Shown here: in pieces, positions 1-64,000 of the stretch
Numbering within the stretch: the stretch's first letter is position 1
How the letters are laid out: every line of letters starts with the position of its first letter
Source of the DNA: Microbacterium sp.
GTDB lineage: Bacteria > Actinomycetota > Actinomycetes > Actinomycetales > Microbacteriaceae
Assembly (NCBI GenBank): GCA_013823625.1
Contig: PNMM01000001.1
Coordinates: 1,116,001-1,180,000 of the forward strand
Direction: 5' to 3'
DNA length: 64,000 nt
Made by a program: the position numbers and the translations under genes
Notes under the pieces: generated by a model
What the model saw: the letters and a program-made list of their open reading frames with translations, nothing else
The model's database searches: none
What the model was told of the DNA's origin: nothing

Positions 1-1
1 C

Positions 2-640
2 ATGACGCGTACGTGGGGCTCGAAGCGGGCTGCGTCCGAGCGCGTCGCGAGCGGCGCATCGACGGGCGGGTCGTGGATGCTCGCTCTCTCGCCCCTCGTC
101 TTCTTGGGCTTCGCCGCTCTGGGCTGGTGGCTCACCGAAGGCGCCACACTCTCTACCTCGCCCTACGTCATTGGCGGACTCTCGGCCCTGGCAATTCTCT
201 GGCTGTTCGTCGGGGCGGTGTCGGACTACCGCCGCCTGGGCTCGCTCGGCCACGACCACCGGGCGTCGGTTGCCTGGGTGGTCGCCGGGCCGTTCTTCTA
301 CTTGCTCGTGCGGGCAATTCACGTGCACCGCACCCTGCGCACGGGCACGGCACCGACGTGGGTCTATGTGATTCTCTCGATCGCCGTCGGGGTGGGCGCG
401 GCCGCGTTGTCACTGTTCATCCCGCGCCAAGTGGGCGCGACCGAGTTGCGGGTCATCGAAACGCAGCTCACGTCAGACTTCTTGCAGCAAGGCCTCGATT
501 ATTCGGTGCTGTGCCCGACCGAAGCCCCCGGAGCCGTCGGCAGCTCGTTCTTTTGCACGGCCTACGACGGGGTCGACCCGGCGGCGATCATTCGCGTGAC
601 GTGGGTGGGTCTCGGCGAGTTCGACTACGCGATCGAGTAA
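2..640 (+). CDS. Small integral membrane protein with C-terminal DUF4333-like tail
   Basis: 212 residues if the ATG at base 2 is the start; the window edge hides any ribosome site, so the real start could lie further upstream. Hydrophobic segments at roughly residues 25-45, 55-73, 88-104 and 119-140 suggest four membrane passes. The C-terminal ~65 residues form a soluble segment with two cysteines (VLCPTEAP and SFFCTAYDG), which resembles the DUF4333 pattern of actinobacterial membrane and lipoproteins. No enzymatic motif is visible. The 3' end overlaps the convergent helicase gene by 16 bp. The function is unknown, and the DUF4333 link is by eye only. Confidence 0.6.
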   Translation: MTRTWGSKRAASERVASGASTGGSWMLALSPLVFLGFAALGWWLTEGATLSTSPYVIGGLSALAILWLFVGAVSDYRRLGSLGHDHRASVAWVVAGPFFYLLVRAIHVHRTLRTGTAPTWVYVILSIAVGVGAAALSLFIPRQVGATELRVIETQLTSDFLQQGLDYSVLCPTEAPGAVGSSFFCTAYDGVDPAAIIRVTWVGLGEFDYAIE

Positions 641-3600
641 AGGCTTGGGCCGGGCTCGGATTCGACGAGCCGCACGAATGCGCTGAGCTCAGCCACTCCG
701 TTCGGCGAGTGCGGCAAGTGGTCGATGAGCCCGGGCGAATAGACGAGGTAGGCCGCGAACTGCGCGCGCGAAATGGCGACGTTGAGCCGATTGCGCATGA
801 GCAGAAACTCCATGCCCCGCGGCACGTCGTGCGCACTCGAGGCAGTCATCGAGACGATCGCGATGACAGCCTCTTGGCCCTGAAACTTGTCGACCGTGCC
901 CACGCGCGTGCCGGTGAAACCCGCCGCATCGAGGCGCTCGCGGATCAGTTGCTGCTGCGCGTTGTAGGGCGTGACGACGATGATCTCGCGGTCGTCAAGC
1001 TCGCGCGTGGGGGCGTCAACCTGGTCGTTGCCGTACCACTCGCGGCCGATCAGGTCGCGCACGATCGCGACGACCCGCTCGGCTTCTTCGGCGCTTTCAG
1101 TTGCGTTGCCCTCGTGCTCGACGGGCACGGGGTGCAGGCCGGGGGCCACGCCCGCGAGCTCGCGCGTCGCCGCAATCCAGTGCGACCGCAGCTCGCCCTG
1201 ATACGACAGGTGCGAGACGTGTTCGGTGAGAGCGGGGTGCATGCGCCGCGTCTCGGCCAAGAAGTAGCCATACTCGGCGGGCAAGACGTCGTGGCCCGCG
1301 CTCAGGTAACCCAGCGCACTGCCGTCGATGGGTTCAGGATGCGCCCCCTGGCTCACTTGCGGCAGCTGCTGCGGGTCGCCGAGCAACAGCAAACGTTGCG
1401 CGCTCATTGACGCCGCGACGGTAGCCGCGAGCGAGAACTGTCCGGCTTCGTCGATGACGAGCAGGTCGAGGCTGCGGCGGTCGACGCGGCTGGGGTTCGA
1501 GAAATCCCACGCGGTTCCGCCGATGACGTAGCCACCGGGCTGGCCATCAGTGAAGTCGGGCAACTGCTCGGCGTGGCCGAGCACCGTGAACCGCGCGTGC
1601 GCGAGTTCGTCATCCGTCGCTCCCGTGCGTTTCGCCTTGCCCACGAGCGTGCCCGGCAAACCGGCGTCGACCACCTGGGCGAGCATGTGCTCGACCGTGC
1701 TGTGGCCTTGAGCAACCACGCCGATGCGCCAGCCCTCGCGCGCGAGCGCGGCGATGACGCGCGAGCCGAGGTAGGTCTTGCCCGTGCCAGGCGGGCCCTG
1801 CATGGCGAGGTACGAGTGGTCGAGGTCGCGCAAGCTCGCGACGACCGCGGTCACCCGGTCAGGTTCGCCGGTGCCGCCGAGCGGTACCTCGGCGAGGCGA
1901 CCCGAGCGCGTGACGGGCGGCACGCGACGCAGCAGGTCGGCGACGGGGTCGCGCGGCCACTCGGGCGCGGCCGCGACAAGCGTGGCGCCCCACTCTTCGA
2001 TCGCAGGCTTCTGCTGGCCAGCCGGTGGAGGAGCACTGGGTGTGAGCGCCACCGGGATGTCGCGATACGGCTCGACGCCTTTCGCGAGCGTTTCGCTGAT
2101 CGTCACGCCGTCGTCGTGAATGGCCTCGATCGTGACGCCCCGGGTTGCGCGCGCGAGCGGGTCACGACTCTGTAGCCCGAAGGGGCTCGGTTGGTCATAC
2201 AGCGCGAACGGTCCGCTCATGCCGCCAACGCTCGGGCGGCTGCCAGGGCTGTAGGTGCCCACGAGGCGCACGCGCCGCCGCAGCGAGCGTTGCTTGCCGG
2301 TCATGCCCCATTCGGTTTGCTCGTGGTGGGCATCCGCGTCGACCGTAAAGACATCGCGCGTGTCACTGACGTCAGCGAGCGGAGTGATGAGGCGGTCGAA
2401 GTGCTCCCACCAGAAGGTCTTGTGTTCGCGCCGGTGATAGTCGATCGCGGCGGCCGCGTAGGCATAGGCGCGCTGCTCGGGCGTGCGGTCGGGCTCGAGC
2501 GCGGGGCTGCCGTCGGGGTGGGCGGCGAGCTCGAGCAGGCGCTCGCGCAAGGGCGAGGGCTCGAGTTCGCGCGGCACCTCGGGCAGGTTTTCGTGATCGC
2601 CCGGCTGCACACCGTGGTCGACAGCGGTCTGCCGCAGCCACGCGGCGAGCTTGAGCGTGCTGACGCAGTCGATCTCGTTGTAGTCGGCAATGTCGGTGAG
2701 GATGCCCTGCGCCCCGGCCTCGTCGCCCGCAGCCCGCAGCCCCATCGCGCGCACGTATTCGGCCACCGAGTCGTCGCCACGCGCCACCGCCGCACCCTCC
2801 CGCGCGCCCGCGAAGTAGAGCGGCTCGAGGTACTTGATCGAATAGCTCGTCGTGCCCACGCGGAGCGATCTCTTCACGATCGGGTAGAGGTCGACGAGCA
2901 CGCCTGTGCGCAGCCAGCCGTCGATGGTGTCTTCGGCCAGGCCGTGCCGCGCGGCGAGGCTGCGCAGGTGCGTGCGCTCGTAGGCGGCGTAGTGGTAGAT
3001 GTGCAGCTCGGGATGCTCAGCTCGACGCCGTTCGACGTCGGCCACGAAGTCGAGCAAGGCCTGGCGCTCTTCGGCGAAACTGTGCGCCCAGTAGGCGGTG
3101 AACCGCTCCCCCGCGTCGACGAACCCGAACAAGTAGTCGAGGCCCCACTGCGCCGGATCTGTCTCGGTATAGAGCGGGTCGCCCTCGAAGTCGAAGAAGA
3201 TGTCGCCGGGGCTTGGGGCGGGCAGGGCGCCAAGGGCCGCGAGGTCGGTGTAGGAGACGGGCACGCTTGCGGAGGGCAACCCCGCGGCCTGGCTCTGCAA
3301 ACTCGCCTGCAGCGCGAGACCCTGCAGAGCAGCGGTTCCGATGCCGTCGACGGGCGCCGTGCGGGCCGCGAGCTGGGGCAGCGTCGTGATGCCGGCGGCG
3401 GCGAGCCGCGTCCACTGCGTGCCCGTGAGCCCGGCAACTTGCCACACGTCGTTCGTGCGGGCGATCTCGTGAGCGCACCAGGCGCAGGTTCCGCAGAACG
3501 TGACGTGGGCATCCCGCCACGCGATTTCGGTGGATGCCGCCCAGCGGTCGCGCATCAGCCGATGCAGGCGGGCGCGGCGCACGCGCAGCACGGGGGCGAT

Positions 3601-4200
3601 GTCGGCGATGCGGTGACTGCTCGTGGTGTGGTCGCCCAGGATGAGGTCGACGGTGTCGTCGGTGGCGATACCCAGGCGCGTGAGTTGCTCGACGTAAGCC
3701 GCGAGTTGGAAGAGCGCCGTGACTTTGGCACGACGTGCGAGCTTGCTGTCTTGCACGCGGTAGCGGCCGTCGGGCTGCCGCACGAGAAAGTCGGCGTAGC
3801 CGTTGAACGCGATTGTGAGGTCGTCGGGGGCGGCGGCCGGGTCGCGCTCGAGGTCGATGAAGGTGGCCTGCACGACCACGTCGGTGCCCGCAGCGAGAGC
3901 GGCGAGCGTTTCGGCCTGGCGCTCGGCGAGGGCGTCGAGGTCGCGCGCGTTGCCGGGCCGGGCGATTTCGAGCACCGTGCCTGTCTGGCGATAGCGCTCG
4001 ATGATGCGCCCCTCGTGCACGAGACCCAGGCCCGCCGTGCGCTCGAGCATGACGTCAATGGGTTGCTCGATCGCCTCGGTGCGGCCGAAGAGCACGTCGA
4101 GGTCGCGCGCATAGCCAAACTCGCACTGCGAGGCGCGCGTGAGGTCGCTCGCCGACGTGACCAGCACGGGGCTGGCGTAACCCTCACGCAGCAAGAACAT
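625..4200 (-). CDS. TM0106-family RecB-like nuclease fused to superfamily 1 (DNA2/NAM7-type) helicase
   Basis: 1191 residues. The N-terminal third looks like a PD-(D/E)XK nuclease of the TM0106 RecB-like family: an acidic residue in FNGYADFLVR is followed by VQDSKLARRAK, and a Cys cluster (CGTCAWC) near residue 240 could bind metal. The middle carries a ribonuclease-H-like DEDD module opening with IFFDFEGDP. The C-terminal ~400 residues are an SF1 helicase with Walker A GPPGTGKTY, Walker B LLVIDEAGQF, motif III LLLGDPQQLPQV, then VDKFQGQEAV and NVAISRAQ. The expected role is nucleic-acid unwinding coupled to cleavage, in DNA repair or possibly defence; the pathway is not established. An ATG start with GAGAGGGG upstream fits. 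It appears monocistronic. Confidence 0.88.
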   Translation of the reverse strand: MFLLREGYASPVLVTSASDLTRASQCEFGYARDLDVLFGRTEAIEQPIDVMLERTAGLGLVHEGRIIERYRQTGTVLEIARPGNARDLDALAERQAETLAALAAGTDVVVQATFIDLERDPAAAPDDLTIAFNGYADFLVRQPDGRYRVQDSKLARRAKVTALFQLAAYVEQLTRLGIATDDTVDLILGDHTTSSHRIADIAPVLRVRRARLHRLMRDRWAASTEIAWRDAHVTFCGTCAWCAHEIARTNDVWQVAGLTGTQWTRLAAAGITTLPQLAARTAPVDGIGTAALQGLALQASLQSQAAGLPSASVPVSYTDLAALGALPAPSPGDIFFDFEGDPLYTETDPAQWGLDYLFGFVDAGERFTAYWAHSFAEERQALLDFVADVERRRAEHPELHIYHYAAYERTHLRSLAARHGLAEDTIDGWLRTGVLVDLYPIVKRSLRVGTTSYSIKYLEPLYFAGAREGAAVARGDDSVAEYVRAMGLRAAGDEAGAQGILTDIADYNEIDCVSTLKLAAWLRQTAVDHGVQPGDHENLPEVPRELEPSPLRERLLELAAHPDGSPALEPDRTPEQRAYAYAAAAIDYHRREHKTFWWEHFDRLITPLADVSDTRDVFTVDADAHHEQTEWGMTGKQRSLRRRVRLVGTYSPGSRPSVGGMSGPFALYDQPSPFGLQSRDPLARATRGVTIEAIHDDGVTISETLAKGVEPYRDIPVALTPSAPPPAGQQKPAIEEWGATLVAAAPEWPRDPVADLLRRVPPVTRSGRLAEVPLGGTGEPDRVTAVVASLRDLDHSYLAMQGPPGTGKTYLGSRVIAALAREGWRIGVVAQGHSTVEHMLAQVVDAGLPGTLVGKAKRTGATDDELAHARFTVLGHAEQLPDFTDGQPGGYVIGGTAWDFSNPSRVDRRSLDLLVIDEAGQFSLAATVAASMSAQRLLLLGDPQQLPQVSQGAHPEPIDGSALGYLSAGHDVLPAEYGYFLAETRRMHPALTEHVSHLSYQGELRSHWIAATRELAGVAPGLHPVPVEHEGNATESAEEAERVVAIVRDLIGREWYGNDQVDAPTRELDDREIIVVTPYNAQQQLIRERLDAAGFTGTRVGTVDKFQGQEAVIAIVSMTASSAHDVPRGMEFLLMRNRLNVAISRAQFAAYLVYSPGLIDHLPHSPNGVAELSAFVRLVESEPGPSLYSIA

Positions 4201-4227
4201 GCGGCCCCTCTCGTCGGCAACGTTCTC

Positions 4228-4233
4228 AGACTA
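4228..4233 (-). promoter_or_regulatory. Probable -10 element of the nuclease-helicase gene
   Basis: Read on the minus strand this is TAGTCT, matching the actinobacterial TANNNT -10, about 28 bp before the ATG at 4200. The leader would contain the GAGAGGGG Shine-Dalgarno. No clear -35 is visible. Confidence 0.4.
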
Positions 4234-4341
4234 GGAGCACGCACTGACCTTCACGTGCTGGCGCGCAACCCCTAGACGCGAGCGGCGCGCAGGAGTTGAC
4301 TGGCCCGCACCACCCACCATCACACCGAAGTGGAGAACCTC

Positions 4342-4551
4342 ATGGCTACATCCGTTGCCCGCATCACCACGATCACCGCTCGCTCAGAGAAAAGCTTCGA
4401 AGACGCCGTGCGCGTCGGCGTCGAGCGTGCCAACAGCACACTGCGCAACGTCAGCGGCGCGTGGATCAAAGAGCAGAAGCTGCACATCGTCGACGGCAAG
4501 GTCGGGGCCTACCAGGTGACGATGGAGGTCACCTTCGTTCTCGACGACTAA
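4342..4551 (+). CDS. Dodecin family flavin-binding protein
   Basis: 69 residues, the usual size of dodecins, which form hollow dodecamers that bind and buffer flavins such as FMN/riboflavin in the cytosol. The sequence has the family layout: a first strand (VARITTITARS), one helix (SFEDAVRVGVERAN), then two strands with the flavin-stacking tryptophan in SGAWIKEQ and a final VTMEVTFVL. An in-frame GTG exists 12 bp upstream, but GGAGAA lies just before the ATG at 4342, so the ATG is preferred. It is transcribed alone, divergent from the helicase, and ends in a shared hairpin with the convergent toxin gene. Confidence 0.88.
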   Translation: MATSVARITTITARSEKSFEDAVRVGVERANSTLRNVSGAWIKEQKLHIVDGKVGAYQVTMEVTFVLDD

Positions 4552-4570
4552 CCGTCGGTCTCGGGATGCT

Positions 4571-4612
4571 CGGCGCGTGCTGCCCTCTGCACTAGAGCTG
4601 CAGCACGCGCCG
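4571..4612. terminator. Perfect 13-bp hairpin between convergent dodecin and MazF genes
   Basis: Bases 4571-4583 and 4600-4612 are exact reverse complements; the 16-nt loop contains a further CTCT/AGAG pairing and the stop codon of the toxin gene. There is no U-tract on either side. Its place between two convergent genes suggests a bidirectional terminator or mRNA 3'-end stabiliser. Confidence 0.6.
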
Positions 4613-4936
4613 CAGCCCAGCGTCGACGTCGCGCATGAAGGTCGGAGGCACCGAGCCCACGGGCTCGCCAAGGGACTCACGGTCCAGGGTCTGCAATTCG
4701 TGAGCGATGACGACGGAGTCTTTTGCGAGTCCACTCGCGCTCGCCGGCACAAAGACGTTGCCAGCAACCATTGCCCGCCTGGTCGCAGACGTCATCGTTG
4801 CCACGATGACAGTGCCGAGCGAAGAATGTGTGTAGTGATTAGCCTGCACAACGACGACAGGGCGACGCTTTGCGGGACTCCTATTCACGATCGGGCCGAA
4901 GTCTGCCCAACAGATGTCCCCGCGTGAGATCACCAC
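4592..4936 (-). CDS. mazF: MazF/PemK-family endoribonuclease toxin
   Basis: 114 residues, the expected length for this SH3-like barrel family of sequence-specific mRNA interferases. The N-terminus has the hallmark RGDICWADFGP, followed by KRRPVVVVQ and the strand VIVATMTSAT. The start is GTG, either at 4936 or one codon later; both overlap the antitoxin stop, giving translational coupling with the partner gene upstream. The pair is transcribed from the antitoxin promoter. The target sequence cannot be predicted from this. The family call is strong; that it is an active toxin is inference. Confidence 0.85.
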   Translation of the reverse strand: MVISRGDICWADFGPIVNRSPAKRRPVVVVQANHYTHSSLGTVIVATMTSATRRAMVAGNVFVPASASGLAKDSVVIAHELQTLDRESLGEPVGSVPPTFMRDVDAGLRRVLQL

Positions 4937-5205
4937 TCCTCCCCGTCAGTCAACTGCTCGATCCGGCGCAATGCGTATGCGTTGAGTTCGGCTCTTTCGC
5001 GGTCCATCTCGGCGCGTACTGCTGGGTCTGCTCGAACGACAGCGAGGGCGGCGTCTATCTCAGCGGTCAGCGACTCGCCGTCGAGTTTCTCCAAGTACAG
5101 GCGGGCAGCACTCGAGTAGAACTCCGACCGGCTGATCCCTAGTTCGCGCACTCGCATCTCGACGCGCTCGAAGAGCTCGTCCGGTACAGAGATGGCTGTC
5201 TTCAT
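4930..5205 (-). CDS. mazE: MazE-like ribbon-helix-helix antitoxin
   Basis: 91 residues. The N-terminal ~45 residues form a ribbon-helix-helix DNA-binding fold (MKTAISVPDELFERVEMRV, then a helix containing SRSEFYSSAARLYL). The acidic C-terminal half is the likely toxin-neutralising tail. The ATG at 5205 was chosen over longer in-frame options because a perfect TATACT -10 sits exactly 6 bp upstream, which predicts leaderless translation. It overlaps the downstream toxin gene by a few bases. Antitoxins of this type usually repress their own promoter; a palindrome overlapping the -35 region fits that. Confidence 0.85.
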   Translation of the reverse strand: MKTAISVPDELFERVEMRVRELGISRSEFYSSAARLYLEKLDGESLTAEIDAALAVVRADPAVRAEMDRERAELNAYALRRIEQLTDGEEW

Positions 5206-5211
5206 GGACCG

Positions 5212-5240
5212 AGTATAACCCGGTATGACTTGCGAAGTCA
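5212..5240 (-). promoter_or_regulatory. mazEF promoter with overlapping palindromic operator candidate
   Basis: Minus-strand TATACT (5212-5217) is a consensus -10 six bases from the antitoxin ATG. Seventeen bases further upstream, the region occupied by the -35 is part of the palindrome TGACTT-N3-AAGTCA (5226-5240). The likely reading is MazE or MazEF autorepression, but binding is inferred. Confidence 0.55.
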
Positions 5241-5690
5241 TCACGCTCCGATCTCGAGGGTCGGCGCAGGTGCGAGGTGCTCGCGCACCCCGCGGGTGTG
5301 GCTGATGAGAACCGAGCGCAGGCGCACGGCGGCGCGGTCGGCGGCGGTGGATGCGGCGAGCATCCACTCGCGATCGAGACGACCGGGGTCGGGGCCGCCG
5401 CGGCGTTCGAGCGCAATGATGAGGTCGCGCGCGCCCAATCGTTGCGCGACCCCGTCGATCACGGTGAACAGCGTGTCGGCGGCATCGGCCGGCGCGCGCC
5501 GCGGCAGGTCGGCGCACGGCATCGCGAGCCCGGCGAATCCGTACTCGTGCGGCGGAAAGAAGAACCACAGCTGCCAGCGAATCGCCGGCCCGAGCGCCGC
5601 CGCCAGTTGCGCCTCGGGAGTCGCGAGGTCATCGGCGGTGACGGGGCGCGTGATGGTGCGCTGGTAGGTGCGAAAGGATCCGATGGTCAT
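5241..5690 (-). CDS. Hypothetical protein, uncharacterised
   Basis: 149 residues from the ATG at 5690, which I prefer because longer in-frame starts would run into the divergent protease gene and its promoter. No signal peptide or membrane segment is seen. The sequence is a mixed alpha/beta soluble protein with a conserved-looking aromatic stretch (WQLWFFFPPHEYGFAG) and a following CADLPRR; I do not recognise the family. Coding bias matches neighbours, and it ends directly beside the mazEF operator. It could be an actinobacterial orphan family. Confidence 0.55.
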   Translation of the reverse strand: MTIGSFRTYQRTITRPVTADDLATPEAQLAAALGPAIRWQLWFFFPPHEYGFAGLAMPCADLPRRAPADAADTLFTVIDGVAQRLGARDLIIALERRGGPDPGRLDREWMLAASTAADRAAVRLRSVLISHTRGVREHLAPAPTLEIGA

Positions 5691-5790
5691 GCGGGGCAGG
5701 ATGCCCGCTCGGAGCGCGCTACCTGAGCCGCTCCCCCGCCGCGGTGCACCCCGCGCCGCCCCGCGCAGCGGTGGAGGAGACCGCGCGAGG

Positions 5791-5796
5791 TAGATT
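5791..5796 (+). promoter_or_regulatory. -10 element of the M48 protease gene (leaderless)
   Basis: TAGATT lies exactly 6 bp before the ATG at 5803, with no Shine-Dalgarno in between, so transcription probably starts at or next to the start codon. Confidence 0.5.
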
Positions 5797-5802
5797 CGCC
5801 CC

Positions 5803-6714
5803 ATGTACCGGCAGATTGCGCGCAACAAGCGGTGGAGCATCCTGCTCATCGCGCTGTTTTGCGTTGCGGTGATCGGGCTTGGGGTCTTGAGCGCGTGGGT
5901 GGTCGGCGAAGTGTGGCCGTTCTGGCTGCTGCTGATCTTCTGCCCGCTCTACGTGTGGTGGGCGCTCAGCTCGGCCACGACGTCGGCCGCGAACACCGCC
6001 GGGTGGGCGGCGACGGATGCCGAGCAGCAACCGCGGCTGCATCGCGTGGTGGAGACGACGGCGTTGCGAGCGGGCATCCCGATGCCGAAGGTCGGCGTCA
6101 TCAATGACCCCGCACCCAACGCCTTCGCGGCCTCGCTGAGCCCCAAGAACGCCGTGATCGGTGTCACCACCGGAGCGCTTGAGCTGCTCGACGACACCGA
6201 GCTCGAAGCCGTGGTTGCGCACGAAATCGCGCACATCGTCAACCACGACGGCCGTGTGACCCTCACGACGTTTGCGCTCGTCGGCTCGATCGCGTCGGTA
6301 GCCGGCATTCTGCTCGTGCTCGGGTGGGGGTTGCTGCGGTCGGTGCTATCAGAGTTCAAGTTTGGCTTGGGCCTCATTATGGGGATGCTCGGCATACTGA
6401 TGATCGTCATCGGCACCGCCTTCGCGGCCGTGGCCTTTGTGCTCGGCCCGCTCATCAGTGCGGCCGTCTCGCGCCGCCGCGAGTTTCTTGCTGACGCGAG
6501 CGGCGTCGAGCTCACGCGGTTTCCGGATGGGCTCATTCGCGCGCTCGAGAAGATTCACGCGCAGCCGAACACCGTAAAGGCCGCATCGTTCGAAGTGCGC
6601 GGGCTGTTCTTCGTCAACACCATCGGCGAGGGGGTGCTCGCCCAGTGGCTCGGTTCTCATCCGCCCGTCGCCGAGCGGGTTGAGCGCCTGCAGCTCATGG
6701 GGCGCAGCTTCTAG
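5803..6714 (+). CDS. htpX: M48 family membrane zinc metalloprotease, HtpX-like
   Basis: 303 residues. Two hydrophobic segments (about residues 13-35 and 37-55) are followed by the zinc-binding HExxH helix in VVAHEIAHIVNHDGR, and two further membrane segments (about 160-185 and 195-220). Downstream RRREFLADASGVELT carries the third zinc ligand (Glu) of HtpX-type enzymes, and the C-terminus has HPPVAERVERL, also typical. HtpX acts in membrane-protein quality control by cleaving misfolded membrane proteins at the cytoplasmic face. It is a single gene, apparently leaderless from TAGATT. The family call is secure, whereas the symbol is by similarity of architecture. Confidence 0.85.
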   Translation: MYRQIARNKRWSILLIALFCVAVIGLGVLSAWVVGEVWPFWLLLIFCPLYVWWALSSATTSAANTAGWAATDAEQQPRLHRVVETTALRAGIPMPKVGVINDPAPNAFAASLSPKNAVIGVTTGALELLDDTELEAVVAHEIAHIVNHDGRVTLTTFALVGSIASVAGILLVLGWGLLRSVLSEFKFGLGLIMGMLGILMIVIGTAFAAVAFVLGPLISAAVSRRREFLADASGVELTRFPDGLIRALEKIHAQPNTVKAASFEVRGLFFVNTIGEGVLAQWLGSHPPVAERVERLQLMGRSF

Positions 6715-6785
6715 GGCGAATCTCGTGGTGGCGCGAAATGCGCCCCTGTGTCAACCTCAAACGTCCTCCCAAACGTCGAAAGGTC

Positions 6786-7904
6786 ATGACCATGAATTCA
6801 CCCTCTTGGAGTGCCCTCGCCGTTGTCGCTGGCGCCACCCTGCTTGTGCTCACGGGCTGCACCCCACCCGCGCCGACTCCCGTCGCGTCGCCGACCGCCG
6901 AGTCGGCCTCGCCCACCCCCACGCCGACGGAGGAGGTGGTGAGCGCCCCCGCTCCGCGCATCGACCTCACGTGTGACCAGCTCGCCGCGGCGCTGCCCCT
7001 CGCGGCCACGTTCTCAACCCCGGTGTCGTCGGTCTCGCGAGCGCAGACGGAGTATGGCGCGCATCCGTCTCGGCCAGAAGAGTACGTCGTGCGCAGCGCC
7101 GGCGGCCTCGTGTGCGAGTTCAGCAACGGTGCGCCGCAGAGCCGCGTGCGCGGCGGCAACCCCGCCTACACGGGTGTGCGCGTGCTCGTGCTGCCCGAGC
7201 CGGGTGCCCAGTGGGATGCCTATGTTGACTACTACGGCGCCGCCGCAGCGGGCACGCCGTCGTGCTTCACCTCGTCAGGCCGAGCCGCGTGCCAGCTCGA
7301 TGCCCTGGTCTCGAACCGCTGGGTCGACGTGGCCCTCGACGGGGCCGTCACCGAGGCCGCCGGAGCCGCACTCGCGAACGCCGTCGCCGCCGCGGTGACG
7401 GGTGCCGGTGCGGGCGCCGCCGTGTGGACTCCTCCGGCCGACACCCTCCCCCTGCCCGACGACTGCGGCGCCTACATCAGCGGCGCGAGCCTGCAGGCCA
7501 TCACGGGCGTGACCGTGCCCGTCGAGTCGATTTCCCGCTATGGCGGCGGCTGGAGCCTCTGGGCCGGCGCCGAAGTCATCGACGACTCTCCCTCGTGCTT
7601 CCTTGCCTTTCTGGATGCTGATGCCGGCATCGGCAGCCTCGACGTGCTGCGCGGAGGCGAATGGGCGTGGGCCGAGGCCCAGCCGATCGTCGGCTCGACG
7701 GCCATCACCGTGGCCGGACTCGGTGCCGATGACGAGGCCTGGATTCGCTGCGGAGCCGGTGACGCCTGGTGCGTCGTCGACATGGTGATCGGCGGCACCT
7801 GGGTCGAGCTCTACCTCTGGGAAGACGACTTTGGCGGAGCCTTCGACCAGCGCGCGGCGGCCCAAGCCATCGCCGCCGAGGTCGTCGCGAACGTTCTGCC
7901 GTAG
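6786..7904 (+). CDS. Secreted lipoprotein, first of a tandem paralogous pair
   Basis: 372 residues from the ATG at 6786, which follows GAAAGG. A signal peptide ends in the lipobox LVLTGC, predicting lipid anchoring outside the membrane. A Pro/Thr/Ser linker (about residues 25-55) leads to two similar halves, each with a Leu/Asp/Cys motif (IDLTCDQL, LPLPDDCGAYI) and later paired cysteines (LVCEFSNG, IRCGAGDAWCVVD) that may form disulfides. The next gene is a paralog of exactly the same length with matching motifs throughout. I do not recognise a characterised family; it may be a surface or binding lipoprotein. The in-frame extension upstream to 6738 lacks a signal-peptide shape and is rejected. 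Confidence 0.75.
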   Translation: MTMNSPSWSALAVVAGATLLVLTGCTPPAPTPVASPTAESASPTPTPTEEVVSAPAPRIDLTCDQLAAALPLAATFSTPVSSVSRAQTEYGAHPSRPEEYVVRSAGGLVCEFSNGAPQSRVRGGNPAYTGVRVLVLPEPGAQWDAYVDYYGAAAAGTPSCFTSSGRAACQLDALVSNRWVDVALDGAVTEAAGAALANAVAAAVTGAGAGAAVWTPPADTLPLPDDCGAYISGASLQAITGVTVPVESISRYGGGWSLWAGAEVIDDSPSCFLAFLDADAGIGSLDVLRGGEWAWAEAQPIVGSTAITVAGLGADDEAWIRCGAGDAWCVVDMVIGGTWVELYLWEDDFGGAFDQRAAAQAIAAEVVANVLP

Positions 7905-7910
7905 GTGAGC

Positions 7911-7954
7911 GCGGGCGGCGCGCGCTAGGGGAAACCCCCCGTGGCGCCGCCCGC
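7911..7954. repeat. Perfect 11-bp GC-rich hairpin between paralogous lipoprotein genes
   Basis: Bases 7911-7921 and 7944-7954 are exact reverse complements around a 22-nt loop. It lies just after the first lipoprotein stop. There is no U-tract; it could be a terminator or transcript-stability element that makes the two genes separately expressed. Confidence 0.5.
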
Positions 7955-7999
7955 CGCCTGCGTGCCACGCTGAGCCAGACTCAGCCGGCACGGAGGACC

Positions 8000-9118
8000 A
8001 TGAACTCGCTCACCCTGCGCGCTCTGCGCGCGACTCTGGCCGCTGGTGCGGCTCTGGCGTTGCTGGCGGGATGCTCGACCACGGCCCCGACGCCGGTGGC
8101 CAGCCCCACGGCCGCATCCGTCGCCCCCAGCCCCACCCCGACGGTCGAGGCTGTCAGCGGCCCGCAACCGCTCATCGACCTCACGTGCGACGAACTCGGC
8201 GTTGCCCTGCCGCTGGCGTCGACGTTCGCCATGTCGGTGACCTCGCAAAATCGCGCGATCACCGAGTATCGGGCGGCGCAGTATTTTCCGAGCGCCTTTG
8301 AGGTGCGGAGCGCGGGTGGCCTCGTGTGCGAATGGAGCAACGGGATGCCCGACGCGCCGTTTGGGGGCAACTTTCCGGACTATGCCGGGGTCACGGTCGA
8401 TGTGCTTCCGGAGCCCGGGGTTCAGTGGGACAAGTACGTCGAGCGCGTCAACGCCATGGGCGACCGCACACTCAGCTGCTACACCTTTGATGGCGAAGGG
8501 ATGTGTTTTCTTGACGAGCTCGGCGCGAATCGCTGGATTGCGGTCACGGTTCGGGGTGCGGTCAGCGAGTCGGCGGCCAGCACACTCACCACGTCAGCAG
8601 TCGATGCCGTGACTGCAGCCGGCCCCGGCGGAGCGCCATGGACGGTACCGGCGAGCACGCTCGCGCTTCCTGCCGATTGCGCGACCTACATCGACAGCGC
8701 CGAGGCGCAGGTGGCGGTAGGCATTGTCGAGCCGTTGAGAGTGCTCGAGCTCTACGGCGTCCCCCTCGATGTGGGCGGTGCCGCTGCCGCGATTGACCCC
8801 GGGCATCGCTGCATGCTCGGCTTCGAGTTCGATGAAGCGGGAGTCGGCTTCGTCTCGATTCTGCGGGGCGGCGAGTGGGGCTGGAACGACGTGAAGAGCG
8901 CCGTCGGCGCAACACCACTCGAACTCGAGGGCCTTGGCGCCGACAACGAAGCCTGGCTGCGCTGTGGCCCCGGAATCGACTGGTGCAACGCCGACCTCAT
9001 CATCGGCGGCAACTGGATCTCCATCGAACTCGCGAAGCACGACTTCGGCGGCCCCTACGACATTCGCGCGGCGGCCCAGGCCGTGGCGGCGACGATTGTG
9101 CGCAACGTGGTGCCGTAG
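8000..9118 (+). CDS. Secreted lipoprotein, second of a tandem paralogous pair
   Basis: 372 residues, the same length as the preceding gene. The start ATG at 8000 is set by a strong GGAGGA; the longer in-frame ORF upstream is not used. The signal peptide ends with the lipobox ALLAGC, then a Pro/Thr/Ser linker. Alignment by eye with the upstream paralog shows IDLTCDEL, GLVCEWSNG, LPEPGVQWDKYV, ILRGGEWGW, WLRCGPGIDWC and IIGGNW at matching positions, so it arose by tandem duplication followed by divergence. The protein has a two-half architecture with conserved cysteines. The function is unknown; I expect extracytoplasmic localisation. Confidence 0.75.
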   Translation: MNSLTLRALRATLAAGAALALLAGCSTTAPTPVASPTAASVAPSPTPTVEAVSGPQPLIDLTCDELGVALPLASTFAMSVTSQNRAITEYRAAQYFPSAFEVRSAGGLVCEWSNGMPDAPFGGNFPDYAGVTVDVLPEPGVQWDKYVERVNAMGDRTLSCYTFDGEGMCFLDELGANRWIAVTVRGAVSESAASTLTTSAVDAVTAAGPGGAPWTVPASTLALPADCATYIDSAEAQVAVGIVEPLRVLELYGVPLDVGGAAAAIDPGHRCMLGFEFDEAGVGFVSILRGGEWGWNDVKSAVGATPLELEGLGADNEAWLRCGPGIDWCNADLIIGGNWISIELAKHDFGGPYDIRAAAQAVAATIVRNVVP

Positions 9119-9239
9119 GGCGCTGGCCGCCTAGGTAACTCTGGCATGGCTGGAAGGCTGTTGCGATCCATGGAGGACTCGAGAGCAGTGGCATTCACCG
9201 CCGGTCGAATCCCCCGCTCCGAAACACGCAGATGCGGAC

Positions 9240-10052
9240 CTAGTCGTCAACCTTCGGCACGAACCACGGCGGGTACACCGCAACCTTGGCGGTCACGCCC
9301 GCCGACTTGAGCAGGTCGCGCACCTCGTCGCGGCGACGGTCGTTCGCTACGGCCACGAGAGCCACGGTTGCGAGCGACACCGGGCCGGGCACCAGGGCCT
9401 CGGCGGCCTGCAGCGACTCAGGAGACGACGCGGCGCGCGCGAGCATCCGTTGCCGGCCCTCGAGTCCAATGCCGAGACGCGTTGCCGGGGCCGCAGCATC
9501 ACCGTCGGTGACCACCACCGTGTTCGAGACGGCAGCGATGTCGACGCCCAACACCACGAAATCGACGGTGGATGCGGCCTTCGCCGCCTCGCTCCACGTC
9601 GGCCCGGCAGCGCCCTCTTGCACCTCAAGCCACCAGGTCGCCTGGGGCGACAAGCTGAACGCCACGCAGTCGAAAGCCGAACGCTCAATGCCGTCATCGT
9701 CGGGGCTGCCGTCGCCCGGCACGGGCGCCGAGCCGCGCAGCTCGCGCGTCAGATCGCTCGAGAGTCGCAGCGCCGGCGCCGCCTCCGACGGCGGCAGCAA
9801 CCGCCCCGCCTCAAGAATGAGCGGCAGGTTGCTCATGTGGGTCACGTGGAAAATGCGCTGCGGCAGGTTGGGCGGGCGCACCTCGGCGGCCTTGCCCGTC
9901 GCACCCGCGGCGGGGCTGCGGAGACTGCGCGCCGCCTGACGCGGAGCACGCCGCACGGGCGCCGGCGCGGCCGGAGCAGCCGGAGGAAAGCAACTAGCAC
10001 ACATGCCGGGCTCGAAACCGTGAATGCACTCTTCCGTCAACGACCCAGCCAC
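9240..10052 (-). CDS. DarT-like (DUF4433) ADP-ribosyltransferase with N-terminal Cys cluster
   Basis: About 270 residues. The N-terminus has a compact Cys cluster (CIHGFEPGMCASCF), probably a zinc knuckle, then a Pro/Ala-rich linker to about residue 70. The rest resembles DarT, which ADP-ribosylates thymidine in single-stranded DNA: RIFHVTHMSNLPLILEAG matches the family NAD-binding opening, AFDCVAFSLSP matches the VPFYF-SP motif region, and VVVTDGDAA recalls the TDGHA segment. The start is uncertain: AGGGAG favours the GTG at 10052 or 10055 over 10067. No DarG-like macrodomain antitoxin lies next to it. The family call is moderately sure; activity on DNA is not shown. Confidence 0.6.
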   Translation of the reverse strand: MAGSLTEECIHGFEPGMCASCFPPAAPAAPAPVRRAPRQAARSLRSPAAGATGKAAEVRPPNLPQRIFHVTHMSNLPLILEAGRLLPPSEAAPALRLSSDLTRELRGSAPVPGDGSPDDDGIERSAFDCVAFSLSPQATWWLEVQEGAAGPTWSEAAKAASTVDFVVLGVDIAAVSNTVVVTDGDAAAPATRLGIGLEGRQRMLARAASSPESLQAAEALVPGPVSLATVALVAVANDRRRDEVRDLLKSAGVTAKVAVYPPWFVPKVDD

Positions 10053-10147
10053 CACGAACTCCCTCACAGGGGCGCCGCACGCTCGCGGCCCGGCCCCAAA
10101 CCTCTAGGCTATCGCGCCTCACTCTGAGAGCCCGACCGCCTGAGTGC

Positions 10148-11974
10148 TTACCCCGCGCGCGACCCCGCGCGTTCGACCGAGAGCATCCACGTGACTTGTT
10201 CGAGAAGCCACGGGTCACCCGCCGCAATCGCCCACTGCGCCACGCCGCTGTAGGCCGAGAGCACGGCCGTTGACGGCATAGGCGCCGGGCCCACACAGTG
10301 CAGCTCGGGCACGTCGAGTTGCAGCCACGCTTCGCACGACGACCACGAGACGCCCGACACCGGGTCGAACGCTCGTCGGGCCGCGAACGTCGACGACGAC
10401 GAGCCCACGATGTCGGCGGCGAGCAGGGTCATCATGGGACGCAGCTCGCCCACGAGCGCCGAGTCGCCGTTGGCGACGACACCCGCGGCAAACAGCAGAT
10501 CGCCGTTTTGCACGAGGCGCGCGTTGCCCACTTCAGCAACGTCGGGGTCGTCGAAAGCCACCATCGCCTTCAGTACGGGGTCGAAGGCGAGGCAGCGTTC
10601 GGCGCGCGCATCGCAACCCCCGAGTTCGCTCCAGATCATGAGCGGCTCGGTCAATTGCTCCGTCAGGCTCTGAACGAGAGCGGCATCGCCTGCGAGCCGT
10701 GCGAGTCGTAATTGTGCGGCAAGCCGGGCGAGCCGAGGCCCCGTGGCACTCGTCGCGAGCGGGGCCACGCCGGCGCCGGCACCAGTCGGGGCGGCGACCG
10801 ACCGCGACGACGGCAAGGCAACAACCTGCATCGGGTCCACCGTGGGCACGGCGTAGGCGAAGCCCGTGCCGCTGCAGACGCGCAGCACGCCCATGGGGGT
10901 CTCGAAGGTTCCGAGGCCGCAGTCGAGCACCGAGCCCGATTCGGTCGTCACGGGAGTGCCCAGGCGAGCGAACATGCCAAAGACCGCGAGCCCACCATTG
11001 AGGGTCTCGAAGTCGACGGTCGTCGTCGTCAGGTCGGGGTTGACCGTGTAGCTCACGGTCGTGTCGGTGATGGTCGTGGCCGCGAGGGGCGCGATGGCCG
11101 CGAGGTCTCCACCGTCAGGAACGAGCACCCAGTTCGCCACGGTTCCGCGCGCGATCGCGACCGACCGACCGTCGGCCGCGAGCGAGAGAGCGGGGCCGAC
11201 GAGCCCGAGCGTGCGGGCGTCAACCGTGGTGCGCAGCAGGCTGGGCGTGACGGGCTCGAGCACCGCATCCACCGACACCACATGGTCGGTGAGGGCGCGA
11301 TAGCCGATGACGGGCGACCCGCGCGTGAGCACCACGATCGCCGTCGCCGTAGTGTCGCGCGTCAGCGTGAGCGTGACCGAGGCGTCGGAGTAGTCGCTCA
11401 CGAACCACGAGGTCGCCCCCGTGTCGATGGCGATGAGCGGGGTCAGCTCGGTTGCATCGTCGCCGCTCGGGATGCTCACGCGCAGCACCCCACCCACCAC
11501 CTGCACCGTCAGCGGCAGGGGGTGAACCGGCTGCGGGTTGGCCTCGAGTGCGAGCGGGCTGAACCACCGGTTGGTCGGTGGCGCGAGGCCCTCGGCGAGG
11601 TGCCACGAGGTGCGTGCGACGCTCGAGGTCTGGGCGACCGCGGCGAGATAGGGCTCAAGCTCGGCGTCGGTGAGCGCGACCGGAACCTCAACGAGTGAGA
11701 GCGACGTGTCAAGCGGCAGCGAGCCCGCGTTGTCGGGCGCGGAGAGCCAGATCATTCCCCAGCCCGAACCAATGCCCGCGAGCACAAGGCTCACGACGAT
11801 GAGCGACAGCGAGACCACGGCGACGGTGCGATGACCGCGCGCGGCGAGAGCTGCCGCGGTGGGCGGTGAAGTGGGCGCAGAACGGGGGGCGGGGGCCTGA
11901 TTCTCAGAAGCTCGCGGGGTCTGGGCGGGGCTCGAGGAGGCATGGCCCGAACGCCCGTCATGGACGGGGGTCAC
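10148..11974 (-). CDS. Membrane-anchored GH81-like protein lacking catalytic residues
   Basis: 608 residues from a GTG at 11974 preceded by AAGGAG at 6-nt spacing. A Ser/Pro/Ala-rich cytoplasmic tail (about 1-50) is followed by one membrane segment (VAVVSLSLIVVSLVLAGI) and a large outer domain. Segments resemble GH81 endo-1,3-beta-glucanases: PPTNRWFSPLALE with PVHPLPLTVQ near the N-terminus of the domain, and LRPMMTLLAADIVG, AFDPVSGVSWSS and AYSGVAQWAIAAGD near the end. The GH81 signature HFHYGYF is replaced by LVQNGDLLFAAG, and the Glu-bearing NQESxSE region by GPAPMPSTAV. It is therefore probably a non-catalytic, glucan-binding or structural relative. Homology is judged by eye. Confidence 0.55.
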   Translation of the reverse strand: MTPVHDGRSGHASSSPAQTPRASENQAPAPRSAPTSPPTAAALAARGHRTVAVVSLSLIVVSLVLAGIGSGWGMIWLSAPDNAGSLPLDTSLSLVEVPVALTDAELEPYLAAVAQTSSVARTSWHLAEGLAPPTNRWFSPLALEANPQPVHPLPLTVQVVGGVLRVSIPSGDDATELTPLIAIDTGATSWFVSDYSDASVTLTLTRDTTATAIVVLTRGSPVIGYRALTDHVVSVDAVLEPVTPSLLRTTVDARTLGLVGPALSLAADGRSVAIARGTVANWVLVPDGGDLAAIAPLAATTITDTTVSYTVNPDLTTTTVDFETLNGGLAVFGMFARLGTPVTTESGSVLDCGLGTFETPMGVLRVCSGTGFAYAVPTVDPMQVVALPSSRSVAAPTGAGAGVAPLATSATGPRLARLAAQLRLARLAGDAALVQSLTEQLTEPLMIWSELGGCDARAERCLAFDPVLKAMVAFDDPDVAEVGNARLVQNGDLLFAAGVVANGDSALVGELRPMMTLLAADIVGSSSSTFAARRAFDPVSGVSWSSCEAWLQLDVPELHCVGPAPMPSTAVLSAYSGVAQWAIAAGDPWLLEQVTWMLSVERAGSRAG

Positions 11975-12074
11975 GGGATGCTCCTTACACAGTGCGTAGA
12001 TCGGTTGCGCGAACCCTGACAGCATCGAGCGCCCCGGTCAATGGGGGCGAGCAGACTGAGGACTTTGGTCCCGA

Positions 12075-13010
12075 CTAGACGAACCGCACGGCCGACTGCA
12101 GCCGCGTGCGCACTTCGAACAAGTCAGTGCCTCCGACGCCAACACCCGGCAACCCCGTGCGGATGAGGTTGACGAGGCGCGAGCGTTGCACGAGCATCCC
12201 TTGGGCGCCGCGTACCGAACCGAGTTCGACGGCCGATTCGGCCGCTTGGTTGTCTTCGACCACGATCACGAGTGCCGAGAATCGGCAGCGCGCCGCACGC
12301 GCGAGCACGCGGGCGCGGCCACCCAACTGAGCGAGCGGCTTTTCGCCGGGCTCGAGGCCCTCGCCGATGACCTCTCCGCGCTTGACCGAAACGGGCGCGC
12401 CCCAGTCTTCGCTCAGCACCGCCCACAGGCCGGTGGGGCCGAGCACGACGTGGTCGAGCTTGTCGATCGGGCGCGGGCCCGCCACGACGTCATGCCAAAT
12501 GGTGAAGCCCAAACCGAGAGTCGCGAGCGCTGTGGCCGAGCGCTCTTCGGCGATCGCGGCCGCGAGCAAGTGCCGAATCTGTCGGGGCGCCGAGCGCACG
12601 AGCGCCGCGTCGAACGGGTCGGGCAAGTCGACGCCGCGGCCCGCCCACTCGCGCACGTTCGCCAAGTACTGTTCGCGATACCAGCCACCCGGATGCCCAT
12701 ACGACTTCGCCATCGGCCGCGAGTCGTAGCGCCCCGGGCCGGATGCTCCGCCGCCGTGCTGCGACCACGCACGCCCACCGCTCGAGCCCGCAGCGGATTC
12801 TGCCCCCGAGTCGTACGCCCGCCGGGCCGCGGGGGTTCCAACAACCTGCCATGCCCGTTGCACCGCGTCGAACGCCGCCGCCGAGCCACCCGTGTCCGGG
12901 TGCGCCTCGCGCAACCGCAGTCGGTAAGCCTTGCGCACCTCGTCGTCGCTCGCCGTCGGGCTCACGCCGAGCACCTCGTAAGGATTGGCGGCGAGCGGCG
13001 AATCGGACAT
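12075..13010 (-). CDS. J-domain (DnaJ-like) protein fused to NERD-like domain
   Basis: 311 residues. Residues about 10-65 are a J domain with NPYEVLGVSPTASDDEVRKAY and the diagnostic HPD (in REAHPDTGG), the motif that stimulates Hsp70 ATPase. There is no Gly/Phe zinc-finger or client-binding region of classical DnaJ. After a Gly/Ser linker and a helical part, the C-terminal half contains IDKLDHVVLGPTGLWAVLSEDWG, resembling the nuclease-related NERD fold; the expected acidic/lysine catalytic pattern is only partly recognisable. A minus-strand TAGGCT -10 lies 9 bp upstream of the ATG. J-NERD combinations occur in Actinobacteria; the role is unknown. Confidence 0.7.
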   Translation of the reverse strand: MSDSPLAANPYEVLGVSPTASDDEVRKAYRLRLREAHPDTGGSAAAFDAVQRAWQVVGTPAARRAYDSGAESAAGSSGGRAWSQHGGGASGPGRYDSRPMAKSYGHPGGWYREQYLANVREWAGRGVDLPDPFDAALVRSAPRQIRHLLAAAIAEERSATALATLGLGFTIWHDVVAGPRPIDKLDHVVLGPTGLWAVLSEDWGAPVSVKRGEVIGEGLEPGEKPLAQLGGRARVLARAARCRFSALVIVVEDNQAAESAVELGSVRGAQGMLVQRSRLVNLIRTGLPGVGVGGTDLFEVRTRLQSAVRFV

Positions 13011-13019
13011 GGTGCCGAA

Positions 13020-13029
13020 AGCCTACGCT
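13020..13029. promoter_or_regulatory. Overlapping divergent -10 elements
   Basis: The minus-strand TAGGCT (13020-13025) for the J-domain gene and plus-strand TACGCT (13024-13029) for the peptidase share two bases. TACGCT is exactly 6 bp from the GTG at 13036. RNA polymerase could occupy only one at a time. Confidence 0.45.
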
Positions 13030-13035
13030 GGGCAG

Positions 13036-15249
13036 GTGAGTCACGATCTCAGCAACGCCACGCCCCCCGTCGCCGCCCAGAAGCCCCATCGCCGCGAACA
13101 CCACGGTGACGTGTTCGTCGACCACTACGAGTGGCTGCGCGAGAAAGAGAGCCCCGAGGTCATCGCGCACCTCACGGCCGAGAACGCCTACGCCGAAGCC
13201 CGCATGGCGCACCTCGATGGCCTACGCGATCGCATCGTGGACGAGATCAAGGGGCGCACGCTCGAAACCGACATGAGCATCCCGGTGCGCGAAGGCGACT
13301 GGTGGTACTACGGTCGGTCGGTCGAGGGGCTGCAGTACGGCATCCAGTGCCGCGTGCCCGCCGTGCCGATCGATCCCGCTAACCCGACTGACCCCGCCGC
13401 GTGGACTCCCCCGCCGCCGCTCGACGACCCCGCCCAACCGCGCGAGGGCGAACAGATCGTGATCGACGGCAACGTCGAAGCCGAGGGTCACGACTTCTTC
13501 TCGATCGGCTCGCTCGACGTGAGCGACGACGGCCGCTGGCTGCTCTTCGCGATCGACACCGAGGGCGACGAGCGCTACACCCTGCGCATTCGCGACCTCA
13601 GCACAGGCGAGAACCTGCCCGACGAGATCACCGAAACGGCCGCGGGCGCCTTCTTCTCTCCCGACGGGCAGTTCGTCTTCTACTCAACGGTCGACGAGTC
13701 GTGGCGCCCCGACACCGTTTGGCGGCACCGCGTGGGCACCGAGCGCGCCGACGATGTGGCCGTGTTTCACGAGCCCGACGACGGCTTCTGGGTGGGCGCC
13801 GGGCGCACGCGCAGCGGCCGCTACCTCGTGATCGAGGCGGCATCAAGCATCACGAGCGAAACGCACGTGCTCGATGCGACCACACCCGAGGGCACGTTCG
13901 AGGTCGTGTGGCCGCGTCGCGACGGCGTTGAGTACGACCTCGAGCACGCACGCCTCAATGGCGACGACGTGTGGCTCGTTACGCACAACGACGGCGCTCC
14001 CGACTTTCAGATCGTGGCCGTGCCCGTGGATGCACCCCACGCCACCCCCGTCACCCTCGTGCCGCACGAGCCAGGTCGGCGCGTTGAGGGCATCGACGCG
14101 TTCGAGCGTTTTCTCGTGCTCGACTATCGCGCCGACGGGCTTCCGCGCACCGCGGTCGCGCCGCTCGAGCCCACGACCGAGCTCGTCGAGCTCACGTGGC
14201 CGGGTAGCGCGTGGGTCGAGCTGACCGCACCCATCGAGGGCGACAAGCTCGTGTCGATCGGTGCGCGCGGAAACCCCGAGTGGAGCCAACCGCTGCTGCG
14301 CTTCGGCTACGCGAGCTTCACCGAACCCTCGACCGTGGCGAGCCTCGACGTCGCGCGCGTGCGCGAGGGCGCTGCGGCCATGACGGTGCTCAAGCAGCAG
14401 CCCGTGCTCGGCGACTACCGCTCGAGCGACTATGCCGAGCGGCGCGAGTGGGCCGTGGCGGCTGACGGCACACGAGTTCCGATTTCGCTCGTGTGGAAGA
14501 AGGGGCTCGTCGGGTCACTCGACGGTGTCGAGGGCGCTCAGCCGAGCGCAGTGCATTTGTATGGCTACGGCAGCTACGAGTCGTCGATTGACCCCGGCTT
14601 CAGCATCCCGCGCCTGTCGCTGCTCGACCGCGGCGTGGTCTTCGCGATCGCGCACGTGCGCGGCGGCGGCGAGCTCGGCCGCGCCTGGTACGAAAACGGC
14701 AAGACGCTCGCGAAGACCAATACCTTCACTGACTTCGTCGCCGTGGCGCAGCACCTCGTCGACACGGGCGTCACCGCGCCCGACCGGCTCGTCGCCGAGG
14801 GCGGCAGTGCGGGCGGGCTGCTCATGGGCGCCGTCGCCAACCTCGCGCCACAGTTGTTTGCGGGAATTCTCGCCGACGTGCCCTTCGTCGACCCCCTCAC
14901 GAGCATTCTCATGCCCGAGCTGCCGCTCACCGTCATCGAGTGGGATGAGTGGGGTAACCCGCTCGACGACCCCGAGGTGTACGCCTACATGAAGGGCTAC
15001 GCGCCCTACGAAAACGTGACCGAGCAGACGTATCCGCGCATCCTCGCGGTCACCTCGCTCAACGACACCCGCGTGCTCTATGTCGAGCCCGCCAAATGGG
15101 TGGCGCGCTTGCGCGAGGTGGGGGCGGATGCCCTGCTGCGGTGCGAAATGGAAGCCGGGCACGGCGGCGTGAGTGGCCGCTACTCGGCCTGGAAGCAGCG
15201 CGCCATCGAACTGGCCTGGCTGCTCGATGTGCTCGGGCTCGGCGACTAA
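13036..15249 (+). CDS. ptrB: S9A serine peptidase, oligopeptidase B
   Basis: About 737 residues from the GTG at 13036, chosen because TACGCT lies 6 bp upstream and longer starts overlap the divergent gene. The N-terminal ~400 residues are the beta-propeller region (HHGDVFVDHYEWLREKESPEV is the usual opening). The C-terminal alpha/beta-hydrolase domain has the nucleophile in VAEGGSAGGLLMGAV, FVDPLTSILMPELPLT, the Asp region SLNDTRVLY and the His region EAGHGGVSGRY. Oligopeptidase B is a cytosolic enzyme that cuts short peptides after basic residues. It is slightly longer than typical (~700). The assignment is secure at family level. Confidence 0.9.
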   Translation: MSHDLSNATPPVAAQKPHRREHHGDVFVDHYEWLREKESPEVIAHLTAENAYAEARMAHLDGLRDRIVDEIKGRTLETDMSIPVREGDWWYYGRSVEGLQYGIQCRVPAVPIDPANPTDPAAWTPPPPLDDPAQPREGEQIVIDGNVEAEGHDFFSIGSLDVSDDGRWLLFAIDTEGDERYTLRIRDLSTGENLPDEITETAAGAFFSPDGQFVFYSTVDESWRPDTVWRHRVGTERADDVAVFHEPDDGFWVGAGRTRSGRYLVIEAASSITSETHVLDATTPEGTFEVVWPRRDGVEYDLEHARLNGDDVWLVTHNDGAPDFQIVAVPVDAPHATPVTLVPHEPGRRVEGIDAFERFLVLDYRADGLPRTAVAPLEPTTELVELTWPGSAWVELTAPIEGDKLVSIGARGNPEWSQPLLRFGYASFTEPSTVASLDVARVREGAAAMTVLKQQPVLGDYRSSDYAERREWAVAADGTRVPISLVWKKGLVGSLDGVEGAQPSAVHLYGYGSYESSIDPGFSIPRLSLLDRGVVFAIAHVRGGGELGRAWYENGKTLAKTNTFTDFVAVAQHLVDTGVTAPDRLVAEGGSAGGLLMGAVANLAPQLFAGILADVPFVDPLTSILMPELPLTVIEWDEWGNPLDDPEVYAYMKGYAPYENVTEQTYPRILAVTSLNDTRVLYVEPAKWVARLREVGADALLRCEMEAGHGGVSGRYSAWKQRAIELAWLLDVLGLGD

Positions 15250-15308
15250 CGCAGCGTACTGTGCGCGAGGCGCAAAAGCCCCGATCAGATGAGCGATGCT
15301 CTGCAAGA

Positions 15309-15342
15309 TTCATGCATGAACATGCACATTTCTTGCTAACGT
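15309..15342 (+). promoter_or_regulatory. Promoter region with 12-bp palindrome
   Basis: An unusually AT-rich patch holds the perfect palindrome TTCATGCATGAA (15309-15320) and TAACGT (15337-15342), a -10 candidate 7 bp before the GTG at 15350. The palindrome could be an operator for the downstream membrane-protein gene. It is suggestive only. Confidence 0.35.
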
Positions 15343-15349
15343 CAAGCGC

Positions 15350-16090
15350 GTGACTGAGACCTCTCCCCTGGGCGAAAAGGCCGCCACCGCTCGCCTCGCA
15401 ACCCTTCGACACATCTCGGGCATCATCAGCATCGTCGCCGGCTTGCTCATCTTTGCGGCCCTCGTCACCCAAATCACCGACCAGATCTCGGTCGGCCGCT
15501 TCGAACCCGACCAGTACTTCTCCTACTTCACGATTCAGACCGCGATGATCAACATCGTCGTGCTCATCGCCGGCGGCATCATGGCGCTGCGGTTAGACCG
15601 CGATACGCGGCTCTACACCGCGATTCGCGCGAGCATCTTCTCGTACGCGCTCGTGACGGCCGTTGTTTACAACGTGCTCCTGCGCGACATTCCGAACGAC
15701 GACGGCTATGTCGGGCCGGTGTGGCCCAACGAGTCGCTGCACGTGTGGATTCCGATTTACATCGCCCTCGACTGGCTACTCACGCCCGGTCGCGTGCGCA
15801 TCTCGTGGTCGGCCCTGTGGCTCGCCGTGAGCTACCCGCTCATCTGGGTGGGCATCACGATGCTGCGCGGCGCATCGACCGGCTGGTACCCCTACCCCTT
15901 CCTCGAACCCGACGGACCCAACGGCATCGTGGGTGTCGTCATCTACGTCGTGGGCATTGCCGCATTCATCGTCGTGCTCGCCGCTGTCGCAATTCTCATC
16001 AACCGAGTGCAGACGAGGGGCGTGCGCGGCGTGAGTCACGGCCGCCGCCGCACGGGTCCGATTCCCGTCGTGCGCGCCGACCTGCGGTGA
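15350..16090 (+). CDS. Pr6Pr-like multi-pass membrane protein
   Basis: 246 residues, GTG start, apparently leaderless. Six hydrophobic segments are visible at about residues 22-40, 62-80, 95-110, 125-143, 155-172 and 188-212. The pattern of aromatic and acidic residues between segments (DQYFSYFTIQTAMIN, VYNVLLRDIP, GWYPYPFLEP) matches the Pr6Pr family of actinobacterial six-pass membrane proteins, which has no assigned function. The cytoplasmic C-terminus is basic. It lies alone between a peptidase and an aminotransferase-fold gene. Confidence 0.65.
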   Translation: MTETSPLGEKAATARLATLRHISGIISIVAGLLIFAALVTQITDQISVGRFEPDQYFSYFTIQTAMINIVVLIAGGIMALRLDRDTRLYTAIRASIFSYALVTAVVYNVLLRDIPNDDGYVGPVWPNESLHVWIPIYIALDWLLTPGRVRISWSALWLAVSYPLIWVGITMLRGASTGWYPYPFLEPDGPNGIVGVVIYVVGIAAFIVVLAAVAILINRVQTRGVRGVSHGRRRTGPIPVVRADLR

Positions 16091-16136
16091 GCGTGCCGAG
16101 TCGCGACTGCCGCACGCGCGGGTATACCGTCGCTGC

Positions 16137-17039
16137 ATGACCGTGCCGCAGCACCTTCTGCTTGTTATTCCGTCACACTCGACCGCTTCGGCCGACTCGG
16201 CAGGGCACCTCGTCGAGGCTGAGGTTGAGCATCCGCAACTCTCGGTGCTCGACGTCGCGGCCACCCGCGGAGACGGCATCTTCGAGACCATCAGCATCGG
16301 CCGCGGCAACCCTCAAGCGTTCGACGCCCACCTTGCGCGCTTCGCACGGTCGGCGCGCATGCTCGACTTGCCCGCGATCGACGAGACGCTGTGGCGGGAT
16401 GCTGTGCTCGCGATCGCCGAACGCCTCGCCGACCACGACGAAGCCTGGGTGAAAATCGTGCTCACGCGCGGCATCGAGCTTGCGGGCGCCACGGGGCACC
16501 CTCTCCCCACCGGTTGGGCCTACGGCACCGTGTCGCCCGAGTTTCGCCGCGAGCGCACCGAGGGCGTTGACGTCGTGCTGCTCGACCGCGGGCTGCGCAG
16601 CGATGTGAGCTCGACGAGTCCGTGGTTGCTCGCGGGCGCGAAGACCCTCTCGTACGCCGTAAACCGCGCAGCCGTGCGCGAAGCCCAACGCCGCGGCGCC
16701 GACGACGTCATCTTTGTGTCGACCGACGGCATGCTGCTCGAGGGGCCCACCTCGACTCTCGTCATTCGCCGCGGTGACGAGTTGGCTACGCCGCCCGACG
16801 CGTTCGGCATCTTGCCCGGCACGACCCAGGTCGATCTTTTTGCGGCCGCTGACCAGTGGGGACTGCGCACCGTGGTCGCACCGCTGACCCCTGACGAGCT
16901 GCTCGCGGCTGATGCCGCGTGGCTCGTGTCGAGCGTGCGACACGCGGCGCCTGTGCGCTCGGTCGATGCGCGGCCCCTCCCCGTCGATGCGCCCCTCACC
17001 GCAGCCATGAATGGCTTCTTGCGAGCCCGCACGGCGTGA
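16137..17039 (+). CDS. pabC: Aminodeoxychorismate lyase / fold-type IV PLP enzyme
   Basis: 300 residues. This PLP class IV family includes 4-amino-4-deoxychorismate lyase (folate pathway), branched-chain and D-amino-acid aminotransferases. Visible: RGDGIFETISI near residue 45, the Schiff-base lysine in LAGAKTLSYAVNRAAV, the Glu-containing LLEGPTSTLVI, and GILPGTTQ for phosphate binding. ETISIGRGNPQAFDAHLARFARSARML fits PabC-like members better than BCAT. A TATACC -10 candidate lies 8 bp upstream. No other folate genes are next to it, so the exact substrate is inferred. Confidence 0.8.
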   Translation: MTVPQHLLLVIPSHSTASADSAGHLVEAEVEHPQLSVLDVAATRGDGIFETISIGRGNPQAFDAHLARFARSARMLDLPAIDETLWRDAVLAIAERLADHDEAWVKIVLTRGIELAGATGHPLPTGWAYGTVSPEFRRERTEGVDVVLLDRGLRSDVSSTSPWLLAGAKTLSYAVNRAAVREAQRRGADDVIFVSTDGMLLEGPTSTLVIRRGDELATPPDAFGILPGTTQVDLFAAADQWGLRTVVAPLTPDELLAADAAWLVSSVRHAAPVRSVDARPLPVDAPLTAAMNGFLRARTA

Positions 17040-17053
17040 CGACGCCTTCTGTG

Positions 17054-17059
17054 TAGGGT
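17054..17059 (+). promoter_or_regulatory. -10 element of the maltokinase gene (leaderless)
   Basis: TAGGGT lies 6 bp before the ATG at 17066 and no Shine-Dalgarno intervenes. Confidence 0.4.
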
Positions 17060-17065
17060 CATGGA

Positions 17066-18472
17066 ATGCACAGCACGATGGAGTGCCTCACCGAGTGGAT
17101 GACCCGCCAGCGGTGGTACGCCGGAAAAGGGCGGCTGCCGCAACTCGTTGAGGTGAGCCGTGTTGAGTGGAGCGCTGAAGATGCGGATGCGCGCATCCAC
17201 GTTCTGCTCATGCGCGACACGGCCAACAACCCGCCGTCGCTGTACCACGTGCCGATCGTCTTGCGCCGCACGATTCCGCGCGGTGCTGGGCCCTCCTTCA
17301 TCGGCCGCGACGAGAACGGCGACTATCTGTTCGACGGAGCGCACGACCCTGCCTACACGCGCGCCTTGCTCGAGCGGCTCAGCGTGCACCGCAGTGACCT
17401 CACCTCGCGCGTTCACGCGGGTGAACAGTCGAACACCTCGATCATTTTCGATGCGGGCACTGAGGCTCCGCTCGTCGCCAAGATCTTTCGGCTCGTGCAC
17501 GCCGGTGAGAACCCCGACGTCGTGCTGCAGACGGCGCTCACGAGCGCCGGAAACCGATCAGTGCCGCGGATGCTCGGCTCGCTGTCGGCCACCTGGGTCG
17601 ACCCGCACGGCTCTGACACCCACAGCCTTGAGCCGTCGACCGGCCATATCGCTTTCGCTCAAGAGTTCATGCCGGGAGTGCGCGACGGTTGGCCGCTCGC
17701 ACTCGAGGCAGCCGCGGCGGGGGAGCCGTTCGCCGCCGACGCCGAGGCTCTCGGTCGCGTGACGGCCGAGGTTCACACCGCTCTTGCCGCGTTCATGCCG
17801 ACGCGCGAGCCAACCCTGGGCGACATCGTGGGCTTCGTGGCGGGCTGGCACCAGCGCCTGGCCGTGGCGATCACCGATGTGCCGCAGTTGCGCGAGCTAC
17901 GGCCCGCGATTGAAGCGGTGTACGACGCGGCGCGTGAGGCTCCGTGGCCGGCGCTGCAGCGCATCCATGGCGACTATCACTTGGGTCAGGTGCTGCGTCG
18001 CCCGAATGGCCCGTGGTTACTCGTCGACTTCGAGGGCGAGCCCTTGCGACCTCTCACCGAGCGCGCTCGCGTTGACTCACCTCTGCGCGACGTAGCGGGC
18101 ATGCTGCGGTCATTCGACTATGCGGTCGGCTCGCTGCGCAACACCGCCACCCCCTCCTCTGCCACAGCGCCCGCGTCGACACCCGCCACGACGCCCGCCG
18201 CGACAGCTCCGTCCGTCGCAGGCGCAGGCGCAGGCTCACGCTCGATGTCCCCGCAGGATTGGGCGCGCGAGGCCCGCGCGGCCTTCCTCGACGGCTACAT
18301 CGCCGTGAGCGGAACCGACTTGCGCGCACACCGCACCCTGCTCGACGCCTTCGAGCTCGACAAGGCTGTCTACGAGGCGATGTACGAAGCGCGCAATCGG
18401 CCGACCTGGCTCCCGATCCCGCTCACGGCCGTCGCCTACCTCGTCTCGCCCGACCGCGCCGCCAAGCGCTAG
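17066..18472 (+). CDS. mak: Maltokinase (ATP: maltose 1-phosphotransferase)
   Basis: 468 residues, close to known actinobacterial Mak/Pep2 (about 450). Maltokinase makes maltose-1-phosphate for GlgE, linking trehalose to alpha-glucan synthesis. The N-terminus has the family mark RQRWYAGKGR; the kinase core resembles aminoglycoside phosphotransferases, with catalytic HGDYHLGQVL and the metal-binding LLVDFEGEP. An Ala/Pro/Thr-rich insertion (about residues 370-395) between the catalytic and final helices looks like a low-complexity expansion. No treS, glgE or glgB neighbours are present, unlike many genomes. Start by leaderless promoter spacing; ATG at 17078 is an alternative. Confidence 0.9.
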   Translation: MHSTMECLTEWMTRQRWYAGKGRLPQLVEVSRVEWSAEDADARIHVLLMRDTANNPPSLYHVPIVLRRTIPRGAGPSFIGRDENGDYLFDGAHDPAYTRALLERLSVHRSDLTSRVHAGEQSNTSIIFDAGTEAPLVAKIFRLVHAGENPDVVLQTALTSAGNRSVPRMLGSLSATWVDPHGSDTHSLEPSTGHIAFAQEFMPGVRDGWPLALEAAAAGEPFAADAEALGRVTAEVHTALAAFMPTREPTLGDIVGFVAGWHQRLAVAITDVPQLRELRPAIEAVYDAAREAPWPALQRIHGDYHLGQVLRRPNGPWLLVDFEGEPLRPLTERARVDSPLRDVAGMLRSFDYAVGSLRNTATPSSATAPASTPATTPAATAPSVAGAGAGSRSMSPQDWAREARAAFLDGYIAVSGTDLRAHRTLLDAFELDKAVYEAMYEARNRPTWLPIPLTAVAYLVSPDRAAKR

Positions 18473-18635
18473 CCCCCGCCGGCCGCGCCCCGCCTGCCCC
18501 GCCCGGCCGCCGCGCCTCCCCTCTCGCAGGTCGCGCGCCGAAGCCCGGCCCCCGCAACCCGCGCCCAGCCCGCCGCGCCTCTCAAGCCGACCGCGAAACC
18601 CCCCATGCCCGAGCCTGAGCGCCCAGCCCGACCCT

Positions 18636-18674
18636 GCAACCCGACCACACAACCCGACCGCACAACCCGTCCGG
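18636..18674. repeat. Three tandem copies of a 13-bp repeat
   Basis: Units at 18636-18648, 18649-18661 and 18662-18674 share the core CAACCCG(A/T)CC. Similar partial copies occur just upstream (CAGCCCGACC). Confidence 0.6.
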
Positions 18675-18705
18675 GGATTCCAGAGACAGGTTCGGATCAG
18701 CCGCC

Positions 18706-18761
18706 TCCCCAATCGCAGGAACGTTGAACAACCTTGCTCTGAAACTTCCTGCGATTGGGGA
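18706..18761. repeat. Perfect 16-bp inverted repeat with 24-nt loop
   Basis: Bases 18706-18721 and 18746-18761 are exact reverse complements (core CCCCAATCGCAGGA). The surroundings are less GC-rich than the neighbourhood. No U-tract follows. It could be a hairpin terminator for maltokinase about 240 bp upstream, a protein-binding site, or a mobile-element remnant. Confidence 0.6.
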
Positions 18762-18791
18762 TGCAATCAATGCGAATGGTCACGTCGTGCG

Positions 18792-18973
18792 GAAGTCGAC
18801 GGGCAGAAGTCGACGTGCAGAAGTCGACGTGCAGAGGTCAACGTCGGGAGGTAGGCGTGCCGGGGTCAACGTCGGGAGGTAAGCGTGCAGAGGGCAACGT
18901 CGGGAGGTAGGCGTGCCGGGGTCAAGATGCGGACGTAACCGTTGGGAGCTGGACGCGCCGAAGTCAAGGCGCA
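18792..18973. repeat. Tandem array of 14-bp units, partly organised as 28-bp units
   Basis: Three 14-bp units (18792-18805, 18806-18819, 18820-18833; GAAGTCGACGTGCA type) are followed by five 28-bp units starting at 18834, 18862, 18890, 18918 and 18946. Each 28-mer is two diverged 14-mers (GAGGTCAACGTCGG plus GAGGTAGGCGTGCC type). The last two units are decayed. This is direct from the sequence; no function is known. Confidence 0.75.
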
Positions 18974-19152
18974 CGGGTAGACCTTGCGGAGGAATCGCAG
19001 CCTGCTCACGCGCTCGCGGAGGTGCCTTTAACCACATGTCGTCGCGAGGGCGGAGGCAGCGCATGCCTCCTCACCACCACGAGAACGACGCTTGACTGCA
19101 CTGAAAGCTGCGCACGAAAACGAGAGTCGACTCAGGGCCTCACACTGGCGTC

Positions 19153-19668
19153 GTGATGCGCTCAACTCTCACGTACTCCGGTCCGCCTCGCGGCACCGGT
19201 CATCTGTCGAAGCCGGTGCGCGCCTTGCTCGCGCGCACCGGCGGAATCGTCTCGACTCGAGAATTACAGGCAGTCGGCGTTGACCCGACCATGCTCGAGC
19301 TCTACCGGCACTACGGCTCGCTGCAGGCCGTGCGGCAAGGGTGGCACTCCCACCCTGACGTTTCCCCACTCAATCGCTTGGCCTGGAGATTCGGCGGACC
19401 ACTCGCGTGCGTGAGTGCGCTCGAGTTTCACTCCGGCGAGGGCGCCGCATCCGGGGCGACTGATGCAACGCTCGCCCGCCTGCACATTTGCGTGGTCGGA
19501 AACACCCGATCTGTGCCGAATCCACGCCTCGTGGCCGAACGATGGAGCGTTCCGGTCGCACTCGAACCCGTCGTCCACTGGAGCACTCGAGACGCGCGAA
19601 GCGGCAATCGCCTCGCAGTGAGCCGAGCCGTAGCTCTGCGACAAGCCGACCGCTGTAGCGCGCTCTAG
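19153..19668 (+). pseudogene. Truncated AbiEi/DUF559-type protein
   Basis: 171 residues remain. The N-terminal part (ARTGGIVSTRELQAVGVDPTM, then VRQGWHSHPD and PLACVSALEFH) resembles the AbiEi-like winged-helix domain that in Actinobacteria is usually followed by a DUF559 (Vsr-like) endonuclease domain in proteins of about 300 residues. Here the reading frame ends shortly after the connecting region (VVHWSTRDARSG...AVSRAV), overlapping the convergent helicase stop by 4 bp, so the nuclease part is missing. It is likely a degenerate remnant, though a stand-alone short form cannot be excluded. The GTG at 19153 is six bases after CACACT. Confidence 0.55.
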
Positions 19669-21809
19669 GCGGCGGCGCGCTGCTCGAGTGCGTCCGTGAG
19701 CATCGCGATGAGCGCCTGCACCTGCACCGTGCCCTCGGCGACGACCTGCTCGTCGCTGCCGTCGAGCGCGCGCGCCGCGAGGCCCGCCTTCGAGTCGATG
19801 AGGTCAGCAATGCGCGCGTCGATGGTCTGTGCAGCCAAGATGCGCCACGCCGTCACGGGCAACTCCTGACCGATGCGGTGCACCCGGTCGATCGCCTGAG
19901 TCTGCTCAGCCGACGTCCACGAGAGCTCGGCGAGCACGACGTTCGACGACGCCTGCAGGTTGATGCCCACGCCGGCCGCCGAGAGCGAACACACGATGAC
20001 ACTCACCTCGGGATCATTGGTGAAGCCATCGATCGCCTCTTGACGCGCCTTCGGGCTCTGATCTCCACGGATGCTCACCGAACGCAACCCGACCGACGCG
20101 AAGTGCGCTTCTGCAGCATCCATCACATCGATGTGCTTGGCGAAGAAGACCACCTTGCCGACGTTGCGCGCGAGCTGCGCCGTGTAATCGGCCGCCAGCA
20201 CCGCCTTAGCGGTACCGATCTTGCGCACCATCGTGAACACGTTGTCGCCGCCGGTCGCCTGCTTCGACTCTTCGAGTTCGGCCGTCGCAACGAGACGAAT
20301 AAGGTCGCGATCGATACCAACCGGCGGCACCTCGCGCGCCGCAACCACGCGACGGTACCGGTCGACGAGTCGGCTGATGAGCGCCTCTTCAGAGGCACGG
20401 ATCGAGCGGGCAACGTCGTCGTCGAGCTCAACGGGAATGTCAGCGATGCGGCGAGCCGGAATGTCGGCCGCAACATCCACCTTCTTGCGACGCACGATGC
20501 CCATGTCGATGACGCACTGGCGCGCCGACGCGAAGAAGCCCGGGTCGGCCGGCGTGAGCCCCGCATCGTCAAGCGACGCCATGAGGCGGCCCAGCGGCTT
20601 CTTGTCGTCGATCCACCCCAGGAACTTCCAGATCATGCGGAAGTCTTCGATCTGGTTGATGAGCGGGGTTCCGGTGAGCGCCATCATGAGCGCCTTCGGG
20701 TGCAGCACACGGATGTTCTGCGCGAGAGACTGCACGTGGCGAGACCGCTGCGAGGTGGCGTTCTTGATGAAGTGAGCCTCGTCGACCACCATGCCCTTGA
20801 AGCCGAATCGGCCGAGCCACCCAACGTGGCGGTCGAGAATCTCGTAGTTGACGATGACAACATCGGCGAAGGCGTCGAGGTTCTCGCCATCGCCGTGCAC
20901 GACCGTCGAAGCCCGCTGCGGAATCCAGCGCTCGACCTCGCGCGCCCAGTTCGTCTTCACAACGTTGGGCACGACGACGAGCAAAGGGAAGGCTTGCGCG
21001 ACGTTCGCCGCCATGAGGGCTTGAGCCGTCTTGCCGAGGCCCGGCTCGTCGGCGAGCAAGAACGTGCGGTGGCCGCGACGCACCGACTCGATGAGTCGAG
21101 CCTGGTGACGCATGAGCTCCATGCCGCCGGGCGTGACGAGCGAACCTGTTTCGGGCAGCGCCATCGAGGCGGCTTGACCGCCAGAACCGTACTCAAACGA
21201 ACGGAAGAGGGGCTCAATGAGCTCCCAGTTCGACAAGCGACCCGAGTTCGACGGCGTCGATGGGCTGAGCGCCGACAGGTCAGGAGCCAAGAAGGGGTTA
21301 GCGAGCTGGGCTTGCTTGACCGATTTGGGCACGACCTGCTTGGCGACCTCGGGGGCGACAGAGGGGGCTTCGGTGACAATGAGCAGGTCATCCGGCTCGA
21401 GCTCAGCACCCGATGCGAGCAGCATGTCGCGGCGCAGCGCCTTGGCGGCGTCGCTGACCTTTGCGTCGGGCGCGAGCAAGGCGATGAGTGAGGTGTCGCG
21501 CGCGGCCGTCTTGGCCATGATGCCGGCGAGACCATCGAGTCGCTTGAGCACTTCGGCGCGCTCGCTCTCAGGCACCTCGCGGTCATCCTTGACGCGGGCG
21601 CGCTCGTCGCGCACGAGCAGGGCGGCGACCTGAAACTTGGTGCGGTTCGAGGGGCTGACCTTAGCGCCGCGCTCGGCAGCGCTCTCAACCTCGCGCACGG
21701 CGCGGGCAAGAATGGGGATGATTCCCTGCTCGTCGAGCGGGCGACGGCGCCGCGTCGTCGCCTGACGCGACGACGGGTTCTTCTTCTGACGCTGGCCGGT
21801 CTGGGCCAA
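19665..21809 (-). CDS. SNF2-family DEAD/DEAH helicase
   Basis: About 714 residues from a TTG at 21809 preceded by GAGGAGGGG; the longer in-frame ATG at 21899 lacks such a site. After a basic N-terminus, the SNF2 ATPase has Walker A in LADEPGLGKTAQALMAAN, the DEAH-type box in VVDEAHFIKN, motif III MALTGTPLINQ, and the C-terminal helicase motifs SVIVCSLSAAGVGINLQ and QAIDRVHRIGQ. The first ~200 residues are helical and charged and have no recognised domain. These proteins translocate on double-stranded DNA; its cellular role is unknown. It stands alone, next to a repeat-rich gap and an AbiEi remnant. Confidence 0.88.
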   Translation of the reverse strand: MAQTGQRQKKNPSSRQATTRRRRPLDEQGIIPILARAVREVESAAERGAKVSPSNRTKFQVAALLVRDERARVKDDREVPESERAEVLKRLDGLAGIMAKTAARDTSLIALLAPDAKVSDAAKALRRDMLLASGAELEPDDLLIVTEAPSVAPEVAKQVVPKSVKQAQLANPFLAPDLSALSPSTPSNSGRLSNWELIEPLFRSFEYGSGGQAASMALPETGSLVTPGGMELMRHQARLIESVRRGHRTFLLADEPGLGKTAQALMAANVAQAFPLLVVVPNVVKTNWAREVERWIPQRASTVVHGDGENLDAFADVVIVNYEILDRHVGWLGRFGFKGMVVDEAHFIKNATSQRSRHVQSLAQNIRVLHPKALMMALTGTPLINQIEDFRMIWKFLGWIDDKKPLGRLMASLDDAGLTPADPGFFASARQCVIDMGIVRRKKVDVAADIPARRIADIPVELDDDVARSIRASEEALISRLVDRYRRVVAAREVPPVGIDRDLIRLVATAELEESKQATGGDNVFTMVRKIGTAKAVLAADYTAQLARNVGKVVFFAKHIDVMDAAEAHFASVGLRSVSIRGDQSPKARQEAIDGFTNDPEVSVIVCSLSAAGVGINLQASSNVVLAELSWTSAEQTQAIDRVHRIGQELPVTAWRILAAQTIDARIADLIDSKAGLAARALDGSDEQVVAEGTVQVQALIAMLTDALEQRAAA

Positions 21810-21957
21810 TGCCCCTCCTCGAAAGAGCGGAGCACGAATGCCCCGAACGACTCGCGAGCAAGCGAAGAACCGCCCACCCGCAGAAACGATGTGCCACACC
21901 TACGTCGCCCAGACCCGGTCGGAGAACGGCCGGTGAGCGGAGGTGCTGGGGGAAAGT

Positions 21958-23847
21958 CTACACTCCCCCGCCGCCTCCGCCGCCGCCTCCGCCGCCGGAC
22001 GACCCACCGCCCGACGAGCCGCCCGACGAGCTCGACCCCGAGTAACTCGACGAGAGCGTCGAGCTCACCGAACCCACGCCCGCGGCAAAGCCGCCGATCG
22101 AGAAAGGACGGGTGCTCGAGAACCACGAGGGGCTGTCACCCTCGGCGTAGAACTCGCCGAGCTGCTTGGCCCAGTCGCGTTCGTGGCCCGTGAGCACGGC
22201 CCACGGCAAGAGTCGCTCAATGAGCTTGAGGCGCTCATCGCGACTCGTCGCGTCAACTGGCTCGCGCTCAGCACCCTGGGGCGACTGCAGCACGCGCATG
22301 CGTTCAGCCTCGGCCAGTTCGATGTAGACCTCGAGACCCTTGAGGTGGTCAACGCGCTCCGCGCCCTCAGCGGTGAGCGGAGTGCGCCACAGGCACAAGC
22401 CGATGATGATGGTCGCCCCGATGGGCACGCCCATGAGCATCCAGGCCAGGTCGCCGCCGCGCCCCTCGTCTGACATCACGATGCCGGCGGCAAACGAACC
22501 AACGGTCGCGAGCATGGCCACGAACGGCAACAACGCAGAGTGTCGGGCCGGGATGCGCGCCCGCCAGCCGCGCGCCACGATCGCCGAGCTGATGCGAGCC
22601 AACTGGCTCTGGATGCTCTGGCTCAAGCTCGTATTGCGCGCCGAGAGCTGGTGCTCCGTACCGACAAACATCCCCGGAAAGAAGTAACCCAAGAGGTACT
22701 CTTCTTCACCCTCGAGCCCATCGGACTTCTCGAGCCGCAGTGTCCACGTCTTGCGCCACGAGAAGAACGTTGCCGGGGTCTCGATAATCGTGATGAAACC
22801 GCGCACGGCGAAGTCGACGAGTTGGCTTGCCACCGCCTTGGTCGAGCGCTTCGTGAGCACGGCCGCGTCGAGCAGCGTGAGACCTTTGGGGGGCAGGTAC
22901 TCCGCGATGATGACGGGCCTGCCGGCGGCGTCGCGGTACCGAGTGGCACGCAACACGAGGGCATAGACCGCCGCCGCGAGCGCGAGCACGACGCTCAGCA
23001 ACTGCAGCCAGCCCCACACCGACGCGGTGTACGACGTGTCGAACAGCGTGAACGTGCCCGGGGCGAAACCGATGGCGATCGTCACGGTTTGGTAGGGCCC
23101 GAGCGCCAATTCGTCAACCCGCAGGGTGTCGTCGGTGAGGGTGATCGCGCAGCGCTCGGTGGATCCGGCGTATCCGCGGTAGCAGGCCTGCTCGCCCGTG
23201 AGCACGCTGCGCAGTCCGTCTTCCAGCACAATCTCGCCCGAGACCCGACCAAACGGCTGCGCCCAGTCGGTGCCCGTGAGGTTCCAGTAGAACTCGTCGG
23301 CGTTCGAGTTGGCGAAGTAGTCGACCACGTCACGCTGCGAATAGGTGATGACGTAGGTCTGCTCGCCGCGCACAAACTGCCCTTCGGGAACCGCCGCAAT
23401 GATGTCGACGATGCCCGAGCCGTATTCGACGTCGTAGTTGCGCGGCTGACCATCACCGTCGGTCACCGAAATGACCGTGAGGCTTGTGGTGTGGCCCTGG
23501 TAGCTGGCGGGCAACGATCGTCGGATGCCGCGGTTTTGGTCGAAGTCAGGAAAACGCGCGACGAGCGTCTCGGTGGTCAGCAGCGTGGCGTGACCATCGG
23601 TATCGCGCCCCAGCCGATAGACGACGTCGAACGAGTCGAACGTGAAGTCGTTGACTCCCGTGCGCACGGGACCACTCGTGACGGCCGCGAGCGACGACGA
23701 AGCGCGACCCTGCTGCTGCGTCGAATCGGGCGCGGGGCCGCTCGCCAGCGGCTCCGGCGTGCGCGCGGCGATAACGAGAACAGCAGCCGTGATCACGGCG
23801 GCAATGACGAGCACCGTGGCCACAATCGGAATGACGAAACGACGCAT
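21958..23847 (-). CDS. DUF2207 membrane protein with polyglycine C-terminus
   Basis: 629 residues. One N-terminal membrane segment (about 5-28) is followed by an extracytoplasmic beta-rich DUF2207 domain (VNDFTFDSFDVVYRLGRDTDGH, VRGEQTYVITYSQRDVVDYF), more membrane segments (about 275-295 and two around 440-490), and a cytoplasmic part with LPPKGLTLLDAAVLTKRSTKAV. The C-terminus is a Ser/Gly tract ending in an uninterrupted glycine run, a feature common in this family. The function is unknown; related YciQ-like proteins are uncharacterised. A TAGCGT -10 is exactly 6 bp before the ATG, so leaderless expression is likely. Confidence 0.85.
   Translation of the reverse strand: MRRFVIPIVATVLVIAAVITAAVLVIAARTPEPLASGPAPDSTQQQGRASSSLAAVTSGPVRTGVNDFTFDSFDVVYRLGRDTDGHATLLTTETLVARFPDFDQNRGIRRSLPASYQGHTTSLTVISVTDGDGQPRNYDVEYGSGIVDIIAAVPEGQFVRGEQTYVITYSQRDVVDYFANSNADEFYWNLTGTDWAQPFGRVSGEIVLEDGLRSVLTGEQACYRGYAGSTERCAITLTDDTLRVDELALGPYQTVTIAIGFAPGTFTLFDTSYTASVWGWLQLLSVVLALAAAVYALVLRATRYRDAAGRPVIIAEYLPPKGLTLLDAAVLTKRSTKAVASQLVDFAVRGFITIIETPATFFSWRKTWTLRLEKSDGLEGEEEYLLGYFFPGMFVGTEHQLSARNTSLSQSIQSQLARISSAIVARGWRARIPARHSALLPFVAMLATVGSFAAGIVMSDEGRGGDLAWMLMGVPIGATIIIGLCLWRTPLTAEGAERVDHLKGLEVYIELAEAERMRVLQSPQGAEREPVDATSRDERLKLIERLLPWAVLTGHERDWAKQLGEFYAEGDSPSWFSSTRPFSIGGFAAGVGSVSSTLSSSYSGSSSSGGSSGGGSSGGGGGGGGGGGV
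21961..22020. repeat. CCG/CCT trinucleotide tract encoding polyglycine
   Basis: Simple-sequence DNA at the 3' end of the DUF2207 gene encodes Gly/Ser repeats and an 11-residue Gly run. It is prone to slippage; in-frame length variation between strains would be expected. Confidence 0.7.
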
Positions 23848-23853
23848 AGGGGA

Positions 23854-23859
23854 ACGCTA
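23854..23859 (-). promoter_or_regulatory. -10 element of the DUF2207 gene (leaderless)
   Basis: Minus-strand TAGCGT lies exactly 6 bp upstream of the ATG at 23847. Confidence 0.5.
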
Positions 23860-23890
23860 TCGGCTAGGCCGTCCCGAGACGAGAGGGTCG

Positions 23891-23896
23891 TAGGCT
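23891..23896 (+). promoter_or_regulatory. -10 element of the M20 peptidase gene (leaderless)
   Basis: TAGGCT lies exactly 6 bp before the GTG at 23903. Confidence 0.5.
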
Positions 23897-23902
23897 GACC
23901 TC

Positions 23903-25291
23903 GTGCCCGAGAACGTGCCGAGCCCCGACGATGCTGCGATTGATCGGCTGCGTGCGCTCGTGCGCATTCCGACGATCGCCCGACCGGCGAGCGGCCCCGG
24001 TCCGCGTGCTGACCGGGCCACGTTCGAGGCCCTCATCGCTGAGCTGCCGACGCTCTACCCGCGCGTGCACGCGAGCCTCGAGCGTGAGCGCCTCGGCCCT
24101 GACCCCGAGGGCGGCCCCGGCTACTCCTTGCTCTACCACTGGCGCGGGAGTGACCCGGCGGGCGCCCAAGCTCCGACGATGCTCATGGCGCACTACGACG
24201 TTGTGGCCGCGACCGATGACGGCTGGCAGCATCCCCCGTTCTCCGCCGAGTTGGTCGACCACGAGGGCGAGCCGATGGTGTGGGGCCGGGGAGCCATTGA
24301 CGACAAGGGCGCCCTCGCCGCCGTGCTCGAAGCTATCGAACGCTTGCTCGCCACCGGCTTCACCCCGCGGCACGATGTGCTTCTGCTGTTCGGCCACGAC
24401 GAAGAAGTGGCCGGCACCGGTGCGCAGGCCGTGGCCTCGGCGTTGCGTGAGCGGGGCATCCGCCCGGCGCTGGTTCTCGATGAGGGCGGGGCGATTGTTC
24501 GGGATGCTTTTCCGGGGCTCGACGAACCCTTCGCGCTCATCGGCGTCACCGAAAAGGGCATCACGACTCTGCGGCTGCGTGTGGAACAGCTCGGCGGCCA
24601 CGCCGCAAGCCCTCCCCCGTTCGCGGCAACCGAGCGGCTCGCCCGCGCGATATTGCGCCTCAACGCGCGCCCGTCTCGAGCGCGACTCGACCCCACGATT
24701 CGGCGCATGCTGCGCACGCTGGGCGCGCGAGCGCGCCAGCCGTTCCGCTCACTTTTCACCCGCGCCGACCTCACCGCTCCGCTCATTCTGCGCGCGCTGC
24801 TGCGGCGCGGCTCCGAGATCACCGCGCTGTTGCGCACCACTCGTGCCGTGACCGAGCTGCACGCTGGGCACGCCGCCAACGCCCTGCCCGAGTACGCCGA
24901 AGCAACCGTCAACGTGCGCATCGCGCCGTGGTCGAGCGTGGCCGAGGCCGTCGACGAGGTGCGGCGAGCGATCGCCGACGAGCTCGTCACGATCGAGGTG
25001 CTGCAGCCGAGCGAACCCTCGCCCGTGTCGCCCGCCGAGGGTGAGGCGTGGGATGACCTCGTCGCGAGCATCCACGAGGTGCACCCGGGTCTGCTCGTGA
25101 GCCCCTACGTCATGATGCAAGCGAGCGACTCACGGTTCATGACCGGCATCAGCGACCACGTCTACCGCTTCACGCCGTTTCGACTCAGCGCCGCCGAGCG
25201 CGCGTGCTTGCACGCCAAAAACGAACACATCAGGGTGAGCGCGTTTCTCGAGGGCGTGCGCAGCTACGAAGCTTTGCTTCGGCGTCGCTGA
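23903..25291 (+). CDS. M20-family zinc metallopeptidase (dipeptidase/carboxypeptidase-like)
   Basis: 462 residues. The catalytic domain carries MLMAHYDVVAATDDGW (first zinc His and the Asp), GRGAIDDKGALAA (bridging Asp), and GHDEEVAGTGA (catalytic Glu pair). A dimerisation domain sits in the middle (TTLRLRVEQLGGHAASPP with the conserved Gly-Gly-His). The final zinc ligand is near the end (RACLHAKNEHIRVSAF). Such enzymes hydrolyse small peptides or amides in the cytosol, often of the Gly-Xaa carboxypeptidase or dipeptidase type. The exact substrate is unknown. It ends 11 bp from the convergent GDPD gene. Confidence 0.88.
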   Translation: MPENVPSPDDAAIDRLRALVRIPTIARPASGPGPRADRATFEALIAELPTLYPRVHASLERERLGPDPEGGPGYSLLYHWRGSDPAGAQAPTMLMAHYDVVAATDDGWQHPPFSAELVDHEGEPMVWGRGAIDDKGALAAVLEAIERLLATGFTPRHDVLLLFGHDEEVAGTGAQAVASALRERGIRPALVLDEGGAIVRDAFPGLDEPFALIGVTEKGITTLRLRVEQLGGHAASPPPFAATERLARAILRLNARPSRARLDPTIRRMLRTLGARARQPFRSLFTRADLTAPLILRALLRRGSEITALLRTTRAVTELHAGHAANALPEYAEATVNVRIAPWSSVAEAVDEVRRAIADELVTIEVLQPSEPSPVSPAEGEAWDDLVASIHEVHPGLLVSPYVMMQASDSRFMTGISDHVYRFTPFRLSAAERACLHAKNEHIRVSAFLEGVRSYEALLRRR

Positions 25292-25302
25292 GACGCGCAG
25301 AA

Positions 25303-26214
25303 CTACGAGCCTCGAACGGCCTCGGCGTGAACACTCGCCAAGCGTCGTGGCGCGTCGGTCACCACACCATCGACGCCCAGGTCGACTGCCTGCTGCCACA
25401 GGTCGGCGCGATTGAGGGTATAGACGATGACCGTGAGCCCCGCGTTTTGCAGCATCTCGGCGGCATCAGGATCTACCCGGAACGATCGCAGACTCGTCAC
25501 GACCGTGGTCGCCCCGACCGAGGCCGCGAAGTCCACGGGATCGTCGGGCAACCGTCGCACGATCACCGCGCGCGGCAGAGACGGTGCTTCGCGCCACAAC
25601 TCGAGCAGGGTCGGCAACTCGAAGCTCGCCAGCACGACCCGGTCTTGCACCCCGTGGCGGTAGATGCCGGCGATGATCGGGCGCAGGGCATCCACGGTCC
25701 AGAGGCCCTTGAGTTCGATGAGCGCTCGTACGTCTGAACGCTGGAGCAGAGGCAAGACCTCATCGAAGGTCGGGATGCTCGTGCCCTGCCATGCGCTGCC
25801 GTACCAGCTGCCCGCATCGAGCACGCGCAGTTCGGCGAGCGTGCGGTCGGCAATCGGGCCCGAGCCATCGGTCGTGCGGTCGAGAAGCTCATCGTGAAAG
25901 ACAACGACCTGCTCATCAGCGGTCATGCGCAGGTCAAGCTCGAGCACCTCGGCGCCGCTCGCGAGGGCCGCCTCGAAAGCCGGAATCGTGTTCTCCGGAG
26001 CTTCGGCGGGCGCGCCGCGGTGCGCGATGGTGAGAGGCACTCCGTCGTTGAGCACCATCGAGCCGAGCGGTTGGGCGGCATAGACCGTTGCGGCCGTGTG
26101 ATCGATAGCCAGCACGGCAACGAGCGCAAGAGTGGCAGTGAACGAGGCGGCGGAACGACGGAATGAGTACCGGCGCGCCGAGTGCCGACCCCAGTTCACA
26201 CTCGGTCGATGCAT
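25303..26214 (-). CDS. Secreted or membrane-anchored glycerophosphodiester phosphodiesterase
   Basis: 303 residues. A basic N-terminus and hydrophobic segment (about 22-40) ending with AATVYAAQ form a signal peptide or anchor. The GDPD TIM barrel follows: [23 protein letters not shown] with the catalytic His-Arg and Glu, [26 protein letters not shown] with the Glu-Asp metal ligands and second His, and a C-terminal [11 protein letters not shown]. The enzyme cleaves glycerophosphodiesters to glycerol-3-phosphate and an alcohol; outside the cell it may act on phospholipid or teichoic-acid fragments. A GGAGG sits 8 bp from the ATG. Confidence 0.88.
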
Positions 26215-26235
26215 CGGCTAGGCCTCCACAGCAGG

Positions 26236-26257
26236 GGTACCGCCTCATTGCGGTGCC
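26236..26257. terminator. 8-bp stem-loop between GDPD and SDR genes
   Basis: Bases 26236-26243 and 26250-26257 pair (one G-U) around a 6-nt loop. There is no U-tract. It could end the upstream minus-strand SDR transcript or be incidental. Confidence 0.3.
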
Positions 26258-26276
26258 GCCATGCTAGCGCAGTCCG

Positions 26277-27749
26277 TTACCGTTTTGTGACCTGAAGGCG
26301 CGTCGCTGCTGTCTTGGCGATGGTTGTCGCCATGCCGCTGAAGATGATGCCGTGAAAAGGCAAGACGGCCGCCCAGTAGAGCCGGCCCCCGAGCCCCGTG
26401 GGGAAGAAAACGGCGCGCTGAATGAGGCGTGACCCGCCACCCGGGCGCGGCTCCACCGTGAACTCGAGCCACGCGCGGCCCGGCACCTTCATTTCCGCGC
26501 GCAGCCGCAAGAAGCGGCCGCGCTCGAGCGTTTCGACGCGCCAAAAGTCGACCGCCTCGCCAGGCGCGAGCCGATCGGGGTCGCGGCGACCGCGGCGCAG
26601 ACCCACGCCGCCCACGAGCTTGTCGAGCCAGCCGCGCGCGGCCCAGGCGACGGGCAGCGAGTACCAACCGTTGTCGCCGCCGATTCCTTCGACCACCCGC
26701 CACAGCGCCTCCGGTGGCGCGGCCGAGTCGGCTTCTTGCCGGTCGGTGTAGACGGTGTGACCGCTCCAATCGGGGTCACTCGGCAGTAAATCGCTCGGGG
26801 CGCCTCGCACGGTCGCGTTTTGCCAGGTGGTCTCGACCTCACCCTCACGCATCTTCGCGAGCGCGTACCGCACGGCCCGGCGATAGCCTGTGAGCCCCGC
26901 GGCGGGCGGCGCGATGTAGTCGTCGATGTCGTGCTCGCTGCACACCGCGTCGTATTGCAGGCTCGAAATGATGGGCACCGCGAGCGCGCGCGGAATCGGC
27001 GTGACGAGGTTGACCCACTGACTCGCGAGGTACGGCGTGAGCACCGGCAGGCTCGCGATGGGGCGTTGCTTGAGCCCTGCCTCGACGGCATAGCCGTTCA
27101 TCATTTGGCCGTAGCGCAGCACGCTCGGGCCACCGATATCGAACGTGCGGTTCACCTCGGCGGGCAGAGTTGCCGCGCCGACGAGGTAGTGCAGAACATC
27201 CCGAACCGCGATCGGCTGAATGAAGTTGCGCACCCACTTCGGGGCCGGCATGTACGGCAGCACTTCGGTCAAGTGCCGAATCATCTCGAAGCTCGCCGAG
27301 CCGGATCCGATCACGACGCCCGCTTGCAAGGCCGCCGTGGGCACGCCACTCGCCAAGAGAATGTCGCCCACCTCTTTGCGGCTGCGCAGGTGCGGCGAGA
27401 GCTTGCCTTCGGGGTGCAAGCCGCCGAGGTAGACAATGCGCGAGAGGTGCGCGGCCGCGGCCGCCGTTGCGACGGTGGATGCCACGTGCCGCTCGGTGCG
27501 CTCAAAGTCACCCGCACTGCTCATGGAGTGCACGAGGTAGTAGAGCACTTCGACCCCCACCAGCGCGCGCGCGACATCGCTTGCGTTCGCGAGGTCGCCC
27601 GTCGCCACCTCAACCTGGCTCGCCCACGGCACATCGCGCAACCGCACAGGGTCGCGCACGAAGACCCGCACCTCGTGCCCCGCCTCGAGCAGGCGCGGCA
27701 CCAAGCGGCCGCCGATGTATCCCGTGGCCCCCGTGACGAGCATCTTCAT
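26277..27749 (-). CDS. NAD(P)-binding SDR-type protein with DUF2867 domain
   Basis: 490 residues. The N-terminal ~290 residues are an atypical short-chain dehydrogenase/NmrA-like Rossmann fold starting MKMLVTGATGYIGGRLVPRLLEAG (glycine-rich dinucleotide site) and VLYYLVHSMSS. The C-terminal ~160 residues match DUF2867 (WRVVEGIGGDNGW, LAPGEAVDFWRVE, FLRLRAEMKVPGRAWLEFTV, YWAAVLPFHGIIFSGM), a START-like fold often fused to this reductase type. The substrate is not known; it is probably a cytosolic oxidoreductase. TAGCGT lies 6 bp before the ATG, so it is leaderless and divergent from mutY. Confidence 0.85.
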   Translation of the reverse strand: MKMLVTGATGYIGGRLVPRLLEAGHEVRVFVRDPVRLRDVPWASQVEVATGDLANASDVARALVGVEVLYYLVHSMSSAGDFERTERHVASTVATAAAAAHLSRIVYLGGLHPEGKLSPHLRSRKEVGDILLASGVPTAALQAGVVIGSGSASFEMIRHLTEVLPYMPAPKWVRNFIQPIAVRDVLHYLVGAATLPAEVNRTFDIGGPSVLRYGQMMNGYAVEAGLKQRPIASLPVLTPYLASQWVNLVTPIPRALAVPIISSLQYDAVCSEHDIDDYIAPPAAGLTGYRRAVRYALAKMREGEVETTWQNATVRGAPSDLLPSDPDWSGHTVYTDRQEADSAAPPEALWRVVEGIGGDNGWYSLPVAWAARGWLDKLVGGVGLRRGRRDPDRLAPGEAVDFWRVETLERGRFLRLRAEMKVPGRAWLEFTVEPRPGGGSRLIQRAVFFPTGLGGRLYWAAVLPFHGIIFSGMATTIAKTAATRLQVTKR

Positions 27750-27755
27750 GGCGCA

Positions 27756-27761
27756 ACGCTA
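27756..27761 (-). promoter_or_regulatory. -10 element of the SDR/DUF2867 gene (leaderless)
   Basis: Minus-strand TAGCGT is exactly 6 bp upstream of the ATG at 27749. Confidence 0.5.
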
Positions 27762-27793
27762 GAGGCGCGTGCTGAGAGTTGCCCCGCGGGTCG

Positions 27794-27799
27794 TAGCGT
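27794..27799 (+). promoter_or_regulatory. -10 element of mutY (leaderless)
   Basis: TAGCGT is exactly 6 bp before the GTG at 27806. The same hexamer serves the divergent gene. Confidence 0.5.
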
Positions 27800-27805
27800 A
27801 AAGGG

Positions 27806-28711
27806 GTGAACGAGGCAGACGGCGAACGGCGAGCGGGCATCCCCCCGCGCGTGATCGCGTGGTTTGCCGAGAATGCGCGCGACCTGCCCTGGCGGCGCCC
27901 CGGGTTCAGCGCGTGGGGCACGCTCGTGAGCGAGATCATGCTGCAGCAGACCCCGGTCGCTCGCGTGATTCCGCGGCTCGAGCAGTGGCTCGCGCGGTGG
28001 CCGAGCCCCGACGCCCTCGCCGCCGACTCCCCCGCCGAAGCCGTGCGCGCCTGGGATCGCCTCGGCTACCCTCGCCGCGCTCTCGCCTTGCACGCCGCCG
28101 CGGTCGCGATCAGCGAGCGACACGGCGGCATCGTGCCCGACGACGTGGATGCCCTGCTCGCCCTCCCCGGAATCGGCGACTACACGGCGCGCGCCGTCGC
28201 CGCCTTCGCCTACGGAAAACCCGTGCCCGTCGTCGACGTCAATACGCGACGAGTGCTGGCCCGCGCGGTTCTCGGCCACGGCGAAGCGGGGCCCGCGCGC
28301 ACTCGTGTTGATCTCGCCCTCATGCAGGATCTTCTGCCCCGTGACCCCGCCGAAGCGCGGCAGTTCAACGCCGGCGCGATGGAGCTCGGCCAGACCGTGT
28401 GCGGTGCACGCAGCCCACAGTGTGAGGCTTGCCCGATCGCGGAGCTCTGCGCGTGGCGCGCGGCCGGCTACCCCGACTACGAGGGCCCCACGGCACCTCG
28501 TCAAGCGCGCTTCGAGGGCAGCGATCGCCAAGTGCGCGGGCTCATTATGCGCGAGCTACGACTCAGCGACACTCCCGTGCCCGCCGAGGTCATCGAGCAA
28601 CTCTGGCCCGACGCTGTTCAGCGAGAACGGGCACTCGCCGGCCTGCTCGCCGACGGACTCGCGATCGGCTCTGCCGACTCGGGATTCACCCTGCCGGGCT
28701 CGGTACTATAG
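27806..28711 (+). CDS. mutY: A/G-specific adenine DNA glycosylase
   Basis: 301 residues. MutY removes adenine mispaired with 8-oxoguanine. Visible: the catalytic Glu in SEIMLQQTPVARVI, the helix-hairpin-helix LPGIGDYTARAVAAFAYG, the catalytic Asp in PVVDVNTRRV, and the [4Fe-4S] ligand set C-X6-C-X2-C-X5-C in CGARSPQCEACPIAELC. It is shorter than E. coli MutY (350) because the NUDIX-like 8-oxoG recognition domain is replaced by a short winged-helix-like tail, as is usual in Actinobacteria. GTG start, leaderless. Confidence 0.93.
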   Translation: MNEADGERRAGIPPRVIAWFAENARDLPWRRPGFSAWGTLVSEIMLQQTPVARVIPRLEQWLARWPSPDALAADSPAEAVRAWDRLGYPRRALALHAAAVAISERHGGIVPDDVDALLALPGIGDYTARAVAAFAYGKPVPVVDVNTRRVLARAVLGHGEAGPARTRVDLALMQDLLPRDPAEARQFNAGAMELGQTVCGARSPQCEACPIAELCAWRAAGYPDYEGPTAPRQARFEGSDRQVRGLIMRELRLSDTPVPAEVIEQLWPDAVQRERALAGLLADGLAIGSADSGFTLPGSVL

Positions 28712-28743
28712 GCACACACCGCAGACCAAGACCGGAGGACGAC

Positions 28744-28869
28744 ATGACCCGCACCGAGAAGTTCACCGTGGCCCTCTTCGGCTTGTTCACGGTGCTCGTC
28801 GTTGTGCCGGGGGTGGTGCTCTCGGCCATTGCGATTTTCTCGACCGGCGCGATCGACCTGAGCCACTAG
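28744..28869 (+). CDS. Small single-pass membrane peptide, 41 residues
   Basis: A strong GGAGG precedes the ATG at 28744. The peptide begins MTRTEKFTVA and has one hydrophobic helix (about residues 8-34, LFGLFTVLVVVPGVVLS) with few charges. It lies 32 bp after mutY on the same strand and may be cotranscribed with it. I recognise no family. The ribosome site and clean hydrophobic profile support it being real. Confidence 0.6.
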   Translation: MTRTEKFTVALFGLFTVLVVVPGVVLSAIAIFSTGAIDLSH

Positions 28870-28887
28870 CGTCGGGCCTGCGGGCCT

Positions 28888-29418
28888 TTAGCGCGGTTCT
28901 GCGGCCTCGTCGGGCTCGGCCTCTTCGATGTCGTCGTCTTCGAGCTCGTCGTCTTCGAGGTCGTCGTCACCATCGAGTTCGTCGAGCTCCGCATCCACGT
29001 CGCGCGGCTTGACGTAGGGGTCAGGGTCGCCGGCGTACTCGGCTGACGCGGCAAGCGTCTCGGTCGCGGCATCCCGCTCACGCGCCTCGCGCAGCAAGGC
29101 CTCGATCGAGGCAGCGTTCTCGGGAATTCCGTCGAGAATGAACTCGATCGTCGGGGTCAGGCGCGTGTTGAGGTTGCGACCGACCTCCATGCGCAGCATG
29201 CCGGTGGCGGCGGCGAGGGCCGCGGCGCTGTCGTCGCGCTCTTGTTCGGTACCGAGCACCGTGTAGAAGATCGAGGCGTGCTGAAGGTCGCCCGTCACCT
29301 GCACATCGGTGATGGTCACGAAGCCCAAGCGGGGGTCGCGCAAGCCCTTGTCGAGTCGTTGTGCGACGACCTCTTTGATGCGGTCAGCGACCTTGCGAGC
29401 GCGAGGGTTGCCTGCCAT
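28888..29418 (-). CDS. rbfA: Ribosome-binding factor A with long acidic tail
   Basis: 176 residues from the ATG at 29418 preceded by GGAGCAGCAC. RbfA is a KH-fold factor for 30S subunit maturation. The core (about 1-120) shows ARKVADRIKEVVAQRL, LGFVTITDVQVTGDLQHASIFYTVLG and LRMEVGRNLNTRLTPTIEFILD. The last ~45 residues are an Asp/Glu-rich extension (DELDGDDDLEDDELED) much longer than in E. coli RbfA (133 residues). It follows infB on the same strand after two hairpins. The truB gene, often next, is not seen downstream. Confidence 0.92.
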   Translation of the reverse strand: MAGNPRARKVADRIKEVVAQRLDKGLRDPRLGFVTITDVQVTGDLQHASIFYTVLGTEQERDDSAAALAAATGMLRMEVGRNLNTRLTPTIEFILDGIPENAASIEALLREARERDAATETLAASAEYAGDPDPYVKPRDVDAELDELDGDDDLEDDELEDDDIEEAEPDEAAEPR

Positions 29419-29454
29419 GTGCTGCTCCTGACTACTGCGGGTGATGCTGAGGGA

Positions 29455-29515
29455 TGCGGCCCGCCGCTCCCTGGGGAACGGCGGGCCGCAAGAAGTCGCA
29501 CGCTCAGAGCGTGCG
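29455..29515 (-). promoter_or_regulatory. Two adjacent perfect hairpins between infB and rbfA
   Basis: The first, in transcript order, pairs 29497-29504 with 29508-29515 (8 bp, 3-nt loop). The second pairs 29455-29466 with 29479-29490 (12 bp, 12-nt loop). Neither has a U-tract. They could act as partial terminators, RNase processing sites or 3'-end stabilisers setting the rbfA level. Confidence 0.5.
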
Positions 29516-29523
29516 GACACGCG

Positions 29524-32199
29524 CTACGCGCGAACCTTCTCTTTCATCTCGATCGTCTCGATCTCGTCGCCGATCTGGATGTCGTTGAACTTGCCGAGGC
29601 CGATACCGCACTCGAAGTCGGTGCGAACCTCGGTCACGTCATCCTTGAAGCGACGCAGCGACTCGATCGCGAGGTTGTCGCCCACGACGACGCCGTCACG
29701 AATGACGCGCGCCTTGGCGTTGCGCGTAATCGTTCCGCTGCGCACGATGACACCGGCGATGTTGCCGAACTTCGACGAGCGGAAGATCTCGCGAATCTCG
29801 GCGACACCCGACTGCACTTCTTCGAACTCGGGCTTGAGCATGCCCTTGAGCGCGTTCTCGATCTCTTCCAAAGCGGAGTAGATGACCGAGTAGAAGCGAA
29901 TGTCGACGCCCTCGCGCTGAGCGCGCTCGCGCGCCTTCGTGTCGGGGCGCACGTTGAAGCCCACGATGATGGCGTTGTCAATCGTCGCGAGGTTGACGTC
30001 ACTCTCGGTGACAGCACCCACACCACGGTGGATGATGCGCAACTGCACGCTCTCGTCGACCTCGATCTTGAGCACGGCTTCTTCGAGTGCTTCGACAGCA
30101 CCCGAGACGTCGCCCTTGATGATGAGGTTGAGCGACTCGACCTTGCCGTCTTCGAGGGCCTTGGTGAAGTCTTCGAGGCTGATGCGCTTGCGAGCCTTGG
30201 CGAGCAAAGCGTTGCGCGCGGCAGCTTCACGCTTTTCAGCGATCTGACGAGCCGTACGGTCGTCGTCGGTCACGATGAACGTGTCACCGGCGCGAGGAAC
30301 GCTCGACAGACCCTGCACCTGTACCGGACGCGAGGGGTAGGCCTCGTCGACCTTCTCGCCGTCTTCATCGGTCATTGCACGAACGCGGCCGTAGGCCGTT
30401 CCGGCAACAATCGCGTCGCCGACGCGCAAGGTTCCCGACTGGATGAGCACGGTTGCCACGGCGCCGCGACCCTTGTCGAGGCGTGCCTCGATCGCGACAC
30501 CGCGTGCGGTGCGGTTGGGGTTGGCCGAGAGGTCGAGCCCCGCATCCGCCGTCAACAGAACGGCGTCAAGAAGCTCGGTGATGCCCTTGTTTTGCAGCGC
30601 CGAGACGTCGATGAACATCGTGTCTCCGCCGTACTCTTCGGCGACGAGGCCAAACTCGGTCAGCTGCTGGCGCACCTTGGCGGGGTTGGCGCCATCTTTA
30701 TCGACCTTGTTGACGGCGACAACGATGGGCACACCCGCGGCTTGCGCGTGGTTAAGCGCCTCGACCGTCTGGGGCATGATGCCGTCGTCGGCGGCGACCA
30801 CGAGAATCGCGACGTCGGTCACCTGCGCACCACGAGCACGCATGGCGGTGAACGCCTCGTGACCCGGGGTGTCGATGAAGGTGATGGCACGCTCGATGCC
30901 CTCGTGCTCGGTCCAGACCTGGTAGGCACCAATGTGCTGCGTGATGCCACCGGCCTCGCCGGCACCGACGTTGGCCTTGCGGATCGCGTCGAGCAGTCGG
31001 GTCTTTCCGTGGTCGACGTGACCCATGACGGTGACCACGGGAGGACGAATGACGAGGTCGTCTTCGTCTTCTTCTTCATCGAGATCGATGTCGAAGCTCT
31101 CGAGCAGCTCTTTGTCTTCGTCTTCGGGCGACACGATTTCGATGCGCCAACCGAGCTCTTCGCCGAGCACCACAAAGGTGGCGCCGTCGAGCGACTCGGT
31201 CGCGGTTGCCATTTCACCGAGGTGGAAGAGCACGGTCACGAGGTTGCCGGGAGGGCAGCTCATGCCCGTGGCGGTCTCGAGCTTGTCCGCGAAGTCGGTG
31301 ATTGATGCGCCCTGGCGCAGACGGATGACCGTCTTGCCGTCGCCGCGGGGAACACTGACACCGCCAACCGACGGAGCCTCCCGCATTTCAAACTCTTGCC
31401 GCTTCGTGCGCTTCGACTTGCGAGCCTTCGACTTGCCGCCGCCACGCCCGAAGGCACCCGCGGTGCCGCCACCGGGACCGCGACCACGGCCGCCACCACC
31501 GCCCGGACGCGGGCTGTTGAAGCCAGTACCCGGTGCACCACCGGGGCCGCCAGCGCCGCCGGGGCGGAAGCCACCACCGGCACCAGCCGGACGGCCGGGG
31601 CCACCCGTGCGCTGTTGGAAGGGTGCGCGCGGGCCACCGGGGCGTCCGGCGCCGTCCGTGCGCGGGGCGCCGGGGCGCGGCGCACCGGGGCGCGGAGCAC
31701 TCGGACGCGGAATCGCGCCGCCACCCGGGCGAGGCATGCCCTGGGTTGACGAGAAGGGGTTGTTGCCGGGGCGCGGAGTACCCGGGCGCGCCATGCCCTG
31801 TTGCGAAGCAAAGGGGTTGTTGCCCGGACGCGGTTGGCCAGCTGCGGCAGCCGAGCGAGTGCTCGTGTCGCCATCGCCATCGCCATCGCTCACGGCAGGG
31901 GCCGCCGGCGCTTCGGGCTGCGCGGCAGGCGCGTCAACCTCGGCGGCGGGTGCTGCAGGCGCGGGCTTCGCCGGCGCCGGCTTGGCGGGGGCCTTGGCAG
32001 CGGGTGCTGCCGCGGGGGCCTTGGGCGCGGTAATGCCCTCGGCCTCGAGTGCCGCACGCAGCTTGCGCGCGACGGGGGGTTCAATGGTCGACGACGGACC
32101 CTTGACGAATTCGCCGAGCTCTTTGAGCTTCTCGAGGGCGACCTTGCTTTCAATGCCGAGTTCGCTCGCGATCTCGTGCACGCGTGGTTTCGCAGCCAC
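29524..32199 (-). CDS. infB: Translation initiation factor IF-2
   Basis: About 891 residues from the GTG at 32199, chosen for the AGGAG just upstream; an in-frame ATG at 32241 would add an unusual Cys/Arg leader. IF-2 is the GTPase that places initiator tRNA on the ribosome. An N-terminal IF2N domain ([22 protein letters not shown]) leads to a long Ala/Pro then Gly/Arg/Pro low-complexity region (to about residue 300). The G domain has [27 protein letters not shown] and [10 protein letters not shown], then the beta-barrel and C-terminal domains. A hairpin upstream could modulate its translation. Confidence 0.95.
31660..31850. repeat. In-frame low-complexity repeats in infB
   Basis: DNA repeats encode two copies of a PGNNPF(A/S)S(Q/T)QGM motif, roughly 50 bp apart, and tandem RPGAP units. 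They are part of the disordered IF-2 linker. Confidence 0.5.
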
Positions 32200-32205
32200 A
32201 ATTCT

Positions 32206-32231
32206 CCTGTCTGGGTCCGCACCCAGGCAGG
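32206..32231 (-). promoter_or_regulatory. 11-bp hairpin overlapping the infB Shine-Dalgarno
   Basis: Bases 32206-32216 pair with 32221-32231 (one G-U) with a 4-nt loop. The 3' side of the stem, in transcript direction, contains the first half of the AGGAG that precedes the infB GTG, so folding would compete with ribosome binding. Confidence 0.5.
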
Positions 32232-32274
32232 GGCAGACCATTAGTGCTGGACGGAACTCATTTCGAGCCGCTCA

Positions 32275-32553
32275 TTAGTTGTCCATGTGCCGATCAGCCT
32301 TTTCTTCGGATGATGAAATGGTCGCCAGAACCGAATCCGCGTCGAGCGGACCCGCCACACGAAGCGCTCGGGCCCAAGCCCGACGCACCGTGGCGGTTTC
32401 GACGCAGTCGCGAGTGCGGTGCACCCACGCACCCCGCCCCGGAAACCGGGCTAGGGCATCCACCACGACCGATCCATCGATCGCCACCACCCTCACGAGT
32501 GAGGATCGAGGCGCGCGCTGGCGACAGCCGAGGCAGGTTCTGACGGGTTCCAT
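32275..32553 (-). CDS. ylxR: YlxR-family (DUF448) RNA-binding protein
   Basis: 92 residues. The family signature RTCLGCRQRAPRSSLVRVV appears at the N-terminus, with GRGAWVHRTRDCV and a helical C-terminus. In Bacillus YlxR/RnpM binds RNA and modulates RNase P; its gene is regularly placed between nusA and infB, as here. The ATG at 32553 is preceded by a G-rich stretch (AGGGGGG). It is separated from nusA by ~90 bp occupied by two hairpins. Confidence 0.9.
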   Translation of the reverse strand: MEPVRTCLGCRQRAPRSSLVRVVAIDGSVVVDALARFPGRGAWVHRTRDCVETATVRRAWARALRVAGPLDADSVLATISSSEEKADRHMDN

Positions 32554-32586
32554 GTTACCCCCCTTGCATTCCGCGCGCCGACCCTC

Positions 32587-32611
32587 GCTCGAAACGCGAT
32601 GCGTTTCGAGC
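32587..32611 (-). promoter_or_regulatory. 11-bp perfect hairpin in the nusA-ylxR gap
   Basis: Bases 32587-32597 and 32601-32611 are exact reverse complements with a 3-nt loop. It lies immediately downstream, in transcript order, of the 23-bp inverted repeat. Confidence 0.6.
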
Positions 32612-32614
32612 TTC

Positions 32615-32688
32615 GGCGCAAAGATCGATATTCAGCCGCCGAGCTACTCGTCCATCACTGAATCGGGCTGAATATCGATCTTTGCGCC
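32615..32688 (-). repeat. Perfect 23-bp inverted repeat spanning the nusA stop
   Basis: Bases 32615-32637 and 32666-32688 are exact reverse complements, separated by 28 nt that include the nusA stop codon. The 32666-32688 arm is nusA coding sequence (GAKIDIQP); the other arm is an inverted copy in the intergenic space, so the plus strand also reads GAKIDIQP. The transcript would fold into a very stable 23-bp hairpin at the gene end. Confidence 0.85.
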
Positions 32689-33639
32689 AGTAAGCTTCGC
32701 CGCGAGGCGCGCGTTCTGGCCCTCTTTGCCAATCGCGAGCGAGAGCTGGTAGTCGGGAACGAGCGCGCGCACGGCCTTCGTCGCCGGGTCAATGACGAAC
32801 GCGCTCGAGACCTTTGCGGGCGAGAGCGCATTGGCCACGAAGGTCGCGAGGTCATCGCTGTGGTCAACGATGTCGATCTTTTCGTTGCCCAGTTCGGCGG
32901 TGACGGCACGCACGCGCTGCCCCAACTCGCCGATGCACGCACCCTTGGCGTTGACGCCCGGTTCGAGCGACCGCACGGCGATCTTCGTGCGGTGCCCGGC
33001 CTCGCGCGCGAGCGCCGTGATCTCCACGATGCCGTTGGCGATCTCGGGCACCTCGAGCGCGAAGAGCTTGCGCACGAGCGAGGGGTGGGTGCGGCTGACC
33101 GTGATCTGCGGCCCCTTGAGGCCCTTCGACACGCTCGTGACATAAACACGGATGCGGTTGCCGTGCGTGTACTCCTCGCCAGCAACCTGCTCTTCCGGCG
33201 GCAAAATCGCCTCGACCGCGCCCAGGTCGATGTGGATCATGCGCGGGTTAGGACCCTGCTGAATAACGCCCGCGACAATGTCGCCCTCGCGGCCCTTGAA
33301 CTCGCCCAGAACGCGGTCATCGCCGATGTCGCGCAGGCGTTGGTTGATGACCTGCTTGGCTGCGAAGGCGGCGATGCGGCCGAAGTCGTCGGGGCTATCG
33401 GGGGCCTCGCCAATGAGCATCCCCTCGTCATCAAACTCGGGAACATAGACAGTCACGTGACCCGTCTTGCGGTCAAGCTCCACACGCGGTGCGGGTTGCT
33501 CGGCATCGCGCGACTCTTCGCGGTCGGTGTGCTTGAGGTAGGCCGTCAGAATGGCCTGCTCGATGATCTGCACGAGCTCGTCGAACGGGATCTCCCGCTC
33601 GCGCTCCATCATCCTCAAGATGCTCAGGTCGATGTCCAC
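32644..33639 (-). CDS. nusA: Transcription termination/antitermination factor NusA
   Basis: 331 residues, the short actinobacterial form without the C-terminal acidic repeats of E. coli (495). The N-terminal RNA polymerase-binding domain starts [22 protein letters not shown], followed by an S1 domain ([29 protein letters not shown]) and two KH domains ([50 protein letters not shown]). The start is GTG at 33639 with GGAGGT at 7-nt spacing. rimP, normally directly upstream, is missing; a 56-codon gene and proS lie there instead. The 3' end is part of a perfect inverted repeat. Confidence 0.95.
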   Translation of the reverse strand: [331 protein letters not shown]

Positions 33640-33672
33640 CGGGGGTACCTCCGCTATTCGGTTGAGACCGCG

Positions 33673-33689
33673 CGGCCCCGTGAGGGCCG
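33673..33689 (-). promoter_or_regulatory. Short GC hairpin before nusA
   Basis: CGGCCC (33673-33678) pairs with GGGCCG (33684-33689) across a 5-nt loop, between the 56-codon gene and nusA. It is weak evidence for an attenuator. Confidence 0.3.
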
Positions 33690-33702
33690 TCGGCGCGAAC
33701 CT

Positions 33703-33873
33703 CTACGGTACCGGATGCTCGCCTGACGTCTGACGCGTCCTATCGCGGCGTCGCACGGCAACGCGCACCACAATGAGCAGGATCCCGAGGCCGCCGAGGG
33801 TCGCCGCGATGATCGCGAGAACGGTGACGATGCCCGCATCAGCGCCCGTCGCGGCGAGCAATGCCGCGCTCAC
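33703..33873 (-). CDS. Small membrane peptide (56 residues) translationally coupled to proS
   Basis: A GTG at 33873 overlaps the proS stop as GTGA, the classic 4-bp coupling. The 56-residue product starts [14 protein letters not shown], has one strongly hydrophobic helix (about residues 15-38, [22 protein letters not shown]) and a basic RRRDR tail. The LAATGADAG-helix-Arg order resembles the C-terminal cell-wall sorting tail of actinobacterial LPXTG proteins, although here it is almost the entire protein. It occupies the place where rimP would be expected. It is too short for most gene finders, and I know no family. Confidence 0.55.
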
Positions 33874-35639
33874 GAGCGAACTCGCAATGCGCCAGCGACC
33901 TCGGCAAGTGCGATCTCGCTGCGCTCTCCGGTGGCCCTGTTCCAGAACTCAACAATGCCGTCGGCGGCGCCACGGCCCACGACGACCACGAGCGGCACAC
34001 CGATCAACTCGGCGTCGCCGAACTTCACGCCGGGCGAAACCTTGGGTCGGTCGTCGTAGAGCGTGTCGAAGCCCGCAGCGTCAAGCTCGTTCACGAGGGC
34101 TTCAGCGACCGTGTAGGCCAGCTCATCGCGGCCCGCGGCGACCACGTGAACGTCGAACGGTGCGACCTCGCGGGGCCAGATCAGGCCCTTCTCGTCGTGC
34201 GCGTTCTCGGCGATCACCGCGAGGATTCGCGTGACGCCGATTCCGTACGAACCCATGGTCACCGTGACGAGCTTGCCGTTCTCGTCGAGCACCTGAAGGC
34301 CCAGCGCCTCGGCATACTTGCGGCCGAGCTGGAAGACGTGCCCGATCTCCATGCCGCGCGCGAGTTCGACCGGTCCGCTGCCATCGGGAGCAGGGTCGCC
34401 CGCCCGCACTTCGGCAATGTCAGCCCGACCGTCGCCGACAAAGTCGCGGCCGGCAACGAGGTGGTAGACGTGCTTCTCGGGCTCGTTCGCCCCCGTGATC
34501 CACGAGGTGCCGTCGCCCACGCGCGGGTCAAGCAGATACCGGATGCCTGTGCTCGACTCTTCGCCCAGCACCGGCCCCTTCGCACTCCAGGGCCCGATGT
34601 AGCCCTTCACGAGCCCCTTCGCGGCGGCGAAGTCGTCGTCGGTCGCCGCCTCGACGGCCGCGGGAGCAAAAGCAACCTCGGCACGCTTGAGGTCAACCTC
34701 GCGGTCGCCCGGCACACCCACGATCACGAGTTCTTTCGAGCCATCGAGGTGAGTCAGTCGCAACACCACGTTCTTGAGGGTGTCGCCCGCCGCCCACGGT
34801 CGATCGGCGCGCGCGTACCGCTCGTTCGAGAGCGCGACCAGCGTGGCGATCGTGGGAGTCTCGGGCGAATCATGGATGACCGCCGCGGGCTCACCCGAAG
34901 CATCCACCGGTTCGACCACCGGCACGCGGTAAGCCTCGACGTTCGCCGCGTATCCCCCGGCCGACCGCACGAAGGTGTCTTCGCCGATCGGGATGGGGTG
35001 CAAAAACTCTTCGCTGCGCGAGCCGCCCATGGCACCCGCGTCGGCCTGAACAATGACGTACTCGAGCCCCAAGCGCGTGAAGATGCGCTCGTAGGCATCG
35101 CGCTGCGCTTGGTACGCGGCATCCAGACCCGCATCATCGATGTCGAACGAGTACGCGTCTTTCATCGAGAACTCGCGACCGCGCAGCAGGCCTGCCCGGG
35201 GGCGCGCTTCGTCGCGGTACTTGTCTTGAATTTGGTAGATGGCGAGGGGCAAGTCTTTGTACGACGAGTAAAGGTCTTTCACGAGCAGCGTGAAGACCTC
35301 TTCGTGCGTCGGCGCCAACAGGTAGTCAGCACCGCGACGGTCTTTCAGGCGGAAGATGCCGTCGCCGTACTCTTCCCATCGGCCGGTGGCCTCATAGGGC
35401 TCTCGCGGAAGCAGCGCCGGAAAGTGAACTTCTTGCGCGCCCGCGTTGGCCATCTCTTCACGGATGATGGCCTCGATTCGGCGACGCACCTTGAGCCCCA
35501 GCGGCAACCAGGCGAACACGCCTGGCGCCTGGCGACGGATGTAGCCGGCACGAACGAGCAAGCGGTGGCTCGCCACTTCGGCGTCAGAGGGGTCGTCTCG
35601 AAGAGTGCGAAGAAAGAGCTGAGAGAGGCGCGTGGTCAC
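33870..35639 (-). CDS. proS: Prolyl-tRNA synthetase
   Basis: 589 residues, the bacterial-type class II enzyme. Visible: motif 1 region [21 protein letters not shown], motif 2 ([26 protein letters not shown]), an inserted editing-type domain (about 220-400), motif 3 [16 protein letters not shown] and the anticodon-binding domain at the C-terminus ([20 protein letters not shown]). The GTG start at 35639 aligns with the usual family N-terminus, and TAGTCT 6 bp upstream with no Shine-Dalgarno predicts a leaderless mRNA. It overlaps the 56-codon gene downstream. Confidence 0.95.
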
Positions 35640-35943
35640 CGGCCAAGACTACTTGGCCGCGACACGCCCCCTGCGTGGCGCCGCGGCATACCCCCATTTG
35701 GGGGCCAGAATGAAACAGGCCTGCGAGCGATGGCAAGGGGGGCTTGGATCGCTCGCAGGCCCTTCCCGTCCTGCGACGAGTCGCGGGGCGGGAAACCTGT
35801 TCAGCGGAGAAGATCCCCTGATTCACCCGTGGGCCTTGCACCGCCCCCGCGTGCGCACCAGTCGGCTCCCCCAGCCGATGCGTTCAGCGTACTCGCGGGG
35901 CCAGAGGCAGTCAGTCCCCCGATGGGGGGCCACCCGGCGTGCG
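35640..35943. other. 304-bp intergenic region upstream of proS
   Basis: No gene is supported here. It holds a TAGTCT -10 for proS (minus strand, 35646-35651), a GGCCAAG/CTTGGCC dyad over it (35641-35658), a second dyad of C and G runs around 35691-35705, and the ispG terminator. The remainder shows nothing recognisable. Confidence 0.5.
35719..35762 (-). terminator. Rho-independent-type terminator downstream of ispG
   Basis: A perfect 14-bp stem (35719-35732 with 35749-35762) has a 16-nt loop. In minus-strand direction the stem is followed by the T-rich TGTTTCATTCT, making it the most canonical terminator in the window. It lies ~180 bp past the ispG stop. Confidence 0.65.
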
Positions 35944-37101
35944 TCAGGCGGTGACGACCTCGGGCGACCCGACGGGAGCATCCGGCATCGACGCCGCAAG
36001 GCGGTTCGCCTCTTCAATGAGGGTCGCGACGATCTCGCTCTCGGGAACGGTCTTGATGACCTCGCCCTTGACGAAGATCTGGCCCTTGCCGTTGCCCGAG
36101 GCGACGCCGAGGTCAGCCTCACGGGCCTCACCGGGACCGTTCACGACGCAGCCCATGACGGCCACGCGCAACGGCACGGTCATGCCCTCGAGACCCTTGG
36201 TGACGTCTTCGGCGAGCGTGTAGACGTCGACCTGTGCGCGGCCGCACGAGGGGCACGACACGATCTCGAGCTTGCGCTCGCGCAGGTTGAGGCTCTCGAG
36301 AATCTTGAGGCCAACCTTGACCTCTTCCGCGGGCGGGGCTGACAGCGAGACGCGAATGGTGTCGCCGATGCCTTCGCTCAGCAAGATTCCGAACGCCGTG
36401 GCGCTCTTGATCGTTCCCTGGAACGCGGGGCCGGCTTCGGTCACACCGAGGTGCAACGGCCAGTCGCCGCGCTCGGCGAGCTGGCGATACGCCTTGACCA
36501 TGACGATCGGGTCGTTGTGCTTAACCGAGATCTTGAAGTCGTGGAAGTCGTGCTCTTCGAACAGGCTGGCTTCCCACACGGCGCTCTCGACGAGGGCTTC
36601 GGCGGTGGGCTTGCCGTACTTCTGCAGCAGGCGCGGGTCGAGCGAACCGGCATTCACACCGATACGGATGCTCACGCCGGCTTCTTTCGCCCGCTTAGCG
36701 ATCTCGGCCACTTGGTCATCGAACTTGCGAATATTGCCCGGGTTGACGCGTACGGCGGCGCACCCCGCGTCGATCGCCATGTAGACGTACTTCGGTTGGA
36801 AGTGAATGTCAGCGATGACCGGAATCTGGCTCTTCTTCGCGATGATGTGCAGCACATCGGCATCGTCTTGACTCGGCACCGCGACACGCACAACGTCACA
36901 CCCAGTCGCCGTAAGCTCGGCGATCTGCTGCAGGGTTCCGTTGATGTCGGTCGTCGGCGTCGTCGTCATCGACTGAACGCTGACCTGGTGGTCGCTGCCC
37001 ACCATGACCTTGCCCACCTTGATCTGGCGGGTCTTGCGACGAGGGGCGAGGGTCTCAGGGACCTTGGGCATTCCGAGATTCACAGCGGGCACAGTCGCCA
37101 T
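35944..37101 (-). CDS. ispG: (E)-4-hydroxy-3-methylbut-2-enyl-diphosphate synthase (flavodoxin)
   Basis: 385 residues. IspG/GcpE converts MEcPP to HMBPP in the MEP isoprenoid pathway and holds a [4Fe-4S] cluster. The TIM-barrel part has [29 protein letters not shown] and [15 protein letters not shown]; the cluster domain has [11 protein letters not shown] and [15 protein letters not shown], supplying the three cysteines and the Glu ligand. The gene is downstream of rseP and dxr on the same strand; dxr encodes an earlier enzyme of the same pathway, so coordinated expression is likely. Confidence 0.95.
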
Positions 37102-37129
37102 TGTAAGCCCGCCGCCTGTACGGCACGCC

Positions 37130-38455
37130 CTAGAAGAGCGTGACGGGTTTCACGATGTCGGCATAGATGAGCAACAGGCTCATGGCGCCGAGAATCAGCA
37201 CAACGGCGAGCGTGAAGGGCACGAGCCGGGCCGTGTCGATCGGACCCGGGTCGGGCTTGCCGCGCAGCTTGGCGAACCACCGACGAAGGCCCTCCCACAG
37301 AGCACCCGCCACGTGGCCGCCATCGAGCGGCAGCAAGGGAATCAGGTTGAAGACGAAGAGGGCGACGTTGAGCGAGGCAAGCAGCCCGGTGAGGAACGAG
37401 ACGCGCTCGACCACCGGAATCGTGTCGATGCTCGCAATCTCGCCCGCGATGCGGCCAACCCCCACGACGCTGATGGGGCCGTTGGGGTCGCGCTCTTCGG
37501 GGCCGAACGCGGCCTCGGCCACGTCGATCATGCGCTGCGGCAGATTGATGATGATGCCCACGACAGCACCGATGTTGTCGCCCACCGCCGGCAGCACCGC
37601 GGTGACGGGCTGTTGCACGGTTTCGTAGGCGGCCGCGATGCCAATAAACCCCACTTGCTCGGTCTGCGCTTGACCGTCGACGTCTTCGACGATGCGTCCG
37701 CGCTCATCGAAGACGTAGCGCTCGGTCAGCAGAGGAGTGACCGTTGTCGTGACGGTCGACCCGGCGCGCTCGAGCTGCATGACGAGTGGTTGACCTGCTG
37801 CGTCGCGCACAATCGCGAGCACGTCATCCCACGTCTCGATTGCTTCGCCGTCGATCGAGACGATGCGATCGCCCGGTTGCAAGCCGGCCTCGGCACCGGG
37901 AGCGAGTGGGTCACCCGTTTCGCACTCTTGGCGCTCGCTCGTCGCGGGCAAGACACACTCGTTGACGCTCCCGAGCGTCGTCGAGGGCTGCGCGACACCA
38001 AAGCCCACGAGCACGACCGCATAAAGCACGATCGCGATCACGAGGTTCATGAACGGGCCGCCGAGCATGATGATGATGCGCTTCCAGACGGGGAGCCGGT
38101 AGAACGTGCGGTGCTCTTCACCCTCGGGAATCGTGTCGGCCGAGGCCGTGCGTGCGTCTTGTACGAGCGTGTCGAAGAACCCCGTCGATGCCGAGCGGGC
38201 GCGCTCCCCAGCGACGGGCGGATACATGCCGGCCATCGAGATGTAGCCGCCGAGGGGAATCCACTTGAAGCCGTACTCGGTCTCGCCGCGACGCCACGAC
38301 ACGATCGTGCGCCCGAACCCGATCATGAACTGGCCGACGCGCACCCCGAACAGCTTGGCGGGCACAAAGTGCCCCAACTCGTGCAGTGCGATCGACACGA
38401 TGAGGCCGATCACGACCACGAGAATGCCCACGATGTACAGCAGCACGGTCTCCAC
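37130..38455 (-). CDS. rseP: RseP/Rip1-type site-2 protease (M50) with PDZ domain
   Basis: 441 residues, GTG start. Membrane segment 1 carries the zinc motif HELGH ([17 protein letters not shown]). A PDZ region lies at about residues 165-250 ([26 protein letters not shown]). The last two membrane segments contain the third ligand motif [13 protein letters not shown]. These intramembrane proteases cleave anti-sigma factors or membrane regulators after a first outside cut. The place between dxr and ispG is the usual actinobacterial arrangement. Substrates are not deducible here. Confidence 0.92.
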
Positions 38456-38502
38456 GACCGGCCACTCTAGCGCCGGAGCCCCAGCAGACGCTGGGCGACA
38501 GG

Positions 38503-39594
38503 CTAGGCCGCTGCGATGAGTGCGTCAGCCTCGCGGCGCGCCCATACCTCGGCCTCGAGCACTCCCTCGAGCGTCATGGGGTGCGCCTCGTGGCGATCAA
38601 CCACCTCGCGCACGAGGTCGACAATGCCGAGATAGCCAATGCGGTCGTCGTGGAACGCGTGCACCGCCTGCTCGTTGGCGGCGTTGAACACCGCCGGGAA
38701 CGTCGCCCCCGCCGCGCCCACCTGTTTGGCGAGCGACACGGCCGGAAACGCATCGTCGTCAAGAGGCGCAAAGGTCCAGGTGGATGCGGTGCTCCAGTCG
38801 AGCGGAGCCCCCACCCCCGCGACCCGGTGCGGCCAGTCGAGCCCCAGTGAGATCGGCAGCCGCATGTCGGGCGGCGAGCACTGCGCGATCGTCGACCCAT
38901 CGACGAACTCGACCATGGAGTGCACGATCGACTGCGGGTGCACCGTTACGTCGATGCGGTCGTACGGTACGTCGAAGAGCAAGTGCGCTTCGATGACCTC
39001 GAGCCCCTTGTTGACGAGCGTCGACGAGTTGGTCGTGATGACCTTGCCCATGTCCCACGTGGGGTGCGCGAGTGCTTCGGCGGGCGTCACGCCCTCTAGC
39101 GACGCGCGCGAGCGACCGCGAAACGGTCCCCCGCTCGCCGTGAGCACGAGCCGACGCACCTCGTGGTGCTCGCCGGCGAGCAGAGCTTGCGCGATCGCCG
39201 AGTGCTCGCTGTCGACGGGAACGATCTGGCCGGGCGCCGCGAGGCTCGTGACGAGCGAACCGCCCACGATGAGGCTCTCTTTGTTCGCGAGGGCCAGGAT
39301 GCGCCCCGCCGTCAACGCCGCAAGCGTCGGCGCGAGGCCCACTGATCCCGTGATGCCGTTGAGCACCACATCGCAGTGCACGTCGCGCACAAGCTGCGCC
39401 GCGGCCTCGGCGCCGAGCGCTACGTGCTCGACACCGTGCTCGCGTGCCTGCTGCTCGACGAGAGCCCGGTTGCTGCCCGCCGCGAGCCCGACCACGCGGA
39501 ACCGGTCAGGGTTCGCCGCAATCACCTCGAGCGCTTGCACGCCAATCGAGCCCGTCGAACCCAAAACGATGATGTCGCGCATGGTGTTCATCAT
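38503..39594 (-). CDS. dxr: 1-deoxy-D-xylulose 5-phosphate reductoisomerase
   Basis: About 363 residues; the start is ATG at 39594, 39591 or 39582 (no strong ribosome site separates them), and the longer in-frame frame to 39774 is discarded because it overlaps the FKBP gene. Dxr makes MEP from DXP using NADPH. Seen: NADPH site [30 protein letters not shown], the metal and substrate region [24 protein letters not shown], and [28 protein letters not shown]. It is upstream of rseP and ispG on the same strand. Confidence 0.94.
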
Positions 39595-39622
39595 GCCCGA
39601 CGGCGAGCGAGCGTCCGGTGCG

Positions 39623-40594
39623 TTATGAGACCGCGAGAATGTCGACGACGAAGACGATGACGTCGGTCGCGCCGATCGAACCGTCGGGGGTTCCGCCGCT
39701 CGGGCCGTAGCCGAGGTCGGGCGGAATGATCGCGATGATCTGCGAGCCGACGGTTTGGCCAACCAGCGCGTCACGGAAGCCCTGAATCACGCCGCTCGTC
39801 GGGAAGTCGGCGGGCGTGCCGCGCTCCCAGCTCGAGTCGAAGACCTGGCCCGTGTTCCAGTTGAGACCCGTGTACTGCACGGTGACCGTCTGGCCGTCTT
39901 CAACGACCGGGCCGTCACCCTTGATGAGCACAGCGAGGTCGAACTCGGTGAACGGGTCACCGGCCGGAAGCGTGATCGTCGGCGCGCCGTTCTCAGCGAG
40001 CTCGACCGTCGGGAAGCCCTCGGGCGCCTCTTGCGGTTCACCCTCCGCGCGCTCGAGGGGCGGGGGCACGATGCTCACGACGTCAATGACGAAGACGAGC
40101 GACTCGGTGCCCGTGAGGCTCAACTCGGGAACACCCTGGTCGCCGAAGCCCTCGGCGGGCGGAATCACGCCCGCGAGGCGCGTGCCGGGAGTGGCACATT
40201 CGAGCAGCAACGAGAACCCGACGAGCTGCTCGGTCTCGGTGTCGATCGGAAAACGCTCGGCGTTCTCGCCGGAGAACCCCGTCGTCGCGAGCTCGGCGCC
40301 CGTCTCACCGTTGAGTACGGTGTATTCGATCACCACGGTGTCGCCGTTCACAGCGGCGTCACCCTCGCCCTGATCGAGAATCGTGCGCTGCGTCGTCTCG
40401 GCCGTCAGCGGGCCGTCGAACTCGATCGTCGGAACGCTGCCGAAGGCGCCATCGACTGACACAGCGTCTGACGCGGCACCGGACTGAATGCAGTCTCCAT
40501 CGGCAGGGGCCGTGCCACCCGGAGCGCACGCGGCCAGCGACACGAGAAGTGCGGCGCTGAGGCCGGAAGAAATGAGAACAGAACGGCGACGCAC
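39623..40594 (-). CDS. Lipoprotein FKBP-type peptidyl-prolyl isomerase, two domains
   Basis: 323 residues from the GTG at 40594 preceded by GAGGAA. The signal peptide has the lipobox SLAAC, predicting an outer-face lipoprotein. Two FKBP-like domains follow: a divergent one (about 65-180, [23 protein letters not shown]) and a more canonical one (about 215-320, [55 protein letters not shown]). It likely assists folding of exported proteins. The family call is firm; the first domain probably lacks full activity. Confidence 0.9.
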
Positions 40595-40648
40595 GGGGGC
40601 TTCCTCACGCTGGAACGGGCACGAAGTCCCCATCTTCCCACGTCGGGG

Positions 40649-41134
40649 CTAAGACTGCGCCCTGAGGGTCGTGGGCTCGTGCCCAACGTCGAAGTTCACC
40701 GAATTGGCGATGAAACACAGCTCACTCGCCCGGTGGTGCAGTGACTCGGCGCGGTGCGCATCCTCATCGGAGTGATGTGCCGCGATCGTCACGACCGGCC
40801 GCAGCGTCGCTTCGATGAGCCGCCCGCCGTCGCCCTCTTGCTGCAGGGTGCCGGTCGCATCGTCGTGGTAGTCGACCACGACAATGCCATTGACCGCGGC
40901 CACGTGCAGGTAGCTCAGCATGTGGCACTGCGCGAGGGCCGCGATGACGAGTTCTTCAGGGTTCCAGCGGTCGGCATCGCCGCGAAAAACGCGATCGCTC
41001 GAGCCCGCGATCTCATGCTGCTTTCCGTCGGCGTGGATGCGGTGGTCACGCCCATATGACCGGTACGTTGCCGTGCCCTCGCCCCGGTTTCCCGTCCATT
41101 GCACCGCGACGGCGAAGTTGTGCTGATCGTGCAC
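40649..41134 (-). CDS. OsmC/Ohr-family peroxiredoxin-like protein
   Basis: 161 residues from the GTG at 41134 with AGGAG six bases upstream. OsmC-type proteins reduce organic hydroperoxides using two cysteines. The two cysteines are at ALAQCHMLSYLH and ASELCFIANSVNFDV, the expected positions, and the order of segments (NPEELVIAALAQCH; SVNFDVGHEP) fits the OsmC branch of YhfA-like members. Cytosolic; likely an oxidative stress role. Divergent from gabT. Confidence 0.87.
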   Translation of the reverse strand: MHDQHNFAVAVQWTGNRGEGTATYRSYGRDHRIHADGKQHEIAGSSDRVFRGDADRWNPEELVIAALAQCHMLSYLHVAAVNGIVVVDYHDDATGTLQQEGDGGRLIEATLRPVVTIAAHHSDEDAHRAESLHHRASELCFIANSVNFDVGHEPTTLRAQS

Positions 41135-41177
41135 GCCCTGCTCCTCTCGCACCCGGGCCCCACGCAGGGGCCGGGAG

Positions 41178-41183
41178 TACACT
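41178..41183 (+). promoter_or_regulatory. -10 element of gabT
   Basis: TACACT lies 9 bp before the ATG at 41193 and no Shine-Dalgarno is present, so the leader would be absent or only a few bases. Confidence 0.4.
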
Positions 41184-41192
41184 CATCCCACC

Positions 41193-42566
41193 ATGACTGA
41201 CACCCTTTCTGCGCCCGCAGCCCCGTCATTCGAGGGCACCGTCTCTGGCCCCGCGACCGTCGCTCAAGAGCGCCGCGTCGTCACGGCAATCCCTGGCCCG
41301 GCCTCGCAGGCCCTGCACGAGCGTCGACTCGCGGTCGTGAGCGCCGGTGTCGGCACTGCTCTTCCCGTGTACATCGACCGGGCCCACGACGCGATCGTCG
41401 TTGACGTTGACGGCAACCACTTCATCGACCTCGGCGGCGGAATCGGTGTCATGGGCGCCGGCCACACGAACGACGCCGTGGTGGCCGCGGTGCAAGAGCA
41501 AGTGGCCAAAGTCACGCACACGCTCTTCACCGTCACGCCCTACGAGCAATACGTGCGCGTCGCCGAGCTGCTCGTGCAGCACACGCCGGGTGATCATGCC
41601 AAGAAGGTCGTGCTCGTCAACTCGGGCGCTGAGGCGCTCGAGAACGCCGTGAAGATTGCGCGCAAGCACACCGGCCGCGCCGGTGTTGCGGTGCTCGACC
41701 ACGGCTACCACGGTCGCACCAACCTGACGATGGCCATGAACTTCAAGGCCATGCCCTACAACCTGGGCTTTGGGCCTTTCGCGAGCAACATCTACCACGC
41801 ACCGAGTTCGTACCCCCTGCACGACGGCCTCTCAGGTGCCGAGGCGGCCCAGCGCACGATTTCGTACCTCGAAAAGCGCGTCGGGGCCGCAGACCTTGCG
41901 TGCCTCGTCGTTGAGCCCATCCAGGGCGAGGGCGGCTTCATTGTTCCCGCCGAGGGCTACCTGGCCGCGCTCGTCGAGTGGTGTCGAGCCAATGGCGTGG
42001 TCTTCATCGCCGATGAGGTGCAGTCGGGTGTGGCCCGCACGGGCGCCTACTACGCGAGCGAGCACTTTGGCATCGTTCCCGACATGATCACGACGGCCAA
42101 GGGCATCGCCGGCGGCATGGTTCTCGCGGGAGTCGTTGGTCGCGCCGAGATCATGGACAGCTCGCACGCGGGCGGCCTCGGTGGCACCTACGGCGGCAAC
42201 CCCGTTGCGTGCGCCGCGGCGATCGCCGTGTTCGACCAGATCGAGCAGCGTGATTTGCTCGGTGCCGCGCAGCACATCGAGAGCGTGCTACGCCCCGCGC
42301 TCGAGGCACTTGCGGCGAAGCACCCCCGCATCGCCGAGGTGCGCGGTATCGGCGCCATGCTCGCCATTGAGTTTCTCGACCCCGAAACGCACGAGCCCGA
42401 CGCCGCGATCGTCTCGCGCGCGGTCGCCGCGGCCGCGCAACAGGGCGTGCTGCTCTTGAGCGCGGGCACCTACGGCAACGTCATCCGCTTCTTGCCCCCG
42501 CTCACCATCAGCGACGCTCTGCTTCTTGAGGCCGTCGAGGTGCTCGACACCGCCCTCTCGGCCTAA
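41193..42566 (+). CDS. gabT: 4-aminobutyrate aminotransferase
   Basis: 457 residues. This class III PLP transaminase moves the amino group of GABA to 2-oxoglutarate, giving succinate semialdehyde. Seen: DLGGGIGVMGAGHTNDAVVAAV, the PLP phosphate site VNSGAEALENAVKIAR, DHGYHGRTNLTMAMN, the PLP-binding Asp in FIADEVQSGVARTG and the Schiff-base lysine in TTAKGIAGGMVLAGVVG. It is followed 8 bp later by an asparaginase on the same strand and lies near a polyamine ABC transporter, which fits putrescine/GABA use. Substrate by family similarity. Confidence 0.9.
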   Translation: MTDTLSAPAAPSFEGTVSGPATVAQERRVVTAIPGPASQALHERRLAVVSAGVGTALPVYIDRAHDAIVVDVDGNHFIDLGGGIGVMGAGHTNDAVVAAVQEQVAKVTHTLFTVTPYEQYVRVAELLVQHTPGDHAKKVVLVNSGAEALENAVKIARKHTGRAGVAVLDHGYHGRTNLTMAMNFKAMPYNLGFGPFASNIYHAPSSYPLHDGLSGAEAAQRTISYLEKRVGAADLACLVVEPIQGEGGFIVPAEGYLAALVEWCRANGVVFIADEVQSGVARTGAYYASEHFGIVPDMITTAKGIAGGMVLAGVVGRAEIMDSSHAGGLGGTYGGNPVACAAAIAVFDQIEQRDLLGAAQHIESVLRPALEALAAKHPRIAEVRGIGAMLAIEFLDPETHEPDAAIVSRAVAAAAQQGVLLLSAGTYGNVIRFLPPLTISDALLLEAVEVLDTALSA

Positions 42567-42574
42567 GCCGCACT

Positions 42575-43579
42575 ATGGCTCTCGAGGGGGCAGTGTCGCT
42601 CGAGGGCGCACGGCCGCTTGAGGTCTCGGGCACCGTCGAGCTCGCGCGCATCGAGCGTTTCGGGCTGATTGAGTCACGACACATCGGCGCCGCCGCCGTC
42701 GTTGACACCTCGGGCCAGATATTGCGAGCAGAGGGTGACGTGCGCGCCACGATCTACCCGCGATCGGCACTCAAGCCCGTGCAAGCGATTGCAATGCTCG
42801 AACTCGGCGCACACTTCGCCGACGACGAACTCGTGCTCGCGGCCGCAAGCCATTGCGGAAGCCCCGACCACCTCGCGGTCGTCGAACGGATGCTGCACGA
42901 CGACGGGCGCGATTCGCACGCCTTGCAGTGCCCGGCCCAGTGGCCGCTCGGCAGTGCCGACCGTGCTGCGCGGCAAGCAGCGGGGCTTCCAGCCACGCGG
43001 CTCACGATGAACTGCTCGGGCAAACACGCGGGATTCTTGCGCGCGAGCGACGCGGTCGGCGGCGACGCCGCCCGCTACCTTGAGCTCGAGCATCCGGTGC
43101 AGCGTCACGTCACCGATGCTGTCGAGCGATTCACGGGCGAGAGCGTGCATGGCACCGCGTTCGACGGTTGCGCTGCACCGCTGCACGCGACCTCGCTCGC
43201 TGCACTCGCGACCGCGATTGCGCGTGTGTCGTCGGGCTCAACCCGCGAGGCCCAACGCCTTGTGGCGGCCGTCGCGGCCGAACCGTGGGCGATCGACGGG
43301 ACGGGGCGGGCCAACACCATGGTGATCGAGCGTCTTGGTGGCATCGCCAAGCTGGGCGCTGAAGGCGTTGTCGTGATCGGAACGACTGCAGGCGTGGCGG
43401 TGGCGGTCAAGGTACTCGACGGCTCGATGCGGGCGACGACGCCCGTGGCGCTCACCTTGCTCGCAAGCGTTGGCGCGATCGACGGCGATGCCGCCGCGGA
43501 GCTCATCGAGCTCACGAGCGAGCGAGTGCTCGCCGGAGACACGCCCGCGGGAGCGCTGCACGTGAGCATCCCGGGCTAG
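42575..43579 (+). CDS. Asparaginase (type II-like, short actinobacterial family)
   Basis: 334 residues. This is the asparaginase family distinct from the classic E. coli AnsA/AnsB fold. Its motifs are SHCGSPDHLAVVERML, MNCSGKHAGFLRA, DGCAAPLHATSLAALA and GRANTMVIERLGGIAKLGAEGV. It likely releases ammonia from asparagine in the cytosol. The 8-bp gap and absence of a good Shine-Dalgarno suggest translation follows on from gabT. It ends at a strong hairpin. Confidence 0.88.
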   Translation: MALEGAVSLEGARPLEVSGTVELARIERFGLIESRHIGAAAVVDTSGQILRAEGDVRATIYPRSALKPVQAIAMLELGAHFADDELVLAAASHCGSPDHLAVVERMLHDDGRDSHALQCPAQWPLGSADRAARQAAGLPATRLTMNCSGKHAGFLRASDAVGGDAARYLELEHPVQRHVTDAVERFTGESVHGTAFDGCAAPLHATSLAALATAIARVSSGSTREAQRLVAAVAAEPWAIDGTGRANTMVIERLGGIAKLGAEGVVVIGTTAGVAVAVKVLDGSMRATTPVALTLLASVGAIDGDAAAELIELTSERVLAGDTPAGALHVSIPG

Positions 43580-43603
43580 GGAAACTCCCGCCCTTTCGTG
43601 AAG

Positions 43604-43636
43604 CGGCGAGCGACTCCAGATGGGAGCCGCTCGCCG
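43604..43636. terminator. Hairpin between convergent asparaginase and potC genes
   Basis: Bases 43604-43617 pair with 43623-43636 with one A-C mismatch, around a 5-nt loop. There is no U-tract. Its position between gene ends suggests bidirectional termination. Confidence 0.5.
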
Positions 43637-43651
43637 ACAACACTCGACGAG

Positions 43652-44449
43652 CTATCCGGCCTTCGCAAGCTGCCGACGACGCACCGCAGCGCTGACTTGA
43701 GCGATGAGAACGAGCGCGATGGCAAGGAAGAACACAGCAGAAGCGATGACATTGGCTTCAGCCGGGATTCCGCGCGCGGCCGCCGTGTAGACGTAGCTCG
43801 GGAACGTGACTTCGGCACCACGGTTGAAGTTGGTGATGATGAAGTCATCGAAACTCAGCGCGAATGACAGCAGCGCGGCCGCGATGATGCCCGGAAGCAG
43901 CATGGGGAAGGTCACGCGCCAGAACACCTGGAACGGGTTGCCATACAGGTCACGTCCGGCTTCTTCGAGTGCCGGGTCAAGGCTCGCAACGCGTGCACGC
44001 ACGGTGACAATCACAAAGCTCAAGCAGAACAACGTGTGAGCCAGGATGATCGTCAAGAGCCCTTTCGGAACCCCCGCCTGCAAGAACTGCGCCGCGAGAC
44101 CCGCACCCAAGACGACCTCAGGCGTTGCCATCGGCAAGAAGATCAGCAGGGTCGTCGTGTTGCGGAACCGGAAACGGTAACGAACAAGCGCGATGGCGAT
44201 CATCGTGCCGAGCGTGGTCGCCAACACCGTGGCAACGAGCCCGATGAACAGGCTGTTGCCGAATGATCGACACACATCTTGTGCGTCGCAAACGTTGAGC
44301 CAGTTGTCGAGCGTGAAGCCCGTCCAGATGATGTTCGTGCGGCGATAGTCGTTGAACGAGAAGACGATCGTGTAGACGATCGGGATGAGCAGGAAGATGA
44401 ATGCCATGCCCGAGTAGACCCAAATGGCCCACTTGCCGAAACCTCTCAC
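43652..44449 (-). CDS. potC: Spermidine/putrescine ABC transporter permease PotC
   Basis: 265 residues with six hydrophobic segments (about 8-28, 62-85, 98-118, 128-148, 175-195 and 232-250). The inner-membrane transport signature is visible in LEEAGRDLYGNPFQVFWRVTFPMLLPGI, the EAA loop. The GTG start overlaps the potB stop by 4 bp (GTGA). It is the last gene of the potD-A-B-C operon. With PotB it forms the membrane channel. Confidence 0.92.
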   Translation of the reverse strand: MRGFGKWAIWVYSGMAFIFLLIPIVYTIVFSFNDYRRTNIIWTGFTLDNWLNVCDAQDVCRSFGNSLFIGLVATVLATTLGTMIAIALVRYRFRFRNTTTLLIFLPMATPEVVLGAGLAAQFLQAGVPKGLLTIILAHTLFCLSFVIVTVRARVASLDPALEEAGRDLYGNPFQVFWRVTFPMLLPGIIAAALLSFALSFDDFIITNFNRGAEVTFPSYVYTAAARGIPAEANVIASAVFFLAIALVLIAQVSAAVRRRQLAKAG

Positions 44450-45357
44450 AGCAGGTCCTCCGTTCCACTGCGCTTCACGTAGAAGCCGACGAGCACCAGA
44501 ATGAGCGCCATCAGCAACAACGACAGCGCTGCGGCCGCCGGGAAGTTCGACAGCACCAAGAAGTTCGCCTCGATCACGTTGCCGATCATCGTGGTGTCTG
44601 CCGAGCCCAAGAAGTCTCTCGACGCGTTGATGTAGTCACCGACCGCGGGAATGAAGGTCAGCAGAGTTCCCGAGATCACTCCGACCGCCGAAAGCGGCAG
44701 GGTGACGGTGCGGAAGGTCGTCGCTGGCGAACCGTAGAGGTCGTTTCCGGCTTCGATCAGTCGCAGATCGAACGTCGCCAGAATCGAGTAGATCGGCAGC
44801 ACCATGAACGGAATGAAGTTGTACGTCAGACCGAACACAACCGAGAAGGCGGTTCCTGTGATCGCCGTGCCGGGCTCCAAGATTCCGACCGATGACAGGA
44901 TGCCCGCCACGGGGCCCTCTGTCGCGAAGATCTGCTTCCAGGCGAGCGTGCGCAGCAGGAACGAAATGAAGAACGGCGCAATGACCAGCACGAGCCCGAG
45001 TGCCTGCAAGAGCGGGAACGGGCGCAGCGTGATCGCGATGAAGTACGCGAGCGGGTAGCCGATCAACAGAGCGAACAAGGTTGCCAACGCGGCGAAGCCG
45101 ATCGAGCGCAGACCCTGTTCCCAGTACGTCTCGATCACGATGACGTAGTTCTGCCAGTTGAAGGCGTTGTTGAACTCTCCGAAGAGCAACGGATCCGGCT
45201 CTTGCAAGCTCGTAATGATGAGCGAGAAGAACGGCGTGACGAAGAACAAGATGAGGTAGAACATGCCCGGCAAGAGCAACAGCAAGGCAATGGGGCTTCG
45301 TTTCCGAACAGCGGGTTCAGCCGCCTGGGCGGTGCCCGAGAAGGCGGTAAAGGCCAT
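44446..45357 (-). CDS. potB: Spermidine/putrescine ABC transporter permease PotB
   Basis: 303 residues. Six membrane segments, first at about 22-45 and the rest between 85 and 295, with the EAA-loop LIEAGNDLYGSPATTFRTVTLPLSAVGV that contacts the ATPase. AGGAGG precedes the ATG at 45357, three bases after the potA stop, and it overlaps potC downstream. Subunit of the polyamine importer. Confidence 0.92.
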   Translation of the reverse strand: MAFTAFSGTAQAAEPAVRKRSPIALLLLLPGMFYLILFFVTPFFSLIITSLQEPDPLLFGEFNNAFNWQNYVIVIETYWEQGLRSIGFAALATLFALLIGYPLAYFIAITLRPFPLLQALGLVLVIAPFFISFLLRTLAWKQIFATEGPVAGILSSVGILEPGTAITGTAFSVVFGLTYNFIPFMVLPIYSILATFDLRLIEAGNDLYGSPATTFRTVTLPLSAVGVISGTLLTFIPAVGDYINASRDFLGSADTTMIGNVIEANFLVLSNFPAAAALSLLLMALILVLVGFYVKRSGTEDLL

Positions 45358-45360
45358 GGC

Positions 45361-46581
<1,221 letters not shown>

Positions 46582-46612
46582 CTAGAGGTACTCCTTCGCG
46601 TGGGAAATCGGG

Positions 46613-47818
46613 TTAGGCGCCGAGCAGAATTGCCTGGAAGGCAGCCTGGTACTCGTTCTCTTCCTGTGCGCTGAGCCCTCGGAACACCTGCACACCGGCC
46701 AACGTTTCGTCGTCGGGGAAGATGAGCTTGTTCTCGGCCAGTACAGGATCGATGGCGAGTGCGGCGTCGTAGGCACCGTTGACCGGAGTCACGTAGTTGA
46801 CCCACGCAGCAACCTCTGCGGCTACCTCAGGGTTGTAGTAGTAGTCGATGAGCTTCTCGGCGTTGGCCTTGCGGGTCGACCCAATCGGAATCATGAAGTT
46901 GTCGTTCCACAGCGTGGCACCCGTCTCAGGCAGGATGAACTTCCACTTTTCGTAGCCAGCCTCGAGGTTGAGCAGCGTGATGTCGCCCGACCAACCGATC
47001 GCTGCGAGCGAGTCTTCGTTCACGAGGTCTTCGCTGTACGAGTTGCCACGCACGTTGCGAATCTGACCCGCCTCAACCTGCTCACGAAGAACGTCGAGAG
47101 CAGCGTTGAACTGGTCTGAGGTGAAGTCGGCGTCGATTCGCGTGCCCTGTTCCATCATGATCAAGCCGATGGTGTCGCGCATCTCAGAGAGCACGGTGAC
47201 ACGGCCATTGAGGTCGGCACGCCAGAGGTCGCTGACCGTGCGAACCTCACCGGTGCGCTCAACGTTATAAGCGATGCCCGCGAAGCCACCCTGCCACGGG
47301 AGCGAGTGAACGCGACCCGGGTCGAAGGCCGGGTTCTGCAGGCTCGGAATCAGGTTGTCGGCGTTGGGGATGTTGGCCTTGTTGAGCTCTTGAGTGAAGC
47401 CGAGCTGAATCCAGCGGTTCACCATCCAGTCGGTCAAGCACACCGTGTCAGCGCCGATGTCTTGGCCCAGCGCAAGCTGGTCGCGAACCGTCGCAAAGTA
47501 GGAGTTGTTGTCGTCGACCGAGATCAAGTAGTTCACGGTGATGCCCGTCTCCTCTTGGAAGCGGACGAGCGTGGGGTAGTTGCCGTCTTCGTCTTCGTCG
47601 ATGTAGAGCGGCCAGTTAGCCCAGTTGAGGTTCGGGTCGTTGGCCGAGTTGTCTTCGGCCGGCGAAAGCTCTGTGCTCGCGGGGGCGCAGGCTGCCAGCG
47701 CGAGGGCCGTGGCGCCGGCACCGGTACCGGCGAGCATTGCGCGCCGCGACACCTGAGCACGCTTAGCCTGCGCAATGAGGCTGCGGATCATCGGGTCTTC
47801 GGGAAGGGGACGATTCAT
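46613..47818 (-). CDS. potD: Polyamine ABC transporter substrate-binding protein PotD, lipoprotein
   Basis: 401 residues from the ATG at 47818, set by AAGGAG; the longer frame upstream is unlikely. An N-terminal twin-arginine-like signal (VSRRAMLAGTGAGATALALAAC) ends in a lipobox, so the protein is probably exported folded and lipid-anchored. The binding fold opens with LNWANWPLYIDEDEDG (the PotD NWxxYI feature), with EETGITVNYLISVDDNN and KWKFILPETGATLWNDNFMIPIG later. It delivers spermidine or putrescine to PotBC. First gene of the operon. Confidence 0.92.
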   Translation of the reverse strand: MNRPLPEDPMIRSLIAQAKRAQVSRRAMLAGTGAGATALALAACAPASTELSPAEDNSANDPNLNWANWPLYIDEDEDGNYPTLVRFQEETGITVNYLISVDDNNSYFATVRDQLALGQDIGADTVCLTDWMVNRWIQLGFTQELNKANIPNADNLIPSLQNPAFDPGRVHSLPWQGGFAGIAYNVERTGEVRTVSDLWRADLNGRVTVLSEMRDTIGLIMMEQGTRIDADFTSDQFNAALDVLREQVEAGQIRNVRGNSYSEDLVNEDSLAAIGWSGDITLLNLEAGYEKWKFILPETGATLWNDNFMIPIGSTRKANAEKLIDYYYNPEVAAEVAAWVNYVTPVNGAYDAALAIDPVLAENKLIFPDDETLAGVQVFRGLSAQEENEYQAAFQAILLGA

Positions 47819-48004
47819 GGCGTGCTCCTTAGACGATTGCCGGTACATCAGTGTCCGTGCCGCGAGCGGCGGTGCGTCGATACTGTCATACGCGATAGGC
47901 GCTGTGCACCCCTGAACGCTCAATTCATCCATCCTGAAACACAAATGTCACGAAATCAGCACTTCCAGGCAAAAAAGAGTGCGGAATCCATTGCGTTGAG
48001 CCGC

Positions 48005-48010
48005 TACGCT
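48005..48010 (+). promoter_or_regulatory. -10 element of alanine dehydrogenase
   Basis: TACGCT lies about 60 bp before the ATG at 48072; the leader contains the GAGGAG ribosome site. Confidence 0.4.
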
Positions 48011-48071
48011 TGACCCGCAACGCAGCGCGGCGGAGCTCATGACAGCCGCGCGTTCATCGCGAGGAGAACTG

Positions 48072-49187
48072 ATGAAGATCGCCGTTCCGGCCGAGGTCAA
48101 GAACAACGAGTACCGCGTGGCCATCACGCCCGCGGGTGTGCACGACCTGGTGGCTAACGGCCACGAGGTCCTGGTGCAATCTGGGGCTGGTCTCGGATCG
48201 TCGATCACCGACGACGAATACCGCGCCCAGGGCGCCTCGATCGTCGCCGATGCGGCAACCGCGTGGGCCGAAGCCGACCTCTTGCTGAAGGTCAAGGAAC
48301 CCGTCGCCGCGGAGTACGAGCACTTCCGCGATGGGCTCTTGCTCTTTACCTACCTGCACCTCGCGGCCGAGAAAGAACTCACTCACGCACTGATTGAGAA
48401 GAACGTCACCGCGATCGCCTATGAGACGGTGCAGCTGCCGTCGCGCGCTCTGCCTCTCTTGGCCCCGATGAGCGAGGTTGCTGGGCGCCTCGCCCCGATC
48501 GTTGGTGCCAACGCCATGATGCGGCCCAATGGCGGGCCGGGGCTTCTGGTTCCTGGAGTTCCCGGCACCGACCCCGCCAACATCGTCGTACTCGGCGGCG
48601 GCGTCGCGGGCACGAATGCGGTTGCCATGGCGGTCGGCCTCGGCGCTGAAGTGACCGTGCTCGACACCAACATTCAACGCCTTCGCGAACTCGATGCCTT
48701 GTACAGCGGGCGCATCCGCACGATCGCGTCGAACGGTTACGAGATCGAGAAGGCCGCCGTGCAGGCAGACATGCTGATTGGCTCGGTGCTCATCCCCGGC
48801 GCTAAGGCACCGAAGCTCGTGAGCAACGACCTCGTTTCACGCATGAAGCCCGGTAGCGTGCTGGTCGACATCGCGGTTGACCAGGGCGGTTGCTTTGCCG
48901 ACACTCACGCCACGACGCATGCCGACCCGACGTTTACCGTGCACGGCAGCATCTTTTACTGCGTTGCCAACATGCCGGGCGCGGTTCCGACGACATCAAC
49001 CTACGCACTGACGAACGCCACGATGCCGTACGTTCGCGCGATCGCGAACCACGGCTGGCAGGCCGCATTGCGGGCCGACGGCGCTCTCGCTCTCGGGCTC
49101 AACACCCATGGCGGGCGTGTCACCAACGACGCTGTCGCGACTGCTCACGACCTCGCTTCCGTTTCGCTCGCTGACGCTCTCGCCTAA
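48072..49187 (+). CDS. ald: Alanine dehydrogenase
   Basis: 371 residues, the standard length. Ald interconverts L-alanine and pyruvate plus ammonia with NAD. The start at ATG 48072 follows GAGGAG. Motifs: MKIAVPAEVKNNEYRVAITPAG at the N-terminus, the substrate lysine/His in LLKVKEPVAAEY and LFTYLHLAAE, the NAD site VVLGGGVAGTNAVAMAVGLGAEV, and SVLVDIAVDQGGCF. Divergent from the polyamine operon; ends at a perfect 13-bp hairpin. Confidence 0.95.
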   Translation: MKIAVPAEVKNNEYRVAITPAGVHDLVANGHEVLVQSGAGLGSSITDDEYRAQGASIVADAATAWAEADLLLKVKEPVAAEYEHFRDGLLLFTYLHLAAEKELTHALIEKNVTAIAYETVQLPSRALPLLAPMSEVAGRLAPIVGANAMMRPNGGPGLLVPGVPGTDPANIVVLGGGVAGTNAVAMAVGLGAEVTVLDTNIQRLRELDALYSGRIRTIASNGYEIEKAAVQADMLIGSVLIPGAKAPKLVSNDLVSRMKPGSVLVDIAVDQGGCFADTHATTHADPTFTVHGSIFYCVANMPGAVPTTSTYALTNATMPYVRAIANHGWQAALRADGALALGLNTHGGRVTNDAVATAHDLASVSLADALA

Positions 49188-49196
49188 AGCGCCGAG

Positions 49197-49227
49197 CCCG
49201 GGCTGACGCATGGAGCGTCAGCCCGGG
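49197..49227. terminator. Perfect 13-bp hairpin between convergent ald and FtsK-like genes
   Basis: Bases 49197-49209 and 49215-49227 are exact reverse complements with a 5-nt loop. The minus-strand gene's stop codon is inside the stem. No U-tract; probably bidirectional. Confidence 0.65.
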
Positions 49228-51893
49228 GCCAGCACTGTCGATTGACGTCGGCACACGGTGCGACCCGGCTCGACAACCCACACGTCTGCGGCGTGACGAT
49301 CAATCGGCGGCGGAACGACCCGAGCGCCGAGCAGTGATCGAACGTCGGCAGCATCGGCCCTGGTGATCACGATCGGTGCCGTGCGTCGAAGAGTGGTGAA
49401 GAGCGACCACGCTGACTGCCAGCCTTCGGGATCGGCAATGAAGACTCTCGGCCCCCCAGTGACCGCCGGGGGTGAGCTCGAGACGAACGATTGTTCCGCC
49501 GCAAGATCACGCACGATGGCTCGGTCAGGATGCGCTCGCCGAAGAGAATCAGCAACGGCGTCGACGCGCCGCGTCACCACGATGACATCGAGGTCGGCAG
49601 GCACGTTCCATGTCAGCGGGTCACTCGGCAGAGGCTCGAGAACGGCCAAAGAGTCACGAACAACCTGCACTTCGCGGTCGGCCCACCGCCCGCGGCCAGC
49701 GGGGGCTGCGCGGTTGAAGAGCCCGCGGGGGGCTCCGGCGAGATGGTGGTCGTCCGAGTCAAGACTCCGCAGGATGAGCCGAGAGTCAAACCGGCCGCTG
49801 AGCAACGAGCGCGAGGTCGAGATCGAACCGATGGAGGCGGCGACTCCGCCCCCCTCGCGCCGAATCGCACGAGCCGCGGCATCCCACCGCGCCAAGAACT
49901 CTGTCGCCAACTCTTCGCACGACGCCAGAACATGGTCGAGGTCATCAGCAACGAGCAACCCCCGCGTGAGCGGCTGATCAGTCAAGCGCTCGAGCACAGC
50001 CCATGCCTCGACTGCCGAGTGAGGCATGCTGACAACGGGCGCGCCGGCCAGCTGAGCGGCTGTCGCCAGAGCAGCGAGCGCCGTAGAGCGCCCGCTGCGG
50101 GGTGCGCCCAGTACGGCAAGAGAACCATCACGCTGGGGATTCCACAGTGCCGGCACTTGCCGTTGTTCGGCGGGATCATCGAGCAAGCCAAAGGCCAGCG
50201 ACTCAAGGCCTGCCGCTGGAGGGGTTGGCGCGCCTTCGGCGGCGACAGTAGGTTCACGGGCAGTCTGCGCCGTGACCAGGCTCGAACGATCAAGCGAGAG
50301 AGGCAGCGGCGGCAGCCACGGGCCTCGACCCGGACTCACCGCCGACCAGCGCTCGCGCACCGCAGCGACATCAGCGTCATCAATTGTTGCCACCTGAATG
50401 ACGTGCGATGCATCTGCCGTCACAACGACGGCGCGACCAGGCGGTGCCCCAGAAAGCTCGCGGCCGGGCGCACCGATGAAGGCGGCGCCCGCAGAGTCGC
50501 TCATGCGAAAGGCGATGCGCGTTGCGCAGTTCGTTGCGACGGCATCGCGAATCGCTGCTGCGGGATGCTGCGTGCACAAGACGAGGTGTACTCCGAGTGA
50601 CCGGCCGCGAGCAGAGATGTCGGCGAATACGCTGTGCAAGTCAGGAAACGACTCGATGAGGGCAGCAAACTCATCGACGAGAACCACCAGTCGGGCGAAG
50701 AGGCCGGGCTTATGGCTGAGGTCGCGAACGCCCGCCTCGACCAGCGCGCGTTCTCGACGGCGGAGTTCGGCTCGCAAACTCAGCAACGCGCGCTCGGCGA
50801 CAACCGGGTCAAGGTCAGTCACGAGCCCCACCGCGTGCGGAAGGTCGACCAGCCCCGAGAACGTTGCCCCGCCCTTGAAATCGATGAACAGCAAGTGCAC
50901 TTCGGCAGGGCTTCGGTGCGCAGCCCAGCCCAGCGCGAGCGTACGCAGAAGCTCGCTCTTTCCACTTCCGGTTGTACCGCCGACAATCGCGTGCGGGCCA
51001 TCGCTCTCGAGGTCGAGTCGCACCACCGCTTGACCATCGTGGCCGAGCGGTACGCCGCGCGTGATCGTGGCGGGCTCGGCGCGTTCAGAAGGCTCGGCCG
51101 TGGTCACGGGCTGCGTGGTTCTCCAGGGCACGAGCGTCGGCAACGCCGCGGGAGTCGCCGCTTGCCGGGACTCACGTGCAACAGCCACGTCACAGCGGCT
51201 CGCAAACTCTGGACGAACGCTCACGGGCGGCGCGCCGGCGACGCGCACCTCGATGCGCGTAGCCGACACGACCCGAATCACGGTGTCGTCATTGGCGTGA
51301 TGCTGCTCGTTCGCCCCGCGCGTGACACGCACGTGAGGCTCGAGGGAAAGGCGCCGCTCGAGAGCGTCGGCGATGACTCCTTCACCATGCACGACAAAGC
51401 GCCCGCGTGGGACGAGCACGGGCATGGCCGGGTTGAATCGTGCGCGATCGAGGAGCGCGCGCAATCGACGATCGTCGGCCGAGTCTGTCGACACAAGAAC
51501 CTCGTCGGGTGAGACAGAACTGCGCGCGGGTGCCGTTCCCACGCGCACGGGCTCCCCCGACGCCGCCTCGATCGCGAGAGACGTCGGATGCCGCGCATGC
51601 GCCTCAGCGCGCTCTCGCCCGTGCGCGATGGCGATGGCACGATCGAACGCGAGGCACTCACGATCGAAGCGCTCTGCCTCTGCGCGACGTTCTCGACGCG
51701 CGACGCGCCGACCATCGAGAGTGCTCGCGATGGCAATGATGGGGCTCAAGAGCGCAAAGACGAGCACGAAGGGCGACCCCGTGATGACGCCGATCGCCAC
51801 CGCCCCGATGAGGGGCGCCACAACAGCAATGAGAGGAAACGGGATGCGCGCCGGGGGCCGCGGCAGGACGGGAGGCGGGGGCAAACGGTGCAC
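49218..51893 (-). CDS. EccC-like FtsK/SpoIIIE ATPase
   Basis: 891 residues, GTG start just after an in-frame stop. Two N-terminal membrane segments (about 18-37 and 40-58) are followed by a cytosolic region and a full FtsK/SpoIIIE ATPase at about 280-510 with Walker A GGTTGSGKSELLR and Walker B LLFIDFKGGATF. A second, degenerate ATPase module follows (GAPRSGRST near 600, GLLVADDLDHV). This two-module layout is that of type VII secretion EccC/EssC motors, not of the DNA translocase FtsK (no gamma domain is seen). It is the last gene of the cluster, 91 bp after the FHA gene. No WXG100 substrate, EccB, EccD or EccE is in the window. Substrate unknown. Confidence 0.8.
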   Translation of the reverse strand: MHRLPPPPVLPRPPARIPFPLIAVVAPLIGAVAIGVITGSPFVLVFALLSPIIAIASTLDGRRVARRERRAEAERFDRECLAFDRAIAIAHGRERAEAHARHPTSLAIEAASGEPVRVGTAPARSSVSPDEVLVSTDSADDRRLRALLDRARFNPAMPVLVPRGRFVVHGEGVIADALERRLSLEPHVRVTRGANEQHHANDDTVIRVVSATRIEVRVAGAPPVSVRPEFASRCDVAVARESRQAATPAALPTLVPWRTTQPVTTAEPSERAEPATITRGVPLGHDGQAVVRLDLESDGPHAIVGGTTGSGKSELLRTLALGWAAHRSPAEVHLLFIDFKGGATFSGLVDLPHAVGLVTDLDPVVAERALLSLRAELRRRERALVEAGVRDLSHKPGLFARLVVLVDEFAALIESFPDLHSVFADISARGRSLGVHLVLCTQHPAAAIRDAVATNCATRIAFRMSDSAGAAFIGAPGRELSGAPPGRAVVVTADASHVIQVATIDDADVAAVRERWSAVSPGRGPWLPPLPLSLDRSSLVTAQTAREPTVAAEGAPTPPAAGLESLAFGLLDDPAEQRQVPALWNPQRDGSLAVLGAPRSGRSTALAALATAAQLAGAPVVSMPHSAVEAWAVLERLTDQPLTRGLLVADDLDHVLASCEELATEFLARWDAAARAIRREGGGVAASIGSISTSRSLLSGRFDSRLILRSLDSDDHHLAGAPRGLFNRAAPAGRGRWADREVQVVRDSLAVLEPLPSDPLTWNVPADLDVIVVTRRVDAVADSLRRAHPDRAIVRDLAAEQSFVSSSPPAVTGGPRVFIADPEGWQSAWSLFTTLRRTAPIVITRADAADVRSLLGARVVPPPIDRHAADVWVVEPGRTVCRRQSTVLAPG

Positions 51894-51984
51894 CGCGCGA
51901 GCACATCATGCGCCGATGGCGTGGCCCGGTGCGGGCGCGACGAGTGAGCATCCGTTCGAATGCTTGACGAATGGGGAGGAGTGG

Positions 51985-52800
51985 TCAGCTCACGATGACG
52001 AATTGCTCGCCGATGTCGACGCGAGTGCCGCGCACGATCGGATAGCGACGACCCGGTTCGCACACTCGCGGTTCTGACCCCGGCTCGCGAATGGTTGATC
52101 CGTTGCCGGAGTGCCGATCGCTGAACCAGAACACGCCCTCGTGTTGGCCAAATTCGAAGTGCGTCTTCGACACCGACCGCCCGGGGTCGACGATCGTCAC
52201 CAGATGGTCGACGTACTCCCCCGGCTCAGGCCGCGGGTTGCGGCCGGCGAGGCCCGAACCCAGCACGGTGTAACTCTCGCCAGTGCTGAACTGCAAGACG
52301 AAGCGTGCTCCACCGGTTGACCGCGTCACGATGCGCGTGCTTTCGACATCGAGCTCGGGTACAGCGGAGGGTGCCGGAAGCGGCGCGGCAGGCGCGGATT
52401 GCGCGGTTGCAAGCGGCTCAGACGGTTCGGGAGGCGATTGCGGAGGTGGCGGCATCACTGCGGGCTCGACCGGACCGAGGCGGTCGATGACGCGAGTGTC
52501 GGCCGGCATGAGGCTGCCGCACTCGGCGCAGTAGACATCATCGGGCTCGCCCCGCACTCCGCACATCGGGCACACCACGATCAGGCTCTCGACCGGCGGC
52601 GACGCGGGCGGTGTGACGGGCTGTGTAGCGGGCGGTGTGGCGGGCGTAGCAGCAGCAACCGCGCTTTCGCGAGGCGGTTCCGTCTCGATCGTCGGCATCG
52701 ACACCGACGGCACCACGACGGGTGCCGAAACCGACCGGCCGCACTCGCCGCAAAACAGGGCGAACGGTGGCAGCTCAGCGGCGCAATGCTGGCAGGTCAC
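51985..52800 (-). CDS. Zinc-ribbon FHA-domain protein
   Basis: 271 residues. There are two zinc ribbons: CQHCAAELPPFALFCGECG at the N-terminus and CPMCGVRGEPDDVYCAECG at about 75-96, followed by a Pro/Ala linker. The C-terminal FHA domain (about 170-270) has the Arg in GLAGRNPRPEPGEY, SVSKTHFEF and NGSTI, the usual phosphothreonine-binding loops. FHA proteins read Ser/Thr kinase phosphorylation. The GTG start overlaps the stop of the upstream gene by 4 bp. It probably links a kinase to the EccC-like motor next to it. Confidence 0.83.
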   Translation of the reverse strand: MTCQHCAAELPPFALFCGECGRSVSAPVVVPSVSMPTIETEPPRESAVAAATPATPPATQPVTPPASPPVESLIVVCPMCGVRGEPDDVYCAECGSLMPADTRVIDRLGPVEPAVMPPPPQSPPEPSEPLATAQSAPAAPLPAPSAVPELDVESTRIVTRSTGGARFVLQFSTGESYTVLGSGLAGRNPRPEPGEYVDHLVTIVDPGRSVSKTHFEFGQHEGVFWFSDRHSGNGSTIREPGSEPRVCEPGRRYPIVRGTRVDIGEQFVIVS

Positions 52801-55127
52801 CTGGTGCGCCCTCCTCTTGACGGTTGCGCCCCACGATACCGTCGCAGTGACCGCACAGAGATGGCGGCCCGCCAGCGATCACGGCGTGAACGGCCGTCGG
52901 CGAGGGATGCTCGCAGCGCGTCGGCCGTCGCCCACACCTGATCGGCCTCACGCAGCTCAGGTTCTTCGGGAGCGTAGACAGCCCGATCAGCGACTCGTGC
53001 GAGCACGAGCGCCTGGGGTCGGCCGATCGCCGCTGCCACCTCGCTACGAGTGGCCGCGGTCGGCAGCTCAAGGCCATGGTCACGTGCCGCGTCGGTAACG
53101 TCGCTCCACCCGCCGAGGATTCTCGTGGTGGGGTCGGCCGCCGTTCGACGCCGACGCCGACGCCGCAGCTTGATGGCGACGATCGCGATCAACGGAGAAA
53201 CGAGAACTGCCGCGATGAGCGCACCCAGCCCAATAGCGCGCACGACGCCGAGCACGGCCTGCCAGAACGGGTCGAGCTCGGGGTTGTCGAGCTGCTCGAT
53301 CTCCGGCGGGGCAAGTTCTTCGAGCGGGGGCGGGTCGTCAACGGGAGGCTGCGCGGCGATTTGTGGGCGCGAAACGGGAATCGGCTCGTCGGGCTCTGCC
53401 GGCGGCAACTCACGACGGAGGGGAACGACGTCGACGGGCATCCACCCGCCGGCCACTGTCGACACCTCGATCCACGCCGTGCGATCGCTTTCGACGAGCG
53501 TCACCGGGGCAGGCCCGGCAATGTCGGCGAATCCCAGAACCACGCGCGACGGAAACCCCAGTTCGCGCGCGATGAGCGCAGCAGCCACGGCAAACTGCTC
53601 GGCATCGCCGACCATCGGGCGATTGGTGAAGAGCGACTCGAGTCGTTCGAGTGAATGCCCCGACCGACTGGGAGCTTCGTCGTCAGAGATGCCGTGACTG
53701 AGGTAACCCTGCGCCCGCAGTTCGTCGAGTGCTCGCTGCAATTGCGGCCCCGAGCCGTCGACTCCTTCGACCACGTCGTCGAGCCAAGTGACAAGCGCCT
53801 CGGGCACGTCAGATACCCCGGGTACGGACGCCGCGCCCGGCACCGCGTCCGCGAGAACCTCCTCGCCAGCGTCGTCGGTCACCACGGCGGCGTCGAGGGA
53901 GTACTCGAGACCCTCGGGTACGCCGCCGACGAGAGCTGCCGTGCCCGTCACGGCGTTGAGCACAAAGCGATCGCGCAGGTCGGCCGCGTTCTCGCCAGCA
54001 ATCGTGATGCGCCCAAAGTCGCCGATCGTTGGTAACCACACGCCGGTGCTGCGGTGCACTTGCACCGAGATGTTGACGGGCTGGCCCGACGATGTCGACA
54101 GGTCACGCTGCGTCGGAATTCTCACGAATCGGCCCGATGCGCTGTCGACCCGGTCGCTGCCCACCGCGAAGACCGTGCCGTCGTAGCTATCGAGCACGGC
54201 GATGCGCAGCCGTGAACCGTCCGGCGCGCCCGTCACCGTGAGTGACCGCTCATCAGCGACGTCGGGAGCAAACGATGCGCGATAGGCCGAGAGCGGACTC
54301 GGCTGATCGAGCGGATCGAACGGCTGCTCGACGATGGAGCGAAGCACCGAGCGATCAGCCGTCGCTGCCGTCACCGATGCAGCGGCTGCACCAGCTGCCC
54401 CCGCGACGAGAAGCAGGGCAAGTGCGGCGGCGATCGAGCGCACGCCCAGCCATCGAGTGTCGCCCGACGATGCCGACCCTACGGCCTCACGGCGGCGGTG
54501 CCGACGCCACACGGCCATCCACAGCAGCAGAGTGACCGCGAGCGTCACCGCCGTCAGAACCGAGAGTTGCGGGTCTTCAGGCCCGAGGGCAACCGCGAGT
54601 GGGTAGGCGGCGAAGGGCGCGATGGCGGCGAGGTCACCGACTCGTGCCCGCAGTGCGATCGACAGCGTGATGACCGGCCCGCCGAGAAGAAGCACGAGTG
54701 CCGGAACGAGCAAGGCCTGGTAGTCCCCCACCGGCAGGTCGATCGTGAGAAGTTGCCGCCAGCCCAGCACGACACCCGCATAGAGGTCGATCAAGCCTTG
54801 CGGTTCGGGCAACACGCCATACGCGGTGCGCGCCGGCACCGCGAGCGGAACCCCCACCACGGTGAAGGTCGCCAGGGTCGCCGCGAGCACGCCCCACGGT
54901 GGCCACGGCGCAAGCGCCCCCGCGATCGCAATCGCGCTGCCAAGCGTGATGGCGACCACCGCGAGCACGATGAACGAGCCGTCGCGATAGATCGGCCACA
55001 ACACGACGGCGATGACCGCCCATGCTGCGGTCGAGAAGGCGGTCGCCGACACAACGATCGACAACGGCGCTGGCGTGCGAGCGACGCGGCGAACGGCCGG
55101 CCGTTGGGCGGTTCGGGATGCTCTCAC
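52797..55127 (-). CDS. Polytopic transglutaminase-fold protein lacking catalytic Cys and His
   Basis: 776 residues from the GTG at 55127, which overlaps the DUF58 stop by 4 bp; the longer frame to 55235 lies inside DUF58 and is rejected. About seven membrane segments fill residues 20-260, then a large outer domain, and one more segment at about 655-680, ending in a basic tail. The transglutaminase-like core is at about 490-580 (GDAEQFAVAAALIARELGFP, RTAWIEVSTVAGGWMPVD). The positions that hold catalytic Cys (GxCxxFA) and His (HAWxE) are Ala and Thr, so it is probably non-enzymatic. Its MoxR-DUF58 context is typical of this family. Confidence 0.8.
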   Translation of the reverse strand: MRASRTAQRPAVRRVARTPAPLSIVVSATAFSTAAWAVIAVVLWPIYRDGSFIVLAVVAITLGSAIAIAGALAPWPPWGVLAATLATFTVVGVPLAVPARTAYGVLPEPQGLIDLYAGVVLGWRQLLTIDLPVGDYQALLVPALVLLLGGPVITLSIALRARVGDLAAIAPFAAYPLAVALGPEDPQLSVLTAVTLAVTLLLWMAVWRRHRRREAVGSASSGDTRWLGVRSIAAALALLLVAGAAGAAAASVTAATADRSVLRSIVEQPFDPLDQPSPLSAYRASFAPDVADERSLTVTGAPDGSRLRIAVLDSYDGTVFAVGSDRVDSASGRFVRIPTQRDLSTSSGQPVNISVQVHRSTGVWLPTIGDFGRITIAGENAADLRDRFVLNAVTGTAALVGGVPEGLEYSLDAAVVTDDAGEEVLADAVPGAASVPGVSDVPEALVTWLDDVVEGVDGSGPQLQRALDELRAQGYLSHGISDDEAPSRSGHSLERLESLFTNRPMVGDAEQFAVAAALIARELGFPSRVVLGFADIAGPAPVTLVESDRTAWIEVSTVAGGWMPVDVVPLRRELPPAEPDEPIPVSRPQIAAQPPVDDPPPLEELAPPEIEQLDNPELDPFWQAVLGVVRAIGLGALIAAVLVSPLIAIVAIKLRRRRRRRTAADPTTRILGGWSDVTDAARDHGLELPTAATRSEVAAAIGRPQALVLARVADRAVYAPEEPELREADQVWATADALRASLADGRSRRDRWRAAISVRSLRRYRGAQPSRGGRTR

Positions 55128-56539
55128 CACGTGAGGGCCCCGCTCATCGCACGGCGCAGGTCGCCGAGCGACCCGATCGTGATGACCGTGAAGGTGCCCA
55201 GCCGCCGTCGCCCGGGGATGTGCTCGGGATCGCACACGATGGCAACCACTTCGACCGCCGGGGGAAAGCCGGCGGCCGCGGTGCGCAAACGGGCAGGCGT
55301 GACCGTGGAGCCGACCACGAGAAAGGCGACGGAGACGCCCCGCGCGGTGTCACCCGCGAGCCGCGCGACATCCAAGATTCCGAGCGCAGCCGGTCCGTGC
55401 TCGACGAGAGCGAGGTCGTCGAGCAACCGCGCGGGGGTGAGTGTCGACAGCGTGCGCAAGGCCACAACCGCGCGCTTGGCAAACTCGGGCGTCACGGCAC
55501 TCACGACGACCGACACCTCACGGGCATCGCGAATAGCGCGTGCGCCCAGACTGCCCGTGACGCTCACCGCGAGTTCGAACTCGTCGTCAGAACCAAAGTC
55601 GATGCTCGCGATGCTCACTGCCACGATGAGATGGCTGCGACGCGTCTCTTCGAACTGGCGCACCATGAACCGGCCTGTCTTGGCCGTCGACTTCCAGTGA
55701 ATGTGGCGCCGATCGTCTCCCGGCACATACTCACGGAGGGCATGAAACGCGAGATCGCTCGGCGTCAGATCGCGCGTCGGCTGGCCTTCAAGGTCACGCA
55801 CGAGCCCACTCGAGGTTGACGGAATGTCGATCGTGCGCGGGTGCACGATGAGCTCGAGAGCGTCGGTATAGACAATCTCGCGCCGCACGAGGCCAACGGG
55901 GTCGGCACGCACCGTGCGCACGGGGCCGAGCTCGATGCGCCCGCGACGCGTGGTCGGAACCTCAAGGTCGCGTTCAATCGTCTGGCCAGGAGTGAGCCCC
56001 GCAATCGTGGCTTCGACGATCTCGCGATCCACGGGCACGTCAACGACCTGGCCGAACGATCGGCGGCGCGTGGAGTTACTGACCCGCAACGCCGCCGATG
56101 CCGCGTCGCCGACAGCCACTCGGTGCGCGGGCGGCTCAAGCACCATCGTCAGGCGCGTGCGACCGACGAGGTACACGGCCGCGACAAGACCGAGGGTGAG
56201 TCCCAAGACACCGAACACAATGAGGTCGGTCCACCCCCACGCGAGCCCGGCAACGAGCGTCACGGGAACAAGCGCGGCGACACTCCAGCCGAGAGGCGTG
56301 ACGACCGACGAGACGGCGCGCAGAGCTCGTGCAGCCCCCGTGCGTGCAGCCCGCACGGTGCGCACAGTTGCCACCACAGCATCCGCTGCCCATCCCGTTC
56401 GTTCGCCGACGATGCGCGTTCGTGCCGTCGTGACGGTCGACCCGATCGTCGACTCATCGAGCGCACGCCGCGCACCCCCCGCCGTCGCGGTGACGGTGGG
56501 AGGGCTCGTTCGAGAACGGTCGCGAGACGCCGAGGTCAC
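55124..56539 (-). CDS. DUF58 domain protein
   Basis: 471 residues. Two adjacent membrane segments (about 85-105 and 108-125) follow a charged N-terminus. The DUF58 core is at about 200-330 (DLEGQPTRDLTPSDLAFHALREYVPGDD, RRHIHWKSTAKTGRFMVRQFEETR), ending with a von Willebrand A-like part. DUF58 proteins are nearly always next to MoxR ATPases and are thought to be their chaperone or metal-loading partners. It overlaps both neighbours by 4 bp. Confidence 0.85.
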   Translation of the reverse strand: MTSASRDRSRTSPPTVTATAGGARRALDESTIGSTVTTARTRIVGERTGWAADAVVATVRTVRAARTGAARALRAVSSVVTPLGWSVAALVPVTLVAGLAWGWTDLIVFGVLGLTLGLVAAVYLVGRTRLTMVLEPPAHRVAVGDAASAALRVSNSTRRRSFGQVVDVPVDREIVEATIAGLTPGQTIERDLEVPTTRRGRIELGPVRTVRADPVGLVRREIVYTDALELIVHPRTIDIPSTSSGLVRDLEGQPTRDLTPSDLAFHALREYVPGDDRRHIHWKSTAKTGRFMVRQFEETRRSHLIVAVSIASIDFGSDDEFELAVSVTGSLGARAIRDAREVSVVVSAVTPEFAKRAVVALRTLSTLTPARLLDDLALVEHGPAALGILDVARLAGDTARGVSVAFLVVGSTVTPARLRTAAAGFPPAVEVVAIVCDPEHIPGRRRLGTFTVITIGSLGDLRRAMSGALTW

Positions 56540-57504
56540 ACGGCGATCCGATCGCTGGGCGGGGGCGTCTCGACGAGAATCTGCGCGACCACAATCGACG
56601 CCGTGACGCCGTCGAACTCTGACTCAGGGTCGAGACCCAGTCGGTGAGCGAGCACCGGCTCGGCGAGCGCCTTCACGTCGTCGGGCACCACATAGTGGCG
56701 ACCGTTCATGGCCGCGAACGTCTTGGCGCAGCGAACGAGAGCGAGTGCTCCGCGCACGCTCGCCCCCAGTCGAACGTCGGGGTGTGACCGTGTGGCGTCG
56801 ACCAATCGGGCGACGTAGTCGGTGATGACGGGGTCGACGTGCACCGTGCGCGCGACGGCAATGAGATCGCGGACGATGTCGAGCTCAACGACTGGCTCGA
56901 GCACTGCGGCACGCGCTCCGCCCGCACCGTCAAGAATGCGCACTGTGGCTGCGTGATCGGGGTAGCCGATGGCGGTCTTCATGAGAAAACGGTCGAGCTG
57001 GGCTTCGGGAAGCCGGTAGGTACCCGCCTGTTCGATGGGGTTCTGCGTGGCCATGACGAGAAACGGCGCCGTCACGGGGTGCGTCACACCGTCGATCGTG
57101 ACGTTGCCTTCTTCCATAACCTCGAGCAGCGCCGACTGCGTCTTCGGGCTCGCGCGGTTAATCTCATCGGCGAGCACGATGGTCGCGAAGACCGGGCCGC
57201 GGTGAAACTCGAACTCTCCCGTGCGCTGGTCGTAGACGGTCATGCCCGTGATGTCTCCGGGCAACAAATCGGGCGTGAACTGCACGCGCGTCGTGGTGCC
57301 ACGGATGCTCTGCGCGAGCGCCCGCGCCATCGACGTCTTGCCGGTTCCCGGTACGTCTTCGAGTAGCAGATGACCCTCGCTCAGCAACGCGGTGAGGCTG
57401 AGTCGGATCACATAGGTCTTGCCCAACACCACAGTCTCAACATTGGTGACGATGCGGTCAGCGATGTCGGCGAACCAGGAGGCCTGCTCGGGGGTCATTG
57501 TCAT
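56536..57504 (-). CDS. MoxR-family AAA+ ATPase
   Basis: 322 residues. The ATG at 57504 overlaps the giant gene stop as ATGA. Walker A (LEDVPGTGKTSMARALA), Walker B (IVLADEINRASPKTQSALLEVMEE), sensor (MATQNPIEQAGTYRLPEAQLDRFLMK) and the MoxR C-terminal lid are visible. MoxR proteins act as chaperones in assembling or activating protein complexes, often with DUF58 or VWA partners, as here. The longer in-frame ORF start is within the giant gene and is not used. Confidence 0.9.
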   Translation of the reverse strand: MTMTPEQASWFADIADRIVTNVETVVLGKTYVIRLSLTALLSEGHLLLEDVPGTGKTSMARALAQSIRGTTTRVQFTPDLLPGDITGMTVYDQRTGEFEFHRGPVFATIVLADEINRASPKTQSALLEVMEEGNVTIDGVTHPVTAPFLVMATQNPIEQAGTYRLPEAQLDRFLMKTAIGYPDHAATVRILDGAGGARAAVLEPVVELDIVRDLIAVARTVHVDPVITDYVARLVDATRSHPDVRLGASVRGALALVRCAKTFAAMNGRHYVVPDDVKALAEPVLAHRLGLDPESEFDGVTASIVVAQILVETPPPSDRIAV

Positions 57505-60500
57505 GGTCGGTACTCCCGGGTGTAGGTGACGGCGTTTTCGGTGACGGTCACGACGAGTCGTGGGTCGTCGGAGGGCGCTGCGGTGATGACGCACGTGCTC
57601 GCGTCGGGATAGTCGATGGGGTCTCCGCCCAGGCAGACGTGATCGACCGTGTCGTAGTCGTCAAGCACGACGGGGGTGAAGCTGATGGTCACAACGCGCG
57701 GGTCGGGCACGTCGCCCGTCACCGTGATCACGGGCTGCACGTCGATGCGCACCGCGACCCCCAGATCAAACGGCGCCGACCACGGTCCGCACAGCAATTG
57801 CTCGTACTGCCGGCAGCCGCGCACCTCAACCTGCAGCACGCGGCCGTAGTGCGTTACTCCCGCGGTCAAGAACGTCGGTAGCGCTCCCGGAGTCGACTCG
57901 CTCGCGTCAACGCCCGCTCCGATGAGGCGGTACTGAACGGAATCGACGCTGTCGCCGCCCGCTGTCGTCACGCCCAGCAAGCGGAAGTCCCACTGACCCT
58001 CGACGACAGCGACCGGGCCCTCAACGTCGATCGCGCTCACGACCGACGGTCGTTCGCGCGGTGTCGCGGTGATCTCACTGCTCGCCGTGCATCCTTGACC
58101 GTTGTAGGCGAAGACGACGACCCGGTAGGTCGTGTCAGGAGCGAGGCCCGACACCACCGTCGACGTGGTCGCGCCATCGACCGTGGTGACTCCGGCGGGC
58201 GGCACATGCACGGGCACCCCGTCGTCAACTCCGCTCACCGTACAGTCGGGTGCTGAGCCAGCGGAATCGATCCAGATGTAGTAGTTCTGAATCGGGCGCC
58301 CATTGGTGGCGAAGGCGCTAGGCCACGAGATGCTCACGGATGAATCACCGGCGCCCGAGTCGGACGTTGAGCCCAGTGCGCTGGGCGCCGACACCACGAG
58401 CGGAGCACCCGCCGGGGTTCCTGTCGTGGTCGCCGTCGTCCAGGTCGTGAGCGGATCGAACGAATCGTTGCGCGCGCTGACGCCCACCGCATACGCCGTG
58501 CCGTTGTCGAGCGCCCCGAAATCAACGACATTCAGCCAATACTCGGTTCCGACGGCGTCGTCGGCGGGCACGGTGAGAGTGCGCACAACCGCACCGACCG
58601 TCACGCGATAGCTGCGGATCGGGCTCGCGGCCGGGTCTTGGGCTGGCTTGGTCCAACCGATTCGGAGACCGTGATCGAGAGGCGCGACCCCGAGCAGCGC
58701 GGGTGCGGGGGGCACGAGGTCGCTCCACGTGGCGTCGGCGAGCACCGTCGCCGTTGATGCGCCTTGAGAGTTCACCGCGATGACGCTCACCAGCACCCTG
58801 TTGTCAGGCCCATTGCCGGGCGTCGGAACCGAACACGACGACGTCGAACACACCGTTGTCGTCGACGCGCCGTCACTCACGCGCGTCACCGTGACCTCGA
58901 ATCGCTCGATCGGTGCGTTGTTCGACGCACCCGGCGACCACGCAACCGTGAGAGTTCGGTTGCCGAACGATTGCACCCGAAGGTTCGTGACGGGATCAGG
59001 AACATCTTGAACCGAAATGCGGATGGCGCCCCACACGAACCGTTCGGGGTCGTTCGTCGCATCCGCCACTTGGTACTCGAGGTTGGTGTCGACTGGATCG
59101 GCCGAGGCCGCGATCGTGGCCAGCAGCGTCTGCCCGTCAGCGCTCGGCACGATGGTCACCCCGGGAGGCAACAAGCCGCTGTCGAGTCCGCGCACATCCA
59201 CAACGCGCAACGGCTGGCCCGGGAAGGGATTCGTGACCTCATCGTTCGCGAGCACGGTGACGGTGGTCGTCTCTCCGCGCGGGGCAATGACCGAATCGGG
59301 TGCCGGACGCGCGAGCGGGCGCGTTGAGGGGACGACGGTCACCTGGATGCGGCCCGCCGTGCCCTGCACGGCGTCATCCCGAACACCCACCGAGACTCCC
59401 GTGGTCGTGCCGCGCGGCGTACTCTCGGGCACGCGCACCCTCAGTGACTGGCCGTTGAGCGAGACCTCGATTCCGGGTGTGGACTCGTCGAGGATCGTGA
59501 ACGCAAGCTCATCGACGTCATCGGGATAGGGGTATGCGGTGACGCGAACGAGATCGAGCGTGCGTTCTTGACCGGGCTCCAGCTCGAGAGCGGCACCGAT
59601 GAACACCGGAGGCTGGTTCTCACGCGGCGTCACCTCGATGGGCAACACGATCGTCGCGACGCGACCGTCGGGGTCGCTCGCCGACTCGCCATCGGTCACC
59701 TCGAACGTCAACGACGCGGGGCCGAAGTAGAGGTCGGCAGAGGTGAAGCGCAGCGTGGAGTCGTTGACGACGAGTGAATCACCGTTGGAGTTCGTTGCGC
59801 TCACTCGTGCGGTGTCGGTCAACCGCACCGCGCCTCCGCCGACCGCGAGCACATAGTCGTTGATGTCGATCGTGATCGTCTCTTCACTCACGACCTCGAT
59901 GCGCTCGGCTCGACGGTCGAGTTGCGGAAGAGCATCGTCGGTGCCGGGAACCCAAATGAACGCGGTCGAGCGAACCGTCGGATCAGCGGGGTGCGTCACT
60001 TGGAAGGGAATGATTTGGCGCTGTTCGCCCACTTGCACGCGAATGCGGCGGTCGGGTCGAATCTCCGCGCCCGATTCATAGCCGGGTACGAGCTCAAGGC
60101 CGAGGTCGGCCACCTCTCCCTCGGAGAAGAACACCCGCGCCAGCACGTCGACGTCAATCTCGTCGCGGTCGAGAATGTCAGTGAGTGAGAGAACGGTGTC
60201 GCGCGCGACGGGTGCCGCGAGAGGAGCATCCGTTCTCACCGTCAAGGTGATGAACGCTTGCGACGAGCCGGTGAGCGCGTTCTCGATCGTGTAGACGAGG
60301 CCGTACTGCCCCGGCGTGCTGGGGGGCACGACCCGCACGAATTGACCGTCGACAACCTCGGCGGTGACGTCGGGAGAATTCGCCTCAACGCCCGTGACCG
60401 TGAGCGGCGAACCATCGGGGTCGGTGTCGTTCTCAAGCACGGGCACGAGCACGGTAAAGCCCGGTCGAATGAGTACTTGATCGTCGTTCGCCACGGGGTT

Positions 60501-63404
60501 GCGAGCGCCCTCGAGTCGAGGGCTAATGCCGATGCGAACAGTGCCCGATGATCGCGCGCCGAGCGCATCAACGACCGTGTAGCGGAAGGTATCGGTGCCC
60601 GCGGAGTAGCTGCCGGCCTGGTAGTCGAGATAGTCGAGGCCCGTTTCGATCACGGCGCCCTTTTCTGGGCTCGACTCTTGACCGATTACTTGAACCGAGT
60701 CGCCGTCGGGATCCATGCCATCGACGGGGATGCGCACGCGAATCGTGTCCCCCGCGATCACGCGTGCGGTCACGGTTCGTGTGATGGGCGCCTGGTTCGT
60801 CGCCTCATTGACCTCTCGAACGCTAATGCGCACGCTCGCTTGCGCGCGTTGCTCGCCGAGCGGGCCGAGCACCTCATACACCGCCGTGAAGTCACCCGGT
60901 TGGTCAGGCGCGAGGTACCGCAATTGGTCCCCGGCAACGAACAGCAAGCCCGATTCGCCCGTCAGCCCCTGAATGAGGGCGGGCGACAGAGTGATGGGCT
61001 CATCGTCAGGATGCTCGTCGTTGGCCAACACCGGAATCGACACCGCATCGCCCACGCGAACGGTAATCACGTCGTCATTGGCGACAGGCGGCTGCAGGCG
61101 ATCGGGGCGCGGAATCTCGATGACCGTGATGGTTCCGGTCGACTCCGAGACTCCGTTGCTGATGCGATACGACACGGTCTGCGGGGCATCAAGCGGTCGC
61201 GTGAGCGTCACGCGCACGTCACGTTGGTCAAGCACCTCAGCGCGGATCCCACTTGCGGGCGACACCCCGACGACGCCCGTCACGACCAAGACTCCCCCGC
61301 CGGGGTCGATGTCGACCGTGGCCACGGCAACCGTTGAACTGCTGAGAGTGCGCACAAAGGCCGTCTTGGGCACGGTGATCGGGGCAGAGCCCACGGCGGG
61401 CGGCGCCGCGACATCCACGCGAATGATGCCGGTGGCGGTGGTCGAGTTATCCGTCACGACGTACTCGAGATAGTGCGTGCGCACCTCATCGCTCACGAAA
61501 CGAAACACGCCGCGGTCGAGGTTGGGGGTGATCGTCACACCGCTCTTCTCGGGCACCGCGCTCAGCCGAATGGTTCCCGTGCCTCCCCGCACGTGCACGA
61601 GAGGCTCGATTCGCACGACTTGACCGGCATAGGCGAGCACGACGAAGGGCTCAGCAATGATCGGAGCCTGGCCTGCCGGACGCACCGTGACGGCCAGCTC
61701 ACCCTGACCACTCGCGAGGCCGTCGGTGACGGTCAAGAGAACGGTGCGCAGAGAGCCGACCCCGCCCGACTCAGCGATCGTGACGCGCCCATCGGGACGG
61801 AAGGTCACGACATCGGGGGGCGGGATGCTCGCCCCCTGCAGATAGATCGGGTCGCCGTCGGGATCGATCCACTCACCCAAGACGGCCGCCGTAGCCGTGC
61901 CCCCTTCTGCCACCGTGGTTTTGCTCGCGCGCACTTGAACCGGAGCAGAGTTCTCGGCGGCCTGACGCACCGCCACCGTCACGATCCCTGAGTCAGAGCC
62001 CCCGCGGCCATCCGTAATCGTGTACTCAAAACCGATGTCGCCGCTGGCCGCACTCGACAGAGTGATTTGCACCTGCTGCGCGTTGCCGATGATGTCGAGT
62101 CGACCGATCGACGGATCAATCGGTGTGACCTCAGAAATCACGAGTACGTCGCCGTTGGGGTCGGTGTCGTTGAGCAAGACGGGCAACACGGTCGAACGAC
62201 CAGGGCGAGCGCCGAGTTGGTCATCCGTCGCGATGGGGGGCTGCTGTGTGCGCTCGAGCTCGGGAGGAGTGTCGAGCAAGTCGAGTTGCTCTTGCCGCTC
62301 GTCTTCTTGCTCGCTAATGAGCTCGTCCCAGTTGTCGATGAGACGCCCGTCACTCTGCACCGCCCACGCAGAACCCGCTCGCGCGTCATTGAGAATCACG
62401 CGGTCATCGCGCACGACAAACGCGAGCGCCGCCGCGGCAGGCACCGCGTCGAGCGCGAGTTCGCGAACCTCGCCCGCACAATTGCGCCACGCCAAACCAT
62501 CGGTGAACGCCGCAAACTGGCACCCCGCGAGCGTGACCGGAGCCGCAGGTGTGCCCGTTCGCCCCGTGACGAGTTCGGTCACGACTCCCGTGTCGAGGGC
62601 CACCGACACGAGGCCTCCGCGGTGCGCGACGAGAACCTCGGTGGCCTCGTCACTGGCAAGAGCGAGCCGAGGGTCACCGGCGGCACTGATGAACGCTGAC
62701 AGATCGACGACGCCCGCCGCGCTCTGCAACAGCCGAGTCTCACCGTCGAGCACGGCCCAGCGACCGCGCACGATCGTGATCTGCAGGTCGGCAGTGGGGG
62801 GCACGTCAATGGCGGTCGTGCTGTCGACGCGATCGGCGCTGCCCGGTGCAACCCGGTAGACCTCGCCGAGGCCCGGCGAGACCGCCACGATGCCGAACCC
62901 ATCTGTCGCGGCCACAACACTGTCTTGGCCAAACTCGAAACCCGCCACGGCCGCCGGGTCGAAGTCATCAAAAACCGAGCGGGGGGTTACCCACGTCTCA
63001 CCCGAACCACCGCTGTGCACCACGACGTTTGACCCCGTGAGCATGACGCTCGGGTCTTCAGGCGGCATCGGCACCGACTCGAGCACGGTCGATCGCGCCG
63101 TATCGATCACTTCAGCCGTTGCGTTGTCGGCATCAACGACGATGACATCGGAGCCGCGTTGCACTAGCTGCAGTTGCGAACCTTCGCCCGGGATGACCGA
63201 GTCAAGTTCGCCGACCTGCAGGTTCGCGCGCCCGACCGCCTGGCGCTCTCCGTTGACGACCCACACGGCGCCATCGTTAAGGTCGAGCCGCTGTGCGTCG
63301 AAACCGGGGTAGACAATCGCGAGCGTGACGAGGGTTGCCGCGACAACACCGCCGCTCACGGTGGTGAGAACGGCGGACCGGTGCTGTGCCAACCAGCGTC
63401 GCAT
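57501..63404 (-). CDS. Giant single-pass surface protein with Ig/cadherin-like and Fn3 repeats
   Basis: About 1967 residues from the ATG at 63404 (8 bases after the upstream stop; earlier in-frame starts overlap that gene). A short cytosolic N-terminus and one membrane helix (about 13-33) are followed by a ~330-residue region of repeated short hydrophobic strands resembling a beta-propeller. From about residue 400 come roughly ten Ig/cadherin-like repeats of ~100 residues, several with the NDTDPDG calcium-type motif (VLLNDTDPNGD, VLENDTDPDGS, VLANDEHPDDE). Three Fn3 domains (PVTNLRVQSFGNRTLTVAWSP, APLDHGLRIGWTKP, SSVSISWPSAF) and a C-terminal beta-rich part follow. No C-terminal sorting signal is seen. 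Probably a long extracellular stalk; similar to bifidobacterial FN3 proteins. Confidence 0.85.
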   Translation of the reverse strand: MRRWLAQHRSAVLTTVSGGVVAATLVTLAIVYPGFDAQRLDLNDGAVWVVNGERQAVGRANLQVGELDSVIPGEGSQLQLVQRGSDVIVVDADNATAEVIDTARSTVLESVPMPPEDPSVMLTGSNVVVHSGGSGETWVTPRSVFDDFDPAAVAGFEFGQDSVVAATDGFGIVAVSPGLGEVYRVAPGSADRVDSTTAIDVPPTADLQITIVRGRWAVLDGETRLLQSAAGVVDLSAFISAAGDPRLALASDEATEVLVAHRGGLVSVALDTGVVTELVTGRTGTPAAPVTLAGCQFAAFTDGLAWRNCAGEVRELALDAVPAAAALAFVVRDDRVILNDARAGSAWAVQSDGRLIDNWDELISEQEDERQEQLDLLDTPPELERTQQPPIATDDQLGARPGRSTVLPVLLNDTDPNGDVLVISEVTPIDPSIGRLDIIGNAQQVQITLSSAASGDIGFEYTITDGRGGSDSGIVTVAVRQAAENSAPVQVRASKTTVAEGGTATAAVLGEWIDPDGDPIYLQGASIPPPDVVTFRPDGRVTIAESGGVGSLRTVLLTVTDGLASGQGELAVTVRPAGQAPIIAEPFVVLAYAGQVVRIEPLVHVRGGTGTIRLSAVPEKSGVTITPNLDRGVFRFVSDEVRTHYLEYVVTDNSTTATGIIRVDVAAPPAVGSAPITVPKTAFVRTLSSSTVAVATVDIDPGGGVLVVTGVVGVSPASGIRAEVLDQRDVRVTLTRPLDAPQTVSYRISNGVSESTGTITVIEIPRPDRLQPPVANDDVITVRVGDAVSIPVLANDEHPDDEPITLSPALIQGLTGESGLLFVAGDQLRYLAPDQPGDFTAVYEVLGPLGEQRAQASVRISVREVNEATNQAPITRTVTARVIAGDTIRVRIPVDGMDPDGDSVQVIGQESSPEKGAVIETGLDYLDYQAGSYSAGTDTFRYTVVDALGARSSGTVRIGISPRLEGARNPVANDDQVLIRPGFTVLVPVLENDTDPDGSPLTVTGVEANSPDVTAEVVDGQFVRVVPPSTPGQYGLVYTIENALTGSSQAFITLTVRTDAPLAAPVARDTVLSLTDILDRDEIDVDVLARVFFSEGEVADLGLELVPGYESGAEIRPDRRIRVQVGEQRQIIPFQVTHPADPTVRSTAFIWVPGTDDALPQLDRRAERIEVVSEETITIDINDYVLAVGGGAVRLTDTARVSATNSNGDSLVVNDSTLRFTSADLYFGPASLTFEVTDGESASDPDGRVATIVLPIEVTPRENQPPVFIGAALELEPGQERTLDLVRVTAYPYPDDVDELAFTILDESTPGIEVSLNGQSLRVRVPESTPRGTTTGVSVGVRDDAVQGTAGRIQVTVVPSTRPLARPAPDSVIAPRGETTTVTVLANDEVTNPFPGQPLRVVDVRGLDSGLLPPGVTIVPSADGQTLLATIAASADPVDTNLEYQVADATNDPERFVWGAIRISVQDVPDPVTNLRVQSFGNRTLTVAWSPGASNNAPIERFEVTVTRVSDGASTTTVCSTSSCSVPTPGNGPDNRVLVSVIAVNSQGASTATVLADATWSDLVPPAPALLGVAPLDHGLRIGWTKPAQDPAASPIRSYRVTVGAVVRTLTVPADDAVGTEYWLNVVDFGALDNGTAYAVGVSARNDSFDPLTTWTTATTTGTPAGAPLVVSAPSALGSTSDSGAGDSSVSISWPSAFATNGRPIQNYYIWIDSAGSAPDCTVSGVDDGVPVHVPPAGVTTVDGATTSTVVSGLAPDTTYRVVVFAYNGQGCTASSEITATPRERPSVVSAIDVEGPVAVVEGQWDFRLLGVTTAGGDSVDSVQYRLIGAGVDASESTPGALPTFLTAGVTHYGRVLQVEVRGCRQYEQLLCGPWSAPFDLGVAVRIDVQPVITVTGDVPDPRVVTISFTPVVLDDYDTVDHVCLGGDPIDYPDASTCVITAAPSDDPRLVVTVTENAVTYTREYRP

Positions 63405-63411
63405 CAGCGGG

Positions 63412-63975
63412 TCATCCTGCGGCGACCTCGGCGCACTTCTCATCGCTCGCGGCACCGAGGCGGCCATCGCGCGCGACTCGCACGGTCACGCAGACGCGAT
63501 CACCGGCCGAGGCCGCAACGGCGAACTCGGTGGCTCGTTGAAAGGTCTCTGCGCCGTTGGCCACGCTCACCTGATAGGTGTCGTTCGGCTCGACGCCCGG
63601 GTCATTCCACGAAAAGAGCACCGTCGTGCCATCGAGCACAGCGTCAACGTTGCTGACGCGAGGTAGGTCGCGGTCGCCAGACTCAATGGCGATCCAGGTC
63701 GCTGTCGCACCGAGACCGATCACGGCGAGCGCCACGACAACGAGCCCGGCTGCCAACAGTCGACTGCGGGCTGCGAGTCGCCGCGTGGCGGTTCCCACAA
63801 CTTCGGGAGCCGTCTCGGGCACCGCGGTTGAGGCGGCAGTCAAGCGTCGACGTCGCCGCTTTCCGGGAGAGCTGGGCGCGCGGGGCGACACCGCCCGCAC
63901 GATCGTGCGATCGCCGGGGTCACTCATGGTCGCCAGTGCCCAGTCATCCATCGCGATGTCGGCTTGAGTCGTCAT
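63412..63975 (-). CDS. Single-pass membrane protein with one Fn3-like outer domain
   Basis: 187 residues. An Arg-rich cytoplasmic part of about 75 residues (KRRRRR near 38) precedes one membrane segment (LLAAGLVVVALAVIGLGATATW). The outer part (about 100-187) is a Fn3-like domain with two cysteines (RVCVTVRVARDG, DEKCAEV) that could form a disulfide. Similar modules form the extracellular end of some actinobacterial Ser/Thr kinases; here it is separate. Its ATG overlaps the stop of the upstream, off-window gene as ATGA, and the giant gene starts 8 bases later. Threonine-rich Arg/Thr stretches could be kinase targets, but that is a guess. Confidence 0.6.
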   Translation of the reverse strand: MTTQADIAMDDWALATMSDPGDRTIVRAVSPRAPSSPGKRRRRRLTAASTAVPETAPEVVGTATRRLAARSRLLAAGLVVVALAVIGLGATATWIAIESGDRDLPRVSNVDAVLDGTTVLFSWNDPGVEPNDTYQVSVANGAETFQRATEFAVAASAGDRVCVTVRVARDGRLGAASDEKCAEVAAG

Positions 63976-64000
63976 GAGGCCGAGTCCTGCTTCGACACGC
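63972..64000 (-). CDS. Possible C-terminal tail of an upstream gene cut by the window edge
   Basis: Nine codons before a TGA that overlaps the next ATG (ATGA), ending SKQDSAS. The coupling pattern repeats that of the rest of the operon, so a gene most likely continues beyond the window; a Ser/Thr kinase or phosphatase would be expected from related clusters. It is too short to identify. Confidence 0.3.

Follow-up and report, generated by a model that had tools for sequence, protein, structure and literature searches.

We find that the minus-strand operon at the end of the window (the whole 64,000-nucleotide stretch of Microbacterium sp. DNA analyzed here) is, at slightly better than even odds (roughly 0.55), the Microbacteriaceae branch of a family of actinobacterial kinase-controlled gene clusters that descended from, or were built on, a type VII-like apparatus, and that would act as a phosphorylation-gated envelope machine. 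The lineage of the window carries a split and shortened version, in which the FHA domain and EccC are encoded by separate genes and the locus holds no WXG100 gene. Secretion by this version is unproven. The earlier note on this DNA had proposed a phosphorylation-controlled surface operon; its kinase and phosphatase, its conserved FHA and ATPase genes, and its likeness to the PFNA operon of bifidobacteria all hold, while the type VII-type motor, which is the main point, was missed and the proposed export of the giant protein is not favored.

The operon is real and complete. Every gene that had been named in the window is present on the minus strand, in its place and with its domains, and the gene order is FHA, PP2C phosphatase, Ser/Thr kinase, giant stalk, MoxR, DUF58, transglutaminase-fold protein, zinc-ribbon FHA protein, and ATPase. 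The proposed unit does lie on a single strand; according to the coordinates, the 4-bp stop/start overlaps attributed to it occur at only four of the six in-window junctions, with gaps of 7 bp between kinase and giant and 91 bp between FHA and ATPase. Directly beyond the window edge, Pfam searches recover the kinase and PP2C genes together with a second FHA gene. The kinase (63412..64000, with its gene continuing to window-equivalent 64815; Pkinase, 6.3e-42) ends in a transmembrane (TM) helix and a small extracellular domain. This C-terminal end had been mistaken for a separate Fn3-like single-pass protein, and its ectodomain has no fn3 match in Pfam. The kinase also carries what we take to be the HRD and DFG motifs. 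Upstream of it lie the PP2C gene (window-equivalent 64864-65649; PP2C_2, 9.3e-12) and, alongside, the FHA gene (FHA, 1.9e-6).

The giant (57501..63404) is a type II membrane protein of 1,967 aa, and its description as a stalk of repeats is borne out by Pfam matches to Big_9 in seven stretches, Cadherin_4 in four, and fn3 in three. Its propeller-like region is backed by an AlphaFold2 model of residues 1-420 (mean pLDDT 81, strands 46 to 340), whose best PDB matches are themselves propellers (1l0q, AztD, and BamB). The protein has a signal-anchor-like N-terminal TM helix and no C-terminal one. None of the 110 giant ORFs in the fetched loci, where gene calls are mechanical and cut at the edges, has a C-terminal TM helix, and 12 of the 110 lack an early one, most of these being cut ORFs or having an overlong start. 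In natural variants the two also come apart: some loci retain the giant with no ATPase linked to it, and others the ATPase with no giant. Export of the giant by the ATPase is therefore disfavored, since the giant has its own anchor and the two genes can lie apart; it could instead be inserted via Sec.

Downstream of the giant lie a MoxR AAA+ ATPase (56536..57504; AAA_3, 1.3e-62; AAA_lid_2, 3e-25; also included in a tree of MoxR proteins), a DUF58 membrane protein (55124..56539; 7.2e-13), and a TgpA-like membrane protein with a transglutaminase domain (52797..55127; TgpA_N, 9.2e-9; Transglut_core, 2.8e-10). The last had been called inactive, and the alignment agrees: Ala replaces Cys and Thr replaces His, so that the Cys motif position reads GDAEQF and the HAW position reads TAW. 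The catalytic Cys is kept in none of 51 aligned loci and the His in six, in an alignment that excludes hits of 400 residues or fewer and later-fetched loci, and that counts three genomes twice. A wider count of the Cys over 129 loci was set aside, as 78 of these were named loci found with a set of patterns that included one requiring Ser or Ala at the very site; only the 51-row count is usable for this reason. Judged by these residues, the protein is a pseudoenzyme that has lost the Cys-His-Asp triad. It has no match among solved structures. A MoxR-vWA-propeller conflict system, as set out in PMC7159879, was considered for this module and rejected: its bpMoxR does match the MoxR protein weakly (1.4e-8), but the propeller follows a TM helix within the giant.

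The final gene (49218..51893) encodes an 891-aa ATPase with an FtsK/SpoIIIE domain, which the relative scores identify as EccC/EssC-type, the motor class of type VII secretion, rather than FtsK. Its NCBIfam matches are 3.8e-55 to EssC, 1.4e-43 to EccCa, and 6.2e-13 to FtsK, all under the database's own equivalog cut-offs. PDB sequence profiles rank Thermomonospora curvata EccC first (4nh0, 2.7e-82), ahead of YukB (9qks, 6.9e-58), FtsK (2.5e-30), and TcpA (2.6e-18). The predicted fold likewise matches EccC 4nh0 best, over 850 columns (1.8e-28 versus 2e-14 in the comparison with FtsK or TcpA). The earlier "two-module" FtsK/SpoIIIE description was right about the domain and too simple about the architecture: the model contains two TM helices, D0, D1 with intact Walker A and B motifs, D2, and what appears to be a degenerate D3.

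Upstream of the ATPase gene lies the zinc-ribbon protein with a C-terminal FHA domain (51985..52800; zinc ribbon, 5.9e-9). It is as it had been named, with an FHA match (0.0011) slightly below the Pfam cut-off (19.8 versus 20.7 bits). Both linked EccC proteins from other families that were scanned carry a fused FHA domain (1e-12 and 5.5e-9), while the window ATPase has no fused FHA match in Pfam and is preceded by this separate gene. The zinc-ribbon protein may correspond to the N-terminal FHA domain that linked EccC proteins carry in other families, detached here into a gene of its own.

The core consists of giant, MoxR, DUF58, and pseudo-transglutaminase, in most cases accompanied by kinase, PP2C, and FHA. 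It lies near EccC in at least nine families beyond that of the window, and WXG100 genes often follow. Outside the family, at least 23 of 68 transglutaminase-positive genomes, from nine families, have an EccC match within 15 kb among the matches listed, versus 1.6 expected; positions were read by hand and the chance figure assumes random placement. This is the unselected figure. Tallies over the 20 other-family loci are not frequencies, because 13 of them (L052-L064) were chosen for closeness of core and EccC. Within Microbacteriaceae, the window-type ATPase lies within ~5 kb of the transglutaminase gene in 22 of the 32 genomes that have this ATPase, again by hand reading and with two fragmented assemblies (G170 and G192). 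Many relatives keep the FHA and ATPase genes together with the core, as the earlier note had expected. Some EccC-type ATPase is present in every transglutaminase-positive genome (51/51 in the family and 78/78 in the order; Fisher P ~0.002 each), a test weakened by the near-universality of EccC-type ATPases themselves.

The most serious alternative, which we regard as unlikely, is that EccC is a mere neighbor with its own phosphatase- and FHA-controlled task, next to a PFNA-type sensor or adhesin operon in which the stalk is assembled by MoxR, DUF58, and the pseudo-transglutaminase, with the kinase serving as the sensor of the exterior. It draws on core loci that lack a linked EccC: all 62 fetched Bifidobacterium loci, of which 53 extend at least 9 kb past the transglutaminase gene, nine are short on that side, and four (L065-L068) are second fetches of contigs found by name; and ten Microbacteriaceae loci, one (L147) cut at a contig end. 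Five loci (L015, L016, L019, L020, and L026) show the converse: EccC is kept alongside PP2C, in some cases also FHA, and the core is absent; in L020 this arrangement occupies the gabD/alanine-dehydrogenase-like site at which the window operon lies. Work on PFNA, in which FN3 is treated as an adhesin and cytokine binder (PMC8430577), also suits this alternative. Against it stand the order-wide linkage far above chance, the fusion of FHA to both scanned EccC proteins, and the EccC-type ATPase in every transglutaminase-positive genome of both samples.

WXG100 genes separate the branches. Among 16 other-family EccC loci, 13 of them chosen for linkage, 11 have a WXG100 match within 3 kb of EccC (L052-L056, L058, L062, L063, L138, L139, and L145), and L059 and L060 have one 2-3 kb past the locus edge. 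Of 14 small ORFs scanned against the Pfam WXG100 cut-off, eight score above it, one at it, and five below. Many WXG100 proteins of linked loci carry a C-terminal N-x-x-x-Q-x-x-[T/A/V]-S-like signature, seen with a profile built from eight of the same proteins. A small gene beside a short Bifidobacterium EccC was rejected as WXG100 on direct reading in four loci; from its motif, it is presumably WhiB-like. No WXG100 match lies within 3 kb in any of the 24 window-type loci with core and EccC, nor in the window locus.

The window genome has a single WXG100 match, on another contig, and two FtsK/SpoIIIE matches above cut-off, the chromosomal FtsK and the operon ATPase, with three more below it. 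A functional minimal type VII system that secretes this one protein would fit these counts; we nevertheless judge it improbable. WXG100 is near-universal (58/60 genomes in the family and 137/149 in the order), and a lone copy persists in G161, whose best match to the window ATPase is only at FtsK level (1.3e-10), so the lone gene is no proof of coupling. WXG100 also occurs in all four loci fetched from genomes that lack the transglutaminase gene (L048-L051), and a genome search found neither EccB (PF05108) nor YukD/EccD (PF08817, the YukD domain of EccD) in the window genome. A role for the ATPase in DNA translocation or as a coupling protein of conjugation is very improbable, despite the shared FtsK/SpoIIIE domain, given how far EccC outscores FtsK and TcpA in sequence and fold.

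In a tree, the window-type ATPases group together (79/90), and the linked EccC proteins from other families fall outside them in a separate clade (99/98), with the bootstrap not settled, one long row (L026), and a very distant FtsK outgroup. Simple orthology between the window protein and the 1,500-aa linked EccC was rejected on this separation. Because the linked proteins stand apart, the window-type group might reflect independent recruitment or fast divergence.

In the preferred reading, a kinase-controlled machine derived from a type VII-like apparatus, the membrane kinase and PP2C would together control whether a Thr site in the cytoplasm is phosphorylated. This state would be read by the FHA protein, which would dock on, or gate, the EccC-type motor, with which it forms one polypeptide elsewhere. 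MoxR with DUF58 may assemble or remodel the envelope part, in which the pseudo-transglutaminase would be the membrane scaffold for a machine that also includes the giant. The giant, inserted by its N-terminal anchor, might span the wall as a conduit or sensor, by analogy with proposals for EsaA (T7SSb) and TsdI (T7SSd). The motor would then move small helical substrates or drive assembly. In the window lineage, the lack of WXG100 in the operon and the shortened EccC suggest that the substrate is encoded elsewhere or that the motor is retained for assembly or regulation.

Comparison with PFNA supports the likeness proposed earlier. According to PMC8430577, PFNA has five core genes (kinase, fn3, MoxR, duf58, and tgm), optionally followed after tgm by prpC, a hypothetical gene, and fha, and is unique to bifidobacteria. 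The window operon has all five in the same order and direction, as do Bifidobacterium contigs, and the profile of its giant matches three Bifidobacterium giants (L065-L067) at 1,656-1,757 bits. PP2C and FHA genes are also shared; in the window, however, they precede the kinase, and another FHA gene directly follows the transglutaminase gene, with none between, and is itself followed by the EccC-type ATPase. Co-transcription of PFNA was shown in B. longum GT15 (PMC8430577), whereas the window offers the genes alone, with their common strand and 4-bp overlaps. The PFNA-type core is found order-wide and is thus not unique to bifidobacteria. As a further difference from the published description, the 'tgm' product has lost the catalytic Cys in the aligned loci.

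Among type VII systems, T7SSd is described by Garrett, Higginson and Palmer (2024, PMC11217815) as having five components, none of which is MoxR, DUF58, or transglutaminase, and the words MoxR and transglutaminase do not occur in that main text. T7SSd shares with the cluster family an actinobacterial host, an FHA-bearing EssC-type ATPase, a membrane Ser/Thr kinase (present in the window operon), WXG100, a giant Ig-like envelope protein, and the absence of a ubiquitin-like protein. In contrast to the T7SSd ATPase, that of the window has no Pfam FHA match and is paired with a separate FHA gene; and TsdI has a signal peptide and a C-terminal TM helix (PMC11217815), unlike the window giant and the other giants. 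A B. mellis locus (L077) encodes an Ig-like protein of 1,798 aa that has a TM helix at either terminus, a 1,523-aa EccC with no Pfam FHA match, and a separate FHA gene; it is possibly T7SSd-like and distinct from PFNA, a label based on giant topology and Ig matches. The linked EccC clade excludes the B. mellis/choladohabitans EccC, in a tree that includes no published TsdC sequence.

T7SSb follows a shared logic of FHA on the ATPase, a single-pass kinase-fold protein, and a large wall-spanning protein (PMC11217815). The window has a kinase in place of the EssB pseudokinase, no YukD/EsaB match in the genome, and the added MoxR-DUF58-pseudo-transglutaminase module. T7SSa/ESX shares the EccC-type ATPase, and in L032-L035 a diverged core copy adjoins EccB, EccD, mycosin, and WXG100; the window genome differs in the components that were not found there, EccB and YukD/EccD. 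Compared with type VII secretion of any subtype, the window has the membrane ATPase and lacks WXG100 in the locus. MRP-type operons likewise have MoxR followed by DUF58 (PMC12067865); in the window, this pair is joined by the TgpA_N/transglutaminase-fold protein, whose catalytic site is lost, and is embedded with kinase, stalk, and EccC.

A bolder proposal, which we hold tentatively and at somewhat less than even odds, is that these clusters form an undescribed Actinomycetota type VII subtype, comprising MoxR-DUF58-pseudo-transglutaminase, a propeller/Ig/Fn3 stalk, a kinase-PP2C-FHA switch, FHA-EccC, and WXG100. PFNA would then be an EccC-less descendant, or a detached membrane half with EccC in trans; it would not be an immune sensor that works on its own and has a functional transglutaminase. 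The main text of the 2024 survey of T7SSa-j reports kinases, phosphatases, and FHA proteins; it names no MoxR module and describes no type VII-like locus with this core (PMC11217815; full locus lists are in its supplements). In the open-access publications searched, we found no meeting point between the literature on PFNA, concerned with bifidobacterial immune sensing, and that on type VII secretion. Our results recast the published gut Bifidobacterium PFNA operon as a relative within a family of EccC-motor clusters. If this is correct, bifidobacterial 'tgm' is predicted to be a pseudoenzyme, and DUF58, MoxR, and the TgpA-like fold would gain a testable role in assembling a phospho-gated envelope machine. 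Non-pathogenic environmental strains would also allow a direct test of how phosphorylation controls a motor of the type VII-like kind.

The operon reads past the edge of the window as a complete minus-strand unit encoding an FHA protein, a PP2C phosphatase, a Ser/Thr kinase with one transmembrane (TM) helix, a giant stalk, MoxR, DUF58, a TgpA-like membrane protein of transglutaminase fold, a zinc-ribbon FHA protein, and an EccC-type ATPase. The kinase looked for beyond the window edge is present, and kinase, PP2C, and FHA genes complete the unit there. What the earlier note called an Fn3-like single-pass protein is the C-terminal end of this kinase, while the 4-bp stop/start overlaps that it described are found at four of the six junctions in the window and are missing from the other two. 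The host genome is 2.45 Mb. An aldehyde dehydrogenase gene on the same strand, presumably gabD-like, precedes the operon, and what we take to be an alanine dehydrogenase-like gene follows on the opposite strand. The nearest named relative of the operon proteins is the metagenome-assembled genome (MAG) at L148 (ATPase, 93%; transglutaminase-fold protein, 97%), with Yonghaparkia sp. Root332 and a Microcella MAG next; on these matches we assign the genome to Microbacteriaceae.

We find that the motor is of the EccC type. Against NCBIfam it scores 3.8e-55 for EssC, 1.4e-43 for EccC, and 6.2e-13 for FtsK, all short of equivalog cut-offs. When solved structures were searched with a profile of nine orthologues, T. 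curvata EccC (2.7e-82), YukB (6.9e-58), and ESX-5 EccC ranked ahead of FtsK (2.5e-30). The AlphaFold2 model (pLDDT 77, pTM 0.58) has two TM helices and domains D0, D1, and D2, with a further part that may represent a degenerate D3. The model's best fold matches are EccC structures, the top one aligned across 850 columns, and the D1 Walker motifs are invariant in a nine-row alignment.

The giant protein (1,967 aa) is predicted to be anchored at its N terminus. Residues 1-420 are modelled as a TM helix and a propeller-like domain, for which the best matches are a YVTN propeller from an archaeal surface-layer protein, AztD, and BamB; beyond it, Pfam finds Ig/cadherin-like repeats and three Fn3 domains. 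By hydropathy, 98 of 110 giant ORFs from the loci examined have a TM helix among residues 1-130, and none of the 110 has one at the C terminus. Most of the remaining 12 are cut at a locus edge or have an overlong start. The transglutaminase fold, in turn, has lost its active site: the catalytic cysteine is absent from all 51 aligned loci, spanning twelve families, where the motif G-D/N-x-EQ-F/Y stands instead, and the catalytic histidine is retained in six. In PFNA, the published Bifidobacterium operon, the corresponding protein is described as presumably a cysteine protease (PMC8430577). The missing cysteine contradicts this, since the Bifidobacterium “tgm” rows read GDSEQYA at that site.

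The order kinase-giant-MoxR-DUF58-transglutaminase occurs on contigs assigned to B. pseudolongum, B. criceti, B. gallicum, B. scaligerum, and B. mellis, the first with 100% identity over the query. It matches the published PFNA order (PMC8430577), although in a good part of these contigs the FHA gene lies on the opposite strand. Genes for PP2C, a small protein, and FHA often come after the transglutaminase gene. The small one in B. pseudolongum, at the “seventh gene” position (L066:17695-18462), encodes an LRV_2 leucine-rich repeat variant (Pfam, 6.1e-34). No EccC lies within 14 kb on the same strand in any of 62 Bifidobacterium loci, 53 of which have at least 9 kb of sequence past the transglutaminase gene. 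PFNA was published as exclusive to bifidobacteria (PMC8430577), a claim that does not hold for the core (giant stalk, MoxR, DUF58, and pseudo-transglutaminase).

Five Bifidobacterium genomes (L072-L076) encode an EccC-type ATPase of 575-680 aa, adjoined by a WhiB-like gene in at least four; this short ATPase could be an in-trans motor for PFNA. Separately, a B. mellis locus (L077:856-11339, on G082:C2) shares its contig with the PFNA cluster, ~35 kb away, and is possibly T7SSd-like. It encodes an Ig-like protein of 1,798 aa with a TM helix at either terminus, a 1,523-aa EccC, and, as a separate gene, FHA.

Microbacteriaceae were sampled at one genome per genus. Of these 60 genomes, 32 encode the window-type ATPase (E<=1e-60) and 51 the transglutaminase-fold protein (E<=1e-20). 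In 22 of the 32, both genes are found on a single contig, about 5 kb or less apart; the other ten are G149, G150, G164, G168, G170, G181, G192, G193, G198, and G201. The order (gabD)-FHA-PP2C-kinase-giant-MoxR-DUF58-transglutaminase-FHA-EccC recurs in many of loci L012-L031, some being incomplete where mechanical gene calls missed one gene. Yonghaparkia sp. Root332 and Aurantimicrobium minutum are strains of this window type. The parts also occur separately. The core is retained without linked EccC in L040-L047, whereas L015, L016, L019, L020, and L026 have EccC and PP2C, accompanied or not by FHA, but lack the core. In L020 (G201) this EccC occupies the same gabD/alanine-dehydrogenase-like site as the window's operon, an arrangement that suggests natural loss of the core; in the other four the pair presumably lies near the ATP synthase operon. 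The MoxR tree places 29 window-type rows in one supported clade (97/97) with seven EccC-lacking members scattered inside, and three further EccC-lacking rows (L040, L046, L047) outside.

The order-wide sample comprised 149 genomes from 20 families, and 78 of them have the transglutaminase-fold protein. Outside Microbacteriaceae, an EccC match lies within 15 kb of it in at least 23 of 68 genomes from nine families, against 1.6 expected by chance. Mere co-occurrence is a weak argument because EccC is common: some EccC-type ATPase is present in all transglutaminase-positive genomes (51/51 in the family, 78/78 in the order) versus 6/9 and 63/71 of the negatives. A typical locus in other families reads giant-MoxR-DUF58-transglutaminase-(FHA-PP2C-FHA-kinase-FHA-like)-EccC-WXG100, and an FHA domain is present at the N terminus of each of the two linked EccC proteins that were scanned. 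A WXG100 match lies within 3 kb of EccC in 11 of 16 other-family loci that contain EccC, 13 of the 16 having been chosen for linkage. None was found within that distance in L057, L059, L060, L061, or L064; in L059 and L060 a match sits just beyond the edge of the stretch examined. Of 14 small ORFs near linked EccC, eight score above the Pfam WXG100 cut-off, one at it, and five below. WXG100 accompanies the loci of a Cellulomonadaceae MAG (L138), Flavimobilis marinus DSM 19083 (L139), and Nocardioides flavescens (L145). It falls just under the cut-off in a Microbacteriaceae MAG (L143), and none was called in Homoserinibacter gongjuensis (L144), where core and EccC are in broken frames.

The classic C-terminal signature of WXG100 proteins is YxxxD/E. 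Those downstream of linked EccC often share an N-x-x-x-Q-x-x-[T/A/V]-S-like signature instead (L052:18013-18312, L053:613-888, L063:16731-17000, L143:16761-17027, and others), and some carry a longer fused tail (L052:19061-20000, L062:2102-3265).

In some Microbacteriaceae a diverged core copy, a second copy in several genomes, adjoins WXG100 genes. Mycosin, EccB, and EccD also lie beside it in L032-L035 (3.3e-72, 1.2e-54, and 2.9e-39, respectively, in L033), as does a 1,630-aa EccC in L037. Between the WXG100 genes and the diverged core of L036 is a 1,553-aa protein (L036:2122-6783) with a C-terminal DNA/RNA endonuclease domain match, likely a type VII polymorphic toxin.

The window's own lineage is different. 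Its locus has no WXG100, none of 24 window-type loci has one within 3 kb of EccC, and a search of the window's genome found neither EccB nor YukD/EccD. The sole WXG100 of that genome (96 aa; G000:C2:275720-275974, L011:7712-8002) is a lone gene, presumably near groEL and flanked by what we take to be a two-component system and haem-related genes. A lone WXG100 beside a groEL-size ORF recurs in operon-less relatives (L048-L051), and relatives without the transglutaminase keep it, as does G161, whose ATPase match is only FtsK-level. These absences, the behaviour of the lone WXG100, and a tree in which window-type EccC groups apart from the linked EccC clade weigh against the window's operon encoding a functional secretion system.

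A 2024 survey adds T7SSc-j to T7SSa and T7SSb; its main text contains no occurrence of MoxR or transglutaminase (PMC11217815). For T7SSb, the same source describes a wall-spanning domain in EsaA and contact between FHA domains and the EssB pseudokinase; for T7SSd, it describes a kinase together with FHA-EssC and a giant Ig-like protein (PMC11217815). The window's operon departs from T7SSa, T7SSb, and T7SSd in at least one tested feature of each. A title-level search of the open-access literature found no report that connects this module to type VII secretion, and the mycobacterial moxR operon has been compared, in the accessible part of its report, with PFNA and not with secretion (PMC12067865).

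We propose that the zinc-ribbon FHA protein would read the kinase/PP2C state and then gate the EccC-type motor. MoxR-DUF58 may assemble the part formed by the pseudo-transglutaminase and the giant, and the stalk might serve as conduit or sensor. In other families, helical substrates would be exported; in the window's lineage, the substrate may be supplied in trans, or the motor may have a role in assembly.
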